Assembly (NCBI GenBank): GCA_937120475.1
Contig: CAKZJV010000007.1
Coordinates: 1,690,068 to 1,754,067, forward strand
Length of the DNA stretch: 64,000 nucleotides
Reading direction: 5' to 3'
DNA from: an uncultured Cryomorphaceae bacterium
GTDB taxonomy: Bacteria > Bacteroidota > Bacteroidia > Flavobacteriales > Schleiferiaceae
Shown piece after piece: positions 1-64,000 of the stretch (position 1 is the stretch's first letter; every line of letters begins with the position of its first letter). Both the position numbers and the translations under genes were made by a program. The notes beneath the pieces are model-generated. The model was not told the origin of the DNA, searched no databases, and saw only the letters and a list, made by a program, of their open reading frames with translations.

Positions 1-830
1 CCTGCATTACTTTGCCATGCTCCGGCTAAAAAGACACTGTCGCCATTACAAATTCGCTGGACTGTATTACCAACCGGAACCGGGTAGTTAGCCAAATAGG
101 TAGCCGCTATGCTGTCGCAGCCATTAGGCCCCGTAAATGTTTGATCGTAAGTTCCGGGAGCACTGCGCCAGGCCCCGTTAATAAAGAGGCTATCTCCTGT
201 ACAAACCATAACGGTATCGATGGACTGCCCCAGCGGCAGAACATTCAAAATGGTGGTAATTACGCTATCGCAACCTGTATTTGTGGATAGGGTGTCGTAA
301 TAAATTCCGGCTGCGGTTTGCCAACTGTTTTGAAGAAGAAGGCTGTCGCCATTACATATCTCCACCGTTGCACTAAAGCTCTTTACCAGGGCTAGCCGCA
401 AGAGTACAGAACTGATACTATCGCAACCATTGGCAGCTTGTAGCGTATCTGTATATAAACCGGCCTGGCTCCTCCAGTTTTGCCCTATCAGCACACTATC
501 GCCCTGGCAGATCTCCACGGTATCTTCGGAAGAAGGAGATGGTAAGGTGTTGAGTATGGTTTGATGGATGCTATCACAGCCATTGGTTCCGGTAAGTGTA
601 TCGTAATAGGTTCCCGCCAGCTTTTGCCAATTGTTCTCCAGGAAAATACTGTCGCCTTCGCAAATGGTTGCATTGGCTCCACTAAGGTCGTACGGAGTTA
701 CCAAAAGCTGGGTTTCCACCACGCTATCGCAAAAAGCAGAACCGGTGTAAGTTTCGTAATAAGTACCGGCCGTTTTACGGTACAGCCCGTCAATCAGAAC
801 ACTGTCGCCCTGGCAAATTTGCGTAAAAGT
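1..830 (-). repeat. Tandem 153-bp coding repeat, five and a half units
   Basis: Within the left-edge gene the first codon of the ICxGDS motif falls at 818, 665, 512, 359, 206 and 53 (minus strand). The spacing is therefore 153 bp every time, or 51 residues with no indel. The units differ clearly in sequence, so the array is old rather than a recent expansion. Each unit keeps two cysteines, in ICxGDS and GCDS, which could form a disulfide per unit. Confidence 0.9.
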
Positions 831-1409
831 GCGCACCGAATCCCGGTTTGGCGTATAGGGTGAGCCCGGGCCAAAACACTGCACAGCGGTGGCATTCCAG
901 CCGGGATGTGAAAAGATCATATTGGAAGGCCACGAGTTTGCGGACACACCGTTGGTGGAGGTATATCGAACGCAGTTACTATTCTTACGAATCAGGCGGT
1001 TGTGATAAAACAAGCCATTATTCTGCGCATAATTAGCGGAGGCATTGTTAATCATATCTACAAAAGCTCCGTTTTTAAGCAAGGCAACCGCATCGTTACC
1101 ATTTACACCACCCCCTATATTCTTATCCTTAGGGCATGGGTAGCCAGAGTTCCCCACTACGTAAACCGCACCGGAATTTAGTATTCCGGAAAGATTAACG
1201 GAAGCGGTAGGTGTGGCCACTCCATTATTATAAACCGCTACACTGTAGGTTGTAAGGTTAATGGCATTAGCCGTAGGGTTATAAATTTTTACGGCCAGAC
1301 CATTTCCCGAATTCCAATCCACATATTCCACAATCATCAAATCATCCAACTGGCCAAAACCAACAGAGGATAGTATTAAACCAAATAAGGTGAGAAAAAA
1401 TCGCTTCAT
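1..1409 (-). CDS. Secreted lamin-tail and 51-residue-repeat protein (partial)
   Basis: The reading frame is open from an ATG at 1409 to the left edge, so the C-terminus is missing (at least 469 residues seen). Residues 1-20 form a signal peptide ending in GFGQ. About 20-165 resembles a lamin tail domain: MIVEYVDWNSG, then KIYNPTANAINL, a glycine-rich NDAVALLKNG stretch and a later Trp-Pro motif. From about residue 190 it is a tandem array of units of the form ICxGDSxxxxxxWxxxAGxYxDTLxxxNGCDSI, at exactly 51 residues per unit, with five full units and part of a sixth. Such units are common in very large secreted Bacteroidota proteins that often end in a T9SS sorting domain, so a surface-exposed or released protein is likely. 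A binding partner cannot be inferred. Confidence 0.85.
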   Translation of the reverse strand, partial: MKRFFLTLFGLILSSVGFGQLDDLMIVEYVDWNSGNGLAVKIYNPTANAINLTTYSVAVYNNGVATPTASVNLSGILNSGAVYVVGNSGYPCPKDKNIGGGVNGNDAVALLKNGAFVDMINNASANYAQNNGLFYHNRLIRKNSNCVRYTSTNGVSANSWPSNMIFSHPGWNATAVQCFGPGSPYTPNRDSVRTFTQICQGDSVLIDGLYRKTAGTYYETYTGSAFCDSVVETQLLVTPYDLSGANATICEGDSIFLENNWQKLAGTYYDTLTGTNGCDSIHQTILNTLPSPSSEDTVEICQGDSVLIGQNWRSQAGLYTDTLQAANGCDSISSVLLRLALVKSFSATVEICNGDSLLLQNSWQTAAGIYYDTLSTNTGCDSVITTILNVLPLGQSIDTVMVCTGDSLFINGAWRSAPGTYDQTFTGPNGCDSIAATYLANYPVPVGNTVQRICNGDSVFLAGAWQSNA

Positions 1410-1455
1410 TTTATGGCCGCCTTGGGTAGTGCAACATCCATTTTGAATTGCCGTG

Positions 1456-1463
1456 CAAAAGTA
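1456..1463 (-). promoter_or_regulatory. Candidate -7 box TACTTTTG for the repeat-protein gene
   Basis: The minus strand reads TACTTTTG here, a match to the Bacteroidota -7 consensus TAnnTTTG. It lies 46 bases before the ATG at 1409. I see no TTG at the usual 17-23 base distance upstream, so the match is half a promoter. Confidence 0.4.
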
Positions 1464-1507
1464 AATTCAGGATGTTTTTCAGATATTAAGTACGTTTTAT
1501 ATACTCT

Positions 1508-2911
1508 TTAACTATTTGGAACTATTTTAACCAGATTCATAAGGTTAAAATTTCGGGAAATATGGGCGACCGACTTTTCTATACTTTCCAGTGAGGTATT
1601 TTTGATGGTTTTTTTCAGGAAGCTTCTCAACTCGGAACTCACTTTTTTACCCACCTTCATCTTGCTGAGCATCCTCTTTAGTAAACCCAGATCAGAATCC
1701 ATGGTAGCGTAGTACCCAATCCGTAAATTATTAAAGACGTGGAGCAGGATATTTTCGATGGCTGCCCAGCCGGAATACACGTCCAAAAACGAAAAGTACA
1801 CGCGGGAACGCAGCAGGATAGAGGAACTCTTTTCATGATTACCCCGGTAATACTCCTTCAGAGCCATTAAATATTCAAATTGCACTTGAGTGGACAGGTC
1901 GGTGGGTTCAAACTCCTCCGGCAGCATGGTATCCACAAAGTTCACCAAATCAGCATAAGACTCCATCTCTACTTTTTCCAGGCATTCGCTGTACATAAAA
2001 AAGTAAAAGCTGGAGTCAAACATCTGGTGTCCCTGAACCTGTACTATATTTTTCCTGATCCGCTTTTGGTTGGCCCTGAACTTATTATCCTGCCTGGTGA
2101 GGTAGTAAAAACGACTGTACAGGCATTGAATGGCTACCGTACAATTTGGGTAACGGTCCGCCACCAAAGGGTCTTCATACACTTTTTTCAGTTCATCGAG
2201 CTCATAGAGATAATCCTGGCTTCTGGCAGAATCAAAAAAGTGATTGAGCTCCAGGGTAAGCTTGCTGCTCAAGCGTAAGAACTTCGCGCTTTTGTTATCC
2301 AGTTTTTGGCAAAGGGAATCAACTTCAGCAACTGCCTCACGGCCCAAAGCATAAACATGCTGACTGGGGTAATAAAATAAATCCTGCGTAACCAATACAC
2401 GGAAGTAGAATATCTCCTCCAGGTGATTGGTGTACCGCTGTTTTTCATTAGCTGCTTCTATAAGGGATCGGTACTTCCCAAACTTTCGCTGGTCATGACG
2501 GTATAATAAACAGTAGCAGAAATAAACTTCTCTCAATTCGGCATAAAGCTCCAATGCCTTGCACTTTTTTTGAAGCATCTTGAGCTGCCTCAGTAAAATG
2601 CTTTTGTCATTAGAGTACACCAGGGCACGAACATTCTGAATCATTTCGCGGGTACGTACAGTTTCCGTACGGTTCAGCTCTAGCTTCACGTCCACCAGGT
2701 CGTTCAATAAGCGATTCTTGAGAGTGTATAGGTTGGTCAGGTTACCTCCGTAGGAAATGGCGTGGCTCAGCTCCTTATTACTCATACGCGAATTGCTTTG
2801 CTGCAACACCTCTAATAACTTCACTTTTTTTTCCTGATTCCGAATACGATTTCGCAGGAGGTAAATCTCCTTAGCCGTTAGGTTGTGAAGCGCAACTCGT
2901 AGGTAATCCAT
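1508..2911 (-). CDS. Uncharacterised helical cytoplasmic protein
   Basis: A 467-residue protein that I do not recognise by name. It has no signal peptide, lipobox or obvious membrane segment. It starts MDYLRVALHNLTAKEI and is rich in Leu, Tyr, Lys and Arg with helical periodicity throughout. The first 120 residues contain charged, coiled-coil-like stretches (RNRIRNQEKKVKLLEVL), and the rest looks like a helical solenoid of the TPR kind without a clean repeat signature. It stands alone between two T9SS-type secreted proteins. The ATG at 2911 is preceded 19 bases upstream by a TAnnTTTG box and no Shine-Dalgarno. Similar tyrosine-rich helical proteins occur in Bacteroidota genomes as conserved hypotheticals. 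A scaffold or regulatory role would be a guess. Confidence 0.75.
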   Translation of the reverse strand: MDYLRVALHNLTAKEIYLLRNRIRNQEKKVKLLEVLQQSNSRMSNKELSHAISYGGNLTNLYTLKNRLLNDLVDVKLELNRTETVRTREMIQNVRALVYSNDKSILLRQLKMLQKKCKALELYAELREVYFCYCLLYRHDQRKFGKYRSLIEAANEKQRYTNHLEEIFYFRVLVTQDLFYYPSQHVYALGREAVAEVDSLCQKLDNKSAKFLRLSSKLTLELNHFFDSARSQDYLYELDELKKVYEDPLVADRYPNCTVAIQCLYSRFYYLTRQDNKFRANQKRIRKNIVQVQGHQMFDSSFYFFMYSECLEKVEMESYADLVNFVDTMLPEEFEPTDLSTQVQFEYLMALKEYYRGNHEKSSSILLRSRVYFSFLDVYSGWAAIENILLHVFNNLRIGYYATMDSDLGLLKRMLSKMKVGKKVSSELRSFLKKTIKNTSLESIEKSVAHISRNFNLMNLVKIVPNS

Positions 2912-2930
2912 AACTTTGAGAGAGTTTACT

Positions 2931-2938
2931 CAAAAGTA
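2931..2938 (-). promoter_or_regulatory. Candidate -7 box TACTTTTG
   Basis: The minus strand reads TACTTTTG, 19 bases before the ATG at 2911. That predicts a leader of about a dozen bases. There is no TTG at the expected -33 position. Confidence 0.45.
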
Positions 2939-3103
2939 GGGGAATACTCACCTTGAAAAACTTTGTGGAATTTTCTTAACAATGCTCTAAAAGTAATTTA
3001 ATGTAAGGTTTTAAAGAGATAAGCTTTTTAGTTTCACACTTACGCTATCCATAGCAGATAATTACCACCCGCTAAATACCAGCTAAACGAATAAGGACGA
3101 TAT

Positions 3104-3137
3104 CCGGGCTTTGACAAGAGAAACGGAGTAAGCCCGG
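3104..3137. other. Inverted repeat, 8-bp GC-rich stem with 18-base loop
   Basis: CCGGGCTT at 3104-3111 pairs with AAGCCCGG at 3130-3137. No T-run follows on either strand, so it is not a standard intrinsic terminator. It lies about 110 bases beyond the stop of the nuclease-lamin-tail gene and could protect its 3' end or be a protein site. Confidence 0.4.
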
Positions 3138-3245
3138 GACTACTTAATGATGTAATATGTACACCTTTTTTTCTCTCTCAACAAAACCGGATACCTTCCT
3201 AAACTCAGGTATTATTTAGTTATTAAGCTTATGTAAGATGAAGCC

Positions 3246-5663
3246 TTAATGAGCAATCATTACCTTGCGGCTGATTCCCTTAAAATATTCAGACTTTATT
3301 GTAACAATATACATACCTGAAGGCCAATGGGAAACATCAATAGATTCATAAAAACCTGCTTTCGAAAATTCATTGATTTCACTCATCCATACTACCTGAC
3401 CCGTTGTACTGGTAACGTATAATTCTGCATCTAATTCAGCTTTTAGAGCATTATCCATTGTAAGATTAAGAGTTAACTGATCATGGGCAGGATTGGGGTA
3501 AACCTGCATGGTATAACCTTCCACAAGTGTAGTACCCACCACTGGTTTAGCTACGGACTCTGCTGGGGCGCAGGTTTCCATTACATGAAACCCGATGTAG
3601 GTGTCGGTATTGTTGGGATAAACCACCCATTCTGAAGAAGCACTGATACTCCAGTCCAACTGCCCGGCTTGAACCGCAGAGTCGCGAACCAAGGTGTAAC
3701 TGGCCGTGGCTCCATTAACACCGTTAGTACCGGTAACAGGCCAGGAGGAACCGGGATCGATTCCGATTTGACCAACTACATCCAGGGTATCAAAACCACG
3801 AAATAAGGCAATGGCATCATCGCCCGTATAAAAAGTAGCTCCCGGAAAGCTGGACTCGGTTTGATCCACATTACCGGTAATTCCGGCCAGGCTTGCGGTA
3901 AATGGAGCAATCACAAAAACATCGTTAGGATAAATGACTCCTTTCAAATCAGCATAGTTGTAGCTGGTGGAGCCATTGGCATACATGCGCAACTGGTATT
4001 GGCCATCCAGGATAACCGGATTTGCCGATGGATTGTAAATTTCGATAGCGGTATTTCCACCGGAGGCGCGGATATACTCGGAAATAAACGGGTTGGCACA
4101 TTGATTTTCGGGATCGCATTCATAGTAGTAATGGTTTCCCAAAGAATCAGTAAAACCGCTGCTTTCTACTATCCAGTGCGATGAACTGAAAGTCCAGTTA
4201 CCACTTCCATTTTGGATATAATCTTCACGGATTAAGGTATTATCTGCCGTGGAACCTCCCCCTACTGTCCAGCCAGACGCTCCCGGATCTTGGCCGATGC
4301 GACCAATGATATCCAAAGTATCTCCACTGCTGGTGTTCACCAAGGCTACTGCATCATTCCCGGTTAGTAAGCTATCCAAAAGACTGCTGGTGACATCAGA
4401 TACGGAGGTGATAGAGGAACCGGCACTGGCGGCACCGATAACGTAAACATCTCCAGCTGTTAAAGTACCGCTCAAGGCCAGGGTATGACCGGCCGTGAGG
4501 GCGGTTTGACCATCCGGATAAAACTCCAGTTGGTAATGGCTCAGATCCACCGTTGTAGCGGTGGGATTAATGATTTCCAGAGCGCGATCATTTCCACTAC
4601 CCTCCACATATTCTGTAAAGAAAAGGTCTCCGCAAGGCCCAACACCTGTACTCGGCCCATCCGGCAAGTCAACGGCAAAGCGAGCTACTACCGGCAGGTG
4701 GTCGGACATATTGTACAGATCCTGCACCAAACTATCGGGGTATAAAGTATTGGTAGGGGCTGCCGTTAAAGCCGTATTAAAGTGGTTTCCGTCATTACCC
4801 AAAGCCACATAAGAACCACTTACATACTCCATGCGGTTGGAGCCCTGTATAATATCGTTGGTACAAAGAATAAAATCAAAACGATCGTCCATGCCACCGG
4901 TGGCGCCACCACCAAAAGAGGTAGTGCGGGTAGATTGGGTGTGGATCAGTTCATAATCTGAGTTATTATGCCATATACCGGCCTCGTTTAAAGGATCATA
5001 CAGTTGGCAGGCACCCGAACCTAAAAAAGTGGTGTAGGCACCCTCGGTGCTGTTGTACACATTGAAGTCGCCAATCAAAAAGTGATTATCTATGTTACTT
5101 TTTCCGTCCAGATTATTGCGGATAGCCGTTGCTGCGGAGCTACGGGAACTTTCGTCAGAAGTGGTACTGCCTGCTTTGAGGTGAGTAACGTAAACTGTAA
5201 AAAACACGGTATCCTGGTGAAACGCCAGGTTGGGATCTTTCACATAAAAAAGGTAACCATCGGTTTCACGTGGCGAGGTGCTAATCACATATTGCTCCAC
5301 CAACTCCAGCTTATCTTCATTATAGTAAGCATTGTTGTTCAAGCTATTATTAGCTGCAAAGGAGGCTTTCTCATAGCTGGGGGCACCATCAAAATTAAGG
5401 GCATTGGTCAAAATATAATTAGCCCCTGTAGTATTGGTCAATTCATTTACTACAAAAACATCGGGCTTAACGTATTTAAGAATGTGCTTGAGGTAATCAT
5501 CAGCCCGGCCAATGGTGCTGCCCGGGTATTGTAAAAGGTTATACCCCATTACGGTAATGGTATCATCCTGGGCTTTGGATTTAAAGGCACCAGCAAAAAG
5601 CATAAAAAGCGAAAGAATTATGGCATAATTCGCTTTTTTTTGAGTGAATATAGTTGTTGTCAT
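3246..5663 (-). CDS. Secreted endonuclease/phosphatase-fold protein with two lamin tail domains and T9SS tail
   Basis: 805 residues. Residues 1-32 are a signal peptide ending SKAQ. About 36-335 has the endonuclease/exonuclease/phosphatase fold: VMGYNLLQYPG at the start, FVVNEL for the metal-binding Glu, HFLIGDFNVYNS and a final SDHLPVVARF with the catalytic Asp-His. Two lamin tail domains follow, near 345-480 (FFTEYVEGSGNDRALEIINP) and 520-690 (ISEYIRASGGNTAIEIYNPS). Residues about 720-805 are a T9SS type A sorting domain (VYPNPAHDQL, then GMYIVTIKS). Expected role: an extracellular nuclease or phosphodiesterase exported by the T9SS, whose core is encoded at 52350-57920. The substrate, DNA or a phospho-ester, cannot be told from sequence. 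The lamin tails may bind DNA, polysaccharide or the cell surface. Confidence 0.9.
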   Translation of the reverse strand: MTTTIFTQKKANYAIILSLFMLFAGAFKSKAQDDTITVMGYNLLQYPGSTIGRADDYLKHILKYVKPDVFVVNELTNTTGANYILTNALNFDGAPSYEKASFAANNSLNNNAYYNEDKLELVEQYVISTSPRETDGYLFYVKDPNLAFHQDTVFFTVYVTHLKAGSTTSDESSRSSAATAIRNNLDGKSNIDNHFLIGDFNVYNSTEGAYTTFLGSGACQLYDPLNEAGIWHNNSDYELIHTQSTRTTSFGGGATGGMDDRFDFILCTNDIIQGSNRMEYVSGSYVALGNDGNHFNTALTAAPTNTLYPDSLVQDLYNMSDHLPVVARFAVDLPDGPSTGVGPCGDLFFTEYVEGSGNDRALEIINPTATTVDLSHYQLEFYPDGQTALTAGHTLALSGTLTAGDVYVIGAASAGSSITSVSDVTSSLLDSLLTGNDAVALVNTSSGDTLDIIGRIGQDPGASGWTVGGGSTADNTLIREDYIQNGSGNWTFSSSHWIVESSGFTDSLGNHYYYECDPENQCANPFISEYIRASGGNTAIEIYNPSANPVILDGQYQLRMYANGSTSYNYADLKGVIYPNDVFVIAPFTASLAGITGNVDQTESSFPGATFYTGDDAIALFRGFDTLDVVGQIGIDPGSSWPVTGTNGVNGATASYTLVRDSAVQAGQLDWSISASSEWVVYPNNTDTYIGFHVMETCAPAESVAKPVVGTTLVEGYTMQVYPNPAHDQLTLNLTMDNALKAELDAELYVTSTTGQVVWMSEINEFSKAGFYESIDVSHWPSGMYIVTIKSEYFKGISRKVMIAH

Positions 5664-5689
5664 TAGAGTGAGTTTTTTTTTCAGTGTTT

Positions 5690-5722
5690 ATAAAAAAGAA
5701 ACTGCCCCCTCACGGAGGCAGT
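5690..5722 (-). terminator. Intrinsic terminator of the duplicated lamin-tail gene
   Basis: ACTGCC at 5701-5706 and GGCAGT at 5717-5722 form the stem. On the minus strand it is followed by TTTCTTTTTT. It sits 20 bases after the stop at 5742. Confidence 0.8.
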
Positions 5723-5741
5723 CCCTTTATTTGCTTATGAT

Positions 5742-7805
5742 TTACTCAAGAATCAACTTACCAGTAGCTACACCGCTATCGGTAGTGATGTGATAGATGT
5801 AAATTCCTTTAGGCTGATCATGAAGATCAACTTCAAGAACATCCATGTCCTGGTTGATTTCAATGTCCATAACCACACGTCCGCTAATATCCATAATACG
5901 GAAAGTAGCATCGGCAGAAATTTCCATTTCAAAGTTCACACGACCGGTTGTTGGATTAGGATAAACGTTTTTAACCAATCCTTCAACGTCAATAGAATTG
6001 CTATTGAGGATGTTGGAAGTTTTGCTGGAACTACTGCTTCCACAGCATGGGAAACTGAATGCACCAAACTGAATACCACCAATGAAATTAGCTTCAACCG
6101 AACCCAGGGTTGGAGGTACAGCACCAGCCGTATCAGCGGTCAAACGATCCCAGAAGGTAGCACCTAATTCGGTATCATCTTCACCGGTGAATACATACTT
6201 GATACCTGTGCTGGAAGAGAAATTTTTCACGGGACCACCAAGGTCATTACTTCCTGCGGCAATAGTTAACCACCCACTTAAAGAACCGTAACCTAAGCCG
6301 TGATAGAAAGCAGGCTCACCCGTTTCGATATCATTACAACCGGGGCAACGTACCTGGAATCCGTCACCGGTATTGCTCAAGCCAACTCTACCCGTCCAGC
6401 TGGAAGAAGTAGTGTAGTTGTTACCGGAAGGATCACAATAGTCGCAATTGCTGGAGCTTGGGTAGCTACCTACGCTTTCGATGTTAGGGTTGGCGCCTGA
6501 AACGGGACCTCCAACTGGCTGCCAGTAAACACCGTTTCCATCAGCACCGTTAAAGTTAGCAGTATCCAATCCGTAGCAGTTATCGTTATAATTATATACA
6601 ACGATGATGCTACCTACAGGAACGCTTTCCCAAACGTCAGTAAACGCTAACCTTAAGTGACCAGCAGTAATGGACTTACCGGAACCACAGTCGCGGAAAC
6701 GGTTGAAAGTACCAGCATTGTCATCCAATATCCAACCTTGTACATTTACTTCAGTAGCAAATGGATTGTCTTCACAAGCGGCAACAATCATCTCAACGTA
6801 CTCACAGCTTCCTGAAGGACCGTTGGAAACCTCAGTAACAATCAATATACCATTAGGCGTTTCAGAAACTTCGGGAGCAGGGCAACGATCGTAAGTATTG
6901 GTCAATGAGGCTACATTATCACGGAAAGTAGCGTTGGCAGCGGTATTAGGACGACCGGGAGTGCTCACCAGGCTATCCACACCTACGGTCCAGTTAACAC
7001 TGGCCTCGGGAGCGGAAGCTCCGGTTCCGGCAGACAGGTAGAATACTTTTTGAGTAGCACAAACGGTATCACCACCGGCAAAACCAAGGTGAGCAGCATC
7101 CAGGAAACCTGCGTTAGGGTTGGTACGCGCCTGAGTCAGGTTTCCGTAAGAAAAACCGTGGAAGAATGAAGGCTCGCCCAAACCGATTTTACAACCGGGG
7201 CAACGGGTTTGTACTCCATCACCATCACAATCATTGCGCAAACCATTAGTAGCCCAGGTATTGGCTATGGAGTAGCTTCCTGAAGTACAATAAGTGGCGT
7301 CACCACCCAAAGAATCGGCAGCAGGAATGCTGGAGTTCTTTTCAATGGCCAAAGAAAAACCAACGGCTAAATAAGTAACCGAGTCGGTTTGGTAAATACC
7401 ATTAGGATCAAATGCAGCATTGTTGAATGCAGTAATGGAAGCATCATAATCCAAAGCATTGAAAAGTACCAGGTATGATCCTACTGGAAAATTAGTCCAG
7501 ATATCATCCTCGGTAAGTCTCCAGTGGCCTTGGGAAATACCTAAACCATCAAAGGCTGCTGAATCATTAAAGAAGCCATTGTTGTCATCAATAATCCAGT
7601 TACTGATGTCAACAGAGTCAGCACCAGTACAAGCAGCATCGTTGGAAGCTGCGGCAATCAGCTCAATAAATTCCTCGGCACCCTGAGAGCCTTGAGAAAC
7701 TTCGTTTACAATAAGTACACCAGGGCACTGTGCACTGGCAAAATTAAAGGCCAAGCCTGCAAACAACAGGAACGTCCATTTTTGAATTGTTTTCAATTGT
7801 TTCAT
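5742..7805 (-). CDS. Secreted protein with duplicated lamin-tail-like region and T9SS tail
   Basis: 687 residues. Signal peptide 1-25 (ends FASAQ). The body is an internal duplication of about 280 residues. Each copy opens with a hydrophobic strand and an acidic motif (GVLIVNEVSQGSQGAEEFIELI in the first, GILIVTEVSNGPSGSCEYVEMI in the second). Each then has a W(I)LDDNxGxFN motif, an R-L-A/T-xxDxW motif, and a cysteine-rich RCPGC followed by GEPxFxHG. Residues about 610-687 are a T9SS sorting domain (VYPNPTTGRVNF, then KGIYIYHITTDSG). The fold resembles lamin tail domains with inserted cysteine knots; the second copy also has a CDYCDPSG insert. No catalytic motif was recognised. A structural or adhesive surface protein is the best guess. 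A perfect LacI-type palindrome lies upstream. Confidence 0.85.
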   Translation of the reverse strand: MKQLKTIQKWTFLLFAGLAFNFASAQCPGVLIVNEVSQGSQGAEEFIELIAAASNDAACTGADSVDISNWIIDDNNGFFNDSAAFDGLGISQGHWRLTEDDIWTNFPVGSYLVLFNALDYDASITAFNNAAFDPNGIYQTDSVTYLAVGFSLAIEKNSSIPAADSLGGDATYCTSGSYSIANTWATNGLRNDCDGDGVQTRCPGCKIGLGEPSFFHGFSYGNLTQARTNPNAGFLDAAHLGFAGGDTVCATQKVFYLSAGTGASAPEASVNWTVGVDSLVSTPGRPNTAANATFRDNVASLTNTYDRCPAPEVSETPNGILIVTEVSNGPSGSCEYVEMIVAACEDNPFATEVNVQGWILDDNAGTFNRFRDCGSGKSITAGHLRLAFTDVWESVPVGSIIVVYNYNDNCYGLDTANFNGADGNGVYWQPVGGPVSGANPNIESVGSYPSSSNCDYCDPSGNNYTTSSSWTGRVGLSNTGDGFQVRCPGCNDIETGEPAFYHGLGYGSLSGWLTIAAGSNDLGGPVKNFSSSTGIKYVFTGEDDTELGATFWDRLTADTAGAVPPTLGSVEANFIGGIQFGAFSFPCCGSSSSSKTSNILNSNSIDVEGLVKNVYPNPTTGRVNFEMEISADATFRIMDISGRVVMDIEINQDMDVLEVDLHDQPKGIYIYHITTDSGVATGKLILE

Positions 7806-8084
7806 GATTTACATGTTTTAAGAAAAAATTAGAATAAGAGTTAACTGAAACCGGTTTCAATACAAACATCTTAAACTAAGCTCCTAAACACATAAAGTCA
7901 TTGTCACAGGACTTTTAATAATTTTAGGGTAGTACGGTTATGCATTTTACATTTACGTGAACTTTCCCTTACACTATTTGGCCATTAGTTCGTTTTTTTT
8001 ATTTTAATGAATTAAGGTTATGATATACTCCTACTAAACCTTTTTCACTAACCTATACTCCCTGAAAAACAGCATCAAGGAATA
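7806..8084. other. Intergenic region with LacI-type palindrome
   Basis: AT-rich 279-bp spacer between the stop of dtd and the ATG of the duplicated lamin-tail gene, both on the minus strand. Apart from the palindrome at 7846-7859 I see no clear promoter box, terminator or RNA gene. Confidence 0.5.
7846..7859. promoter_or_regulatory. Perfect 14-bp palindrome of LacI-family operator type
   Basis: TGAAACCGGTTTCA is its own reverse complement and has the central CG typical of LacI/GalR-family operators. It lies 41-54 bases upstream of the ATG at 7805 of the secreted lamin-tail gene. No LacI-type regulator is encoded in the window, so the link to a regulator is inference. Confidence 0.45.
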
Positions 8085-8540
8085 TTACATATCCCTGTTA
8101 TGAGAATCCAAAATAATGGTAACCGGGCCATCATTAACCAATTCCACCTGCATGTTTGCGCCAAACTCACCGCTAAAAACATCTTCAGAAAGACGTTTCT
8201 TACATTCCGCAATGAATAGTTGGTATAATTCGAGAGCCTTGGCCGGTTTTGCCGCCCGCATAAAATTTGGCCTGTTTCCCTTTTTTACGGAGGCGTGCAA
8301 GGTAAATTGGCTGACCACCAGGAGTTGCCCTTTTACATCGATTGTAGAATAATTCATATTGCCCTGCTCATCGCCAAAAATGCGCATAGCAATAATCTTG
8401 CGCACCAGCCAATCAATATCCTCCTGGTCATCGATCTCTTCAACACCCACCAGTATCAATAAACCGGTGCCGATGGCCGCACTTTCCCTTCCTTCAATGT
8501 GAACCGCTGCACGGCTCACCCTCTGCACCAATGCCCTCAT
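8085..8540 (-). CDS. dtd: D-aminoacyl-tRNA deacylase
   Basis: 151 residues, the usual length for the Dtd family. It hydrolyses D-amino acids (and glycine mischarged on tRNA-Ala) from tRNA in the cytoplasm. The family start MRALVQRVSRAAV, the SQFTL motif near residue 80 and the GPVTI motif (NDGPVTI) near 138 are all intact; together they line the active site. The ATG lies 2 bases after the stop of the acid phosphatase lipoprotein gene, so the two are probably co-transcribed, with rsgA further upstream. Confidence 0.95.
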   Translation of the reverse strand: MRALVQRVSRAAVHIEGRESAAIGTGLLILVGVEEIDDQEDIDWLVRKIIAMRIFGDEQGNMNYSTIDVKGQLLVVSQFTLHASVKKGNRPNFMRAAKPAKALELYQLFIAECKKRLSEDVFSGEFGANMQVELVNDGPVTIILDSHNRDM

Positions 8541-8542
8541 AA

Positions 8543-9298
8543 TTAATTCTCTTTCAAAGCTGCTCTTCTTTTAGCTGCTTTTTCCTGCTCCGGAAGGCTG
8601 TAATCACCTCCGTAGGCCTTATCCAAAAAGCCTCCGTACATAGGGTTAGGGAGCATGATAAAGTGGTTTTGCACAGTATCACTTTGCCAATCGGCCTCTT
8701 CCGCAAAGTCAGTTAGCTGATCACCTATCAATAAAAGTACGCGGTGGTTCTCTTTTACCGTTTCACGCCTTTCGGTTTTGTTGCTGGTGGTGGTTTTAAG
8801 GATCAGGTGCTCTTCATTAACTTGGGGAAATCCTGCCTCGGCCAGGTTCTTTTGGGTAGGCTCCCACAATTCACTGGCCCGGTTGGTGATATAGAAAACT
8901 TCCACCCCCATACTATCGGCCATTTGGGTAAACGCTAAAGCACCCGGTAAAGGTTTGGCATTAGCCTCCTTTACCCATTGCGCCCAGCTCTCCGGGTTAT
9001 ACGACTCTCCGCTTTGGATAAGTCGTGCTTCGTAAGGACAGTTGTCCAGTACCGTTTCATCCACATCCAGAATTACCGCCAAGGGCACGCTATCATTGGC
9101 CTCGCCAAGGTGTTTTTGCAACAGGCTTCTTGCACGATTATAGGCCTGTTGGTATTGCGCTTTAGCCTCATCACCCAACTGGTACCAAAGAGTGGCGTTC
9201 ACCAGGTCATCGGAATAATTCTGTTCTGTTTCTACGGGTGGTTGTTGGCAGGCCATGGCCAATGCCAATGCTGGAGCCACCAGCTTTAGTTTCTTCAT
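8543..9298 (-). CDS. HAD-type acid phosphatase lipoprotein (e(P4)/OlpA family)
   Basis: 251 residues. The lipobox LAMAC gives a lipidated Cys17, so it should be anchored in the outer membrane or periplasm. The class C acid phosphatase core is visible: ILDVDETVLDN near residue 75 with both catalytic Asp, a Thr/Asn motif (YITNRA) near 135 and LLIGDQLTDF near 185. Known members (Haemophilus e(P4), Chryseobacterium OlpA) remove phosphate from nucleotide monophosphates and other esters, sometimes serving NAD or nucleotide uptake. The exact substrate is not readable. It sits 19 bases after the rsgA stop and 2 bases before dtd, so it is in the middle of a probable three-gene transcript. Confidence 0.9.
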   Translation of the reverse strand: MKKLKLVAPALALAMACQQPPVETEQNYSDDLVNATLWYQLGDEAKAQYQQAYNRARSLLQKHLGEANDSVPLAVILDVDETVLDNCPYEARLIQSGESYNPESWAQWVKEANAKPLPGALAFTQMADSMGVEVFYITNRASELWEPTQKNLAEAGFPQVNEEHLILKTTTSNKTERRETVKENHRVLLLIGDQLTDFAEEADWQSDTVQNHFIMLPNPMYGGFLDKAYGGDYSLPEQEKAAKRRAALKEN

Positions 9299-9317
9299 GC
9301 TTTATTGTTTTAAAAGT

Positions 9318-10265
9318 TCAGGCATAATCATCGGTGCGGTACGTATCATCTTCATCCAGCCCTTGCACCAGGGCCACATAACTCTCGTAACGGCTTAGAG
9401 GTAATCTGGCGTTCTCCACCGCTTCTTTCACGGCACAACCCGGCTCTTCCAGGTGCAAACAGTTGTGAAAGCGGCATTCGGATTTCAGGCGGAATATCTC
9501 CGGAAAGTAATCACCTATCTCCTCCTTTTCCATATCTACTAAGCCAAAGCCGCGGATACCGGGCGTATCAATAATATCACCACCAAAACTTAAAGGGTGC
9601 ATTTCCGCAAAAGTAGTGGTATGCTGACCCTGCAAATGGCTTTCGGAGATCTGGGCCGTTTTGAGGTCCAGACCGGGTTCAATACAGTTAATGAGGGTAG
9701 ATTTCCCTACTCCTGAATGTCCGCTCAATAAACTGGTTTTACCCTTGAGCAGGTCGCGAAACTCTTCCAGCCCTTTCCCTGAAACTGTGGAAGTATTCAT
9801 TACCGTATATCCCGCATCGCGATATACTATACTCAGGTATTCTAACTCCTCCAGCATTGCCTCGTTATACAGGTCGTGTTTATTGAAGATGAGCACCCCG
9901 GGAATATCATAGGCCTCAGCAGTAAGCAAAAAACGATCGATAAAGCGTGGGTAGGTTTTAGGAAATTCCAGGGTGGCAATGAGAATAGCCTGATCGAGGT
10001 TAGCCGCGATAATATGTGTACGCTTGGAGAGGTTTACCGATTTACGGACAATGTGGTTTTTACGATCGTGAATAGCCACAATTACCCCAACTCCCTCTTC
10101 GGCTTCCTCCGGTTCAAAATCTACATAATCACCCACCGCAACCGGATTGGTGCTTTTAATGCCCTCCAACCGGATACGGCCTTTAATGCGGCACTCCCAA
10201 AGCTTACCTTCGGCCCTTACCTGGAACCAACTGCCCGTGGATTTGATTACCGTACCTTGTTTCAT
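9318..10265 (-). CDS. rsgA: Ribosome small subunit-dependent GTPase A
   Basis: 315 residues. Circularly permuted GTPase that helps late maturation of the 30S subunit. The order of motifs shows the permutation: an OB-fold N-terminal domain (about 1-75), then NKHD (G4) near 143, GHSGVGKST (G1) near 184, DTPGIRGFG (G3) near 236, and a C-terminal zinc module CRFHNC..H..EPGC near 265-280. All key residues are present. It is the first gene of the minus-strand group rsgA, phosphatase lipoprotein, dtd. The promoter region faces gldA across 144 bp. The closest -7-like sequence before the ATG (TAATTTCG) is one base off consensus. Confidence 0.96.
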   Translation of the reverse strand: MKQGTVIKSTGSWFQVRAEGKLWECRIKGRIRLEGIKSTNPVAVGDYVDFEPEEAEEGVGVIVAIHDRKNHIVRKSVNLSKRTHIIAANLDQAILIATLEFPKTYPRFIDRFLLTAEAYDIPGVLIFNKHDLYNEAMLEELEYLSIVYRDAGYTVMNTSTVSGKGLEEFRDLLKGKTSLLSGHSGVGKSTLINCIEPGLDLKTAQISESHLQGQHTTTFAEMHPLSFGGDIIDTPGIRGFGLVDMEKEEIGDYFPEIFRLKSECRFHNCLHLEEPGCAVKEAVENARLPLSRYESYVALVQGLDEDDTYRTDDYA

Positions 10266-10409
10266 TGCAATGGCGAAATTATTTAATTCTGCGGAAGCAG
10301 CTTTATCCGGTGACTTTAACAGAATAAGCCATTTTGGCCGTTAGCCATCACGAGTATGCTCGCCCCTTTTCCTTTACATTAGCAAATTCATTAGCAGGAA
10401 GGAATAAAT

Positions 10410-11321
10410 ATGTCTATCGAAGTACAAAACATCACCAAACTTTACGGAACGCAAAAGGCTCTGAACGAGGTCAGCTTTTCCATTGGCACGGGAGAAATTG
10501 TAGGCTTTTTAGGACCTAACGGGGCCGGTAAGTCCACCATGATGAAAATACTGACCTGCTACATTCCGCAGAGCGAAGGCACCGCAAAAGTATGCGGTAT
10601 TGATACCCAGGAAGATAGTATTGCCATTCGTAAAAAAGTAGGCTACCTGCCCGAGCACAATCCTTTATACCTGGAAATGTACGTAAAGGAATACCTGGCT
10701 TTTATGGCGGGTATCCACAAAGCCGATAAGGCACGCATTCCCGAAATGATCCGTAAAACGGGACTGGAACCGGAACAGCATAAAAAGCTGGGGCAGCTTT
10801 CGAAGGGATACCGCCAACGTGCCGGTTTAGCGGCCGCTTTGTTGCATGACCCGGAAGTACTTATACTGGATGAGCCCACCACGGGATTAGACCCTAATCA
10901 ATTGGTAGAGATACGCAACCTTATCAAGGACATAGGACGGGAAAAAACCGTAATGCTTTCCACCCACATTATGCAGGAGGTGGAAGTGCTTTGCAACCGT
11001 GTAATTATTATCAACAACGGCAGTATTGTTACCGACCGCTCCACCGAAATGCTTACCGAGTTAATGGGTGATCGCATTTACCTGGTAGAATTTGATAAGG
11101 CCACTACTGCCTCACAACTTAAAAAGGTAGAAGGCATTAAGCAGGTGGAAGACGTGGGCGGTGGAAAAAAATGGCAGATTACAGCCATCAATGAACAGGA
11201 CATACGCACTGCTTTATTCCAGTTTGCTGTAGCCCAGAATATGGTGGTGCTGGAGATGCGCCAAAAGGATCAAAAACTTGAAAACGTATTCCAAAAACTT
11301 ACCCGAAAGAATGAAGCGTAA
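10410..11321 (+). CDS. gldA: Gliding motility ABC transporter ATP-binding protein GldA
   Basis: 303 residues. ABC ATPase with Walker A GPNGAGKST (about 37-45), signature LSKGYRQR (about 133), Walker B LILDEPTTGLDP (about 154) and H-loop STHIMQE (about 190), plus a C-terminal domain of about 80 residues. Length and the long MSIEVQNITKLYGTQKALNE start match GldA of gliding Flavobacteria, which works with membrane partners GldF and GldG. Those partners are not in this window; gldA is also unlinked from gldFG in F. johnsoniae. An AGGAAGGA stretch 5 bases before the ATG could act as an unusual ribosome site for this phylum. The last 11 bases overlap the next gene. A general multidrug or export ABC ATPase cannot be excluded. 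Confidence 0.85.
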   Translation: MSIEVQNITKLYGTQKALNEVSFSIGTGEIVGFLGPNGAGKSTMMKILTCYIPQSEGTAKVCGIDTQEDSIAIRKKVGYLPEHNPLYLEMYVKEYLAFMAGIHKADKARIPEMIRKTGLEPEQHKKLGQLSKGYRQRAGLAAALLHDPEVLILDEPTTGLDPNQLVEIRNLIKDIGREKTVMLSTHIMQEVEVLCNRVIIINNGSIVTDRSTEMLTELMGDRIYLVEFDKATTASQLKKVEGIKQVEDVGGGKKWQITAINEQDIRTALFQFAVAQNMVVLEMRQKDQKLENVFQKLTRKNEA

Positions 11322-12084
11322 AACCCTGGCTATCCTTTTGCTCCCCCTTTTATTTTCAGCCTGCCTGGGTGCCGATGAAGTGGAAAGCATGGTAAAATCT
11401 ATAGGCGATCCGGGTGAAAAGCAAGAAAAGGAGCAGAGCCCGATTTTAAACGGTGTGGTTACCCAAAAAAAGAAAAACGGCAACACCACGGTAGAGATAG
11501 AGTATAAGGACGGCCGTAAAAATGGCATGAGCCGGGAATATTATGAGGATGGGACCTTATGGAAGGAATCGGAATACCGGGATAACCTTTTAGACGGAGT
11601 AGCCCGGGTATATGACCGTGAGGGGCGTCTGGAGCGCGAAGTACATTACCGAGGGGGTTACAAGCACGGTGAACTGAACCGTTTTTTCAAAAGTGGAAAA
11701 CTGAAATCGCGGGTAGTGTATGAAAGGGGATGGCCATTACTGGGTGGTGCCCAGTGGGATTATCAGGGAAATGAGGTTCCTAACCCTGTAATAGAAGTGG
11801 AGCACATTAACCAATTGCGCGAAAACAACACCTACGGCCTTGAATTCTCGCTAAACCCTCCCACCAAAAAAATGGTGTTTTACGTACTGGAACGCGATGC
11901 CGATTGGCAACCTCGCATGGACATGGCGCGCTACCAGGTACCGGCTGATAACCGCTTTAGCTTTACGCTGGAACCGGGGTATGAGATTTCCAAAAAGCTG
12001 ATTATCTACGCAGCTTACAACAGTAAGTACGGTGACCCGATGATTACCCGCGGTGAGGTAAACCTAAGAATACGTAATAACTGA
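11311..12084 (+). CDS. MORN-repeat (YwqK-like) lipoprotein
   Basis: 257 residues from the ATG at 11311, chosen because it gives a clean lipoprotein signal (MKRKTLAILLLPLLFSAC, lipidated Cys18). An upstream in-frame ATG at 11278 would bury this signal. About residues 60-150 contain three to four MORN_2-type repeats: YKDGRKNGMSREYYEDGTLW, DNLLDGVARVYDREGRL and YKHGELNRFFKSGKL. The remaining C-terminal region is beta-rich and unrecognised. Homologues are often labelled antitoxin YwqK, but a secreted lipoprotein with no toxin partner does not support that. It overlaps gldA by 11 bases, so translation is probably coupled and a role near the GldA transporter is possible. Its stop is 2 bases from the der stop on the other strand. 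Confidence 0.82.
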   Translation: MKRKTLAILLLPLLFSACLGADEVESMVKSIGDPGEKQEKEQSPILNGVVTQKKKNGNTTVEIEYKDGRKNGMSREYYEDGTLWKESEYRDNLLDGVARVYDREGRLEREVHYRGGYKHGELNRFFKSGKLKSRVVYERGWPLLGGAQWDYQGNEVPNPVIEVEHINQLRENNTYGLEFSLNPPTKKMVFYVLERDADWQPRMDMARYQVPADNRFSFTLEPGYEISKKLIIYAAYNSKYGDPMITRGEVNLRIRNN

Positions 12085-12086
12085 GT

Positions 12087-13391
12087 TTACTTTTTACGCA
12101 AGTAAACCTGCACCGGCACCCCTTTAAAATCAAAGTTTTCCCGTAGCTTATTCTCCAGGAAACGTTTGTAGGGTTCCTTTACATACTGCGGTAAATTGGC
12201 AAAAAAGGCAAATGCCGGAGTAGTTGTGGGCAGTTGTGTGCAAAACTTGATCTTAATATACTTACCCTTGATGGCTGGTGGCGGATTGCTTTCAATAATA
12301 GGCAACATTATATCATTGAGCTTACTGGTACTCACCTTTGATTTACGTCTTTCGTAAACCCGCATCGCCTCCTCGATAGCCTGGAAAATACGCTGCTTGT
12401 TGAGCACGGAAATAAAGAGCACCGGAAGGTCAGTAAAGGGCTCCAGTTTTTTGAGAATGTATTTCCGGAATTTATCGGCCGTTTGGGTATCCTTTTCAAT
12501 TAGATCCCATTTATTAACCAGCACCACTACCCCTTTGCGATTTTTTTCCACCAGGCTGAAAATGGAGAGGTCCTGGCCTTCAAAACCCCGATCAGCATCA
12601 ATCATTAAAAGGCACACGTCAGCACTTTCAATGGCCCGTACCGAACGCATAACGGAGTAAAATTCCAGGTTTTCATGCACTTTGGTTTTTTTACGAAGCC
12701 CGGCCGTATCCACCAGCAAAAAATCCTTTCCGTAAAGCTTGTAACGGGTATTTATGGCATCGCGGGTAGTACCGGCAATATCCGTAACTATGTTACGCTC
12801 CTCACCGGTAAGCGTGTTTATAAAGGATGATTTACCTACGTTGGGGCGACCGATCACAGCTATGCGTGGCAGGTCTAGTTCTTCCTCATCTTCCTCCTCG
12901 GGCAGGGCCTTCACCAGATCATCCAGCAATTCACCGGTTCCGGAACCGTTGATAGCCGAAATATTATAGATTTCACCCAGGCCCAGGGTATAAAATTCGG
13001 CACTCATAGTTTGCCGCATGGCGTTATCCACCTTATTGGCTACCAGCAGCACTTTTTTGCGCGATTTTCGCAACAGGGCCGCCACTTCCTTATCCATACC
13101 GGTAACCCCCAGCTCGGCATCCACTACAAATAGTATCACCTGGGCTTCTTCCACGGCAATTTCCACCTGTTTACGTATTTCGCCTTCAAAAATATCTTCG
13201 GACCCGGTAATGTATCCCCCGGTATCGATAATGGAAAATTCACGCCCGGTCCATTCCGCGCGGCCATAAATACGATCACGGGTTACCCCGGCTATCGAAT
13301 CAACAATGGCCTCGCGCTTTTCGGTAAGGCGATTAAAAAGGGTGGATTTGCCCACGTTGGGGCGGCCTACTATGGCAACTATATTTGACAA
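12087..13391 (-). CDS. der: Ribosome-associated GTPase Der (EngA)
   Basis: 434 residues. Two tandem GTPase domains and a KH-like C-terminal domain, the standard Der layout. First domain: [11 protein letters not shown] near residue 8, DTGGY (G3) near 56, NKVD (G4) near 118. Second domain: [11 protein letters not shown] near 180, DTAGLRKK near 228, NKWD near 292. It is essential for 50S subunit assembly. An acidic linker (EEEDEEELD) joins the two G domains. The gene is alone on its strand, convergent with the MORN lipoprotein gene and 77 bases of spacer from the terminator of the upstream response regulator. Confidence 0.97.
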
Positions 13392-13458
13392 ACTAGTAAT
13401 TTAAGTGGCAAAAATAGAGAATGCCCGGCACAAGGCTGGTAGTTACCTATTATTGTAA

Positions 13459-13489
13459 CTAATAAAAATCCCCGGCCGGGGCCGGGGAT
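13459..13489 (-). terminator. Intrinsic terminator of the response-regulator gene
   Basis: ATCCCCGGCC at 13468-13477 pairs perfectly with GGCCGGGGAT at 13480-13489. On the minus strand ATTTTTATTA follows. Lies 25 bases after the regulator stop. Confidence 0.9.
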
Positions 13490-13513
13490 CAATATTTTCA
13501 AAGAGTTTGTTTG

Positions 13514-14131
13514 CTATTTGCGGTTCAGAATTTCAGGGTAGTTGGTGGAAAAGTTGATCAGGTCAACCACCGACTTGGCACCAATTTTATTCAACAAACG
13601 AAGTTTGTAGGTACTCACCGTTTTGTCGCTAATCTCCAATTCCTCCGAAATTTCCTTATTGGATTTACCACTGGATAGAAGCTTTAACACCTCTATCTCG
13701 CGCTGGCTGAGTTTAATCGGCTTATTCTTCTTTTTGTTGTTCAGGATATCTTCACTGAATATCTGCTCACCTTCAATAACACGGTTGATAGAGCGAATCA
13801 GTTTTTTGGGCTCATCATCTTTAATCACGTATCCACTGGCTCCCATCTGCAAAGCGGTTTTACCGTAAATATCTTCCGGATGCATGGTGAGGATAATGAT
13901 CTTAAGATCCGGGGCCATCTCCCTGATCTTACGGATAGCTGTGATTCCGTTCATCTTTGGCATATCCAGATCCAGCAGAAGCACATCGGCCTCATGGTTT
14001 TGGATCATCTCAATCAGTTCATCACCATCGGAAGCCTCAGCCACCAATTGCATGTTATCTTCATATCCAATGAATAACTGCAGCCCTTTACGAACCACAG
14101 CATGATCATCCGCGAGCAATATTTTAATCAT
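13514..14131 (-). CDS. LuxR/NarL-type response regulator
   Basis: 205 residues. Receiver domain 1-120 with the acidic pocket D8-D9, phospho-acceptor D54 (LLLDLDMP), T82 (LTMH) and K104 (YVIKDDEP). LuxR-type helix-turn-helix about 137-200 (LSQREIEVLKLLSSGKSNKEI..LEISDKTVSTY). All phosphorylation residues are present. No kinase gene adjoins it. The soluble hybrid kinase at 17558 or an unlinked kinase could be a partner. Two possible control elements lie upstream: a TACATTTG -7 box at 14185-14192 and a TTAATTTG-N3-CAAATTAA inverted repeat at 14141-14159 that could be an autoregulatory site. It ends in its own terminator. Confidence 0.93.
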   Translation of the reverse strand: MIKILLADDHAVVRKGLQLFIGYEDNMQLVAEASDGDELIEMIQNHEADVLLLDLDMPKMNGITAIRKIREMAPDLKIIILTMHPEDIYGKTALQMGASGYVIKDDEPKKLIRSINRVIEGEQIFSEDILNNKKKNKPIKLSQREIEVLKLLSSGKSNKEISEELEISDKTVSTYKLRLLNKIGAKSVVDLINFSTNYPEILNRK

Positions 14132-14140
14132 TTCTTATAA

Positions 14141-14159
14141 TTAATTTGAAACAAATTAA
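14141..14159. promoter_or_regulatory. Inverted repeat TTAATTTG-N3-CAAATTAA
   Basis: Perfect 8-bp inverted repeat with a 3-base centre, 10 bases before the ATG of the response regulator and downstream of its candidate -7 box. It is AT-rich, so chance is possible. An operator or a small 5' leader hairpin would both fit. Confidence 0.35.
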
Positions 14160-14184
14160 GGTTTTCTAATGAAACATATTTTAA

Positions 14185-14192
14185 CAAATGTA
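14185..14192 (-). promoter_or_regulatory. Candidate -7 box TACATTTG for the response regulator
   Basis: Match to TAnnTTTG on the minus strand, 54 bases before the ATG at 14131. No TTG at -33 was seen. Confidence 0.4.
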
Positions 14193-14250
14193 TATATTTC
14201 TTGTCAGATAATATTGACATTTGCTTTTAAATTTTGTTCACAATCAAACC

Positions 14251-15042
14251 CTAAGCCTTTAAATCAGAGGGAATTTTACAAACAGGAATTGGCCGCATCT
14301 TGTGTTGATTTACGCTATTAAAGCGTTCATATATTCGATAAACCTCCGCATTACGGCCTGAAAAATCTTCCGGTTCTTTACCCAACTCTTTCTGTTGCAT
14401 AGCCCACTCCAGTTCGGGGTACGTTGCTCCTATCTGGTCTTCATCCGAGCGATCGTCACCCCACAACCCATCGGTGGGTGGTGCTTTCATTATAGCGTCT
14501 ATCACGTGGAGATTCTTCCCCAGGGTGTACACTTCTGTTTTCAGCAGGTCGGCAATAGGACTTATATCCACCCCACCATCTCCGTATTTCGTAAAAAACC
14601 CGACTCCAAAGTCCTCCACCTTATTTCCGGTACCCGCCACCAGGTAACCATGCAAGGCGGCAAAATAATAAAGGGTGGTCATCCTCAGGCGGGCACGACT
14701 GTTTACCAGCGACATAGCTTTTTCATCGGAATCAGCCACCTTGGGGAGCTCATTAATAAAGCTATCGAAAACCTGGCTCAAGTTTACCGATACCCTGCTT
14801 ACATTGTTGTGCTCAGCCTGCAGGGATTCAATGTGCTTACCAGCACGGTTTACCTGATCGGCATTTTGATGTATCGGCATTTCCACACACAGCACCGGGT
14901 AGCCGGTAAGAGCCACCAGTTTGGAGGTAACGGCCGAATCAATTCCTCCGCTTACGCCTACCACAAACCCCTTTTGGCCGGATTGCTTAAGATACCCTAC
15001 GAGCCACTGTGAAATATGATCGATTACCTGCTTTGTTTTCAT
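14251..15042 (-). CDS. nadE: NH3-dependent NAD+ synthetase
   Basis: 263 residues from the ATG at 15042; the frame extends six codons further to a TTG at 15060, directly after the barrel gene, but the ATG start is more likely. It converts deamido-NAD, ATP and ammonia to NAD in the cytoplasm. The PP-loop SGGIDS is at residues 31-36. A deamido-NAD/Mg region includes GTGNKVEDFGVGFFTKYGDGG near 145-165 and a second loop PPTDGLWGDDRSDEDQIG near 190. No glutaminase domain is present, so it uses free ammonia. nadE close to gldB-gldC is a synteny known from Flavobacterium. It follows the barrel gene at 15061 by about 20 bases and is probably co-transcribed with it. Confidence 0.94.
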   Translation of the reverse strand: MKTKQVIDHISQWLVGYLKQSGQKGFVVGVSGGIDSAVTSKLVALTGYPVLCVEMPIHQNADQVNRAGKHIESLQAEHNNVSRVSVNLSQVFDSFINELPKVADSDEKAMSLVNSRARLRMTTLYYFAALHGYLVAGTGNKVEDFGVGFFTKYGDGGVDISPIADLLKTEVYTLGKNLHVIDAIMKAPPTDGLWGDDRSDEDQIGATYPELEWAMQQKELGKEPEDFSGRNAEVYRIYERFNSVNQHKMRPIPVCKIPSDLKA

Positions 15043-15060
15043 AGAAATAGTAATCGGCAA

Positions 15061-15684
15061 TTAAAACAAAACTCCAATGGAGAGGGCCACATAATCGAGT
15101 CGGAAACTGCGATTTTTTTCCAGGCCACCTGCATCATTATTCAGATTGTCGATCAAATTGCGATGGTAAACCAACTCGGCTACCAATGAGGTAGCTCCGC
15201 CAAAACTATATTCCGTACCTCCACCAAATTTAAAGGTAAGTCCGAAGGGGTTGATGTAGGAATCCAATTGTTGATCCCGGGGAATATCAGGGTCAAAATC
15301 TATAGACTCGTTGGTATTGATCAGTATTCCTCCTCCAAAACGGGCGAAGTAGGTGAAGTATCCGAATTCACGGGTTGTTAGCTTCAAGGTGATCGGTATT
15401 TGAACATAACCCGCGTGATAATCGCGCACCGTATCGTTAACGGTTAAACTTCCCCCACTACTCAAAATATCTACCCCGGTAGAAAAAGCGTAGTGCTCAG
15501 CGAAGTAGTAATCGGCAATTAGCCCAAAACCAAATTTCAGGGCAGGGCTGGTTTCGGCATCCGGCTGGCTGGTGGAAATATAGCTTACCGTGGGCGCGGC
15601 ATGCACACCAAGGCGCAAATTCTGAGCGTTTATCTTTGCTGCAGTTAAAAGAAATAAAAGGAAAAAAACCTGAAGACTTTTCAC
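15061..15684 (-). CDS. Outer membrane beta-barrel protein (PorT-like family)
   Basis: 207 residues. Signal peptide 1-20 (ends INAQ). The rest alternates polar and hydrophobic residues with many aromatic girdle positions and ends with a strand YVALSIGVLF, terminal Phe included. That is a typical small 8-stranded outer membrane barrel. It resembles the outer-membrane-beta-barrel/PorT family common in Bacteroidota, some of which support type IX secretion. It stands head to head with gldB across 57 bp, which makes a link to gliding or secretion attractive, but the sequence alone does not prove it is PorT. Confidence 0.78.
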   Translation of the reverse strand: MKSLQVFFLLFLLTAAKINAQNLRLGVHAAPTVSYISTSQPDAETSPALKFGFGLIADYYFAEHYAFSTGVDILSSGGSLTVNDTVRDYHAGYVQIPITLKLTTREFGYFTYFARFGGGILINTNESIDFDPDIPRDQQLDSYINPFGLTFKFGGGTEYSFGGATSLVAELVYHRNLIDNLNNDAGGLEKNRSFRLDYVALSIGVLF

Positions 15685-15741
15685 AATTTTTGGTTTTGGG
15701 TTTGTAAAATTAAAGTACTTGACTTACAAGTTTCGTGGTTT

Positions 15742-16731
15742 ATGATAAAAAGAATTTTTTGGGGGATAAGTTCATTTCTAATTATCTCAGCTTGCCAGCA
15801 CGATCAACTGGAGGTAGATGTAAGTGATGTTAAGACCACCACCCGTTTTCACCGTTTCGACAGTGCTTTTTTCAACCTCGATACTACCAATTTCAGCGAG
15901 GGTCTTTTTCGGCTTAAACAGGATTACCCCCTGTTTTTTCAATCCGGTGCCACCGATCAGTTCTGGCGTTTTCAGCGCACCGACCCCCGGCAGGTAGAAC
16001 TCTATCAACGTATAAAAGAGGTTTGGGGAAACATGGATGAGGCTAACCGAAGCCTGAATTATGCCATGAAGCACTTTTACTATTATTACCCTGAAAAAAA
16101 GGATATTACCTTTTATACCTACGTTTCCAATCTCGATTTTCAATACCCGGTTTTATATGCTCCTGAAAATGAAGTGACTTTTGTAGCGCTGGATTTATAC
16201 CTGGGACAAAACCAGCGTTATTACGCCCACCTGCCCGCCTACCTCGCCTATAGGCGCAATCCGTTTTTTATGATCCGTGATTGCATGGAAACCTTAGCCC
16301 GTGAAAACATAACTCCCTTACGCGAACAAGAAGCTTACACCTTACTGGATGCGATGATCTACCACGGAAAAGTGCTATACTTTATAGAAGCCATGATGCC
16401 CGAAGCTCCGGACTGGATGATTACCCGGTATATTGACGAACACCTGGAGTTTTGCCGGCAAAATGAGAGAAATGTATGGGCCTATTTTATCGAGAATAAC
16501 CTGTTGTTCTCTAAAAAGGATGATGACATCAGGCGTTTTATGGATCCCGCGCCCTTCTCCAAGTTCGGAATGAAATTCGACAATCAAACGCCCGGACAAA
16601 TCGGCCATTGGGTAGGCTGGCAAATTGTTAAAAGTTACCACCGTAATAATTCCGGAACTTCACTAAAAGATATTTTCGCAGAGACAGACAGCCGTAAATT
16701 CCTAAAGCTAAGTGCCTACAAACCGGAATAG
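15742..16731 (+). CDS. gldB: Gliding motility lipoprotein GldB
   Basis: 329 residues. Lipobox IISAC gives lipidated Cys18. The body matches GldB: an N-terminal DVKTTTRFHRFDSAFF motif, a central FVALDLYLGQNQRYY segment and a C-terminal PGQIGHWVGWQIVKSY region near 290. The ALDLYLG and IGHWVGWQIV segments recall membrane-associated zinc peptidase relatives, but no HExxH is seen. GldB is required for gliding in F. johnsoniae, and in many non-gliding Bacteroidota it is retained for T9SS or envelope function. It is followed by gldC after 50 bp, the usual gldBC order. Confidence 0.92.
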   Translation: MIKRIFWGISSFLIISACQHDQLEVDVSDVKTTTRFHRFDSAFFNLDTTNFSEGLFRLKQDYPLFFQSGATDQFWRFQRTDPRQVELYQRIKEVWGNMDEANRSLNYAMKHFYYYYPEKKDITFYTYVSNLDFQYPVLYAPENEVTFVALDLYLGQNQRYYAHLPAYLAYRRNPFFMIRDCMETLARENITPLREQEAYTLLDAMIYHGKVLYFIEAMMPEAPDWMITRYIDEHLEFCRQNERNVWAYFIENNLLFSKKDDDIRRFMDPAPFSKFGMKFDNQTPGQIGHWVGWQIVKSYHRNNSGTSLKDIFAETDSRKFLKLSAYKPE

Positions 16732-16746
16732 CTGGAGCAGATTAGC

Positions 16747-16754
16747 TAGTTTTG
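16747..16754 (+). promoter_or_regulatory. Candidate -7 box TAGTTTTG before gldC
   Basis: Match to TAnnTTTG in the gldB-gldC gap, 27 bases before the gldC ATG. No TTG was found at the -33 distance. It suggests that gldC may have some expression of its own. Confidence 0.35.
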
Positions 16755-16781
16755 CATCCCCAAAGTAAATGATGATTTTTT

Positions 16782-17120
16782 ATGGCCAAGCATTATTCAG
16801 AAATCAATTTCAAGATAGGGCTGGATGAAAACAAAGTACCGGAAAGCATTGAATGGAGCGCTGAAGACGGGGGTATGAAACACGCCCCCGCAAAGGCCCT
16901 GTTGCTATCAGTTTGGGACCAAAAAAGTGGTGATACCTTAAAAATGGACCTTTGGACGAAAGATCTTTTGGCGGATGAAATGAAGCGCTTTGTTCACCAA
17001 ACATTAATGGCCATGGCCGATACCCTCGAACGTGCTACCAATGAAAAGGAAGCGGCCCAGGATATGAGAAATTTCGGCCAACAACTAGGTAATAAGCTGG
17101 AACTGTTCGGTAAAAAGTAG
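16782..17120 (+). CDS. gldC: Gliding motility protein GldC
   Basis: 112 residues, small and cytoplasmic with no signal peptide. Family features visible: MAKHYSEINFKIGLDENKVPE start, a central WSAEDGGM and SVWDQKSGDTLKMDLWTKDL, and a C-terminal helix pair with ETMANE-like acidic residues. GldC works with GldB in F. johnsoniae, where its loss reduces gliding. It lies 50 bp after gldB and 27 bp before a small membrane protein gene. Confidence 0.92.
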   Translation: MAKHYSEINFKIGLDENKVPESIEWSAEDGGMKHAPAKALLLSVWDQKSGDTLKMDLWTKDLLADEMKRFVHQTLMAMADTLERATNEKEAAQDMRNFGQQLGNKLELFGKK

Positions 17121-17147
17121 TATTTTCAGACTGCTAAAACCAACTCC

Positions 17148-17549
17148 ATGAAACCGCCCAAACGACTTTTGACGGTACTGTTTGTACTGGCAACGCTCTT
17201 CATGTACGGTAGTACCGAAAACGGCTCAACACAAATGAGCCATTTCAACCTTTGGTTCAGCATTCTTGAAATCCCCTTCCTGGTGGCGGTGGTCATCCTA
17301 TCTTTTGTGGTGGCCTCTTCGCTCAAAGGTGGTAAATTCGGAAAAGGCATGACACTTATTGCCTGGGGGTTTTTGATTATGGCCATTGGTCATATTCACA
17401 TGCAAACGGAACACCTAACGGGTTATAATTTTTTCAAGAATATCCTGGGTAACACTATGGGTACCACGGCATGGTTTGCTGCGCTTTTAGCCACCTGGAC
17501 CCTGTCAGGAGCTGGATTTTATAAACTTTTCCAGGCAAGCCGATTTTAA
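17148..17549 (+). CDS. Small four-helix inner membrane protein
   Basis: 133 residues that I do not recognise. Four hydrophobic segments are visible: about 7-20 (LLTVLFVLATLFMYG, possibly a signal anchor), 38-58 (EIPFLVAVVILSFVVASS), 68-85 (MTLIAWGFLIMAIGHIHM) and 102-120 (TAWFAALLATWTLSGAGF). Histidines in GHIHMQTEH could bind metal or haem, but no named motif applies. The stop is 8 bases before the ATG of a hybrid histidine kinase that has no membrane segments of its own. A sensory partnership, with membrane protein feeding soluble kinase, is therefore plausible but unproven. Confidence 0.7.
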   Translation: MKPPKRLLTVLFVLATLFMYGSTENGSTQMSHFNLWFSILEIPFLVAVVILSFVVASSLKGGKFGKGMTLIAWGFLIMAIGHIHMQTEHLTGYNFFKNILGNTMGTTAWFAALLATWTLSGAGFYKLFQASRF

Positions 17550-17557
17550 ATTTGAGA

Positions 17558-19945
17558 ATGAAATTTCGTTTATGGCCAAATAAAAAACCTGAACCTCCCC
17601 GCCAACCTTCCCCTTATCAAGGGTTGGTGAAACACCTTATTTCCCAAGTATCGTCCCCCACCCAGGCTTCATCCATTATACGAGAAGCCCAGGATTTTTT
17701 GAGACTACCGGTTGACAAACAGAATGAAGAAATCGTTTGCATATACCTGGCTTTTGAGCAATACTGCTGTAACCTTGATGAAGCCCACCGATCCAGGCAC
17801 CATGATTTCCGCTCCCAGGTGCTCGGGCAATTTCCACAATTGCTGAAAAACGAATGGGGCCGCCTGCCTTTTTTTACAGAAACCGAGTCTAAGCTGCTTT
17901 TGCTATCGTGGTTTTACCAATTAATACTCACTCCTTTACTGGAAGTAGCCGGTCACCGAAAGGGCAGTAATATGGAAACTTTGTGGCAATGGTGCAGAAG
18001 CATTTGGGATGAAAACTTTGAAACCCAACTGCAAGTAAATGGTTTCCCTACCTTACCACCTGATACCGATGAAATCAATACCAAAAAGATAAGTCGCCTC
18101 ATCTTTTCAGCACTTAGCCGGCAATTCAGCATACTAAACCTTGAAAACCTGTATCATAAGGCTTATCAACGCTGTTTTAACCTTTTCAGGGATTACGAGC
18201 ATTTTCACTTCATTATTTTGCTTATCCCCTCGCAGTTCTTAAAACTGGAACATTTACGGATACTGGGGAAAACCCAGATGGAACAGGTGCTTTTGGAGAA
18301 TATTCATACGCTGGAGGAAACCAATAACCGCCTGCATTCACAAATACATGAGAACCAAAGCCTCTCTCAAAACCTGCAGGAACAGTACATGGCTTTTGAA
18401 AAGCTACTGGCCAACCCGCTGGATTGCATTATTGTGGTGGATGAAAACAACCGCATTCTCTCCTGGAATACTAAAGCCAACGAAATTTTCAACTATTCGG
18501 CCGAAGAGGTTCAGGGTAAAAAACTACAGGATATTATTATCCCCTATTCCCGCGAAAATGAAATGATTCATCATTTGCGCCATTATACCTCAAACCTGAG
18601 AAATAAGTTACTGGACAAAACCCTGAAAGTAGAGTTATGGAACGCCCAGCACCAAACCTTCCCGGCAGAAATGAACATCAAAGATTACCGGCAGGAAGGA
18701 AAATTGCGCTTCGTAATTTTCATACGAGACATTTCCGAGCGTAAGGCTTATGAGGATTCCCTGGTAGCGGCCCGTAAAGCCGCTGAAGAGGCCAACCAGT
18801 ACAAAAGCCGATTTTTTGCCAATATGAGCCATGAAATCCGCACACCGCTCAATGCCATAATCGGCTTTACGGAGCTGATGCTTAAAGATGAATTATCAAA
18901 CGAACAAGCCGAGTATCTGCGGATGATACAAAGCTCCGGGAAAAACCTCATGAGCCTGATCAACGATATTCTGGATCTCAGTAAAATAGAAGCCGGAGAG
19001 CTTCGTATCAATCCCAGCACTGAAGATTTCAGTGAACGTATCAACGAGATTATCGCCCCTTATGTGACCATGGCGGAGCAAAAAGGGCTGAAGTTTACCT
19101 TAAACTTCGAAGAGGCCTTTCCCCGCTTTATTCAAATGGACTATTACCGTTACAACCAGGTATTGGTTAACCTGCTGGGCAACGCCATTAAATTTACCGA
19201 TGAAGGAGAAATTCGCGTGCGCATCAATTACCGGTTCAACGAAAAAGGGCAATGCATAGTAAAAACAACGGTGTCCGACAGCGGTAAGGGAATACAAAAG
19301 GAAAAGCTCAAAACCATATTTCATTCTTTTCAGCAGGAGAGCCACCAAATTGAAGCTCAATTTGGCGGCACCGGCCTGGGACTAAGCATCAGCAAGGAGA
19401 TTGCCCTGTTAATGGGTGGCGATATCATAGGCAACAGTCCCAGTGTAATCTTCAGAAACAGGGGTTGCGATTTTATTTTCAGTGTAACCGTACAAGTAGA
19501 TTACCAGCACCAACCGGAAAAGCAGGTGACCCGCACCGGGGAGTCACCTCAGCTGGATCATCTGAAGGTACTGCTGGCGGAAGACAACCCCGTAAACCAG
19601 ATGCTACTTTCCCGGGTGCTGGATCGTTACAATCTTAACGTAATACTGGCTTCCAATGGTCAGGAAGCTTTGGATCTATTGAAAGAGGGGGTGTTTGACC
19701 TGGTTTTTATGGATATAAATATGCCGGAAATGGACGGATACGCCACGGCAAAAGCCATCCGCAACGATTTAAAACTCGAAATTCCTATTATAGCGGTTAG
19801 TGCCAATGTATATCCGGAGGACAAGGAAAAATCCATTGCTTCAGGTATGCAGGCGCATATTGGCAAACCCTTTAATCCCGATGAACTTATACAACTGATC
19901 CAAAAGTTGGTGGACGAGCCTAACTCACTCCCAACTGGCGGTTAA
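17558..19945 (+). CDS. Soluble hybrid histidine kinase with N-terminal unknown domain, PAS and receiver
   Basis: 795 residues from the ATG at 17558 (a TTG two codons earlier also fits). Residues 1-235 form a helical domain I do not recognise, with no signal peptide or membrane span. About 240-280 is a coiled coil; 280-395 is a PAS domain (PLDCIIVVDENNRILSWNTKA). The HisKA domain has SHEIRTPLN near 422-430 with the phospho-His. The ATPase domain has N (LLGNAIKFTDEGE), DSGKGIQ and GGTGLGLSI. The C-terminal receiver (about 665-790) has AEDN, phospho-Asp in FMDINMPEMDG near 717 and a Lys in IGKPF. All catalytic residues are intact. The stop codon lies inside engB on the other strand (26-bp tail overlap). 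Confidence 0.92.
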   Translation: MKFRLWPNKKPEPPRQPSPYQGLVKHLISQVSSPTQASSIIREAQDFLRLPVDKQNEEIVCIYLAFEQYCCNLDEAHRSRHHDFRSQVLGQFPQLLKNEWGRLPFFTETESKLLLLSWFYQLILTPLLEVAGHRKGSNMETLWQWCRSIWDENFETQLQVNGFPTLPPDTDEINTKKISRLIFSALSRQFSILNLENLYHKAYQRCFNLFRDYEHFHFIILLIPSQFLKLEHLRILGKTQMEQVLLENIHTLEETNNRLHSQIHENQSLSQNLQEQYMAFEKLLANPLDCIIVVDENNRILSWNTKANEIFNYSAEEVQGKKLQDIIIPYSRENEMIHHLRHYTSNLRNKLLDKTLKVELWNAQHQTFPAEMNIKDYRQEGKLRFVIFIRDISERKAYEDSLVAARKAAEEANQYKSRFFANMSHEIRTPLNAIIGFTELMLKDELSNEQAEYLRMIQSSGKNLMSLINDILDLSKIEAGELRINPSTEDFSERINEIIAPYVTMAEQKGLKFTLNFEEAFPRFIQMDYYRYNQVLVNLLGNAIKFTDEGEIRVRINYRFNEKGQCIVKTTVSDSGKGIQKEKLKTIFHSFQQESHQIEAQFGGTGLGLSISKEIALLMGGDIIGNSPSVIFRNRGCDFIFSVTVQVDYQHQPEKQVTRTGESPQLDHLKVLLAEDNPVNQMLLSRVLDRYNLNVILASNGQEALDLLKEGVFDLVFMDINMPEMDGYATAKAIRNDLKLEIPIIAVSANVYPEDKEKSIASGMQAHIGKPFNPDELIQLIQKLVDEPNSLPTGG

Positions 19946-20525
19946 TTTCAGCGATATAGCCCAGCACTTCCATTTTACCCGCTCCATTTTCTGCGGAGGT
20001 AGCAAAACTCACCGGTAATTCTTCCCAGCGTTCCAGCATTTTTTTGCGGTAGTGCTTTAAGTTAGCGTTGAGTTTATTCCCGTTAAGCTTATCAATTTTG
20101 GTAAACACCATACTGAAGGGCACACCCAGTTCACCCAACCATTCCATAAATTCAAGGTCTATCCGTTGCGGTTCGTGCCGCGAATCGATCAGCACAAAAA
20201 CGTTGGTCAGGTTCTCACGTTTCTCCATGTAGTCCACGATCAAAAGCTGAAACTTTTCTTTGGCTTTTTTGCTCACTTTGGCGTAACCGTAACCCGGTAA
20301 ATCCACCAAAAACCATTGATCGTTCACGTTAAAGTGATTGATGAGCTGGGTTTTACCGGGTCGTGAAGAGGTTTTGGCCAAACCCTTATGATCCATCAAC
20401 ATATTGATGAGGCTACTCTTGCCCACGTTACTGCGCCCGATAAAGGCATATTCCGGCCATTGGGTTTCCGGGCACTGACTGAGCTTCGCACTGCTCTTAT
20501 GGAATTCCGCTTTCTGGATTTTCAT
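19920..20525 (-). CDS. engB: Ribosome biogenesis GTP-binding protein EngB (YsxC/YihA)
   Basis: 201 residues from the ATG at 20525. An in-frame ATG at 20612 would add 29 residues absent from the family, and a TACCTTTG box sits between them, so the inner start is preferred. It assists 50S assembly. Motifs: YAFIGRSNVGKSSLIN (G1) near 26-40, a shifted Thr (SSRPGKTQLIN), DLPGYGYA (G3) near 78, TKID (G4) near 145 and SAENG (G5) near 175. Convergent with the hybrid kinase, sharing 26 bp at the 3' ends. The region between engB and mraZ carries GTGG-repeat arrays on both strands. Confidence 0.95.
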   Translation of the reverse strand: MKIQKAEFHKSSAKLSQCPETQWPEYAFIGRSNVGKSSLINMLMDHKGLAKTSSRPGKTQLINHFNVNDQWFLVDLPGYGYAKVSKKAKEKFQLLIVDYMEKRENLTNVFVLIDSRHEPQRIDLEFMEWLGELGVPFSMVFTKIDKLNGNKLNANLKHYRKKMLERWEELPVSFATSAENGAGKMEVLGYIAEINRQLGVS

Positions 20526-20529
20526 GCGG

Positions 20530-20537
20530 CAAAGGTA
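20530..20537 (-). promoter_or_regulatory. Candidate -7 box TACCTTTG of engB
   Basis: The minus strand reads TACCTTTG ending 4 bases before the ATG at 20525. Transcription starting about 6-7 bases downstream would begin at or beside the start codon, so the mRNA would be leaderless or nearly so. Confidence 0.45.
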
Positions 20538-20723
20538 GGCTATCAAAAAGGCTTTGCTTAAAACTCTAAATGAGAAACGTAGAATTCTAAAATTCCAACC
20601 CAAAGAGGTCATCCTGAACGCCCACTTTCCCTACGGACGGGGAGCCGAAGGGTGACCTTGAACTTTTAACCTCAACTCTTTACAACTTTGAAACCTTAAA
20701 ACTCAACCCGCCTACGGCACTCT

Positions 20724-20760
20724 CCCACTTTCCCCCACCTTTTTTACCACTCGTTTCCAC
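20724..20760 (-). promoter_or_regulatory. Second GTGG-repeat array, facing engB
   Basis: The minus strand reads GTGGA-N5-GTGGT-N7-GTGGG-N5-GTGGG (units at 20760-20756, 20750-20746, 20738-20734 and 20728-20724). Within each pair the pitch is 10 bp. This is the same unit and pitch as the array before mraZ but in the opposite direction, about 200 bp before the engB start. Confidence 0.55.
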
Positions 20761-20856
20761 TCCCCCTAATCCCGCTCTCACAAAGAAATCCGTGAACTTT
20801 TATACCAAAGCCAAAGTTTTTAGGTTATCCTTAAAGTGGTAAAAGTTATCAACAAA

Positions 20857-20881
20857 GTGGAGCATAGTGGGAAATTGTGGG
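20857..20881 (+). promoter_or_regulatory. MraZ-box-like operator, three GTGGR units at 10-bp pitch
   Basis: GTGGA at 20857-20861, GTGGG at 20867-20871 and GTGGG at 20877-20881, each separated by exactly 5 bases. E. coli MraZ binds three TGGGN repeats separated by 5 bases before its own gene, so this is the expected autoregulatory operator. It ends 10 bases before the mraZ -7 box, where a bound protein would block RNA polymerase. A further GTGGT at 20836-20840 is one base out of phase. Confidence 0.8.
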
Positions 20882-20891
20882 TCATTTTCTC

Positions 20892-20899
20892 TACTTTTG
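20892..20899 (+). promoter_or_regulatory. Candidate -7 box TACTTTTG of the mraZ-ftsZ operon
   Basis: Match to TAnnTTTG, 25 bases before the mraZ ATG. The nearest upstream TTG (20875-20877) is only 14 bases away, shorter than the usual 17-23, and it lies inside the operator. Confidence 0.55.
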
Positions 20900-20924
20900 A
20901 GTTCAAGAGCAGACTATAGCTAAA

Positions 20925-21398
20925 ATGCTGAACCTGATTGGAGTACACGAATGTAAAATGGACGCTAAAGGGCGGGTGATGATACCATCTGCGCTGAAGA
21001 AGCAGCTATTGCCCGTACTCGATAAGGGTTTTGTGATCAAACGCAGTGTATTTCAAAAGTGCCTGGAGCTGTACCCTATGGACGAATGGGAAAAGGTGAT
21101 GGGCCGTGTAAATAAGCTGAACCGCTTTGTAAAGAAGAATAACGATTTCATAAGGATGTTTACGGCCGGTGTGAAAATGCTGGAGATGGATTCCAACGGT
21201 CGCCTCAACATCCCTAAAGACCTTATGAACTTCGGCAGCCTTAAATCGGAATTGGTGCTTTCCTCCTCCGTTGGGCTTATTGAAGTGTGGAATAAAGATG
21301 CTTACGAGGCTTCCATCAACGATCCCGAAGTGGACTTTGGTGCGTTGGCCGAAGACGTGATGGGTAGCTTAAACGACCCTACGGATGGAGTATCATAA
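20925..21398 (+). CDS. mraZ: Transcriptional regulator MraZ
   Basis: 157 residues. Two AbrB-like swapped-hairpin domains are seen as paired motifs: GVHECKMDAKGRVMIPSALK near 5-24 and MLEMDSNGRLNIPKDL near 85-101, both with the DxxGRxxIP core. It binds DNA as a ring-like oligomer and controls the division and wall cluster that it heads. The three GTGGR repeats upstream fit its known site type. Its last 14 bases overlap rsmH, which is usual for this pair and implies coupled translation. The C-terminal tail (about 20 acidic residues) is longer than in E. coli. Confidence 0.97.
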   Translation: MLNLIGVHECKMDAKGRVMIPSALKKQLLPVLDKGFVIKRSVFQKCLELYPMDEWEKVMGRVNKLNRFVKKNNDFIRMFTAGVKMLEMDSNGRLNIPKDLMNFGSLKSELVLSSSVGLIEVWNKDAYEASINDPEVDFGALAEDVMGSLNDPTDGVS

Positions 21399-22296
21399 AC
21401 CCGTTCTTTTACATCAATGTATTGACCTGCTGCAAATTAAACCCAATGGCATTTATGTAGATGCCACTTTTGGCGGAGGAGGTCACAGTCGCGAAATCCT
21501 GAAGCACCTGGATACGGGTCATCTTTATGGTTTTGACCAGGATGAGGACGCCCAGGCCAATGAGTTGGAAAATGAAAATTTTACACTCATCGCTTCCAAC
21601 TTCCGCCACCTGAAAAACAGCCTCCGCTTTAAAGGGGTCCGCCAGGTAGATGGTTTATTGGCCGACCTCGGAATATCATCTCATCAAATTGATGAAGCCA
21701 GCCGGGGGTTCAGTCTTCGCTTTGAAGGCCCTTTGGACATGCGCATGAACCGCTCCAGGCCCAAGGATGCCAAAATGGTGGTAAACACCTATCCCGAAAA
21801 GGAATTGATCCGCATATTCCGGGATTATGGAGAGTTGATCAAACCCCACCTATTGGCCCGCACTATAACCCAGGCCCGCGCAGAATCCCCCATTGAAACC
21901 ACCGAAGCACTGAAAAGCACCCTGGAGCGTTTCGCTCCGCGCAACAAACACGGGCAATTCTGGGCCAAGGTATTTCAGGCTATCCGCATGGAGGTGAACG
22001 ATGAAATGGGTGCACTTCACGACCTCCTTACCCAGGCAGCAGATATTGTAAAGCCGGGTGGCCGACTGGTGATCATCTCCTACCACTCACTGGAAGACCG
22101 GCCGGTAAAGAATTTTTTCAGGACCGGAAATTTTGAAGGTAAACCCGAAAAGGATTTTTACGGCAACCTGCTCCGCCCCCTGGAACCCATAACCCGGAAA
22201 CCCCTGGTACCGGACGCATATGAAATTGAACAAAACCCAAGAGCCCGCAGCGCTAAGCTAAGGGCCGCTGAAAAGATAGATGATGGCAACAAGTAA
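21385..22296 (+). CDS. rsmH: 16S rRNA m4C1402 methyltransferase RsmH (MraW)
   Basis: 303 residues. SAM-dependent N4-methylation of C1402 in 16S rRNA. Visible motifs: the start EYHKPVLLHQCIDLL, the SAM-binding DATFGGGGHS near 28-37, LADLGISSHQID near 92 and the catalytic-loop ISYHSLEDRPVKNFF near 232, with the family C-terminal RARSAKLRAAEK. It starts inside mraZ and ends 17 bases into the next gene. Second gene of the division operon. Confidence 0.97.
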   Translation: MEYHKPVLLHQCIDLLQIKPNGIYVDATFGGGGHSREILKHLDTGHLYGFDQDEDAQANELENENFTLIASNFRHLKNSLRFKGVRQVDGLLADLGISSHQIDEASRGFSLRFEGPLDMRMNRSRPKDAKMVVNTYPEKELIRIFRDYGELIKPHLLARTITQARAESPIETTEALKSTLERFAPRNKHGQFWAKVFQAIRMEVNDEMGALHDLLTQAADIVKPGGRLVIISYHSLEDRPVKNFFRTGNFEGKPEKDFYGNLLRPLEPITRKPLVPDAYEIEQNPRARSAKLRAAEKIDDGNK

Positions 22297-22624
22297 GAAT
22301 GCAAAACTGACCCTTAGGAATCCTTTGAGCTCCGTGTTTACCGGACGATTCCTGGTAAGCAAGGGATGGACCAGGAACTGGCCTTTTATTTTATACCTCA
22401 GCCTGCTCGCCTTAATCATGATTGCCAGTAGCCATAGTGCCGATCAAAAAGTGCATGAAATAGCCCGGCTACGCTCTGAAATGAAAGAGCTAAACTCCGA
22501 ATTTATCGATACCCGCTCACGCCTGATGCTCGAAAGCATGGAAAGTAAAGTGGTACAGCGTGCTTCGCAATTGGGCTTGGAAACCTCCGAACACCCACCC
22601 GTAAAACTCAAGGCCGCAGAATAA
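22280..22624 (+). CDS. ftsL: FtsL-like bitopic cell division protein
   Basis: 114 residues from ATG 22280 (22283 also possible). Basic cytoplasmic N-terminus of about 33 residues, one membrane span (WPFILYLSLLALIMIASS, about 34-52), then a periplasmic heptad-like helix (ADQKVHEIARLRSEMKELN) and a short tail. FtsL is poorly conserved in sequence; length, topology and its place between rsmH and ftsI support the call. It is expected to form a complex with FtsQ/DivIB and FtsB-like proteins at the septum. It overlaps rsmH by 17 bases, and its stop codon abuts the ftsI start. Confidence 0.85.
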   Translation: MMATSKNAKLTLRNPLSSVFTGRFLVSKGWTRNWPFILYLSLLALIMIASSHSADQKVHEIARLRSEMKELNSEFIDTRSRLMLESMESKVVQRASQLGLETSEHPPVKLKAAE

Positions 22625-24595
22625 ATGAGTGACGAAAAGTCCATATTGAACCGCTCTTACCTCGCCATGCTGCCCTTCTTCCTGATGGCTGTACTGGTGC
22701 TGGTAAAGCTGTGTATGATCCAATATGGAGAGGGGCCCGAACTAAGAGCGGAAGCCCAAAATGAGGTAGTACGTGAAATCAATATCAAAGCCGACCGCGG
22801 CAATATTTACAGCTCGGATGGTAAACTACTGGCCACCTCTATGCCCGTGTACGATTTGTACATGGACCCGATTACTGTAGATGAAGAGACTTTTTTTGCC
22901 GAACTCCCAGGCCTGGCCAAGGCCCTGGCTGCCAAGTTTCCCGAAAGGAATAAGTTGCAATGGGAAAAATACCTGAACACCAGTCGCAAAGCAGGCAGCC
23001 GCTACGTAAAGCTGGCTCAGGATGTAAGCTTTACCGAGCTTCAAAACGTTCGCCAGTTCCCCATTTTTAAGCTCGGACGCTTTAAGGGCGGCCTCATTTT
23101 CGAACAAAAGAACTACCGCAAAATGCCGCTGGGTAAAATTGCGGAACGCACCATTGGTTATGATCGTCTTCATGCCCAAACCGGTATTGAAGGTGCCTTC
23201 AGTTCCTTTCTTTCCGGCACGGATGGCCTGCGCCTAAAACAAAAGGTGAGCAATGGCAACTGGAAACCGGTGAGTGACCACTACGAGGTAGAGCCCAAAG
23301 ATGGTTTGGATGTAGTAACGACCATCAACACCCGCATGCAGGATGTAGTGCACCATGAGCTGCTAAAAGCCCTGGAACGCTTTGAAGCTGACCACGGCTG
23401 TGCCGTACTGATGGAAGTGGAAACCGGTGCCATACGTGCCATTGCCAACCTGGGCCGTACTGAAAAAGGAACTTATTTTGAAAAGCGCAACTACGCGGTT
23501 TGGGAAGACACCGAGCCCGGTTCAACCTTCAAGCTGGCCTCCGTAATGATTGCCCTGGAAGACGGTGTGGCCGACACCAATACCATTTTAGACACCGAGG
23601 ATGGCATATTCTCCATCTATGGTAAAGATGTAAGAGACTCTGAGGAAGGCGGCTACGGCAAAGTAAGCTTGAAGCACGCCTTTGAAGTATCCAGCAATGT
23701 GGGTATCGTAAAGCTTATTTACAACAACTACAAGCATGATCCGGGCAAATTCATCGATCGGCTTTACAACATCGGGATTCATAAAAAGCTGGGCCTCCCC
23801 ATTAAAGGTGAAGGCACCCCTGAAATTCCCAAGCCCGGAGACCAGAAATGGAGCGGCATCAGCCTCCCCTGGATTGCCTTTGGTTACCAGGTAAGCTTTA
23901 CCCCTCTTCAAATCCTTAGCTTTTATAACGCCATTGCCAACCAGGGTAAAATGGTGAAGCCCCGCTTTGTAGAAGAGATACGCCAACACGGACGTACGGT
24001 TGAAGAAAGACCGGTACAGGTTATTAATCCCGCCATTTGCTCGCGTGAAACCCTCTTGAAACTGCAGGACATGCTGGAAGGAGTGGTGACCAATGGGACA
24101 GCCAGCCGGGAAAAAAGTAAGCTGGTGAGTATGGCCGGTAAAACCGGTACCTGCCAGCTCAATTACTGGAAGGAAGGTGTAAAAGACTACCAGGCCAGTT
24201 TTGCCGGTTATTTTCCAGCCGACAACCCCAGGTACTCTTGTATTGTGGTAATCAACAAGCCTAATTATCACCAGGGATACTATGGTTCCAAGGTAGCCTT
24301 CCCGGTGTTTAAAGCCATTGCTGAAAATATATACCTGGACATTCCACAGGACTGGGAACCTGGCAACACCGGTGCCAATGTTCTTCTTGCGGAAAAGCAA
24401 CCGGCCATTAAGGAACTGAACGGTATGCAACTGCTACCCGACCTAACCGGTATGGATGGTTCGGAGGTGGTTCCGGCCCTGGAAAACCTGGGATACCGCG
24501 TAAAAATTGAAGGTATTGGAAAGGTAAAATGGCAGTACCCACCAGCCGGAACAAGGGTAAGCCACAACCGCGTGATTGAACTAAAAATGGGTTAG
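22625..24595 (+). CDS. ftsI: Penicillin-binding protein 2/3 (FtsI), septal transpeptidase with PASTA domain
   Basis: 656 residues. N-terminal membrane anchor about 10-30, a dimerisation/pedestal domain (DRGNIYSSDGKLLATS near 58), then the transpeptidase domain with S300-T-F-K303, SxN at 356-358 (SSN) and KTGT starting at K506. All penicillin-binding residues are present. Residues about 600-656 form a single PASTA domain (LLPDLTGMDGSEVVPALENL). It crosslinks septal peptidoglycan with FtsW as glycan polymerase. The ATG directly follows the ftsL stop, and murE starts 6 bases after its own stop. Confidence 0.96.
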   Translation: MSDEKSILNRSYLAMLPFFLMAVLVLVKLCMIQYGEGPELRAEAQNEVVREINIKADRGNIYSSDGKLLATSMPVYDLYMDPITVDEETFFAELPGLAKALAAKFPERNKLQWEKYLNTSRKAGSRYVKLAQDVSFTELQNVRQFPIFKLGRFKGGLIFEQKNYRKMPLGKIAERTIGYDRLHAQTGIEGAFSSFLSGTDGLRLKQKVSNGNWKPVSDHYEVEPKDGLDVVTTINTRMQDVVHHELLKALERFEADHGCAVLMEVETGAIRAIANLGRTEKGTYFEKRNYAVWEDTEPGSTFKLASVMIALEDGVADTNTILDTEDGIFSIYGKDVRDSEEGGYGKVSLKHAFEVSSNVGIVKLIYNNYKHDPGKFIDRLYNIGIHKKLGLPIKGEGTPEIPKPGDQKWSGISLPWIAFGYQVSFTPLQILSFYNAIANQGKMVKPRFVEEIRQHGRTVEERPVQVINPAICSRETLLKLQDMLEGVVTNGTASREKSKLVSMAGKTGTCQLNYWKEGVKDYQASFAGYFPADNPRYSCIVVINKPNYHQGYYGSKVAFPVFKAIAENIYLDIPQDWEPGNTGANVLLAEKQPAIKELNGMQLLPDLTGMDGSEVVPALENLGYRVKIEGIGKVKWQYPPAGTRVSHNRVIELKMG

Positions 24596-24601
24596 GGCAA
24601 A

Positions 24602-26065
24602 ATGAAGTTGTTAAAGGATATACTGTACAGAGCTCCCATATTAGATACCGTAGGTAATACCAATCTGGCGGTATCCGCTATCTATATGGATTCGCGCAAG
24701 GTAACCAAGGAAGGCTTGTTTGTAGCCATTCCCGGCACTTTGGTGGACGGCCACGAGTACATTCAACAGGCCATTGAAAAAGGAGCCCGCTCCGTGATCT
24801 GTGAAAAACTTCCCGAAACACTGCATGAAAAGGTAACCTACGTTCAGGTGAAAGACAGCCACCTGACCATGGGCATTGTGGCCTCCAACTTTTTTGACAA
24901 TCCCTCCGAAAAATTAAAACTGGTGGCGGTAACCGGCACTAACGGCAAAACCACCACCACCAGCCTGCTTCACCAACTGTTTACCAACCTGGGGCACAAG
25001 TCAGGATTACTTTCCACCGTAAATGTTAAGATCGGGCGCGAAATATTACCCGCCACGCACACTACTCCCGATCCGATTAGTCTTAACGGTCACCTGCGCA
25101 AAATGGTAGATGCAGGTTGCCGCTTCTGCTTTATGGAAGCCAGTAGCCACGGTATTGCCCAGCGCAGAACGGCCGGCTTAAAGTTCGAGGGAGCGGTGTT
25201 CACCAATATTTCAAGGGACCACCTGGATTATCATAAAACTTTTGATGATTACATACTGGCCAAAAAACGCCTGTTCGATGAGCTTCCGGCCACCGCATTT
25301 GCACTGGTAAATTCCGATGATCGCCACGGCCAAACCATGCTGCACCATACCAAGGGGCGGGTGTACACCTTTGGACTGCGCAGCGATGTGGACTTTAAAG
25401 CCAAGATTCTAGAGCACCAGTTCGATGGTATGTTGCTGAACCTGGGTACCCATGAGTTATGGACCAAGCTGATCGGTACCTTCAACGCCTATAACCTGGC
25501 CGCAGTTTATGGGGTAAGCGTATTGTTGAAGCAAGATGAGTTGCAGGTAGTAACGGCCATAAGCAGTCTAAACCCGGTAGAAGGACGCTTCCAGTACTTC
25601 CAGTCACTCAACGGCATTACCACCATCGTAGATTACGCCCATACCCCGGATGCCCTCCAGAATGTGTTGGAAACCATTCAAAAGATCAGAAGTGGTAATG
25701 AAACCCTTTTCACCCTGGTGGGCTGTGGTGGTGATCGCGATCCCGGTAAACGACCCGATATGGCCCGTATTGCCACGGAATTCAGCGACCAGGTGATTTT
25801 CACTTCCGACAATCCGCGCAGCGAAGATCCGGAGGCCATTATAAAAGATATGGAAGAAGGTGTGGAGATGCACTTAAAGCGCAAATACCTCAGTATCACC
25901 AACCGTAAGGAAGCCATTAAAACCGCCAGCCGGATGGCCAGGAAAGGAGACATTATTCTCATTGCCGGAAAAGGTCACGAAAAATACCAGGAAATCAAGG
26001 GGGAACGCCTGCCCTTTGACGATATGCAAATAGCCCGTGAATTCTTAACGCCAACAGCCAGCTAA
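24602..26065 (+). CDS. murE: UDP-MurNAc-tripeptide synthetase MurE (meso-DAP adding)
   Basis: 487 residues. Adds the third residue of the wall peptide in the cytoplasm. ATP loop GTNGKTTTT near 112-120, a carbamoyl-Lys region near [12 protein letters not shown] (about 180-190) and the substrate motif DNPRSEDP near 400. The DNPR form is the signature for meso-diaminopimelate rather than lysine, so the peptidoglycan should be DAP type. C-terminal [10 protein letters not shown] is intact. The murE stop shares its last base with the A of the mraY ATG. Confidence 0.97.
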
Positions 26066-27303
26066 TGCTCTATTACCTTTTTACATATCTCGATAAAACC
26101 TATGACCTGCCGGGAGCCGGTGTATTTCAGTTCATCACCTTCCGCTCAGCCATGGCCCTCATATTTTCCCTCGTTATCTGCCTGCTGTTTGGTAAGTCCA
26201 TTATCAATATGCTCCATCGCAAACAGGTGGGCGAAACTATTCGCGATTTAGGGCTGGAAGGACAGGCCAAAAAAGCCGGCACCCCCACCATGGGAGGACT
26301 GATGATTCTTTCGGGCATTCTTATTCCCGTTCTGCTCTTCGCCCGGCTTGAGAACATTTATATCATCCTGCTGCTCATTACTACCGTTTGGACCGGGATG
26401 ATCGGTTTTGTGGATGACTACATCAAAGTATTTAAAAAGAACAAAGAAGGCCTGGCCGGGAAATTTAAAATTGCCGGGCAAATAGGATTGGGCCTTATCG
26501 TAGGCACCATACTGTATGTGCACCCGGAGGTAACCACCAAAGAGCGGATTACCGATGAGGCACAACTGGCGGAAATGCAGGTAGAGCGCAACGACCGTTT
26601 GCCGGTTTACGGAGAAGCTCAAAAATCCACTACCACTACCATCCCCTTTTTCAAGAACAACGAATTCGATTATACCGCATTGCTGCAATGGATAGGCCCC
26701 GATTACCAGAAATGGGCCTGGATCATTTTCATTCCCATTGTGATTTTCATTATTACGGCCGTTTCCAACGGGGCCAACCTTACCGATGGTATCGATGGGC
26801 TGGCCACCGGAACTTCCGCTATTATCGGTATTACCCTCGGCATATTTGCCTACGTATCCGGTAGTATCATTTTCGCAGACTACCTGAACATTATGTACAT
26901 CCCCCACACGGGTGAGATGGTCGTATTTATAGCCGCTTTTGTAGGAGCTTGCATTGGCTTCCTGTGGTATAATGCGTACCCGGCCCAGGTGTTTATGGGC
27001 GATACCGGCAGCCTTAGCCTTGGGGGTATTATTGCCGTGTTTGCCATCGCCATTCGCAAGGAACTGCTCATTCCTATCCTTTGTGGAATTTTTGTGGTTG
27101 AAAACCTATCCGTAGTAATGCAGGTCAGCTATTTCAAATACACTAAAAAGAAATTTGGTGAAGGCAGGCGTATTTTTAAAATGTCGCCCCTCCACCACCA
27201 CTACCAAAAGCTGGGGTACAACGAGAGTAAGATTGTGACCCGTTTTTGGATTGTGGGCATTTTTCTGGCCGTACTAACCTTCGTAACCCTTAAGCTGCGC
27301 TAA
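26065..27303 (+). CDS. mraY: Phospho-MurNAc-pentapeptide translocase MraY
   Basis: 412 residues, polytopic with about ten membrane spans. It transfers phospho-MurNAc-pentapeptide to undecaprenyl phosphate to make lipid I. Motifs: [11 protein letters not shown] near 73, GFVDDYIK with the catalytic Asp pair near 113, [12 protein letters not shown] near 235 and the HHHYQ motif near 377. It carries an extra periplasmic or cytoplasmic segment near 150-200 ([18 protein letters not shown]), typical for Bacteroidota MraY and absent in E. coli. It shares one base with murE at the start and one base with murD at the end. Confidence 0.97.
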
Positions 27304-28646
27304 TGAGTTCACAGGGACACATAGTAGTTTTAGGAGGTGGCGAAAGTGGCTATGGCGCTGCTTTGCTGGCTAAACGAAAAGGATACCCGGTTTTTCTTTC
27401 GGACGGTGGTACGCTTAAGGAAAAATACAAGCAACGCCTACGGGAAGAGGAAATTGATTTTGAAGAAGGTGGACACACCGAAGCCAAAATACTCCAGGCA
27501 AGCCTGGTGATAAAAAGCCCCGGCATTCCCGAAAAGGCGGCCATTGTAAAAAGTATTCGCCAAAACAATATTCCACTTGTATCCGAAGTGGAGTGGGCCT
27601 CCCGCTTCTGCAAAGGTAAAATGGTGGCCATAACCGGCAGCAATGGTAAAACCACCACTACCATGCTGACCTACCACATTCTTAAAAACGCAGAACTGGA
27701 CGTGGCTATGGTTGGCAATATCGGTGACAGCTTTGCGGCCTCCGTAGCTGAAAAAGACCACGCCTATTACGTATTGGAAGTAAGCAGCTTCCAGTTGGAT
27801 GACATCACTTCCTTCAAACCACACATTGCGGTACTGACCAATATTACCCCGGATCACCTGGACCGCTATGATTATAAAATGGAGAACTACGCCCGAAGCA
27901 AGTTCGCCATTGCACGCTACCAGGATGCCGGGGACTATTTCATCTACAACCAGGATGACCCTGAAACCCTCCATTACCTGGAGGAACATAAACCTCAAAG
28001 TCGGATGCTTCCTCTAAGCATTGAAAAAACACTGGAAGAAGGGGCTTTTCAAAACGATCAAAACATTATTCAAATACAACTTAAAAACCAGGAAAGTATG
28101 AGTATCAATGAACTGGCCCTACAGGGCAAACACAACGCCTACAACAGTATGGCAGCCGGATTGGCCGGAAAACTCCTCGGCATCCGCAAAGAAGTAATCC
28201 GTGAAAGCCTGGCGGGCTTTGAAAGCATTGAGCACCGCCTGGAGCCGGTGCTACAGGTGTACGGTATCGACTTCATAAACGACAGTAAGGCCACCAACGT
28301 AAACTCCACGTGGTATGCTTTGGAAAGCATGCAAAAGCCCACGATATGGATAGTAGGTGGTGTAGATAAGGGGAACGATTACAGCCAGTTACACAAGCTG
28401 GTAAAGGAAAAGGTAAAAGCCATCGTTTGCCTGGGTGTGGATAATGCTAAACTACACGCTGAATTTGAAGAGATGGTGCCTTTTATGATCGATGCAGCCG
28501 ATATGGACGAAGCAGTGCGTATATCCTATAAACTGGGAGCTAAAAACGATGCCGTATTGCTCAGTCCGGCCTGCGCCAGCTTCGATCTGTTCGAAAATTA
28601 CGAAGACCGTGGCCGTCAATTTAAAGCAGCGGTAAGGAGGTTATAA
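27303..28646 (+). CDS. murD: UDP-MurNAc-alanine--D-glutamate ligase MurD
   Basis: 447 residues. Three-domain Mur ligase. Rossmann-like N-terminus (VVLGGGESGYGAAL), ATP loop GSNGKTTTTML near 112, EVSSFQLDD near 157, NITPDHLDRY near 178 and C-terminal FINDSKATNVNSTW near 320. It adds D-Glu to UDP-MurNAc-Ala. It starts on the last base of mraY and ends one base before ftsW, so translation of the string is probably coupled. Confidence 0.97.
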   Translation: MSSQGHIVVLGGGESGYGAALLAKRKGYPVFLSDGGTLKEKYKQRLREEEIDFEEGGHTEAKILQASLVIKSPGIPEKAAIVKSIRQNNIPLVSEVEWASRFCKGKMVAITGSNGKTTTTMLTYHILKNAELDVAMVGNIGDSFAASVAEKDHAYYVLEVSSFQLDDITSFKPHIAVLTNITPDHLDRYDYKMENYARSKFAIARYQDAGDYFIYNQDDPETLHYLEEHKPQSRMLPLSIEKTLEEGAFQNDQNIIQIQLKNQESMSINELALQGKHNAYNSMAAGLAGKLLGIRKEVIRESLAGFESIEHRLEPVLQVYGIDFINDSKATNVNSTWYALESMQKPTIWIVGGVDKGNDYSQLHKLVKEKVKAIVCLGVDNAKLHAEFEEMVPFMIDAADMDEAVRISYKLGAKNDAVLLSPACASFDLFENYEDRGRQFKAAVRRL

Positions 28647-28647
28647 A

Positions 28648-29823
28648 ATGGCTCAGGTGCTCACTTACATAAAAGGCGACCGTACCCTTTGGGTAATTGC
28701 GGTGGTACTGGCTCTGTTCTCCATGATGCCGGTGTACAGCGCCAGCAGCAATATTGCCTTTATGTACGGTGGCAGCAGCACCTTCAGTATGCTGGCCAAG
28801 CATGCCATACACCTTACCCTGGGCTTGATTCTGATGTATGCCGCCCACACCATGAATTACCGCCACTTCGGAGCTATTTCAGTAATACTGATGCCCGTGG
28901 CCCTGTTACTCCTGGTTTATACTTTATTCCAGGGCCATACGGTATCCAACGCCACACGGTGGATACGCATCCCTTTCCTGGGCTGGACCTTCCAAACCTC
29001 GGCTTTTGCCAGCGTGGTGTTGATGATTTACATTTCGCGTTACCTGGCCAAGGCTCCGGTAGCCAGGATCAAAAGCTTCAAGCAATCTTTTGTGCCCCTG
29101 CTGCTCCCTATCTGCGCTATTTGCGGATTAATCCTTCCTTCCAACTTTAGTACGGCAGCTCTGATATTCGGTATCAGCATGTTATTGCTTTTTATTGGTG
29201 GTTATCCCATTAAAAATTTACTGTTAATTGCTGGCGGAGGTATTGCCGCCCTGGGGCTTTTTATACTGCTCACCCTGGCCTTTCCCGATATGAGCAACCG
29301 CGTATCTACCTGGAAGGCGCGTATTGAGAACTACAACAGCGGCAATAAGGAAGATAATTACCAGGTGCACAAAGCCAAAATGGCCATTGCCGAAGGGCGC
29401 ATTATTGGTAAAGGTCCCGGCAAGAGTGTTCAGAAAAACTTTTTACCCCAATCCAATTCCGATTTTATTTACGCAGTAATCGTTGAGGAATTTGGGATGA
29501 TCGGTGGGGTCCTCGTGATCTTCTTTTACGTACTCTTTATGATTCGCGTATTGATTATTGCGACCAAAGCCCCCACCCGCTTCGGAACTTTACTGGCCGT
29601 AGGTACCGGACTGGGCATTATCGTACAGGCCTTTGTTAACCTGGGCGTAGCCGTAAACCTGCTACCGGTAACCGGGCAAACTTTACCGCTCATCAGTGCG
29701 GGAGGTTCTTCCATTTGGATGACCTGCGTGGCCATTGGTATTATTTTGAGCGTAAGCCGCGGCTTACCTGAAGAAGGTGATGAAGAAACCGGTGTAGAAC
29801 CAAATGCCTTTGCCCATGCCTGA
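28648..29823 (+). CDS. ftsW: Lipid II polymerase / division protein FtsW (SEDS)
   Basis: 391 residues with about ten membrane spans. SEDS-family signs: an early AS-S motif (VYSASSNIAF) near 30, the large periplasmic loop holding SNSDFIYAVIVEEFGMIGG near 270 with the catalytic-type Asp, and the last spans with PVTGQTLPLISAGGSS near 345. It polymerises lipid II at the septum with FtsI. The C-terminal tail is short and acidic. The final 20 bases overlap murG. Confidence 0.95.
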   Translation: MAQVLTYIKGDRTLWVIAVVLALFSMMPVYSASSNIAFMYGGSSTFSMLAKHAIHLTLGLILMYAAHTMNYRHFGAISVILMPVALLLLVYTLFQGHTVSNATRWIRIPFLGWTFQTSAFASVVLMIYISRYLAKAPVARIKSFKQSFVPLLLPICAICGLILPSNFSTAALIFGISMLLLFIGGYPIKNLLLIAGGGIAALGLFILLTLAFPDMSNRVSTWKARIENYNSGNKEDNYQVHKAKMAIAEGRIIGKGPGKSVQKNFLPQSNSDFIYAVIVEEFGMIGGVLVIFFYVLFMIRVLIIATKAPTRFGTLLAVGTGLGIIVQAFVNLGVAVNLLPVTGQTLPLISAGGSSIWMTCVAIGIILSVSRGLPEEGDEETGVEPNAFAHA

Positions 29824-30922
29824 GTATCGTTTTATGATTAGTGGCGGAGGAACCGGTGGGCATATTTTCCCGGCTGTAGCTATTGCCGATGAGTTGAAAA
29901 GACGCTACCCCGATGCCCAATTCCTGTTTGTAGGAGCCAAAGACCGTATGGAAATGGAACGGGTGCCCCAGGCAGGCTATAACATTGAAGGACTCTGGAT
30001 AAGTGGTATTCAGCGTAAGCTCACCGCCTCCAACCTCATGTTCCCCTTTAAATTATTCAGCAGCATAACCCGCTGCCAAAGGCTGGTGAAAAAATTTAAG
30101 CCTCACGTGGTGATTGGTACCGGTGGTTTTGCCAGCGGCCCTTTGCTTTACGTGGCTTCCCGAAAAAATAAACCCTGTCTTATACAGGAGCAAAACTCCT
30201 ACCCCGGTATTACCAACAAATTATTAGCCTCACGGGTAAATACGGTTTGTGTGGCTTACGATAAAATGGATCGCTTTTTCCCGCAGCACAAAATTGTGTT
30301 TACCGGTAACCCCATACGCAGCACCGTACATTCCAAGCTGGAATCAAAGCAAGTGGCCTATGATGAATTAGGGCTGCACCCCGGGCAAAAAACATTACTG
30401 GTACTGGGTGGCAGCCTGGGCGCGCGTAAGATCAACCAGTTGATCGAGTGCAACCTGGACCGAATCTTGAAAATGGGTATTAATCTCTTGTGGCAAACGG
30501 GTAAGTTGTACTATGATGAAATCATTGAAAAATACGGTTCCCGGCAAAACGAGCAGTTGCGCATCAACGCCTTTTTAAACAATATGCAAGCGGCCTATAC
30601 CGTGGCTGATGGTGTCATCAGCCGCGCGGGAGCGGGAACCCTCTCAGAGCTGGCTGTTCTGCGGAAAGCTTCTCTGCTCATCCCTTCACCCAATGTTGCG
30701 GAAGACCACCAGACCAAAAACGCAATGGCCCTGGTAGAAAAAGATGCGGCCCTCATCTTTCGGGAGAGTGATCCCGAACATGAGCTTTTAGCCCGGGTGG
30801 TGGAATTGATGCAAGCAGAACGCAAAAAACAGTTGGAGGAAAATATCGGCAAACTGGCTAAACCCAGGGCGGCTGAGCATATTGCTGACGAAATTGAAAA
30901 ACTATTACCCCATGCTGGATAA
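29804..30922 (+). CDS. murG: UDP-GlcNAc--lipid I N-acetylglucosaminyltransferase MurG
   Basis: 372 residues from ATG 29804; the ATG at 29816 is also possible and would give 368. GT-B glycosyltransferase bound to the inner face of the membrane that makes lipid II. Motifs: ISGGGTGGHIFPA near 12-25, a GTGGFASGP loop near 105, QEQNSYPG near 128 and the UDP-binding GGSLGARKIN near 200 and SRAGAGTLSEL near 265. It starts inside ftsW and its stop lies 11 bases into murC. Confidence 0.96.
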   Translation: MPLPMPEYRFMISGGGTGGHIFPAVAIADELKRRYPDAQFLFVGAKDRMEMERVPQAGYNIEGLWISGIQRKLTASNLMFPFKLFSSITRCQRLVKKFKPHVVIGTGGFASGPLLYVASRKNKPCLIQEQNSYPGITNKLLASRVNTVCVAYDKMDRFFPQHKIVFTGNPIRSTVHSKLESKQVAYDELGLHPGQKTLLVLGGSLGARKINQLIECNLDRILKMGINLLWQTGKLYYDEIIEKYGSRQNEQLRINAFLNNMQAAYTVADGVISRAGAGTLSELAVLRKASLLIPSPNVAEDHQTKNAMALVEKDAALIFRESDPEHELLARVVELMQAERKKQLEENIGKLAKPRAAEHIADEIEKLLPHAG

Positions 30923-32261
30923 AGAGAACATCTATTTTATTGGCATTGGAGGCATTGGCATGAGTGCCCTGGCACGCTATTTTAAAAACCGGGGTAAAAA
31001 CGTGGCAGGCTACGACCGTGTGCGCACTGCGCTCTGCCAACAGTTGGAAACGGAAGGTATGAACCTCCATTACGAAGATGACCTGGAGCAAATCCCCGAA
31101 TCTTTTAAGAAGAAAGCCAAAACCACGGTAATTTACACTCCGGCCATACCCGCAGAACATGCCGAATTGAATTTTTTCCGGAAGAAGGGGTACGACCTTA
31201 TAAAAAGGGCGAATGCACTCGGGCAAATCGCACAAACCCATACCTGCCTGGCGGTAGCCGGGACGCATGGAAAAACCACCACTTCCACCCTTTTAGCTCA
31301 CCTTTTTCGTGACGCAAACCAAGAGGTGACCGCCTTTTTGGGCGGCCTGTCGGTAAACTATCAAACCAATTTCTGGGGTGGTGAAGACCTTAAAAATCTG
31401 CTTATTGCCGAAGCTGATGAATTTGACCGTAGCTTTTTACAGCTCCAACCTTCCGGGGCTATTATCACCTCCATGGATGCCGACCACCTTGATATTTACG
31501 GAAACAGCGAGGAGCTGCAAAAAACCTTTCGTGATTTTGCCCGTAGCATTCAGCAAACGCCTATCATTCAGGATCAATTGGACTTACCCGGCCAGAAGTA
31601 TGGTTTTACCGAATCGGCCGACTTTCAGGCTACCAACATCCGCGTGGAGGAGCATAGTTATCGCTTTGACCTGGTTACCCCCTACGGCCTTATTGAAAAC
31701 ATAAAAAGCGGATTACCAGGGAGGCATAATGTGGAAAATGCGGTGGGAGCAGCTGCCCTTGCCCTGGAGTACGGCCTTAAGCCTGAGCAGGTAAAAGCCG
31801 GAATAGAAAATTTTAAAGGGGTAAAGCGCAGGTTTGAATACCATATTAAAACCGACCGCTTGGTTTACATCGATGACTATGCGCATCACCCGGCTGAGAT
31901 CAATGCCTTACTCACTTCGGTAAGGGAGCTTTACCCGGACCACAAGATCACCGGTATTTTTCAACCCCACCTTTATTCCCGTACCCGCGATTTTATGGAC
32001 GGCTTTGCTCAAAGCCTGGCTAAATTGGATGAACTGATCCTGATGGACATTTACGCAGCCCGGGAAAAACCTTTACCGGGCATTAATGCAGGCGTGCTTT
32101 TAGAGAAGACGGACATAGTGGCCAAACAGCATTTATCCACCACTGATATTCTCACTCACTTTCGGGAAAACCGGAGGAAAAAACAGGTAATTCTGACCAT
32201 TGGTGCCGGTGATATTGACCAGTTGGTACGCCCTTTAAAAATGGTATTGCTCAATGGCTAA
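30912..32261 (+). CDS. murC: UDP-MurNAc--L-alanine ligase MurC
   Basis: 449 residues from the ATG at 30912 (MLDKENIYFIGIGGIGMS). An upstream frame start at 30882 would add ten residues that are part of murG and spoil the usual N-terminus. The enzyme adds L-Ala to UDP-MurNAc. Motifs: GIGGIGMSALA near 10-20, ATP loop AGTHGKTTTS near 116, AEADEFDRSF near 170 and DDYAHHPAEI near 320. Overlaps murG by 11 bases and ftsQ by 8. Confidence 0.96.
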   Translation: MLDKENIYFIGIGGIGMSALARYFKNRGKNVAGYDRVRTALCQQLETEGMNLHYEDDLEQIPESFKKKAKTTVIYTPAIPAEHAELNFFRKKGYDLIKRANALGQIAQTHTCLAVAGTHGKTTTSTLLAHLFRDANQEVTAFLGGLSVNYQTNFWGGEDLKNLLIAEADEFDRSFLQLQPSGAIITSMDADHLDIYGNSEELQKTFRDFARSIQQTPIIQDQLDLPGQKYGFTESADFQATNIRVEEHSYRFDLVTPYGLIENIKSGLPGRHNVENAVGAAALALEYGLKPEQVKAGIENFKGVKRRFEYHIKTDRLVYIDDYAHHPAEINALLTSVRELYPDHKITGIFQPHLYSRTRDFMDGFAQSLAKLDELILMDIYAAREKPLPGINAGVLLEKTDIVAKQHLSTTDILTHFRENRRKKQVILTIGAGDIDQLVRPLKMVLLNG

Positions 32262-32985
32262 GCTTAAAAACATACTGTTTTGGACGGGCGGCATACTGCT
32301 TTTGCTGGTGATTTTCGCCTTTTCCGGATCGCAAAATAAACTACTTAAAACCAATGGGTTAAATATCACTATCCACCACTCTGACGAGTTGTACTTTGTT
32401 AGCCAGGAAGAGGTGCAACAATGGGTGATGAATGAGTATCCATTTTTTGACAGCCTATTCCTGCAAGAAATTAACATCCCGCTGTTAGAAGAAAGCCTTG
32501 ATAATCACCCCTCTATCCGTAAAGCAGAGGTATATTCGACACTGGATGGTAGTTTGCGGATTGATATATACCAAAAGCAACCGGTTGCAAGGGTACAAAC
32601 CTCAAAAGCAGCCTTTTATATAGATGAGCAGGGAGACAGTATGGCACTGTCCAAACGTTTTTCAGCCAGGGTTCCATTGGTAACGGGAAAAATTGAAGCA
32701 GAAAGCCAGGAAAAGATCTACCATTTTTTTGAGGATTTGAAGCTGGATGAGTTTTACCAAAACTTTTTCAGCGGCCTTGAAGTTTCTCCGCAAGGTGAAT
32801 GGATACTGTACCCAAAACCCGGAAATCACAAGGTTTTACTAGGTACTCCTGATAACCTTACAGGCAAGTTGAAGAAGTTGAAAAGCTTTTATCAAAATAT
32901 AGGTAGTAAAGAAAACATTGGCCGTGTAAAAACGATAAACCTGATGTACAGAGATCAGGTAATTGTAGAAAAATTTAGGAAATGA
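32254..32985 (+). CDS. ftsQ: Cell division protein FtsQ/DivIB
   Basis: 243 residues. One N-terminal membrane span (LFWTGGILLLLVIFAFS, about 8-24) followed by a periplasmic part: a POTRA-like domain (about 35-110) ending PSIRKAEVYSTLDGSLRIDI and a beta domain with YIDEQGDSM near 123. The motif order and position between murC and ftsA match FtsQ. It scaffolds FtsL and FtsB-type partners at the septum. The last 4 bases (ATGA) overlap ftsA. Confidence 0.93.
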   Translation: MAKLKNILFWTGGILLLLVIFAFSGSQNKLLKTNGLNITIHHSDELYFVSQEEVQQWVMNEYPFFDSLFLQEINIPLLEESLDNHPSIRKAEVYSTLDGSLRIDIYQKQPVARVQTSKAAFYIDEQGDSMALSKRFSARVPLVTGKIEAESQEKIYHFFEDLKLDEFYQNFFSGLEVSPQGEWILYPKPGNHKVLLGTPDNLTGKLKKLKSFYQNIGSKENIGRVKTINLMYRDQVIVEKFRK

Positions 32986-34367
32986 ACCCCGAAATGATAG
33001 CCGTTGGGCTGGACATAGGAACCACCAAGATCGTAGCCATGATCGGCCGGAAGAATGAGTACGGCAAACTGGAGATCGTGGGTATGGGTAAGGCCAAATC
33101 GCTGGGAGTGCACCGCGGTGTGGTTACCAACATCACCCAAACCATTGAAAGTATTAAGCAAGCCGTTGAAGAAGCGGAGAACGAGTCCGGCCTCGCTATT
33201 AAAAGCGTGGTGGTAGGCATAGCCGGGCAGCACATTCGCAGCTTGCAGCACAGCGATTACATCATTCGTCAAAATTCGGATGATGTAATTGAAGATAAGG
33301 ACATTGACAGCCTTATACAGAACGTTCACAACCTGGTGATGCTGCCGGGTGAAGAGATTATTCACGTACTTCCGCAGGAGTACAAAGTGGACGGCCAGGC
33401 GGAAATCCGTGAGCCTCGCGGTATGTACGGCAGTCGCCTGGAAGCCAATTTCCACATTGTGGTGGGCCAGATCAGTTCCATCAAGAACATTGGCCGCTGC
33501 GTAAAAAGCAGTAACCTCAACGTAGCTGATATTACCCTGGAGCCCTTGGCCTCGGCTGAAGCTGTGCTTTCGCAGGAAGAAAAAGAAGCCGGAGTAGTGC
33601 TGGTGGATATTGGTGGTGGTACTACCGATGTCGCCATCTTTAAAGACGGTATTATCCGCCATACTGCCGTAATTCCCTTTGGTGGTAATGTGATTACCGA
33701 AGATATCAAGGAGGGCTGCTCGATCATTGAAAAGCAAGCCGAGTTGCTGAAAATCAAATTTGGATCAGCCTGGCCCGGTGAGAATAAAGAGAACGAGATA
33801 GTTAGTATTCCCGGTTTACGGGGCCGTGAGCCCAAGGAGATATCCCTGAAAAACCTCTCCAAAATCATCCACGCCCGTGTGGTGGAGATCATTGAGCAGG
33901 TGTACCTTGAGATCAAGAACTACGGCTACGATGAGAACAAAAAGAAACTGATTGCCGGTATTGTATTAACCGGTGGCGGAAGCCAACTAAAGCACATCAA
34001 GCAGTTGGTGGAATTTGTTACCGGTATGGATACACGCATTGGCTTTCCCAACGAACACCTGGCCAGCGAAAGTGACGATGAGTTCAGTTCTCCGGTATAT
34101 GCTACGGCCGTGGGCCTGGTGCTCAAAGGTGTGAGTAAAAACCAAACGAATGAAATTTCAGTGGTTGATCCCAATAATGACAGCCACCCGCAAACTTTCA
34201 AATCAGCACCACAACCTGAAACCACACCGCAGGAGCCTACGGATCAAACCCCTACCGAACCCTCTGAGGAAGATGAAGAGAGCCCGAACGAAAAGCCTGA
34301 GCATCGCAAGGGATTTTTGGAAAACTGGGCCGATAAGTTTCGCAACTTTTTAAATGACGATTTATAA
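32982..34367 (+). CDS. ftsA: Cell division protein FtsA
   Basis: 461 residues. Actin-fold ATPase that ties FtsZ to the membrane. Phosphate loops GLDIGTTKI near 9 and VLVDIGGGTTDVAIF near 205, and adenosine loop LTGGGSQL near 327. About 385-440 is an acidic, Pro/Gln/Thr-rich linker, and the end (KGFLENWADKFRNFLNDDL) is the amphipathic membrane-targeting helix. The linker makes it longer than E. coli FtsA. Start overlaps ftsQ by 4 bases; ftsZ follows after 15 bases. Confidence 0.97.
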   Translation: MNPEMIAVGLDIGTTKIVAMIGRKNEYGKLEIVGMGKAKSLGVHRGVVTNITQTIESIKQAVEEAENESGLAIKSVVVGIAGQHIRSLQHSDYIIRQNSDDVIEDKDIDSLIQNVHNLVMLPGEEIIHVLPQEYKVDGQAEIREPRGMYGSRLEANFHIVVGQISSIKNIGRCVKSSNLNVADITLEPLASAEAVLSQEEKEAGVVLVDIGGGTTDVAIFKDGIIRHTAVIPFGGNVITEDIKEGCSIIEKQAELLKIKFGSAWPGENKENEIVSIPGLRGREPKEISLKNLSKIIHARVVEIIEQVYLEIKNYGYDENKKKLIAGIVLTGGGSQLKHIKQLVEFVTGMDTRIGFPNEHLASESDDEFSSPVYATAVGLVLKGVSKNQTNEISVVDPNNDSHPQTFKSAPQPETTPQEPTDQTPTEPSEEDEESPNEKPEHRKGFLENWADKFRNFLNDDL

Positions 34368-34382
34368 AAAACACACCGGATT

Positions 34383-36398
34383 ATGAGCGACCAAAATCAA
34401 AATGACACCATTTCGTTTGACTTGCCTAAAAACCAGTCATCGGTCATCAAAGTGATTGGCGTTGGCGGAGGAGGAAGCAATGCAGTAAACCACATGTTTG
34501 GCCATGGTATTCGTGGGGTGGATTTTGCCATTTGCAATACCGATGCTCAGGCCCTTACCAATAGCCCCGTTCCCAATAAAATACAATTGGGGGTAACCCT
34601 AACCGAAGGTTTGGGTGCCGGTGCCAATCCCGAAGTGGGCGAACAGGCGGCCCAAGAAAGCATACAGGAAATCAAGAGCCTTTTAGAAACCAATACCAAA
34701 ATGGTTTTTATTACCGCGGGTATGGGTGGAGGAACCGGAACCGGTGCCGCCCCTATTATTGCCAAAACCGCTAAGGAGTTGGGCATACTCACGGTAGGTA
34801 TAGTTACCATGCCCTTTTTGTTTGAAGGGAATAACCGTAAACTGCAGGCTGAGAAGGGTGTGGAATCCCTGCGCAGAAATGTAGATTCACTGATTGTAAT
34901 CAATAACAATAAACTGCGGGAGGTGTATGGCAACCTGGGCTTTAAAGCTGGTTTTGCCAAGGCCGATGAGGTGTTGGCCACCGCTGCCCGAGGTATTGCC
35001 GAGGTAATAACCCACCACTACACCACCAACATCGACTTGCGCGATGCGAAAACCGTACTCGCCAATAGCGGCACCGCCATTATGGGTTCCGCTACCGCCT
35101 CCGGTGAAACCCGTGCGCACGATGCCATTTCCCTGGCACTGGACTCTCCACTGTTAAACGACAATCATATTAAAGGAGCCAAAAATGTGCTGCTGCTGAT
35201 TGTTTCCGGGCAGGAAGAAATTACCATCGATGAGATTGGTGAGATTAATGACTACATTCAATCCGAAGCGGGTGGTAGTGCCAATATTATTATGGGTATC
35301 GGTGAAGATGATGCCCTGGGTAAGGAAATTGCCGTAACCATTGTAGCTACAGGTTTTGCTGCCGACCAACAAGTGCAGGTGATCGGGCGTGAACCTCAAA
35401 AGGTAGTTCATACGCTTGAAGATGAACAGGCCGTAAGTGCGTCTATCTATAACAAGCCCCTGGCCTCTGAAGAGGAAAATGATATCATCAGCAAGGAGCT
35501 GGCCCGCACTGAAAAACAAAAAAGGGAGCAGGCCAATCTTTTTGACTTTGAAGAAGAAAAGCCGCAAGCACCCGATCCGGTTGTTCCCAAAGCGGAAGCA
35601 TCACCGGAAATGAACCTGGACGATGAGGCCCACTACGAGGACTTTCGGAACATGGAAGTAACGGAAGAGGATATCGAGGAAGTGCTCAGCGAAGAGGAAA
35701 TGGAGGAGGAAACGGAGGAAGTGGATGAACCCGTATTTTCCATAGGTGATAACGAAGAGGAAGAGAGGGCCCCGGAAACCGAATTTGAATTGGGCCCTGC
35801 CCCCTCTGAAAAAACAGAAGAGCTACAGAGTAAAGAAGAGTCCAAACCGGAAGAGAAGAAGCCCGAAGTAGCGGAGCCAAAGGCCGATGAGGTTAAAAAG
35901 GAAGCTGCACCGCAGGAAAAGCCTCAAACCATCCGTTACTCTTTGGAGGATTATTTAAACCTGGAGCAACAATTAAAATCAGCCGGTAAAAATCAGAATC
36001 CCCCGGAACAAAAACCGCAGGCCAAAAAGGTAGAAACCAAAGAAGAGCCCGAGGATGCCGACCTGAAGTTTGAGGTAAAGCAGGTGGAGAATAAAAACTC
36101 TTCCGAAAACGAAGGCTTCAACGGGGGCTCACCGATGGATAGCACCATAGAAGAAAGCATGCGCCTGAAGGCCGATGAAAGGCGTGCCAAGCTCAAGGCT
36201 TTTAACTATCGCTTCAAGAATCATCCTTTTTCGGTGGATGAAGCCGACAACGAGCCTGCTTATAAGCGCCAGGGTGTAAACATAGAAAGTGCCAAATACA
36301 GCAAAGAGGGAAGGATCAGCCGTTTCACCATTGATGAAGGTGAAGAAGGAAACCAGATCCGTACCAATAACAGCTTTCTGCATGACAATGTAGATTAA
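34383..36398 (+). CDS. ftsZ: Cell division GTPase FtsZ with long acidic linker
   Basis: 671 residues. Tubulin-like GTPase core about 1-325 with GVGGGGSNAVN near 26, the signature GMGGGTGTGAAPI near 115, NNKLREVYG near 175 and a T7 loop NANxD-type segment. Residues about 370-610 are a very acidic, Glu/Pro/Lys-rich disordered linker, far longer than in E. coli (383 residues in all). The C-terminus has NEPAYKRQGVNI and ends IRTNNSFLHDNVD, a tail typical of flavobacterial FtsZ and probably the docking site for FtsA and other partners. Last gene of the operon, followed by a strong terminator. Confidence 0.97.
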   Translation: MSDQNQNDTISFDLPKNQSSVIKVIGVGGGGSNAVNHMFGHGIRGVDFAICNTDAQALTNSPVPNKIQLGVTLTEGLGAGANPEVGEQAAQESIQEIKSLLETNTKMVFITAGMGGGTGTGAAPIIAKTAKELGILTVGIVTMPFLFEGNNRKLQAEKGVESLRRNVDSLIVINNNKLREVYGNLGFKAGFAKADEVLATAARGIAEVITHHYTTNIDLRDAKTVLANSGTAIMGSATASGETRAHDAISLALDSPLLNDNHIKGAKNVLLLIVSGQEEITIDEIGEINDYIQSEAGGSANIIMGIGEDDALGKEIAVTIVATGFAADQQVQVIGREPQKVVHTLEDEQAVSASIYNKPLASEEENDIISKELARTEKQKREQANLFDFEEEKPQAPDPVVPKAEASPEMNLDDEAHYEDFRNMEVTEEDIEEVLSEEEMEEETEEVDEPVFSIGDNEEEERAPETEFELGPAPSEKTEELQSKEESKPEEKKPEVAEPKADEVKKEAAPQEKPQTIRYSLEDYLNLEQQLKSAGKNQNPPEQKPQAKKVETKEEPEDADLKFEVKQVENKNSSENEGFNGGSPMDSTIEESMRLKADERRAKLKAFNYRFKNHPFSVDEADNEPAYKRQGVNIESAKYSKEGRISRFTIDEGEEGNQIRTNNSFLHDNVD

Positions 36399-36425
36399 TT
36401 ACCTCAAGTAGTTTCTTCATGAGCT

Positions 36426-36455
36426 GCCACGCCCCGGGTGTGGCGGCTTTTTTTA
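36426..36455 (+). terminator. Terminator of the mraZ-ftsZ operon
   Basis: GCCACGCC pairs with GGTGTGGC across a 3-base loop (36426-36444, one G-T pair), then GGC and a run of seven T. Lies 28 bases after the ftsZ stop. Confidence 0.88.
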
Positions 36456-36485
36456 TTGCAGAAAATACTGCTATCCGTAACTTTG
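36456..36485 (+). promoter_or_regulatory. Promoter of yqeY, TTG-N19-TAACTTTG
   Basis: TTG at 36456-36458 and TAACTTTG at 36478-36485 with 19 bases between: a full match to the Bacteroidota sigma-A consensus. It begins directly at the end of the ftsZ terminator T-run. The ATG is 17 bases downstream. Confidence 0.8.
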
Positions 36486-36502
36486 ACCACAAATAGAATA
36501 TT

Positions 36503-36955
36503 ATGAGTTTATCACAAAATATCGCTGAAGAAATGAAAGCGGCTATGAAGGCCAGGGATAAGGTACGCCTTGAAGCCCTGAGAAGTATTAAGTCCGCCAT
36601 ATTATTGGCCAATACTGAAAAAGGCGGAGGTAGTGAACTCAGTGAAGAGGATGAACTCAAGTTGGTGCAACGGCTGCAAAAGCAGCGCAAGGATTCACTG
36701 GAGATTTACGAGCAACAGGGGCGTGAGGACCTGGCGACCGAAGAAAGGGCGCAATTAGAAGTGATTGAAAGCTTCTTGCCCAAACAGATGAGCTCCGAAG
36801 AGCTTACGGCCTACCTTAAGGAGTTAATCGTTCGGGTAGATGCCAAGGGTCCGCAGGACATGGGTAAGGTAATGGGTACCGCTTCCAAAGAGCTGGCGGG
36901 TAAGGCGGATGGAAAGACCATCTCCACCAAGGTAAAGGAGATACTGAGCCAATAA
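36503..36955 (+). CDS. GatB/YqeY domain protein
   Basis: 150 residues, full length for the YqeY family. Helical protein similar to the tail domain of GatB, the amidotransferase subunit. Motifs: an early MKxAMKARDKVRLEALRSIKSAI, then KQRKDSLEIYEQQGREDL, ESFLPKQMSSEEL and KxMGTASKELAGKADGKTI. The family is widespread with no fixed biochemical role; a tRNA-related function is inferred only from the GatB likeness. It has its own promoter after the ftsZ terminator and shares a bidirectional terminator with the Kazal-domain lipoprotein gene. Confidence 0.93.
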   Translation: MSLSQNIAEEMKAAMKARDKVRLEALRSIKSAILLANTEKGGGSELSEEDELKLVQRLQKQRKDSLEIYEQQGREDLATEERAQLEVIESFLPKQMSSEELTAYLKELIVRVDAKGPQDMGKVMGTASKELAGKADGKTISTKVKEILSQ

Positions 36956-36960
36956 AACAA

Positions 36961-36987
36961 ATAAGGCCCGGCAATGCCGGGCCTTAT
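36961..36987. terminator. Bidirectional terminator, 13-bp perfect inverted repeat
   Basis: ATAAGGCCCGGCA and its exact complement flank a single central base. The minus strand runs on into TTATTTGTTTTATT; the plus strand has only a weak T-tract. It lies between the convergent ends of yqeY and the Kazal lipoprotein gene. Confidence 0.8.
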
Positions 36988-37006
36988 GCTTTCAAAGGAA
37001 AACGGG

Positions 37007-37828
37007 TTAGTAATTATAAATAAACTTCCGGCTATAATTTCCCCCGATACCGGTTAGGTAAAAATCAACTGAACTACTGGAAGGGTCACGTATAGCAGTA
37101 AGATCGTAGCTTTTTGTTTCGGTTATCAGCGCTTCGCAGCTATCACCCCAGGCATTGTGCTCAAGTCTTAATTCTGTAGGAGGAATAGGAGGTGTTCCAC
37201 ACCACGGTTTTATCTCTGACAGTCTAATCTCATGATCCGTGCAACCCCCGGAGTAGGAATAATTGATATAGAGACAGTCGTTGGATATGGTGGCTGAATT
37301 AATGGTGATCTCATCCGCAAAAATATTGGTAGTTACAAAGGTATCCATGGTGGTTATAGGGGTGCATCCTACGGTTCTTATGCACTCGATGTCCACTATC
37401 TTACCTACCATGCAAACCGAGCCGACATCGGTTCTTTCCTTGAAGTCAAATTCCACTTTCTGACCCGTTTGCAGGGTAAAGTTACCCGGTAAGCTGGCTA
37501 TTTCCAATTTACTTCCATTAGCCAGTTGGATAACCTTTCCGCAACCATCCAGGCCGGTAAGGTCAACTACCACACCGGAGTAAAGGTACTCACAACCACA
37601 TTCTCCGGGAGTGTAGTATTTAATTCCATGATTGAATTTGGCTATGCACTCGTTGGTATAGGTTTTTCCATCACAACCACAAACCGGATCATACACCGCT
37701 GGACATAGAACATAGGGAGCATTATCAAGCAGATCCTGGTCAATACATCCATTTTCTTTTTTTTCCTTTTTACAGGAGACTCCTAAAAGGAACACCAATA
37801 TCATTAAAGGCAAACTAAGTTTTTTCAT
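37007..37828 (-). CDS. Lipoprotein with Kazal-type inhibitor domain
   Basis: 273 residues from the ATG at 37828 (other starts at 37837 and 37861 lengthen the N-terminus). Signal MKKLSLPLMILVFLLGVSC with a lipidated Cys19, then a charged spacer (KKEKKEN). About residues 35-80 hold a Kazal-like domain: CPAVYDPVCGCDGKTYTNEC..YTPGECG, with the CGCDGKTYxNEC core. The remainder (about 85-273) is an unrecognised beta-rich part with paired cysteines. Kazal domains in eukaryotes inhibit serine proteases; bacterial lipoproteins with one are scattered. The predicted job is protection of the cell surface against external proteases, by inference only. It ends at the bidirectional terminator. Confidence 0.82.
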   Translation of the reverse strand: MKKLSLPLMILVFLLGVSCKKEKKENGCIDQDLLDNAPYVLCPAVYDPVCGCDGKTYTNECIAKFNHGIKYYTPGECGCEYLYSGVVVDLTGLDGCGKVIQLANGSKLEIASLPGNFTLQTGQKVEFDFKERTDVGSVCMVGKIVDIECIRTVGCTPITTMDTFVTTNIFADEITINSATISNDCLYINYSYSGGCTDHEIRLSEIKPWCGTPPIPPTELRLEHNAWGDSCEALITETKSYDLTAIRDPSSSSVDFYLTGIGGNYSRKFIYNY

Positions 37829-37878
37829 CTTAAGCATTTTACTACATAGATGCCAAAGCACTGCTTAGCGTTGCGCTT

Positions 37879-38514
37879 TCAGTAAATTTTTATTTTTTCT
37901 CCTAGGAATTTAGGGCCCGTATCCAGGATATAAAGGTCGAGAACCATTTTAACGCGGGCCGCTACTTCCCTCAGCTTAGTTTTGAAACCGCCCGCAACAT
38001 CTAAATCCCGGGCGTTAAAACCGTAAGCTTCTATACCTTCCTTCCGGGCAATAAAAACCGCCCGTTCATTGTGAAAAGCCTGGGATATAACCACGAAACT
38101 TTGCTGACCAAAAACCTCACGAGCCCTGATCATGGAATCCAGTGTTCTGAAACCGGCATAATCCAAAAAGATCCGGTCGGTAGGTACACCGGCCTCAATG
38201 AGCGCATCACGCATGGCTTTAGGCTCATTGTAACCTTTCTTTCGATTATCTCCGCTTACCAGCAGGTAACTTATTTTTTTGTTCCGGTACAACTCAGCCG
38301 CTGCCTTTACGCGGTAAGTAAAATAGAGGTTTGGCTGGCCATTGCTCAGCTTAGGAGCGGTACCCAGCATTACTCCTACTTTTTGATCGGGGAAGTCGGT
38401 AAGCTCACTACCGATGTATTCTTCAGAAAAGGAGGATACCCAAAAGTAAATCCCCAGGCTACTTACCACGGCCAGGCCGGCCAGCAACAGTAAAAATCGA
38501 AACCACTTAAGCAC
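37879..38514 (-). CDS. SanA/YdcF-like membrane protein (DUF218)
   Basis: 211 residues. N-terminal membrane anchor (about 5-25), then a DUF218 domain: VGVMLGTAPKL near 46, YFTYRVKAAAELY, LVSGDNRKKGYNEPKAMRDAL near 85, DYAGFRTLDSMIRAREVF and VISQAFHNERAVFIA near 140. This matches E. coli SanA (vancomycin exclusion at high temperature), an envelope-integrity protein of unclear reaction. It lies between the coiled-coil secreted protein and the Kazal lipoprotein, 8 bases after the former, so the first two probably share a transcript. Confidence 0.88.
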   Translation of the reverse strand: MLKWFRFLLLLAGLAVVSSLGIYFWVSSFSEEYIGSELTDFPDQKVGVMLGTAPKLSNGQPNLYFTYRVKAAAELYRNKKISYLLVSGDNRKKGYNEPKAMRDALIEAGVPTDRIFLDYAGFRTLDSMIRAREVFGQQSFVVISQAFHNERAVFIARKEGIEAYGFNARDLDVAGGFKTKLREVAARVKMVLDLYILDTGPKFLGEKIKIY

Positions 38515-38522
38515 CGCCTATT

Positions 38523-39461
38523 TTAATCCTCGGGAATGTAATCTTCAATCAAATCTACCTTGGTTTCAAAGAAACTTTCGGTTCGATACTGGTGCCTTCT
38601 CACAAATCGATCCAGGTCACGCTGGGTATCTTCGTAATCGTCTTCTTCCAGGTATTCATTCATCAGGTTATGGGTAAGCTCCGGTAGGTTTTCGTCCAAC
38701 TCCCCTTTTATTTCCTCCAGGTAATCCTGCATTTCATTGTACAGCTTCTGTCGCCCTTCAAAGTCGGTGTACTGTTCAATTTCCTTCAACGACTCATTGT
38801 AAGCCCTGCGAATGTCATTCACTATATCACTCAAACTGTCTTTCTTACCCTCTTCAATGGCCTTCAGGTAAAGGTTTACCTGGGCATTAACCCTGAAAAA
38901 GGCCAGAGTCATGTCGCGGCTGTACAACGTAACCTCATCTAAAAGGCGGTATTGCTCTTCCAGTTCCTCGTCCTTCACAATAGTGAGGTAATTTTGGCGG
39001 GCGAAGTGTTCTTCGGCCTGCTCAATACGGTAAGCCGCATCGATCATCTCTTCTTCAGCCCGTTCAACCGCTTCATAGTATTTTTTGAGGTCTTCGTAGG
39101 AATTATACTGGTTCGCACTAAGCCCATCAGCCGTTCCGAAGTTATCTTCAAAGGCATCAATGTACATCTGCATGGCGCGTTCGTATTCCCGTTGCAGGAT
39201 ATCGTAGTCCTGGTAAGGCCCTAACCGTGAAACGGCTTTCTGGCTTTCTTTGGCTTGTTCCAATACCAGTTCACGGTATTTGGCCACTTTCCTTTCATCC
39301 TCAGAGCGAAGGGAAGCCTTGAGATACCGGAGGTTTTTAATCCGCAACTTGCGATTCTCGTTCTGGAATTTCCGCAAATAAGAGGTAGGATTGTTATAAC
39401 GCTGGGCATCTACCTGCAAGGTGAGGCCCAATAAAATGGCAAAAGCCAGGTATTTTATCAT
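38523..39461 (-). CDS. Secreted coiled-coil protein
   Basis: 312 residues. Signal peptide 1-19 (ends VDAQ). The mature protein is nearly all helical and highly charged, rich in Glu, Asp, Tyr and Arg, with a ...ENRKLRIKNLRYLKA start and long coiled-coil stretches (AVERAEEEMIDAAYRIEQAEEHF). The pattern, a YNNPTSYL start followed by helix bundles, is like LIC11966-type surface proteins of Bacteroidota and Leptospira, but I am not sure. No enzyme motif was seen. It is first in a transcript with the SanA-like gene, driven by a full TTG-N19-TATATTTG promoter that abuts the groL terminator. Confidence 0.75.
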   Translation of the reverse strand: MIKYLAFAILLGLTLQVDAQRYNNPTSYLRKFQNENRKLRIKNLRYLKASLRSEDERKVAKYRELVLEQAKESQKAVSRLGPYQDYDILQREYERAMQMYIDAFEDNFGTADGLSANQYNSYEDLKKYYEAVERAEEEMIDAAYRIEQAEEHFARQNYLTIVKDEELEEQYRLLDEVTLYSRDMTLAFFRVNAQVNLYLKAIEEGKKDSLSDIVNDIRRAYNESLKEIEQYTDFEGRQKLYNEMQDYLEEIKGELDENLPELTHNLMNEYLEEDDYEDTQRDLDRFVRRHQYRTESFFETKVDLIEDYIPED

Positions 39462-39477
39462 GGGTCAGAGCTTTGCA

Positions 39478-39507
39478 CAAATATAATTTGAAGAGTGGTT
39501 TGCACAA
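39478..39507 (-). promoter_or_regulatory. Promoter TTG-N19-TATATTTG
   Basis: On the minus strand TTG (39507-39505) and TATATTTG (39485-39478) are 19 bases apart, a full match to the Bacteroidota consensus. The TTG is part of the T-run of the groL terminator. The ATG at 39461 is 16 bases further. Confidence 0.8.
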
Positions 39508-39534
39508 AAAAACCCGGTAACTCTCGTTACCGGG
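39504..39534 (-). terminator. Terminator of groS-groL
   Basis: CCCGGTAAC and GTTACCGGG form a perfect 9-bp stem with a 4-base loop (39513-39534). On the minus strand seven T follow. Confidence 0.92.
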
Positions 39535-39561
39535 CCTTCTATCCTATTAGATGTTAGTTTA

Positions 39562-41211
<1,650 letters not shown>

Positions 41212-41244
41212 TTAATGTTTTAGGATTTGAATGGATGAATTGAA

Positions 41245-41526
41245 TTAACCGATGATGGCAAAAATGTCGGACTCACGCATAATGAGATAATCTTTTCCCT
41301 CATGCTTGATCTCCGTACCACCATACTTACCATAAAGTACACGATCACCAGCTTTTACGGTCATAGGCTCGTCTTTTTTGCCATTGCCCGCGGCAATTAC
41401 AATGCCCTGTTGTGGTTTTTCCTGAGCGGTGTCGGGAATAATAATACCGGAAGCGGTTTTCGTTTCAGCGGGACTAGGTTCTACCAGAACCCGGTCTGCC
41501 AATGGACGAAGGTTAATATCTGCCAT
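41245..41526 (-). CDS. groS: Co-chaperonin GroES
   Basis: 93 residues from the ATG at 41526 ([17 protein letters not shown]). The frame extends upstream to an ATG at 41577, but those residues are not part of the family. It caps the GroEL ring. The mobile loop ([21 protein letters not shown]) near 20-40 and [14 protein letters not shown] near 62 are intact. A cluster of CTGAC/GTCAG half-sites lies 54-92 bases upstream. No CIRCE element was seen. Forms an operon with groL. Confidence 0.97.
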
Positions 41527-41579
41527 TGTGTTATTTGTTTTTGGGTTATACTTTAACTTCTTGTAACGGTTCAACATTA

Positions 41580-41618
41580 GTCAGAAAGTATGCCAATTGC
41601 CAATACTGACAGCCTGAC
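41580..41618 (-). promoter_or_regulatory. Candidate stress-control region of groS-groL
   Basis: GTCAG at 41580-41584 faces CTGAC at 41606-41610 and 41614-41618. On the minus strand this reads TGTCAG-GC-TGTCAG, a direct TTGGCA-AT-TGGCA repeat and CTGAC. TTGGCATACTTTCTGAC resembles a sigma-54 -24/-12 pair, but the -12 GC is GA. No TAnnTTTG box is present before groS. Confidence 0.4.
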
Positions 41619-41641
41619 ATTTCAGGAGAACTTCGCCCGGT

Positions 41642-43117
41642 TTAAGGCTCGTTTTGAAACTCCTCCAACGCATAGATAAAGAGAGAATAAGGCCCGTAAT
41701 TTTCAGGGCGCGCTGGCCCGAAATACTCCTCCAGTACAATCCCACTGTCGGTAAACGCCCGGTTGGAGTCTTCCTGATCTTTTTCGGTGACTACCATAAG
41801 CGGGCGATGCTTTTCGAGGAAGCTTGCCATGGGTGTAAAGTCCTTCCAAACGGGGAATACGTAAGCCGATTGGTTCCAAACGATAGCGGTAGCCCAGGTT
41901 CCGGCTATCTTTCGCCCTTTAAAATCGTAGGATTCAAAGTGATCTATAACCCGCTGCGATTGGTAGGTGCGTTCACGAAATAAAGTGATAAGCTGCCTTA
42001 CATTACCCTGCGGAAAACTTAATACAATCACCAAAGCTGTTACCCCAAGGTATTTATTGAATGGATTCGAATGACGCAAAGCTTCTTTTAGAAAAAGGGC
42101 AATTACCAAAGCCTGGGCGGCAATCAGGCTTAGGGCATAGCGGCTGGGCAGCCACTGAATGAAAAGCTTATGGTGTTCTAACAAAGCCCAGGCGGCTGAC
42201 AGGAAAAACAGCAGACGATGGTTTTGATGCAATTGTTTCCTTTTGAAGGTGAGCCATACCAGGCTTAGCCAAAAAATCAGTTGGATAAAAAGATTTTCAG
42301 GCTGCAGCCAAAAGGTTTCCAGGTTACCCCACAGGGCCTTTAGAAGATTACCATCGCCATGGTAGCGCTCCACGAGTTGTTGTTGCACTACCTTATCAAA
42401 AACCGGTTTTACCCTTTGGTACCATAAAAGCCAATAAGCCAAACCAGCTATCCCGTAAAGGAATGAGGTTAAGCCTATCGCCCTGAAAAACCGTAATCGT
42501 CCGGGGAGCCTTTCCCGTTTCCAGATAAGCAGGGTACAAAGCGGCAGAACCAGTACATACGCGAACTGCACCTTAAGGCACAGGGCCAGGAAAAGTCCTG
42601 AAAAATGCAGGATCAACCACCATACATGCTGGCTTTTAGACTGTATGAAGCGGTAGGCGAAAGCCAGACTGACCATTATAACCTGTATGGCTAAGGCCTC
42701 CACCATGGAAAAATGAAAGAATTGAAACAGGTGGTATTGCAAGCCCCCCAGCAAAAGCCATAAAAGACCGATGGAAGGTTTTTTAATGAGCAGGGTAAAT
42801 AGCATGAAGAACAACAGCGATGCGACCAACACACTCATGCGTGCCACAGTGCGGCTGGTTCCGAAAGTCTGAAACACAACCAACAGGTAAGCATTATAAG
42901 CGGGTGATTTGGCGAGGTTATCACAATCATCCAGACCCCATTTCCCCTGGTTCACGTAATTACGTGCCTGAATGGTGTTCAGTCCCTCATCGGTAAAAGG
43001 CCCACGGCTGGTGGAAATATCTAGAGAAGGATCGGCTTTAAGAAACGCCAGTTGCAGGATAAAAAAACCCACCACTCCACTGAGCCATATCCGCCAATGT
43101 AATTTTTTTGCCATCAT
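41642..43117 (-). CDS. GT-C-type polytopic membrane protein (glycosyltransferase 39-like)
   Basis: 491 residues with about ten to eleven membrane spans. The first periplasmic loop carries RGPFTDEGLNT near 40 with the Asp-Glu pair typical of lipid-phosphate-sugar-dependent GT-C enzymes, and SPAYNAYLLVVFQ with a Lys/Pro motif after it. A soluble C-terminal part (about 390-491) follows the spans. It probably transfers a sugar from a polyprenyl-phosphate donor to a lipid or protein on the outer face of the inner membrane; the acceptor is unknown. It sits between secG and groS, genes that are often neighbours in this phylum, so it looks like a lineage-specific insertion. Confidence 0.75.
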   Translation of the reverse strand: MMAKKLHWRIWLSGVVGFFILQLAFLKADPSLDISTSRGPFTDEGLNTIQARNYVNQGKWGLDDCDNLAKSPAYNAYLLVVFQTFGTSRTVARMSVLVASLLFFMLFTLLIKKPSIGLLWLLLGGLQYHLFQFFHFSMVEALAIQVIMVSLAFAYRFIQSKSQHVWWLILHFSGLFLALCLKVQFAYVLVLPLCTLLIWKRERLPGRLRFFRAIGLTSFLYGIAGLAYWLLWYQRVKPVFDKVVQQQLVERYHGDGNLLKALWGNLETFWLQPENLFIQLIFWLSLVWLTFKRKQLHQNHRLLFFLSAAWALLEHHKLFIQWLPSRYALSLIAAQALVIALFLKEALRHSNPFNKYLGVTALVIVLSFPQGNVRQLITLFRERTYQSQRVIDHFESYDFKGRKIAGTWATAIVWNQSAYVFPVWKDFTPMASFLEKHRPLMVVTEKDQEDSNRAFTDSGIVLEEYFGPARPENYGPYSLFIYALEEFQNEP

Positions 43118-43131
43118 TTAAGAAGGCTCTA

Positions 43132-43168
43132 AAATAAAAAACCCCGCTCCGAAATACCGGGCGGGGTT
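43132..43168 (-). terminator. Terminator of the lptE-secG transcript
   Basis: AACCCCGC and GCGGGGTT form the stem (43139-43168) around a loop that itself can pair. On the minus strand a T-run (TTTTTTATTTTAG) follows. Lies about 25 bases after the secG stop. Confidence 0.82.
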
Positions 43169-43190
43169 TCTTGTAAAAAGTTTTATTCTT

Positions 43191-43583
43191 TTATTCGGCT
43201 CCTCCGTCTTCTTCCTCAACCGACTCGGGAAATTCTTCACCCATGTCCTGTGACTGAGGGCTGTTAAGACCCGGAGTATTGAGAGGGGCCTGTGGTACGT
43301 TATTCAATTCATCGCCAATACGGGTTTCCTGCTCAACCGGAGCATCGCCATAGTTGGGGTTCAGGGTTACGTTAGCCGCTAAAACCAAAACTACCAAAGC
43401 AATAGCCAGGGCCCAGGTGCCACGGTCTAAAAAGTCAGTGGTTTTTTTAACCCCACCGAAGAGCTGTGTTCCGCTTCCACCGAAAGAAGAACTCAAACCG
43501 CCTCCTTTAGGGTTTTGTACCAATACAATTAATATCAGGAGTACACAGGTGATAATGATCAAAACAGAGAATAACAACATCAT
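43191..43583 (-). CDS. secG: Preprotein translocase subunit SecG
   Basis: 130 residues. Two membrane spans (about 3-20 and 57-75) around the family loop VLVQNPKGGGLSSSFGG near 21-37. Helps SecYEG-dependent export, which all T9SS cargo in this window needs for its first step. The C-terminal tail of about 50 acidic and Pro/Asn-rich residues is longer than in E. coli, as is common in Bacteroidota. It starts 15 bases after the TPR gene's stop and ends the minus-strand transcript. Confidence 0.94.
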   Translation of the reverse strand: MMLLFSVLIIITCVLLILIVLVQNPKGGGLSSSFGGSGTQLFGGVKKTTDFLDRGTWALAIALVVLVLAANVTLNPNYGDAPVEQETRIGDELNNVPQAPLNTPGLNSPQSQDMGEEFPESVEEEDGGAE

Positions 43584-43598
43584 AACGTTCCGGCTTAT

Positions 43599-44948
43599 TT
43601 AACTCTTTTTCAATTTCTTGATTTCCAAAATTTGGTCGGCAAAGAAACTACTTTTTTCGGGATATTTCAACTTGAGGATTTGATAGGCTTTAATGGCTTT
43701 ATCAAAATGTCCTTGCTTGATATACACTTTGGCCAGGGTTTCGGTAATCAAAGCCCCATCGCCCGAGCTTTCGATCTGGCCCGTACTAACAACGGGGGAA
43801 GGAGCACTTTGCGACTTTCCTTTTTGTTTAAGTTCGGGAAGCTTTTCAACAAAGGTATCGAACAACTGGATTTTTTCCTCAAAATCCATCTCCTGTTCTT
43901 CCTTTAATGCCCCGGGTGGAGAAGTGTCTTCATCCTGGTGATCGCTTTTGGACAAGCGCCTCAACCATTCCGAAAAGCTGTGTTCTTCATTAGGATTGAG
44001 AGGGCGTGCCAAAGGTTCCGGGGTGATCTCTTCATCAATGGTAAAAACCGGACTTTCCGCTGGCGAAGGCAATTCTTCGGGTTGAGGGGTATCCGGCTCC
44101 GCTTCTTTAGCTTCTGCGTCTTCCACCTTATCCTGTGTTTCAGGCTCAACAAGCGGGTTTTCCTCCGCTTCCGGCTTTATTCTTGTTTCGGGACTGGCCT
44201 CTTCCTTTACCGGGGTAACCGCTTTATCTGCATTCTCGGTAATCTCTTCATTTTTTTCCTCGGGTGTTTCCACGGTCTTTTGCCGCAAACTTTCCATCTT
44301 TTCCCGGATACCCTGTATCCGTGCATCTATAGGAGAGCTTCCATCGCCCTTTTTCCGGGATTCATACTCCTGCCTTCTCTGCCGACTGCGTTCCAGTATA
44401 GCTTTAATTCTTTCGCTGGCACTCATGGAACTTTCGTCCACTTCCTCTTCTTCACCTTTATCCTCAATATCCGGCTGCCCTTTATCTACGGGAGCCTCTT
44501 CCGGGTTTACCACTTTCTTTTCTTCGGGTTCAGGCTCCCGTTCGGAATTATTCTCAGGAAGCTCATTCGCGGTTGAGGCCGGTTCAGTTTCCTCTTTTTC
44601 TGGTTCTTCTTTTTCCGGCTGCCGGGTTTCCTGAGCAGGCGACTCTTCCTCTTTCACTTCTGCGGGCACAACTTCCACGGGCCGCATGGTTTCCAGTTCT
44701 TCACGGGGAACGGACTCCACACCTTCAAAAAGATCGTAAAGCACCGTGCGGTCGTTCGTTAAAATAGAGGTTTTACCCAGTTGTTGGTTAAAAAGATGTT
44801 CATTGGAATTTTTCAGGCGCAGGGCATACAGCAATTGTACAGCCTGGCTGTAGGGATATTGTATGGCCAGCTTTTTAAGTTCACCTACTTCTTTGCGGTG
44901 AATTTTTCCGGGCCGTTCGAGCAGGTCTGTAAATTCCTGGGCGTCCAC
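43599..44948 (-). CDS. TPR protein with long acidic linker
   Basis: 449 residues from a GTG that directly follows the lptE stop; no ATG fits better. N-terminal helical region about 1-75 (GELKKLAIQYPYSQAVQLLYAL), then about 280 residues of low-complexity Glu/Pro/Lys-rich sequence with one helical, charged segment (SERIKAILERSRQRRQEYESR). The C-terminal TPR-like unit (about 395-449) reads ITETLAKVYIKQGHFDKAIKAYQIL. No signal peptide. The gene is conserved in this position between lptE and secG in many Bacteroidota; its function is unknown to me. A cytoplasmic adaptor is the simplest reading. Confidence 0.78.
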   Translation of the reverse strand: MDAQEFTDLLERPGKIHRKEVGELKKLAIQYPYSQAVQLLYALRLKNSNEHLFNQQLGKTSILTNDRTVLYDLFEGVESVPREELETMRPVEVVPAEVKEEESPAQETRQPEKEEPEKEETEPASTANELPENNSEREPEPEEKKVVNPEEAPVDKGQPDIEDKGEEEEVDESSMSASERIKAILERSRQRRQEYESRKKGDGSSPIDARIQGIREKMESLRQKTVETPEEKNEEITENADKAVTPVKEEASPETRIKPEAEENPLVEPETQDKVEDAEAKEAEPDTPQPEELPSPAESPVFTIDEEITPEPLARPLNPNEEHSFSEWLRRLSKSDHQDEDTSPPGALKEEQEMDFEEKIQLFDTFVEKLPELKQKGKSQSAPSPVVSTGQIESSGDGALITETLAKVYIKQGHFDKAIKAYQILKLKYPEKSSFFADQILEIKKLKKS

Positions 44949-45446
44949 TTACCAATTTCCGATTGACTGGTTTAAAATATTCTCTGAAAGCTCCTGGGTA
45001 ATTTGATCGATCAACTGACCCTCCACCGCTGAAAAATCTTCCGAAGCATCAAAATCTGCAAAACGGGAAAACCTTTGTTCGAAGCTTTTCTCAGGCTCTA
45101 ATTTATTAGTAAAAATCACATTAACCACCACGGTAAGCCGGTTTTGAGCCACCGCCCCAAAATCATCGGCTTGTGCATTAATAGGCTCAATCCGGTAATC
45201 GGTAACCGAGCCCTCAAAATGCAGGTCACCTCCCCGCTCCTGTAGATTTAAAGGGGTTTGCTGCACAAAAATATCCCTAAGTTTTTCGGTAAACTGGGGG
45301 CTGAGTTGTGGCTGCACCAGGTCGGCATTGTTGGGAAAAAAGTCTATGGACACCGTTTTCGCATTACCCACATCACCCCCCGTAAACGAATAGCCTCCGC
45401 AGGCCGAAAGAAAACCGATGATGAGGAAGACCAGTATTTTTTTCAC
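44949..45446 (-). CDS. lptE: LptE-like lipopolysaccharide assembly lipoprotein
   Basis: 165 residues from a GTG at 45446 that overlaps the previous stop by one base (TAGTG). Lipobox FLSAC gives a lipidated Cys16. The start CGGYSFTGGDVGNAKTVSIDFF and the ending LIDQITQELSENILNQS are typical of the Bacteroidota LptE family, which pairs with LptD in the outer membrane to insert LPS. The alpha-beta sandwich pattern fits. It lies between a sigma-54 activator and a TPR gene. Confidence 0.88.
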   Translation of the reverse strand: MKKILVFLIIGFLSACGGYSFTGGDVGNAKTVSIDFFPNNADLVQPQLSPQFTEKLRDIFVQQTPLNLQERGGDLHFEGSVTDYRIEPINAQADDFGAVAQNRLTVVVNVIFTNKLEPEKSFEQRFSRFADFDASEDFSAVEGQLIDQITQELSENILNQSIGNW

Positions 45447-46705
45447 TACAGGTTGTGTTGCTTGATTTTTCGATAAAGCGTTCGCTCCGATATGCCCAGC
45501 TCACGGGCTGCATCTTTCCGTTTACCGGCATTTCGCTCCAGTGCCTTTTGAATCAGTTCCAGTTCTTTATCCTGTAAAGAAAGGTTTTCATCTTCCACCG
45601 TTTCATGGTCGGTGTCAAAAGTTTCCGGGTGTACTTCAGTATCGCCCTCCTTATATAAGGGCAGGTAATGTTGAGGCTTTTTTTCTTCCGGCTCAACGGA
45701 GCTTTCCTCCTCTTCATCACCGTAGATTTTATGGATCAACTGGCTGTTGTCTTCTTCAAAGCTTTCGGAAACCCCGTTTTTCATCAACTCCAGGGTCAGT
45801 TTCTTCAGGTCGTTAAGGTCACTTTTCATATCGAAGAGCACCTTGTAGAGTATTTCCCTTTCGTTGCTAAAATCGCTTTGCTGCTTTTTTTCTTCATAAA
45901 TAGCGGGCAGCTCACTTTTCCCTATGCCCGGCAGGTAGCTCATTAAAGTGTCAGGCCCTATTTCACGGCTTTGTTCCACCACTGAAAGCTGCTCGGCCAG
46001 GTTCCTCAACTGGCGCACGTTTCCGGGCCAGCGATAGTTTTTGAGCATTTCCACGGCATCGGCCGAAAGGCGAATAGGCGGAAGGTGATACTTGTCGGCA
46101 AAATCAGCCACAAATTTCCTGAAAATCAGGTGCACATCCTCTTTACGTTCCCGCAAAGCCGGTATCTTGATCTCTACCGTATTTAAACGATAGTACAAGT
46201 CTTCCCTGAACTTACCCTTGCGAATGGCTTCAATCAGATCCACATTGGTGGCTGCAGTAATTCGCACATTAGTTTTTTGCGATTTGGAAGACCCTACTTT
46301 TATAAATTCTCCGGTTTCCAATACGCGCAGCAAACGTACCTGGGTTGAAAGGGGTAACTCACCTACCTCATCCAGGAAAATAGTTCCTCCGTCCGCCTCT
46401 TCAAAGTAACCTTTGCGGGTACCGGTAGCACCGGTAAAGGCTCCTTTTTCATGGCCAAAAAGCTCACTATCGATAGTGCCTTCGGGAATAGCTCCGCAGT
46501 TTACCGCAATGTAGGGGTTGTGCTTGCGATGGGATTGCCCGTGTATAATGCGTGGAATGGCTTCTTTACCTACCCCGCTTTCACCGGTAATCAAAACTGA
46601 TATATCGGTTGAGGAAACCTGGATAGCCTTGTTCAACGCACGATCCAGGAGTGGTGAAGTCCCTATTATGCCATAACGTTGTTTGATTTCCTGTATTGAA
46701 CTCAC
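45446..46705 (-). CDS. Sigma-54-dependent activator without receiver domain
   Basis: 419 residues. AAA+ domain about 15-245 starts almost at the N-terminus: [16 protein letters not shown] (Walker A), GAFTGAT (sigma-54 contact loop) near 90, [13 protein letters not shown] (Walker B) near 105 and a sensor-region [15 protein letters not shown] near 170. About 280-370 is a Glu-rich linker, and the C-terminal Fis-type helix-turn-helix is [20 protein letters not shown]. No receiver, GAF or PAS sensor is present, so activity may be set by expression or a partner. It is the first gene before lptE, TPR and secG and overlaps each joint. Its targets are unknown. Confidence 0.93.
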
Positions 46706-47115
46706 TTTATGTAATACTTTATTTCAATGGGTTTTTCCTGGTAAATCAAGGTTCCGGTAGAACGGTTGACCACGTGTGGCTTAAAAGCACGTATTACCAA
46801 ATAATAAGCCTGGGGAAGGGGTTGCGCCAACTTCAGTTGTTTCAACCGGCCACTGCCAATACCTTTCCATATTTGCCGGTCATCGCGGTCAAAAGCCATT
46901 ACCTCTACTCCCGTGCTCAGGTTTTCAACACAATAACCCTGGCTGGTATCCACCACACAATAGGTAAAAACACCTTTTTCTTTAATTTGATCATCGGTAA
47001 CCTGAAAGCTCAGGTTATTATCCATCCAACGATTACCCACTTTCTCCTGGCACCATCCCGTTACACTCAACAGGCATAAACTGAAAACTCCCAGGCCTAA
47101 TTTTATATTATTCAT
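46702..47115 (-). CDS. Small secreted protein of unknown function
   Basis: 137 residues from the ATG at 47115 (a TTG lies one codon earlier). Signal peptide about 1-22 (ends TGWCQ). The mature part is beta-rich with two cysteines ([15 protein letters not shown]) that could pair, and has no known motif. It overlaps miaB by 8 bases and the sigma-54 activator gene by 4, so it is translated within the same string. I do not recognise the family. Confidence 0.7.
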
Positions 47116-48556
47116 CAACTCTTTCTCCTAATAAAGTTGCGGCTGTACAATCCTTGATCATAACCTTAACGAAGTCACCCGGCTTTTCATTGGCTTTAGG
47201 GAAAACCACCACCGTATTTTGGGTGGTGCGCCCAAACCAATCTTCTTCCGAACGTTTGGAACTGCCTTCTATCAGCACCTCCTCAGTTTTACCGATGTAC
47301 GCGCGGTTGCTCTCCAGTGAATGTTTTTGTTGCAGATCAATGATCTCCGTAAGCCTCCGTTTTTTTACTTCCAGCGGAATATCGTCTTCCATTTTTCGTG
47401 CTGCGAAGGTGTTGGGGCGTTCCGAATAATAGAACATATAACCGAAATCATACTTCACGTATTCCATCAAGCTTAAGGTTTCCTGGTGATCTTCCTCGGT
47501 TTCGGTTGGAAAACCGGTGATCATATCGTGGGATATACCGCAGCCCGGAATAATCCGCCTTACCCGATCGATAAGGGCCATGTATTCCTCACGATTATGC
47601 CCACGATTCATCAATTCCAGTATCCGGCTTGAACCGGATTGCACCGGTAAATGAATGTAATTACAGATGTTTTCATATTTAGCAATCACGTGTAATACCT
47701 CGTCCAGCATATCCTGGGGATTGGAGGTAGAAAAACGGATTCGCATTCCGGGTACCGCTAAGGCCACCTTTTCCAAAAGCGCGGCAAAACCAACGGCTGT
47801 GGCTTTAGCGGCTTCGCTGGCTTTTTCAAAATCTTTTTTCAAGCCTCCGCCATACCATAAATAGGAATCTACGTTCTGGCCGAGCAAGGTTACCTCCTTA
47901 TATCCTTTATTCCACAACTCCACGCATTCCTCTACGATGGTTTCCGGGTTGCGGCTGCGCTCCCGTCCCCTTGTGAAGGGAACTACGCAAAACGTGCACA
48001 TATTATCACAGCCACGGGTAATGGAAACAAAAGCCGTAATGCCATTGCTGCCTAAACGAACCGGGTTTACATCGGCATAAGTTTCTTCTTTGGAAAGAAT
48101 AACATTAACGGCCTTCCGCCCGGCATCCACTTCCTTCACCAGGTTTGGCAAATCGCGGTAGGCATCGGGACCCACCACCATATCTACCAGCTTTTCTTCA
48201 TCCAGCAGCTTACTTTTAAGACGCTCCGCCATGCAACCGAGTACACCGATTCTCATTTCAGGCTTCTCCTCCTTGATCTTATTGAAACTGGTCAATCGCT
48301 TGCGCACCGTTTGCTCGGCTTTATCGCGAATGCTACAGGTATTCAACAAAACCAAATCTGCCTCCTCCATATTACGGGTGGTGCCGTAACCTTCCTTCTC
48401 TAAGATAGAGGCCACGATCTCGCTATCCGAAAAATTCATCTGGCAGCCGTAGCTCTCTATGTAGAGTTTCTTTTCGCGCTCTCCACTTTCCAGCACCACA
48501 GCATCGCCCTGGCGGGTTTCATCTATCACTTTTTCTTCTTGTACCAAATCAGCCAT
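47108..48556 (-). CDS. miaB: tRNA methylthiotransferase MiaB
   Basis: 482 residues. Radical-SAM enzyme that adds the 2-methylthio group to i6A37 in tRNA. N-terminal UPF0004 domain with three cysteines ([27 protein letters not shown]), the radical-SAM cluster motif [16 protein letters not shown] near 180 and a C-terminal TRAM domain. All six cluster cysteines are present. The protein carries a short insert near 235 ([20 protein letters not shown]), common in Bacteroidota. It heads a minus-strand string that continues into the small secreted protein and sigma-54 activator. Confidence 0.96.
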
Positions 48557-48587
48557 CCGTGCTTCTCCGTCTTAAAATTTAAAGCTG

Positions 48588-48595
48588 CAAAGCTA
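48588..48595 (-). promoter_or_regulatory. Candidate -7 box TAGCTTTG of miaB
   Basis: Minus-strand match to TAnnTTTG, 31 bases before the ATG at 48556. No TTG at the usual spacing. Confidence 0.45.
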
Positions 48596-48723
48596 CAAAT
48601 AGCATTCCTCTTGTGCCAGTTTGACAGATCAACTTTAACGATCATATCCTGCGGCAATTTGTAGCATTAGAAAACATTTGATTTATTTTGGCGGTTTGAA
48701 ATGCTCACTAACACCCCTCTAAA

Positions 48724-51042
48724 ATGCCCAAGAACCTAGTAATTGTAGAGTCTCCTGCCAAGGCAAAGACCATCGGTAAATATTTAGGGAAGGACTTCCA
48801 GGTGGAGTCCAGCTACGGCCATATCCGCGATTTGATATCCAAGGATATGGGTATTGACATCGAAAATAACTACACACCTAAATACGCCATACCGAAGGAA
48901 AAAAAGGAGGTGGTGAAGAAGCTGAAAAAACTGACCAAGGATGCGGAAACGGTTTGGCTGGCCTCGGATGAGGACCGCGAAGGAGAAGCCATTGCCTGGC
49001 ACCTGGCGGAGGCACTGAACCTCAATCCAAGCACTACTAATCGCATTGTTTTTCATGAAATTACCAAGTCGGCCATAGAGAAAGCTATTCAAAACCCCAG
49101 GCGCATTGATCAAAACCTGGTTAATGCTCAACAGGCACGCAGGATATTGGACCGCTTGGTGGGCTTTGAACTATCACCCGTACTCTGGAAAAAGGTACAA
49201 CGTGGTTTATCAGCCGGAAGGGTTCAATCGGTGGCCGTACGTTTAATTGTTGAGCGCGAAAAGGAAATCCGCGGTTTTAAGGCGGTGTCTTATTTTAGAG
49301 TGGTAGCGGAGTTTACCAATGCCGAAGGCAAATCATTTAAAGCTGAACTCAATAAGCGTTTCGATACTGAAAAGGAAGCCCGGCAGTTTTTGGAAAGCTG
49401 TAAGTCTCATACTTTCTCCATTCAAAGTATTGAGACAAAACCGGCTAAAAAATCTCCCGCTGCCCCATTTACCACTTCTACCCTGCAACAGGAAGCCAGC
49501 CGTAAACTTTATTTTTCCGTAGCGCAAACCATGTCGGTAGCCCAAAAGCTTTACGAGGCGGGACACATTACCTACATGCGTACCGATTCCGTTAACCTCT
49601 CTGACCTGGCCTTGAATACCGCCCGGAAGGAAATCTCTGAAAATTACGGAGACAACTACGCTCAAACGCGAAAATATTCCACCAAAAGCAAGGGAGCTCA
49701 GGAAGCACACGAGGCCATACGACCCACTTTTATGGATCGCCATAGTGCCGGTGCGGATGCCCAGCAAAAAAAGCTTTACGATCTTATTTGGAAAAGGACA
49801 CTCGCCTCCCAGATGAGTGATGCCCAGTTAGAGCGAACTACCCTCCGTATTTCCACACCCGGTGGCGACTTAGAGTTTGTAGCTCGTGGCGAAGTGATCA
49901 AATTTGAGGGCTTTTTAAAGGTGTATCTCGAGGGCACGGACGATGAAGATTTAGAGGAACAGGAAGGTATGTTGCCCGCCACACAGGAGGGTGAAAAACT
50001 TGGATTGAATGAAATACTGGCTACGCAGCGTTTTACCAAACACCCGCCAAGATTTACGGAAGCCAGCCTGGTTAAAAAACTCGAAGAACTGGGTATCGGC
50101 AGACCTTCTACCTATGCCCCTACCATTTCCACCGTTCAAAAAAGAAATTACGTGGAAAAGTCAGACCTGGAAGGTGAAAAGAGGGAATACCTGCAATACC
50201 AACTAACCGAAGGGAAGGTGGAGGAGAAAAAGCTATCCGAAACCACTGGTGCGGATAAAGGCAAATTGATTCCTACCGATGTGGGTATTGTGGTTAACGA
50301 CTTTTTGGTGGAGCACTTTAAGGAGATCCTGGATTATAACTTCACCGCCAATGTAGAAGAACAATTTGATGAAATAGCCCGTGGCCAGGAACAATGGGAA
50401 CACATGATCGATTCCTTTTACAAGGACTTCCACCCCCATTTGAAAGATGTTGAGGAAAACTCCGACCGGGCTAAGGGCGAGCGCCTTTTGGGCACCGACC
50501 CAAAATCCGGACGGCCGGTATATGCCCGTATTGGCCGCTACGGCCCTATGATACAAATCGGTGAGGCCGAAGATGAAGAAAAGCCTCAGTTTGCCAGCCT
50601 CATGAAAGGGCAGCATATCAACGATATCAGCCTTGAGGACGCTCTTGAATTGTTTAAACTGCCTCGTACGCTGGGCGAATTCGAAGGTTTTTCGGTAAGT
50701 GCCAATGTAGGACGCTTTGGCCCCTATGTTCGTTATGGGAACAACTTTGTTTCCATGAAACCCAAGGAAGGTGATGATCCTATGAGCATTACCCTCGACC
50801 GTGCCATTGAACTCATTAAGGCCAAACAGGAAGCCGATAAAAATAAATTCATTGCCCGCTTTGATGAGGAGAAACCGGTTATTGAAGTATTGAATGGCCG
50901 TTACGGCCCGTACATCAAATCCGGACGAAAAAACTACAAAATTCCAAAGGATACTGATCCTGCCAAGCTTACGTGGGAAGACTGCCTGGAGATTATTAAC
51001 GCTACTCCCGAACCTAAGAAGAGAAAGACCCGTAAAAAATGA
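48724..51042 (+). CDS. topA: DNA topoisomerase I
   Basis: 772 residues. Type IA enzyme that relaxes negative supercoils. Toprim domain with VIVESPAKAKTIGKYLG near 5 and the acidic SDEDREGEAIAWH near 80, and the active-site tyrosine Y284 in YMRTDSVNLS. In place of C4 zinc fingers it ends with several beta-hairpin repeats (GRYGPMIQIG, GRFGPYVRYG, GRYGPYIKSG), then a basic tail PKKRKTRKK. That C-terminal type is usual in Bacteroidota. Its stop codon overlaps the start of the ureohydrolase-like gene (ATGA), so the two are translationally coupled. Confidence 0.97.
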   Translation: MPKNLVIVESPAKAKTIGKYLGKDFQVESSYGHIRDLISKDMGIDIENNYTPKYAIPKEKKEVVKKLKKLTKDAETVWLASDEDREGEAIAWHLAEALNLNPSTTNRIVFHEITKSAIEKAIQNPRRIDQNLVNAQQARRILDRLVGFELSPVLWKKVQRGLSAGRVQSVAVRLIVEREKEIRGFKAVSYFRVVAEFTNAEGKSFKAELNKRFDTEKEARQFLESCKSHTFSIQSIETKPAKKSPAAPFTTSTLQQEASRKLYFSVAQTMSVAQKLYEAGHITYMRTDSVNLSDLALNTARKEISENYGDNYAQTRKYSTKSKGAQEAHEAIRPTFMDRHSAGADAQQKKLYDLIWKRTLASQMSDAQLERTTLRISTPGGDLEFVARGEVIKFEGFLKVYLEGTDDEDLEEQEGMLPATQEGEKLGLNEILATQRFTKHPPRFTEASLVKKLEELGIGRPSTYAPTISTVQKRNYVEKSDLEGEKREYLQYQLTEGKVEEKKLSETTGADKGKLIPTDVGIVVNDFLVEHFKEILDYNFTANVEEQFDEIARGQEQWEHMIDSFYKDFHPHLKDVEENSDRAKGERLLGTDPKSGRPVYARIGRYGPMIQIGEAEDEEKPQFASLMKGQHINDISLEDALELFKLPRTLGEFEGFSVSANVGRFGPYVRYGNNFVSMKPKEGDDPMSITLDRAIELIKAKQEADKNKFIARFDEEKPVIEVLNGRYGPYIKSGRKNYKIPKDTDPAKLTWEDCLEIINATPEPKKRKTRKK

Positions 51043-52217
51043 ACCTGGAAGACTTCCTCGCTCCCGTTCGTCAAAGTTTAATCGATGATTTTGAAAGCCA
51101 TCATCCCCAGGCACTTACCCACCACATAGCTAAGCATACCGAGCTGGAGGGTTTGCCTGATCTGAGAGGTTTTAAAATTGCGCTTATTGGGGTTATGGAA
51201 GACCGGGGCACACCCCAAAACCGAGGGGCAGCCGAGGCTCCGGATACGGTGCGCAATTATCTCTACCCTTTATTCAAAGGAAAATGGAGTAAAGCTATGG
51301 TGGACCTGGGGAACATTTATTCCGGTGAAACTTTACGCGATTCTTACATTGCCCTTAAAGAGGTTATTGACCATCTGCTCAAGCTCAATGTAACACCTGT
51401 TATTATAGGTGGTGGGCAAGACCTTACTTACGCCAATTACCGTGCTTATGATGGGATGGAACAAACGGTAAACCTGGTTTCCATCGACTCCCGCTTTGAC
51501 CTGGGCAGGCACGATGAAACTTTGAATGCTGAAAATTTCTTAAGCTTCATCGTTTTGGAAAAACCTTACATTCTTTACAATTACAGCAACATCGGGTTCC
51601 AAACCTACTTTGTAAACCAGGATGAGATCGACCTGATGGAGCGTATGTATTTTGAGGTACACCGCCTGGGTATGTTCAGGGATAACATTCGCGAAGCCGA
51701 ACCTATTTTACGCGATGCTGATATTGTAAGCTTCGACCTTTCCGCTATCCGGCAAGCTGATGCTCCGGGTAATTTAAATCACTCTCCCAATGGATTTACC
51801 GGTGAAGAAGCCTGTGCCCTTAGCCGTTATGCCGGAATTAGCGATAAGGTAACTTCCTTTGGTATTTACGAGCTAAACCCGGAATACGACAACCAGGGCC
51901 GAACCGCCCACCTAGTCGCTCAAATGATATGGTACTTTATTGAGGGCTTCAACGCCCGGAAGGGTGATTACCCTTTTGCCTCTAAAAATGATTACGATCG
52001 CTTTACTGTACTGATTAACGAGGGAGAACATGAATTGGTTTTTTACCGAAGCAACCTGAGCGAACGCTGGTGGATTGAAGTGCCCATAAAGTCGGGTGAC
52101 CATGTTTTGAATAGCGACCGGCACCAATTAATTCCCTGTTCATACGATGATTATCTCAAGGCCTGTGAAAACGATGTGCCTCTTCGGTGGTGGTTGGCTC
52201 TTAAAAAAACCGTGTAA
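51039..52217 (+). CDS. Arginase-fold (ureohydrolase) protein with degenerate metal site
   Basis: 392 residues. The ureohydrolase fold is clear: GVMEDRG-TPQNRGAAEAPDTVR near 50, VIIGGGQD near 122-128, VSIDSRFDLG near 147-155 and SFDLSAIRQADAPG near 231-244. Databases often call such proteins formimidoylglutamase. The usual manganese ligands are altered: the His of GGxHD is Q127, the His of DAHxD is R152, and the second Asp of DxD is S235; D150, D154 and D233 remain. Catalysis of the normal kind is doubtful. An extra C-terminal domain (about 310-392) follows. It overlaps topA by 4 bases and lies 132 bases before porP/sprF, so it may have a structural or regulatory role linked to the T9SS. That link is inference. 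Confidence 0.82.
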   Translation: MNLEDFLAPVRQSLIDDFESHHPQALTHHIAKHTELEGLPDLRGFKIALIGVMEDRGTPQNRGAAEAPDTVRNYLYPLFKGKWSKAMVDLGNIYSGETLRDSYIALKEVIDHLLKLNVTPVIIGGGQDLTYANYRAYDGMEQTVNLVSIDSRFDLGRHDETLNAENFLSFIVLEKPYILYNYSNIGFQTYFVNQDEIDLMERMYFEVHRLGMFRDNIREAEPILRDADIVSFDLSAIRQADAPGNLNHSPNGFTGEEACALSRYAGISDKVTSFGIYELNPEYDNQGRTAHLVAQMIWYFIEGFNARKGDYPFASKNDYDRFTVLINEGEHELVFYRSNLSERWWIEVPIKSGDHVLNSDRHQLIPCSYDDYLKACENDVPLRWWLALKKTV

Positions 52218-52288
52218 ACACAGGCCCTGGCTCTGTATTGTTTTTCGTTAAAATTAAGCCTGCATTAACATTTTGTTGTTCAAAATTT

Positions 52289-52296
52289 TATCTTTG
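52289..52296 (+). promoter_or_regulatory. Candidate -7 box TATCTTTG of the T9SS operon
   Basis: Match to TAnnTTTG, 53 bases before the ATG of porP/sprF. TTG triplets lie upstream at 52273-52278, but only 10-13 bases away, closer than the usual spacing. Confidence 0.5.
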
Positions 52297-52349
52297 GTGA
52301 TTTCAACGCTTACAAAAAGAATAAATACAACCCTACAACCTCTGCGTTC

Positions 52350-53291
52350 ATGAAGAAAATTTACGCGCTCACCTTTATTCTAATCTTGCCACTGGCAGGC
52401 TGGGCACAGCAAAACGTGCAATTTACCCAGTATATGTTCAACAAGATTTATTATAACCCCGCTGTTGCCGGTACCGGTGGTGCTATTTGCATCAACGCTT
52501 TACACCGTAGTCAATGGGTTGGGTTTGATGGCGCCCCCACCACTCAGAATATCAACGGTAATATCCCTATTCGGGCCGTTCACGGAGGGTTTTCAGTAAG
52601 CGTTATAAATGATCAGATCGGATTTTTCCAAAATATAGAAGCAGGGCTCGGGTATGCCTATCAGCTTGAATTGGCAAGAGGTACCCTGGGTTTCGGTGCC
52701 AGCGTGCGTTTTATCAATAATGCCGTTAACAATGCCGATTGGAGACCGGCCGACCAAAGTGTTCCCGACTTTGGTATTCCGGCACAGGCTGCGTCCGGCC
52801 TTTCTATTGACCCCACTTTTGGTATCTATTATAATAGTGATAAAATATGGGCTGGTGTTTCTTCTCTGAATCTGGTGGAAACAACGGCCGCTCTCAATGG
52901 AAACATCGGTTCCGTAGGGTACCGCAATGCCCGTCACTATTACCTGATGGCCGGTTACAACTGGGAAATACCCGCCAGTAACTGGATAATAATGCCCAGC
53001 ACTTTGGTAAAAACCGATGCCCGTAGTTCACCCACTTTTGATGTGAATATTATGGGTATGTACAATAACAAGTTTTGGGGTGGCGTTACATACAGGCTGC
53101 AAGACGCTGTAGGAGTGAACATTGGGTACCAGATATTACCCTCGCTTAAAGCCGGTTACTCTTACGACATCGCAACAGGGGATCTTTCATCTCAAGGCGG
53201 GGGAAGCCATGAGATCATGTTAAAATATTGTTTTAGGATAGAAATTCCACCCAGGGAAAAAGGAAGTTATAGAAATCCAAGATTTTTGTAA
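52350..53291 (+). CDS. T9SS membrane protein, PorP/SprF family
   Basis: 313 residues. Signal peptide 1-19 (ends GWAQ). The mature start QNVQFTQYMFNKIYYNPAVAGT is the family hallmark. Alternating strands and aromatic girdles, ending in a MLKYCFRIE-type last strand, predict an outer membrane beta-barrel. PorP/SprF proteins work with GldK-N and often anchor or export particular surface proteins such as SprB-type adhesins. Here it opens the cluster with gldK 57 bases downstream, the arrangement of porP-porK-porL-porM-porN in Porphyromonas. Bacteroidota genomes carry many paralogues. Confidence 0.93.
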   Translation: MKKIYALTFILILPLAGWAQQNVQFTQYMFNKIYYNPAVAGTGGAICINALHRSQWVGFDGAPTTQNINGNIPIRAVHGGFSVSVINDQIGFFQNIEAGLGYAYQLELARGTLGFGASVRFINNAVNNADWRPADQSVPDFGIPAQAASGLSIDPTFGIYYNSDKIWAGVSSLNLVETTAALNGNIGSVGYRNARHYYLMAGYNWEIPASNWIIMPSTLVKTDARSSPTFDVNIMGMYNNKFWGGVTYRLQDAVGVNIGYQILPSLKAGYSYDIATGDLSSQGGGSHEIMLKYCFRIEIPPREKGSYRNPRFL

Positions 53292-53348
53292 TATAGCGCA
53301 CTTATCTAAGAGGTGCCAATTAGCATTGATGAATTAACAAGGTAGGAT

Positions 53349-54767
53349 ATGAAAAAACTGATAATCATTTCAACGAGCATTATTGTGCTGGCTGCTTGTA
53401 ATAGCAACCCACATGGCGAGTTGGTTGGCGTTCAGGACAGGCCGGAGTTTTACCCTTCAGAACCTTACGGAATGGTGTACATTCCCCAGGGCTCCTATAA
53501 TATGGGTAATGCAGATCAGGATGTACCTTATTCAATGATTTCTCCAACAAAGACGGTTTCTGTACCGGCTTTTTGGATGGATCAAACTGAAATTACCAAT
53601 AATGAATATCGCCAATTTGTATATTGGGTAAGAGACTCCATCCTGCGTTACAGGTTGGCAGAAGATGGATTGGTGGAAGATTTTGAATTCAATGATGCCG
53701 CCAACAAGGAAGACCCTACCTTTTTTGAAGAATATGTAGCGTTGAATTATCCTGATTCCATGCAAAGAAGACTAAATTGGGAGCCTTACCTCGAATGGGA
53801 TCCAGATCGTTACCCCAGTGCTGAATACACTGAGATTATAAGGGGCATGTATCTCCCACCAGAGGAGATGTTTATGGGACGTGCTATGATCGATGCTCGT
53901 CAGTTGAACTATGTCTTTTTTGTTTTGAACAAACAAAAGGCGGCCAAACGATCGAACCGGGTAATATACGATTACAATGACCAGGACCAGGATGGAGAAT
54001 ATTTCTCCTACCGGGATTATATTAAGGAATCTAAGGAAATTTCTGATCGTAGCTCTTTCTTTGAAGGAGGCATCGTTAATGTTTATCCGGATACCCTCGC
54101 GTGGATTCATGACTTCACCTACAGTTATAATGATCCCATGCACGACAAATATTTCTGGCATCCCTCTTATGATGACTATCCCGTTGTGGGTGTAAACTGG
54201 CAACAGGCCCGGGCTTTCTGTAACTGGAGAACCAAATTTCGCAACGATTACCTGTACGCCCAAAACGAGCCTACTGAGCAGGAGTTTCGCTTACCTACCG
54301 AGGCGGAGTGGGAATATGCTGCCCGTGGCGGCCAGGATTTGATGACCTATCCCTGGGGTGGCCCTTACGCTATGAACAGCTCAGGGTGTTACCTGGGTAA
54401 CTTTAAGCCTTTGAGAGGAAACGTTGTTGCGGACGGAGGTTTTTACCCGGTAAACGTTACGGCTTACAGCCCGAATGATTTCAACCTGTATAACATGGCC
54501 GGTAATGTATCAGAATGGACCAATACCGCTTTTGAAGCAGCTTCCTACTATTACGTTAGTGATATCAGCCCCAACTTTGAATACAATGCCTACGAAGGAG
54601 ACGATGAAACTCTGAAACGTAAGGTAGTTCGTGGTGGAAGCTGGAAGGATGTAGCCTATTTTATGCAGGTTAGTACTCGCGACTATGAGTATCAGGATAC
54701 GGCCAAGAGTTATATTGGCTTCAGAACTGTACAAAGCTTTATGGGGCGGGATATCAAGGATTTTTAA
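53349..54767 (+). CDS. gldK: T9SS ring lipoprotein GldK (PorK)
   Basis: 472 residues. Lipobox VLAAC gives a lipidated Cys17. The mature protein has a formylglycine-generating-enzyme (sulfatase-modifying) fold: MVYIPQGSYNMGN near 38, FWMDQTEITNNEYRQFV near 77, GVNWQQARAFCNW near 280, RLPTEAEWEYAARGG near 315, NMAGNVSEWT near 385 and VRGGSWKD near 425. In T9SS it is structural: with GldN it forms the large ring under the outer membrane. The copper-site cysteines of true FGEs are not evident. gldL follows after 49 bases. Confidence 0.97.
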   Translation: MKKLIIISTSIIVLAACNSNPHGELVGVQDRPEFYPSEPYGMVYIPQGSYNMGNADQDVPYSMISPTKTVSVPAFWMDQTEITNNEYRQFVYWVRDSILRYRLAEDGLVEDFEFNDAANKEDPTFFEEYVALNYPDSMQRRLNWEPYLEWDPDRYPSAEYTEIIRGMYLPPEEMFMGRAMIDARQLNYVFFVLNKQKAAKRSNRVIYDYNDQDQDGEYFSYRDYIKESKEISDRSSFFEGGIVNVYPDTLAWIHDFTYSYNDPMHDKYFWHPSYDDYPVVGVNWQQARAFCNWRTKFRNDYLYAQNEPTEQEFRLPTEAEWEYAARGGQDLMTYPWGGPYAMNSSGCYLGNFKPLRGNVVADGGFYPVNVTAYSPNDFNLYNMAGNVSEWTNTAFEAASYYYVSDISPNFEYNAYEGDDETLKRKVVRGGSWKDVAYFMQVSTRDYEYQDTAKSYIGFRTVQSFMGRDIKDF

Positions 54768-54816
54768 TCCAACTCGTAAATAACTAAATACTTATTTAAT
54801 TTAAATTTCGAATACA

Positions 54817-55485
54817 ATGGCGTTAATTGATGTAAACAGCAAGAGGTTCAAGGGTTTCATGGCTAAATTATACGGATGGGGAGCTTCCATCGTAATCCTT
54901 GGAGCGATGTTTAAAATATTACACTGGGAAGGTGCTGACCTTATGCTTATTGTAGGTCTTACTACGGAAGCCGTAATCTTCTTTTTCTCCGCTTTTGAAA
55001 AGCCGCATGAAGAATATGATTGGAGCTTGGTATATCCGGAATTGGCAGGAATGGATGATCCCGAAGTAGATACTTTGGATGATAAAAATCGTCTTACCCC
55101 TACCCAGGAACTGGATAAAATGTTGGAAGATGCTAAAATAGATGGTGAACTTATCGAAAGCCTTGGTTCCGGACTTCGCAAATTCGGTGATGCGGCCAGC
55201 AAATTAAACGTTACTGTCGATGCTGCTGCTGCTACCCAGGAATACGGTGAGCAATTGAGCCTTGCTTCCAAAAACATGGAGTCACTCAACGCCCTCTACG
55301 CTGTTCAATTGGAAAGCTCTGCAAATCACATGGAAGCTCAGAACAGCTTGATCGAAAAGCTGAACTCTTCTATCAACGATTCAGAACGCCTGGCAGATGA
55401 AGTATCTTCTCTGGCTACCAACATGAGTCAATTGAATTCCGTTTACGGTGGAATGCTTTCGGCCATGAACCTTAATAAAAATTAA
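54817..55485 (+). CDS. gldL: T9SS motor protein GldL (PorL)
   Basis: 222 residues. Two inner-membrane spans about 15-35 and 45-63 (WGASIVILGAMFKILHW, LMLIVGLTTEAVIFFFSAF), with Glu and His residues that serve the proton path in the motor. The cytoplasmic C-terminal part is helical (EEYDWSLVYPELAG, then long coiled coils). Five GldL around two GldM form the proton-driven motor that powers secretion and gliding. Spacing to gldM is 55 bases. Confidence 0.97.
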   Translation: MALIDVNSKRFKGFMAKLYGWGASIVILGAMFKILHWEGADLMLIVGLTTEAVIFFFSAFEKPHEEYDWSLVYPELAGMDDPEVDTLDDKNRLTPTQELDKMLEDAKIDGELIESLGSGLRKFGDAASKLNVTVDAAAATQEYGEQLSLASKNMESLNALYAVQLESSANHMEAQNSLIEKLNSSINDSERLADEVSSLATNMSQLNSVYGGMLSAMNLNKN

Positions 55486-55540
55486 TTTTTGTAGCGTAAA
55501 ACCAGCTTTTCAATTCTAAATCGAAAAAGACTAACCTGAT

Positions 55541-57067
55541 ATGGCGAGTGGAAAACTGACACCCAGACAGAAGATGATCAATATGATGTATCTCGTATTG
55601 ACCGCTCTGCTGGCGTTAAATATATCAAAGGACATCCTGGAGGCTTTGACCAAACTGAACGATAGCTTAGGTCAAACTGTACAAACCGTGGACAAGAAAA
55701 ACGCTGATGTTTACAGTGCTTTCGTAGCCGCGGCATCTGAAAACCCCGAAAAAGCCGGTCCCTGGAAGGACAAGGCTTTTCAGGTGAAGGAAAAGTCCGA
55801 TGACCTTTATAAATACATTGAAAATTTAAAGGAGGAACTGATTACCGTTAGTGGAGGTAAAGATGAAGAAACCGGTCAGCCCAAAAGCCTTGATGCCCGT
55901 GAAAAACCGGCTAACTTCCTGCTGAATGATAAGCATGCTACTGAGCTGAAGGAAAAAATCGATGCTTACCGTGAATCCGTTAAAGGTTACGTTGACCAAC
56001 CTCAACTGAAGCAGAATATCGAAAGTACATTCAGTACTGCTGATCAACCTGTGGGTGAGGATAACGTGATGACTTCCTGGGAAAAAGCCAATTTTGAGCA
56101 TTTCCCATTGGCGGCCATTTTACCTTTTCTCACAGATTATCAGGCTAAGGTGCGTAATACAGAGGCAGATGTTATTAGTGAACTTCAAAACAATATCGGT
56201 AAAAGTGATTTGAAGTTTACCGGTGTACGTGCAATGGTGTTACCTAAATCGAATTACGTTACCCAAGGTGATGAATATGAAGCTGAAGTATTTCTTGCTG
56301 CATACGATGATACCCAGGAGCCGAAGATTGTAATTAATGGGGAACCTCTTTCTCCTGAAAATATTCAAGGTGGTGTAGGTAAATTAGTTATTCCCGCCAA
56401 TTCAATTGGTGAACAAAAATGGGCCGGTGTTATCACCATCGATCAAATCGGAAAAGATCCTGTAGATTATCCTGTTGAGGGATCCTTTACCGTTGCGCCT
56501 CCAACAGCGGTAATCTCTCCAACCAAAATGAACGTGCTTTACAAGGGTGTGGACAACCCCATTGAAATTGGTGTTCCCGGTGTTGACCCGGCCAAAGTAC
56601 GTGTAAGTGGTGTACCTCTATCCGGTTCCAACGGTAATTATATTGCCAACGTCTCCAATGTTAACAGCCGGGAAGTAAATATCCAGGTTTCCGTTCAGGA
56701 AGATGATGGAACTGTACGCTCCGTAGGTACCAAAAAGTTCCGTATTAAAGGTCTGCCCCCGGCTACTGGTAGTGTTTTTGGTAAAACCGAGGGCCTAATG
56801 TCCAGAAGCCTTCTTCAAAGAGCTACCGTTGAGGCCAAGTACATGGACTTCCCCTTTGATTTGGACCTCACCGTAACTTCCTTTGAAATTGCTATCCCCG
56901 GGTTTCCGCCAGAGCAAGTTCGTGGCAATACCATGAGTAACGATGTAAAAACCCGTATTGAAAAATTACGCCCCGGACAAACCGTTTCAATTCGTGACAT
57001 CAAGGCGGTTGGGCCTAAAGGTGTTCGCGTAAACCAGGTTGGAAATATTTCGTTGGACGTAAACTAA
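55541..57067 (+). CDS. gldM: T9SS motor protein GldM (PorM)
   Basis: 508 residues. One N-terminal membrane span (MMYLVLTALLALNIS, about 11-25) with the conserved start GKLTPRQKMINMMYLVLTA. The long periplasmic part has a helical D1 region (about 40-225) and several immunoglobulin-like domains (about 226-508), as in the known dimeric stalk that reaches the GldK/GldN ring. Full family length. gldN follows 13 bases after the stop. Confidence 0.97.
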   Translation: MASGKLTPRQKMINMMYLVLTALLALNISKDILEALTKLNDSLGQTVQTVDKKNADVYSAFVAAASENPEKAGPWKDKAFQVKEKSDDLYKYIENLKEELITVSGGKDEETGQPKSLDAREKPANFLLNDKHATELKEKIDAYRESVKGYVDQPQLKQNIESTFSTADQPVGEDNVMTSWEKANFEHFPLAAILPFLTDYQAKVRNTEADVISELQNNIGKSDLKFTGVRAMVLPKSNYVTQGDEYEAEVFLAAYDDTQEPKIVINGEPLSPENIQGGVGKLVIPANSIGEQKWAGVITIDQIGKDPVDYPVEGSFTVAPPTAVISPTKMNVLYKGVDNPIEIGVPGVDPAKVRVSGVPLSGSNGNYIANVSNVNSREVNIQVSVQEDDGTVRSVGTKKFRIKGLPPATGSVFGKTEGLMSRSLLQRATVEAKYMDFPFDLDLTVTSFEIAIPGFPPEQVRGNTMSNDVKTRIEKLRPGQTVSIRDIKAVGPKGVRVNQVGNISLDVN

Positions 57068-57080
57068 AAATTTTAAGTCT

Positions 57081-57920
57081 ATGAGAAGGATTGTTTTAGG
57101 TTTAATGGCGATTGGATTAATGATGGTGGCCGCCCACACGGCACAGGCACAAATCCTGACTCCACAGGACGATGGGATTATTCCTGACCCACCCAAGCAT
57201 TACCACCACAACCAGGTGTTCCCTTATCCGCATCTGCGGGAAGCCGACATGATGTGGAGCACACGTCATTGGGAAAGGATTGATCTTCGCGAAAAGATTA
57301 ATCACCACCTTTATTACCCCGTGGTACCTATTCCTGATCGTAAAAGTCTTTATGACGTTCTTGTAGATGGCATTTTAAATGAAGGAACTATCATCGAGGT
57401 TTTTGCCGATGATCGCTTTGAAATTCCGCTTACTCCCGAACAGGTAGAGAGCTATGCCGCCAAAGTGGATACCCTTTGGGATCCCGAAGACGCTTCACGT
57501 TGGCTGGCGGTAGATACTATCAAAGTAACTGCCAAGGATGTTTTGTTTTATGAAATCAAGTCCGATTGGTTTTTCGACAAACAAAGGGGTGAAATGAAAA
57601 ACCGGATTATCGGTATTTCTCCCAAAGTACGGAATCCTAAAACGCAGGATGTTTACAACCTGTTTTGGGTTTGGTTCCCGGATGCACGTTACGCCCTGGC
57701 TACCCACGTGGCTTTTAACCCACAAAACAACTCTGCCCGCTTGACTTACGACCAGGTGTTTCACCTGCGTTTTTTCAACTCGGTAATTTATAAGCAGGAC
57801 AATGTGTACGACCGTAGAATTGCTGACTACAAGCGTAATGCAGCCCTGGAGCAGCTATTAGAGTCTCAAGAGATTCGTGAAAACCTGCGCAACTTCGAAC
57901 ATGACCTTTGGGAGTATTGA
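57081..57920 (+). CDS. gldN: T9SS ring protein GldN (PorN)
   Basis: 279 residues. Signal peptide 1-22 (ends HTAQAQ). Family motifs: ADMMWSTRHWERIDLREKINH near 55-75, YPVVPIPDRKSLYDVL near 78, YEIKSDWFFDKQRGEMKNRIIGI near 165 and FWVWFPDARYALA near 195. It binds GldK to build the periplasmic ring. Last gene of the T9SS string, followed by a terminator 26 bases after the stop. Confidence 0.96.
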   Translation: MRRIVLGLMAIGLMMVAAHTAQAQILTPQDDGIIPDPPKHYHHNQVFPYPHLREADMMWSTRHWERIDLREKINHHLYYPVVPIPDRKSLYDVLVDGILNEGTIIEVFADDRFEIPLTPEQVESYAAKVDTLWDPEDASRWLAVDTIKVTAKDVLFYEIKSDWFFDKQRGEMKNRIIGISPKVRNPKTQDVYNLFWVWFPDARYALATHVAFNPQNNSARLTYDQVFHLRFFNSVIYKQDNVYDRRIADYKRNAALEQLLESQEIRENLRNFEHDLWEY

Positions 57921-57946
57921 TCTTCCCTTCTTAATATTTTGCAAAG

Positions 57947-57976
57947 ACCTCGTCCAATGACGGGGTTTTTCTTTTT
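57947..57976 (+). terminator. Terminator of the T9SS operon
   Basis: ACCTCGTC pairs with GACGGGGT (one G-T pair) around CAAT, followed by TTTTCTTTTT. It ends 9 bases before the next ATG. Confidence 0.9.
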
Positions 57977-57985
57977 AATTGATGC

Positions 57986-58978
57986 ATGACAGAATACCGG
58001 ATTATTGGCCAGGGTATAGCAGGTACCATCCTTTCTATGCGCATGGAAATGGAAAATATTCCCTTTCAGCTTTGGGATGACCCCGGGCTGTCATCCTCCT
58101 CAAAAATAGCCGCTGGTATTGCCAATCCCATCGTTCTGAAACGCTTGAAGCTAGTACACGAGGCTCAATACTTTTACGAGGAGTTACCGGACTTTTACCG
58201 TTACTGGGAAGAAAAACTAAAGACCGATTTTTTCAAACCCATAGCCATACACCACATCTTCCAAAGCCAGGGAGAGCAAAACCTTTGGCTGGAAAAATCA
58301 GAAAACCCAGCCTTTAAGCCCTTTCTTGGTGAGGTTACTCCCTATAATCACTCACACCTAAGAGCACCTTTCGGTGTAGGGGTAACCAAGCAAACCTTTT
58401 GGGTGGATACCGATAAACTGATCCGGGCTTACCGCGATCATCTTAAAAAACAAGGCCGCTATCATCAAGCTACCGTTTCTCCTCATACGTTACCCCCGGC
58501 TGATAAAGCGTCCTTGATTTGGTGTACCGGCCACCTGATGCGGAAAGATGCTTTATCCGAAATTTTTACCCCTACCAAGGGCGAAGTATTGGTCATCCGT
58601 TCCAGCGAATTATCATTGGACCATATCCTTCATGCCGGGGTTTTTATACTTCCCCTCGGTAACCACCTCTTTAAAGTGGGTGCTACCTACGCATGGAATC
58701 ATCTGGATGAAGTTCCTTCACAGCAGGGTCTTAAAACCCTTGAAACCGAACTGCGGAAAATATACAACGGCCCCTATGAGATAGTAGATCACCTGGCCGG
58801 TATAAGGCCCAATATTAAAGACCGCAAGCCCATTATGGGGCGGTGTGAGGACGGTTTGGTTTTTAACGGACTGGGGTCGCGGGGCGTACTCCTCGCTCCT
58901 CGCCTCTCTAAAACATTCGTTCAATTTCTTAATGGAGGCGAACTACCCTCACACTACAACCTGAACCGTTTTACTTAA
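57986..58978 (+). CDS. FAD-dependent oxidoreductase (DAO family)
   Basis: 330 residues. N-terminal Rossmann motif IIGQGIAGTILSMRM near 6 for FAD, a SSKIAAGIANPIVLKR segment near 38, a middle substrate domain and a final GLGSRGVLLAPRLS near 293, the usual FAD-closing motif. DAO-family enzymes oxidise amino acids or similar amines. Substrate not identifiable; it looks like the short MnmC/ThiO-type relatives common in Flavobacteriia. The start lies directly after the T9SS terminator. Its last 8 bases overlap the DUF983 gene on the other strand. Confidence 0.85.
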   Translation: MTEYRIIGQGIAGTILSMRMEMENIPFQLWDDPGLSSSSKIAAGIANPIVLKRLKLVHEAQYFYEELPDFYRYWEEKLKTDFFKPIAIHHIFQSQGEQNLWLEKSENPAFKPFLGEVTPYNHSHLRAPFGVGVTKQTFWVDTDKLIRAYRDHLKKQGRYHQATVSPHTLPPADKASLIWCTGHLMRKDALSEIFTPTKGEVLVIRSSELSLDHILHAGVFILPLGNHLFKVGATYAWNHLDEVPSQQGLKTLETELRKIYNGPYEIVDHLAGIRPNIKDRKPIMGRCEDGLVFNGLGSRGVLLAPRLSKTFVQFLNGGELPSHYNLNRFT

Positions 58979-59369
58979 AATTGCCGCCCCGCTTATCCGG
59001 ACGGTATTTAATAAACAGGTTCATCCAGGTAATCCTGGCCAAACGGAATAAAAGGGGTGAACCGAAAAACAAAATTACGGCCAAAGCAATAACCATATCC
59101 CAAACCCCCGGGTCATATACCCAGTTCATAATGACGTATGTAGCTACGAAAATAGCCACCGCGTACCCGTAACTTACATACATGGCACCGTAAAAAAAGG
59201 CCGGTTCAATTTCATAGCGCAAACCACAATGAGAGCATGTTTCCTCCATTTTGAAGATTTTCCGGAGGTTATAGGGGTTTGAAGATTCAAAAATTCTTCC
59301 CTCGTGACACCTCGGGCATTTAAATTTTAAAATGCTGTATAGTTTGGAACCTTTAGAGATGAAATTCAT
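58971..59369 (-). CDS. DUF983 membrane protein
   Basis: 132 residues. Two CxxC pairs near the N-terminus (KCPRCHEG and TCSHCGLRY) suggest a zinc ribbon, followed by EPAFFYGAMYVSYGYAVA and two membrane spans (about 62-85 and 92-110). This is the DUF983 layout; function unknown, with links to cytochrome oxidase assembly proposed in alphaproteobacteria. Convergent with the DAO oxidoreductase gene and divergent from the ABC-F gene, 26 bases apart. Confidence 0.9.
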   Translation of the reverse strand: MNFISKGSKLYSILKFKCPRCHEGRIFESSNPYNLRKIFKMEETCSHCGLRYEIEPAFFYGAMYVSYGYAVAIFVATYVIMNWVYDPGVWDMVIALAVILFFGSPLLFRLARITWMNLFIKYRPDKRGGNFK

Positions 59370-59380
59370 TAAGAGCCTTT

Positions 59381-59388
59381 TACTTTTG
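59381..59388 (+). promoter_or_regulatory. Candidate -7 box TACTTTTG of the ABC-F gene
   Basis: Match to TAnnTTTG ending 7 bases before the ATG at 59396. A transcript starting 6-8 bases downstream of the box would be leaderless. Confidence 0.5.
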
Positions 59389-59395
59389 CAAATCT

Positions 59396-61345
59396 ATGAT
59401 AGGTATTCAGAATATAGAACTACAATATAACGACCGGGTTCTTTTCGGAGGAGTTTCATTCCTTATTAATCCGGGTGAAAAAATCGGACTGGTAGGAAGT
59501 AATGGTGCTGGTAAATCAACTTTATTGAAAATTGTTACCGGTGAAGTTTCTGCAGATGCCGGTCACATTTCCAAACCCAAGGACTCCAGGATTGGCTATT
59601 TACCGCAGGAATTACCTTTACATGACGGGCGTACGGTATGGGAGGAGGCTGAGTCAGCATTAAGCTCCATAAAGAAGATTGAGGCCCGGCTGGAAAAAAT
59701 CAATGAGCAGTTAGCCACCCGTGAAGATTATGAAAGTGACGGTTATCTCAAATTAATCGAAGACCTGAACCTGCTTACGGAGCAGTTCAATTTAGAAGGG
59801 GGTTATACCTACCACGCCAACCTTGAAAAAATACTGACGGGCCTGGGCTTTAAAGCGGAGGATTTTGAAAGGCAAACCACTGAATTCAGCGGAGGTTGGC
59901 GCATGCGCATCGAGCTGGCCAAATTGCTCTTACAACCCCATGACCTGCTTTTACTGGATGAGCCGACCAACCACCTGGACATCCACTCTATTGTTTGGTT
60001 GGAAGAATTTTTAAAGCAGTATGAGGGAGCCATTCTTATGGTATCGCACGACCGTACTTTTCTTGATAATATTACTACGCGAACGGTAGAAGTAGTAAAA
60101 GGCAAAGTGTACGACTACCCGGTATCCTATTCCAGGTTTGTAAACCTGCGGGCCGAGCGCAGAGAACAACAGATGCTGGCCCTTAAAAACCAGGAAAAGG
60201 AGATTAAACATACCGAGCAGTTGATCGAAAAATTCCGCTATAAGGCCAGTAAGGCTGCCTTTGCGCAAAATCTGATCAAGAAGCTGGATAATATGGATCG
60301 AATTGAAATTGATGAAGACGACAGCCGTAAGATCCAATTTCGCTTTCCGCCAGCCCCGCGCTCAGGAAAAGTGGTGTTGAAAGCCCAGCAGGTGGGTAAA
60401 AAGTACGGGGAGCGCAGCATATTCCAAAATGTGGACGTAGAAGTAGAGCGCCACGACCGGGTGGCCTTTGTAGGGCAAAATGGCCAGGGTAAATCCACCC
60501 TGGTAAAGATTATTACCGAACATCTGCAGCATGAAGGCAAGCTGGAAATAGGCCATAATGTGGACATTGGTTACTACGCCCAGGAGCAGGCGAAAACCTT
60601 GAAAGGGAACAAGACCCTACTGGAAACCATTGAAGATGCCGCTCCCGAAGATTTACGAAAAAGAGCGCGTGATTACCTCGGAGCCTTTCTGTTTAGTGGT
60701 GAGGATGTAGATAAGAAGGTAAGCGTACTTTCAGGAGGGGAAAAAGGCCGCCTGGCCCTTTGCAAGCTAATGTTACATGCTCATAATGTACTGGTGATGG
60801 ATGAACCCACCAATCACCTGGATATGCGCAGTAAGGATATGCTGAAAAATGCCCTGGTCAATTTTGACGGTACCCTGGTAGTAGTATCTCACGACCGCCA
60901 TTTCCTGGATGGCCTCGTTAATAAGATTTATGAATTCAGGGAGGGAAAGGTTAAGCCTTTTTTGGGTTCCATCAATGAATACCTCGAAGCCCGTAAATTT
61001 GAAGACTTCCGTCAGGTAGAGCATTCTGAAAAAGTAAAAAAGGAAAGTTCTTCGCCACGCTCGAACAATGATTATGAGCAAAAAAAACAACTGGAAAAGG
61101 ACCTTAGAAAGGCACAAAACCTGGTTTCAAAGTTGGAGAAGAAAATAGAAGACGAGGAAATGGAGCTACAGGTATTAGATGAAAAACTGCAGGACCCTCA
61201 ACAATTTAAGGAGCTTAGTCAAAACCCTGACTTTTACGAAAAGTACGAGGCTCGCAAGGCAGATTTAGAAAAACTAATGGAACAATGGGAAACCGCCCAG
61301 AAGGAACTGGATATTTTAAACCGTGAAAAGGAAACCCTGGACTAA
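59396..61345 (+). CDS. ABC-F family ribosome-associated ATPase (Uup/EttA-like)
   Basis: 649 residues. Two ABC domains without membrane spans. First: GSNGAGKST near 37, FSGGWRMRIELA near 163, LLLDEPTNHLDI near 185. Between them is the P-site tRNA interaction linker (KFRYKASKAAFAQNLIKKL, about 278-300). Second: GQNGQGKST near 361, LSGGEKGRLALCK near 445, LVMDEPTNHLDM near 467. A coiled-coil tail (about 560-649) is of the Uup type. ABC-F proteins act on stalled or idle ribosomes; nothing here points to antibiotic resistance. Its last 4 bases overlap the lipase-like gene on the other strand. Confidence 0.94.
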   Translation: MIGIQNIELQYNDRVLFGGVSFLINPGEKIGLVGSNGAGKSTLLKIVTGEVSADAGHISKPKDSRIGYLPQELPLHDGRTVWEEAESALSSIKKIEARLEKINEQLATREDYESDGYLKLIEDLNLLTEQFNLEGGYTYHANLEKILTGLGFKAEDFERQTTEFSGGWRMRIELAKLLLQPHDLLLLDEPTNHLDIHSIVWLEEFLKQYEGAILMVSHDRTFLDNITTRTVEVVKGKVYDYPVSYSRFVNLRAERREQQMLALKNQEKEIKHTEQLIEKFRYKASKAAFAQNLIKKLDNMDRIEIDEDDSRKIQFRFPPAPRSGKVVLKAQQVGKKYGERSIFQNVDVEVERHDRVAFVGQNGQGKSTLVKIITEHLQHEGKLEIGHNVDIGYYAQEQAKTLKGNKTLLETIEDAAPEDLRKRARDYLGAFLFSGEDVDKKVSVLSGGEKGRLALCKLMLHAHNVLVMDEPTNHLDMRSKDMLKNALVNFDGTLVVVSHDRHFLDGLVNKIYEFREGKVKPFLGSINEYLEARKFEDFRQVEHSEKVKKESSSPRSNNDYEQKKQLEKDLRKAQNLVSKLEKKIEDEEMELQVLDEKLQDPQQFKELSQNPDFYEKYEARKADLEKLMEQWETAQKELDILNREKETLD

Positions 61346-62763
61346 AGTTTCAGGAACTTGCTCACCGCACGAACCTGGTTATTCTCTACCCTTACCAGGT
61401 AAACCCCGGAGATCAGGTCGCTAACATCCAGCTCATCATTATTTTTCACCGTTTGGAAGCTTTTCACCATCCTGCCTTTGAGATCATACAATTCAACGGA
61501 TACTGATTCATCCTCGGCCAGGCCGTTTATGCTGACCCTATCCAGAGACGGGTTGGGGAACATCTGCAGCTTTTCTTTAAGGTAGCTTTCCGTTAAGCTT
61601 ACAAACTGACAGGGGGTCTCCAGGCTTTCGAAAAGAGCAATGGCTCCGTCTAAAGAAGGAAACACACAACCCCCGTGAGAAAGGCTGCCCTTATTAACCG
61701 CGCTTACCATGGTAGCCCCATTAGCCTTCATTGCTGAATCTGCATCGAGGGAATTTCCGAAGGTCACCTGCTCATCCTGGGTACAGTAGTACATTTCCAT
61801 CGGAAAAGCCGGAGCCCAATCGTAATTATCATTTTTAATCAGGGCCTGCCATAGCGGGTGATTTTTGGTGGTGGCCGCATTGGCAAAATTGGCCAGCACC
61901 GTATCCTGCATAAAATCACCGAGGCGTGCCGGTAGTTGCGCATTTACCGAATCCATCGGGTAGGTACCGTCAAAATAAGGAGGGATAATTTGGTCATAGG
62001 GTGATTTTAAGATATCCGAGTACGTGGTGAAAAGGTCGCCATAAACCCGGTTGAGGCCAAACAAAAGGTAACATACGTAGCCCGGGTTGGAATAAGGAGC
62101 ATTCGACAGCAAGGTTTCCGATTGGGTACCGCTTAGGTTGTAAGGGCCTGACGCAGGACCAGCCGCTACAATGTTGAACTCCGAACCCAGGTTGTTATCC
62201 TGTATGTATTTTGCCGTGGCCATGGCCGCGTGCCCCCCCTGGGAATAACCGGTAATAAATACTTCACCGTTCAAGGTAATAGTGAGGGAATCGTTTATAA
62301 ACTCCCGGGCCGCCCTTATCAGGTCCAGCGTGGCCGTTGCTTCACTTTCAGCGTGCAAATAAGGATGTAAACCCGGATTATCACCAAGGCCTAAATAATC
62401 GGGACATACAGCCACCTTTCCTACGGAGGCCATTAACTTGGGAATCAGGGCTTCCCCGTTATCCCTGGACGGAACATCTTCCCTCATTAGAACAGTGCCA
62501 TGATTGTATGAAACCAGCGGAAACTGGTCACAGGTAGTATTAACAGGTATCATTAAGGCTCCGCTTGCAATGGTAGGTGAGCCATCAATGTCGGTAGTAT
62601 TGTAAACAATCTTATACGCATCTACATCGTAATCAGCCGCTGGTGTTAAAAACCGTAGTTGTGCCTTGGTGACATTACTCAGGAATTGAGCAGAAACCAG
62701 CTGTTGGGAAAAGGCCTGAAGGCTAAACGCCAGGACCAGGGAAAGAGAGTATAAGTACCGCAT
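61342..62763 (-). CDS. Secreted lipase-like alpha/beta hydrolase with T9SS tail
   Basis: 473 residues. Signal peptide 1-19 (ends AFSQ). The hydrolase domain (about 25-380) has PLVSYNHGTV near 87 (oxyanion region), CPDYLGLGDNPG near 120, the nucleophile elbow VFITGYSQGGHAA near 170 and a late SHGGC with the likely catalytic His near 360. This resembles the secretory lipase family. Residues about 400-473 are a T9SS type A sorting domain (MFPNPSLDRVSI, then ISGVYLVRVEN). It should be exported across the outer membrane by the machinery encoded at 52350-57920 and act on external esters or peptides. Confidence 0.9.
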   Translation of the reverse strand: MRYLYSLSLVLAFSLQAFSQQLVSAQFLSNVTKAQLRFLTPAADYDVDAYKIVYNTTDIDGSPTIASGALMIPVNTTCDQFPLVSYNHGTVLMREDVPSRDNGEALIPKLMASVGKVAVCPDYLGLGDNPGLHPYLHAESEATATLDLIRAAREFINDSLTITLNGEVFITGYSQGGHAAMATAKYIQDNNLGSEFNIVAAGPASGPYNLSGTQSETLLSNAPYSNPGYVCYLLFGLNRVYGDLFTTYSDILKSPYDQIIPPYFDGTYPMDSVNAQLPARLGDFMQDTVLANFANAATTKNHPLWQALIKNDNYDWAPAFPMEMYYCTQDEQVTFGNSLDADSAMKANGATMVSAVNKGSLSHGGCVFPSLDGAIALFESLETPCQFVSLTESYLKEKLQMFPNPSLDRVSINGLAEDESVSVELYDLKGRMVKSFQTVKNNDELDVSDLISGVYLVRVENNQVRAVSKFLKL

Positions 62764-62796
62764 AATTTTACTTTGCCACTAAGGTAATCAAATCCC

Positions 62797-63318
62797 TTAT
62801 TTTTCAGGTTTTAGCCAGCCCGAATACATAACGTAGTTATGGGCAATCCGCTCAATTTCACCGGAAATCAATTCAGCCGTGATATCCTTCACCTTTTTGG
62901 CGGGAACCCCGGCATAAATAGACCCGGATTCCACATGGGTACCTTCCAAAACTACCGCACCGGCCGCTACTATGGAGTTGGTTTCTATCACACAACCATC
63001 CATCACTATCGCCCCCATACCTATCAAAACGTTATCGTGAACCGTGCAACCGTGTACTATGGCATTATGCCCTATGGATACATTATTGCCGATGTTGAGA
63101 GGGTGTTTTTGGTAGGTGCAATGCAGGGTGGCATTATCCTGAACGTTTACGCGATCGCCCATTTTAACATAATGAACATCACCGCGAATTACCGCTCCAA
63201 ACCAAACACTGCACTCCCGGCCCATGCTCACATCACCAATAATGGTGCAATTCTCGGCTGTAAAACAGTTCTCACCGAGTTGGGGGGATTTCCCTTTAAT
63301 TGATTTTATAAGTGCCAT
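62797..63318 (-). CDS. Gamma-carbonic-anhydrase-like hexapeptide protein
   Basis: 173 residues. Left-handed beta-helix repeats throughout (IGDVSMGRECSVWFGAVIRGD, then NIGNNVSIGHNAIVHGCTV). The three zinc-type histidines are visible (LHCTYQKH, GHNAIVHG). This is the YrdA/PaaY branch of gamma carbonic anhydrases, trimeric proteins whose in vivo activity is often uncertain. The ATG at 63318 has a TTG-N18-TACTTTTG promoter 24 bases upstream. It is divergent from the Nfu gene. Confidence 0.92.
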   Translation of the reverse strand: MALIKSIKGKSPQLGENCFTAENCTIIGDVSMGRECSVWFGAVIRGDVHYVKMGDRVNVQDNATLHCTYQKHPLNIGNNVSIGHNAIVHGCTVHDNVLIGMGAIVMDGCVIETNSIVAAGAVVLEGTHVESGSIYAGVPAKKVKDITAELISGEIERIAHNYVMYSGWLKPEK

Positions 63319-63342
63319 TGAATTGATTTATTTGAGTACTGA

Positions 63343-63371
63343 CAAAAGTAATAAGCTTCTTCACGGTGCAA
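63343..63371 (-). promoter_or_regulatory. Promoter TTG-N18-TACTTTTG
   Basis: On the minus strand TTG (63371-63369) and TACTTTTG (63350-63343) are 18 bases apart, within the Bacteroidota range. Drives the gamma-carbonic-anhydrase-like gene. Confidence 0.65.
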
Positions 63372-63381
63372 AGGAGAGCCT

Positions 63382-63389
63382 TATCTTTG
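63382..63389 (+). promoter_or_regulatory. Candidate -7 box TATCTTTG of the Nfu gene
   Basis: Match to TAnnTTTG, 16 bases before the ATG at 63406. No TTG at -33 was seen. It overlaps the back of the divergent promoter. Confidence 0.5.
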
Positions 63390-63405
63390 CCGAAATTTTA
63401 TTGTG

Positions 63406-64000
63406 ATGGAAGGTAGTACCAAAGTTCCGGTAAGTGTTTACGCAGAAATGACCCCAAACCCGGCTGTATTGAAATTTGTGGCCAACAAACGCCTTATTGA
63501 TGCGGATAGTTACGAATTCAAAAATATTGAGGAGGCACAGCCTTCCCCTTTGGCTACCCGCCTGTTTCACTATCCTTTTGTAAAGGAAGTATTTGTAAGT
63601 GGAAATTACCTGGCCCTAACCAAATACGATATAGTAGAGTGGGATGATGTTACCCTGGAAGTGCGGGAAGTAATCAGGGATTTTATTGCCTCTGGCCAAA
63701 CGGTGGTAAACGAGGCGGCCCTGGCAACACCCCAAACAACGGAAGAAGGTGATTCCGTAAAACCGGCCGCTACTCTACATCCGGAAGAAAAGGCCCCGGA
63801 AAACTACCTGGAAATTGAAAAGCGAATTGCGGACTTGTTGGAAGAGTATGTTAAGCCGGCCGTTGAACAAGACGGTGGCAACATTAAATTCCTACAATAC
63901 GATGAGGGAACGGTAAAAGTCTTACTTCAGGGAGCTTGTTCAGGTTGCCCTTCGTCCACCATGACCTTGAAACAGGGTATCCAAAATCTTTTAAACCAAA
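63406..64000 (+). CDS. Nfu/NifU-type Fe-S cluster scaffold protein (partial)
   Basis: Open from the ATG at 63406 to the right edge, 198 codons seen. N-terminal Nfu domain about 1-88 (YAEMTPNPAVLKFVANKRL, then FVSGNYLALTKYDIVEW), a linker rich in Ala, Thr and Glu, and the NifU C-terminal domain about 140-198 with VEQDGGNIKFLQYDEG and the cluster-binding GACSGCPSS. Only the last few residues are missing. It carries and delivers Fe-S clusters to apo-proteins, possibly including MiaB encoded at 47108. The full frame lies on the plus strand and is divergent from the hexapeptide gene. Confidence 0.92.
   Translation, partial: MEGSTKVPVSVYAEMTPNPAVLKFVANKRLIDADSYEFKNIEEAQPSPLATRLFHYPFVKEVFVSGNYLALTKYDIVEWDDVTLEVREVIRDFIASGQTVVNEAALATPQTTEEGDSVKPAATLHPEEKAPENYLEIEKRIADLLEEYVKPAVEQDGGNIKFLQYDEGTVKVLLQGACSGCPSSTMTLKQGIQNLLNQ

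Follow-up and report, generated by a model that had tools for sequence, protein, structure and literature searches.

A candidate inverted MraZ operator in helical phase with the mraZ promoter array of Schleiferiaceae and other Bacteroidia

In the window (the whole stretch of 64,000 nucleotides analysed), GTGG repeats on opposite strands face each other between two divergent genes, which raises the question of which gene the minus-strand repeats serve and how they might act. MraZ is a bacterial regulator of wide distribution that forms a ring-like large oligomer, and its operator in E. coli reportedly consists of TGGGN repeats with 5-base spacers; solved relatives of the protein include 1n0e, 9qlr, 9qlg and 9sx6, among others. 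The 400-bp space between the start of the divergent neighbour (20525, minus strand), which we take to be engB and to encode the YihA/YsxC GTPase, and that of mraZ (20925, plus strand) holds all the arrays, and the ORF 3' of mraZ is presumably mraW/rsmH, with further dcw-type ORFs after it. The original prediction described three plus-strand units and two minus-strand pairs, and its coordinates proved right to within about 1 base. On the minus strand, GTGG (CCAC when read on the plus strand) is found at 20725-20728, 20735-20738, 20747-20750 and 20757-20760, forming two 10-bp pairs with a 12-bp step between them (Table 1). By eye, the stretch 20600-20660 between engB and the minus array resembles a degenerate intergenic repeat (gtcatcctgaac ... 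gccgaagggtgacc), and its conservation in the sister genome is poor.

Table 1. Positions, within the window, of the features between and around engB and mraZ
Feature	Position	Strand	Remarks
engB (presumed; YihA/YsxC GTPase), divergent neighbour	19920..20525	-	ORF; start codon 20525 conserved in relatives
TACCTTTG, likely engB -7 box (promoter-like)	20530..20537	-	~190 bp from the minus array
Auxiliary inverted MraZ-type operator (candidate)	20725..20738	-	Two GTGG, 10-bp pitch; the conserved pair
Second minus-strand GTGG pair	20747..20760	-	Outer spacing 130 bp; not kept in sister genome L004
Outer GTGG unit	20836..20839	+	41 bp 5' of the last GTGG; kept in some relatives, lacking in others
DnaA-box-like 9-mer TTATCAACA	20846..20854	+	31 bp 5' of the last GTGG
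Main MraZ operator (predicted)	20857..20880	+	GTGG x3, 10-bp pitch, starts 20857/20867/20877; just 5' of the mraZ -7 box
TACTTTTG, likely mraZ promoter -7 box	20892..20899	+	Fits the TAnnTTTG consensus
mraZ	20925..21398	+	ORF; two PF02381 matches above cut-off
mraW/rsmH (presumed), next dcw gene	21385..22296	+	ORF

Regarding the plus-strand array, motif, place and conservation support reading it, as the original prediction did, as the operator that MraZ is expected to have at the mraZ/dcw promoter, like those of E. coli and Mollicutes. Direct repeats with a GTGG/TGGG core and a 10-bp pitch, the hallmark of MraZ boxes, are found upstream of mraZ, and a search of the 3.65-Mb genome for exact GTGG-N6-GTGG-N6-GTGG triples returned two occurrences, the one at mraZ and one inside a coding sequence, the latter read as an ABC-ATPase signature. 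Of 60 genomes from the order, 57 were found to have mraZ, and at least two GTGG units at a pitch of 9-13 bp precede it at 55 of these 57 loci (exceptions, L026 and L040). At the level of the class, for which a sample was made of the 30 best-scoring loci and of 60 chosen among the matches listed, about one per genus, an exact GTGG-N6-GTGG stands before mraZ at 72 of 89 loci (89 of 90 under a loose length filter, L226 being a wrong place at a contig edge). Since TACTTTTG begins 15 bp past the start of the last GTGG, the array is placed at the predicted mraZ promoter; the main sigma factor of Flavobacterium psychrophilum is described as having TAnnTTTG for its -7 box (available text of PMC9723704).

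The minus-strand units, which the original prediction treated as one array, fared differently from each other in relatives: the outer pair (20725-20738) is conserved, in the sister genome L004 too, whereas the inner one is degenerate in L004. Lack of conservation in relatives, which the original prediction had named as grounds for its refutation, was therefore not what the outer pair showed. Among 88 Schleiferiaceae-like genomes searched, 86 carry mraZ and yielded, once duplicates were merged and G081 and L043 (less than 150 bp upstream) were left aside, 82 distinct upstream regions from genera that include Owenweeksia, Phaeocystidibacter, Schleiferia and Thermaurantimonas. An exact CCAC-N6-CCAC pair lies 94-152 bp before the last plus-strand GTGG in 47 of these 82 regions (13 of 19 genera) and is absent from the other 35 (6 of 19 genera, plus one g4 genome). 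Within the genome of the window, the opposed composite CCACN6CCAC...GTGGN6GTGG was found only at mraZ among the matches listed, and the same composite read backwards gave one chance match in each of two pattern searches.

Beyond the family, a class-wide pattern search recovered the opposed composite in at least 74 of 395 genomes, own genome included, mraZ being found in at least 353 of these 395; some of the matches are due to chance, in GC-rich coding DNA, and 63 loci were retained. By a loose test, 58 of the 63 have a MraZ-like start after the array; this test leaves L319, L320, L323 and L325 unsupported and matched the wrong frame in L197 and L214, where mraZ is known from other searches; L178 was fetched via MraZ itself. 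In the class sample, the opposed pair occurs in 12 of the 72 mraZ regions with a main array, versus 1, 0 and 0 of these regions for three controls, and is absent from 60 of 72, in a sample that leans against the pair because genera already fetched via the pattern were mostly skipped. With relaxed boxes, and under a stricter length filter, it is found in 16 of 82 class regions versus 4 for the control. Within the class, the feature is therefore widespread without being general, and, the pair being absent from 35 of 82 family regions and 60 of 72 class loci, neither would be a loop. As a separate observation, genome G277, for which the class-wide mraZ search gave no mraZ among the matches listed, contains two near-perfect hairpins in which three CCAC face three GTGG units (G277:C1:2491266-2491327 and 3148275-3148336, L358).

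Regarding the letters between the GTGG units, minus pair and main array have similar spacers. In 28 family loci both are purine-rich, the correlation outside the GTGG columns is 0.59, and C never occupies any of the six positions between the two units of the minus pair, versus 4 of 168 in the main pair. Because the spacer letters are alike, the two arrays look like sites of one protein, and the minus pair would represent a second, distant site sharing the recognition sequence, as in lac-type looping.

The distance between the two arrays, in turn, takes a restricted set of values. Measured from the first CCAC to the last plus-strand GTGG, the conserved pair stands at outer spacings of only 94, 106-107, 117, 127-129, 139-141 or 152 bp within the family, the last of these in the window, and these values define a lattice with a period of about 11.4 bp; the statistic does not include the extra pairs at 130 bp in the window and at 254 bp in L062. 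The spacing is 106 bp in Schleiferia thermophila (L126/L023) and 107 bp in Phaeocystidibacter luteus (L121/L015). The 14 family genera give a best period of 11.35 bp (R=0.95, p=2.5e-4, the simulation floor, with 0 of 4000 as good), and the 25 non-family values one of 11.70 bp (R=0.74, p=2.5e-4, again the floor). Placed on the MraZ tree of the family (31 loci), the spacings require at least 8 level changes, every value lying within about 1.6 bp of the lattice, which is therefore not one inherited number. Gain or loss of 10-bp array units was considered as the origin of the steps and rejected, because the period is 11.3-11.7 bp and R for all 39 spacings, 0.54 at 10.5 bp, drops to just 0.28 at 10.0 bp.

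A blind test that took period and phase from the family was applied to the non-family spacings, which were read by eye and in some cases averaged within a genus (those of f18 and f19 to the last exact GTGG, though a degenerate unit follows); it gave V=0.72 and p=5e-6 for 25 values and p=5e-5 after collapse to 18 groups. An automated rule, passed by 55 of the 63 loci in 22 groups, gave p=3.3e-5 (simulation floor) and a best period of 11.30 bp; L195, L240, L319-L321 and L325 of the by-eye set did not pass it, and in its grouping L178 as a group of its own and L185 as 'f3' are ad hoc labels. These two single MAGs from outside the family, labelled Draconibacterium and Psychroflexus, have an on-lattice pair at 127 and 152 bp, respectively. 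A longer-range search matched in 27 of 395 genomes, many times by chance elsewhere, and provided 12 mraZ cases at 142-210 bp, L348 at 207 bp among them, which again fit the family lattice (12 values, p=0.0010; 8 families, p=0.0057); in all these statistics relatives are not independent, and collapsing them to families lessens but does not remove kinship. Toward short distances, matches were obtained in 24 of 247 genomes, and the shortest spacing to a mraZ promoter array among the matches listed was 93 bp, as expected for the smallest feasible loop. In G196 (f20), a pair has an extra GTGG pair facing it at just 65 bp.

Several spacings fall off the lattice: f35 g63 at 132-134 bp (residual +4.6), f20 g48 at 132 (+3.4), f74 at 120 (+2.7), f49 g171 at 115 (-2.3), f30 at 167 (+4.3), f17 g163 at 177 (+3.0), f30 g211 at 205 (-3.1), f65 at 228 (-2.8) and, with relaxed boxes, f68 at 182 (-3.4). 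The off-lattice pairs of f35 g63 (L212, L213, L214, L216 and L217), where the other f35 loci read stand at 127-130 bp, may reflect a changed or decayed loop geometry.

Conservation of a distance only modulo the helical turn marks a pair of sites that have to face each other, and it is against this pattern that the possible roles of the minus pair must be weighed. The original prediction had suggested that MraZ also controls engB, in which case the minus array would be a divergent operator repressing this gene. Of the 47 family loci that carry the pair, 33 do have engB within 500 bp upstream, window counted, and the pair comes to within 77 bp (L010) and 44 bp (L019) of the engB start. Such proximity is however lacking at the other 14 of the 47, which have no engB within 500 bp, and the pair hence follows mraZ, not engB; about 20 other families of the class carry it at mraZ among the matches listed, its distance to the engB start varies from 44 to 225 bp within the family whereas that to the mraZ array is quantised, and in the window it stands some 190 bp from the TACCTTTG box of engB. 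The pair was not found to accompany engB at a promoter-proximal place, so that an engB operator was rejected as its main role and is, in our opinion, very unlikely. Still harder to believe is that the minus units play no part at mraZ and are a G-rich stretch arisen by chance or brought in with a repeat, or else serve some other protein. Loss of the inner pair in the sister genome and the repeat-like aspect of the 20600-20660 flank would suit such an origin, which conflicts with the conservation of the pair, its similarity to the main motif, its exact 10-bp pitch and its helical phasing.

A more serious question is which partner the upstream array would touch, since phasing alone names none and would arise with any touched protein. 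An MraZ array acting from upstream in a helix-face-dependent manner through RNA polymerase or a DnaA-like protein, and not through MraZ-MraZ bridging, would be in keeping with the fixed position of the DnaA-like box, 31 bp from the last GTGG. Nevertheless, the phase is kept out to 185-210 bp, which suits a rigid loop between two operators, both arrays contain similar boxes and MraZ is a large oligomer, and we regard contact with polymerase or DnaA as unlikely. Bridging by MraZ, which the original prediction had mentioned as an alternative to engB control, is the reading that the comparisons favour, because the distance between the arrays appears quantised at about 11.4 bp.

We thus propose that the minus pair probably serves MraZ as an auxiliary operator, inverted, which by looping to the promoter array stabilizes autorepression of mraZ and the dcw genes. 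The comparisons show the arrays themselves, their conservation independent of engB, the motif that they share and, across families, their helical phasing; from these we infer that MraZ binds the minus pair, that MraZ contacts MraZ and that repression is the outcome. In such a mechanism, MraZ would occupy the minus pair, located upstream of the three-box main operator at the mraZ/dcw promoter and inverted with respect to it, and MraZ bound at both sites would bridge them, bending the intervening DNA into a loop of roughly 90-210 bp that would stabilize the autorepression of mraZ and of the dcw operon. As the bridge would need both sites on the right face of the helix, insertions and deletions between the arrays would be tolerated mainly when about a whole turn is added or removed, and the spacing would therefore evolve in steps of about 11.4 bp.

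Besides the lac system, the ara and gal loops are further two-site repression loops. With the lac loop (available text of PMC1762422 and PMC8501960), the present arrangement would share two sites for one oligomeric repressor, similar loop distances and a strict helical phase, the in vivo repeat of lac being 11-11.6 bp. It differs in that the repressor would be MraZ, that the sites are multi-box arrays in opposite orientation, and that the phasing is evolutionary and not experimental, dependence on helical phase being visible here in comparative data only. For repression loops of lac, fitting gave in vivo helical repeats of 11.60 and 11.08 bp (PMC1762422, Table 1), 11 bp per turn is commonly observed in bacteria according to the portion available of PMC8501960, and the period of 11.3-11.7 bp found here appears close to these published values (11.1-11.6). 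Regarding MraZ operators, that of E. coli, where MraZ has a repressor role (available text of PMC8475190), is likewise made of direct repeats of 10-bp pitch just upstream of the mraZ/dcw promoter, in contrast to the present locus, where a second, inverted and helically phased pair stands about 93-210 bp upstream. In Mollicutes, the operator consists of AAAGTG[T/G] direct repeats (Fisunov et al., 2016, cited in PMC8475190), resembling the AAAGTGG-like repeats before mraZ here, and in M. genitalium the mraZ repeats are the only such site in the chromosome; the text available from PMC8475190 describes no opposed upstream array like the one considered here. A literature search covering titles and abstract openings, with few subscription papers, found none on an upstream opposed MraZ array or on MraZ looping, and the phased, inverted auxiliary operator would be what is new with respect to the known MraZ operator. 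A second operator kept in strict helical phase across many families predicts a loop that is directly testable. If true, a major bacterial class would control its dcw genes by looping in the manner of lac, there would be a hint at the reason for using an oligomeric repressor, and the spacings would offer a rare measurement, by comparative genomics, of the DNA repeat in vivo.

Finally, a sequence resembling the DnaA box, whose consensus is of the TTATNCACA type, is found at a fixed position next to the main array. The 9-mer of the window, TTATCAACA, is one letter off this consensus, and an exact TTATCCACA is present in several g6/g15 family genomes. All the listed family loci that have the pair also have a DnaA-like 9-mer 30-32 bp 5' of the last GTGG; under the stricter length filter, TT[AT]T[CT][AC]ACA starts in this interval in 30 of 72 loci of the class, with a distance of exactly 31 bp in 25. 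Same-strand TTATCMACA pairs at most 30 bp apart were searched for and found nowhere in the genome, the 700 bp before dnaA likewise gave none, and the literature search (titles and abstract openings, few subscription papers) gave none on a DnaA box at mraZ. It is tempting, if rather speculative, to see in the Bacteroidia dcw promoter a switch in which a phased MraZ loop would be opened or locked by DnaA through its fixed box just behind the promoter array, and the spacing, shifting by whole turns during the evolution of the class, would record the in vivo helical repeat (about 11.4 bp); if true, replication initiation would be coupled to division-gene expression. The loci L223, L245, L256, L267, L279, L285, L301 and L302 (f50, f53, f65 and f68) are without the forward box and, by eye, contain TGTGGATAA or TGTGGAAAA, a reverse DnaA box, 5' of the array; as this sequence contains GTGG, it may be an MraZ unit instead.
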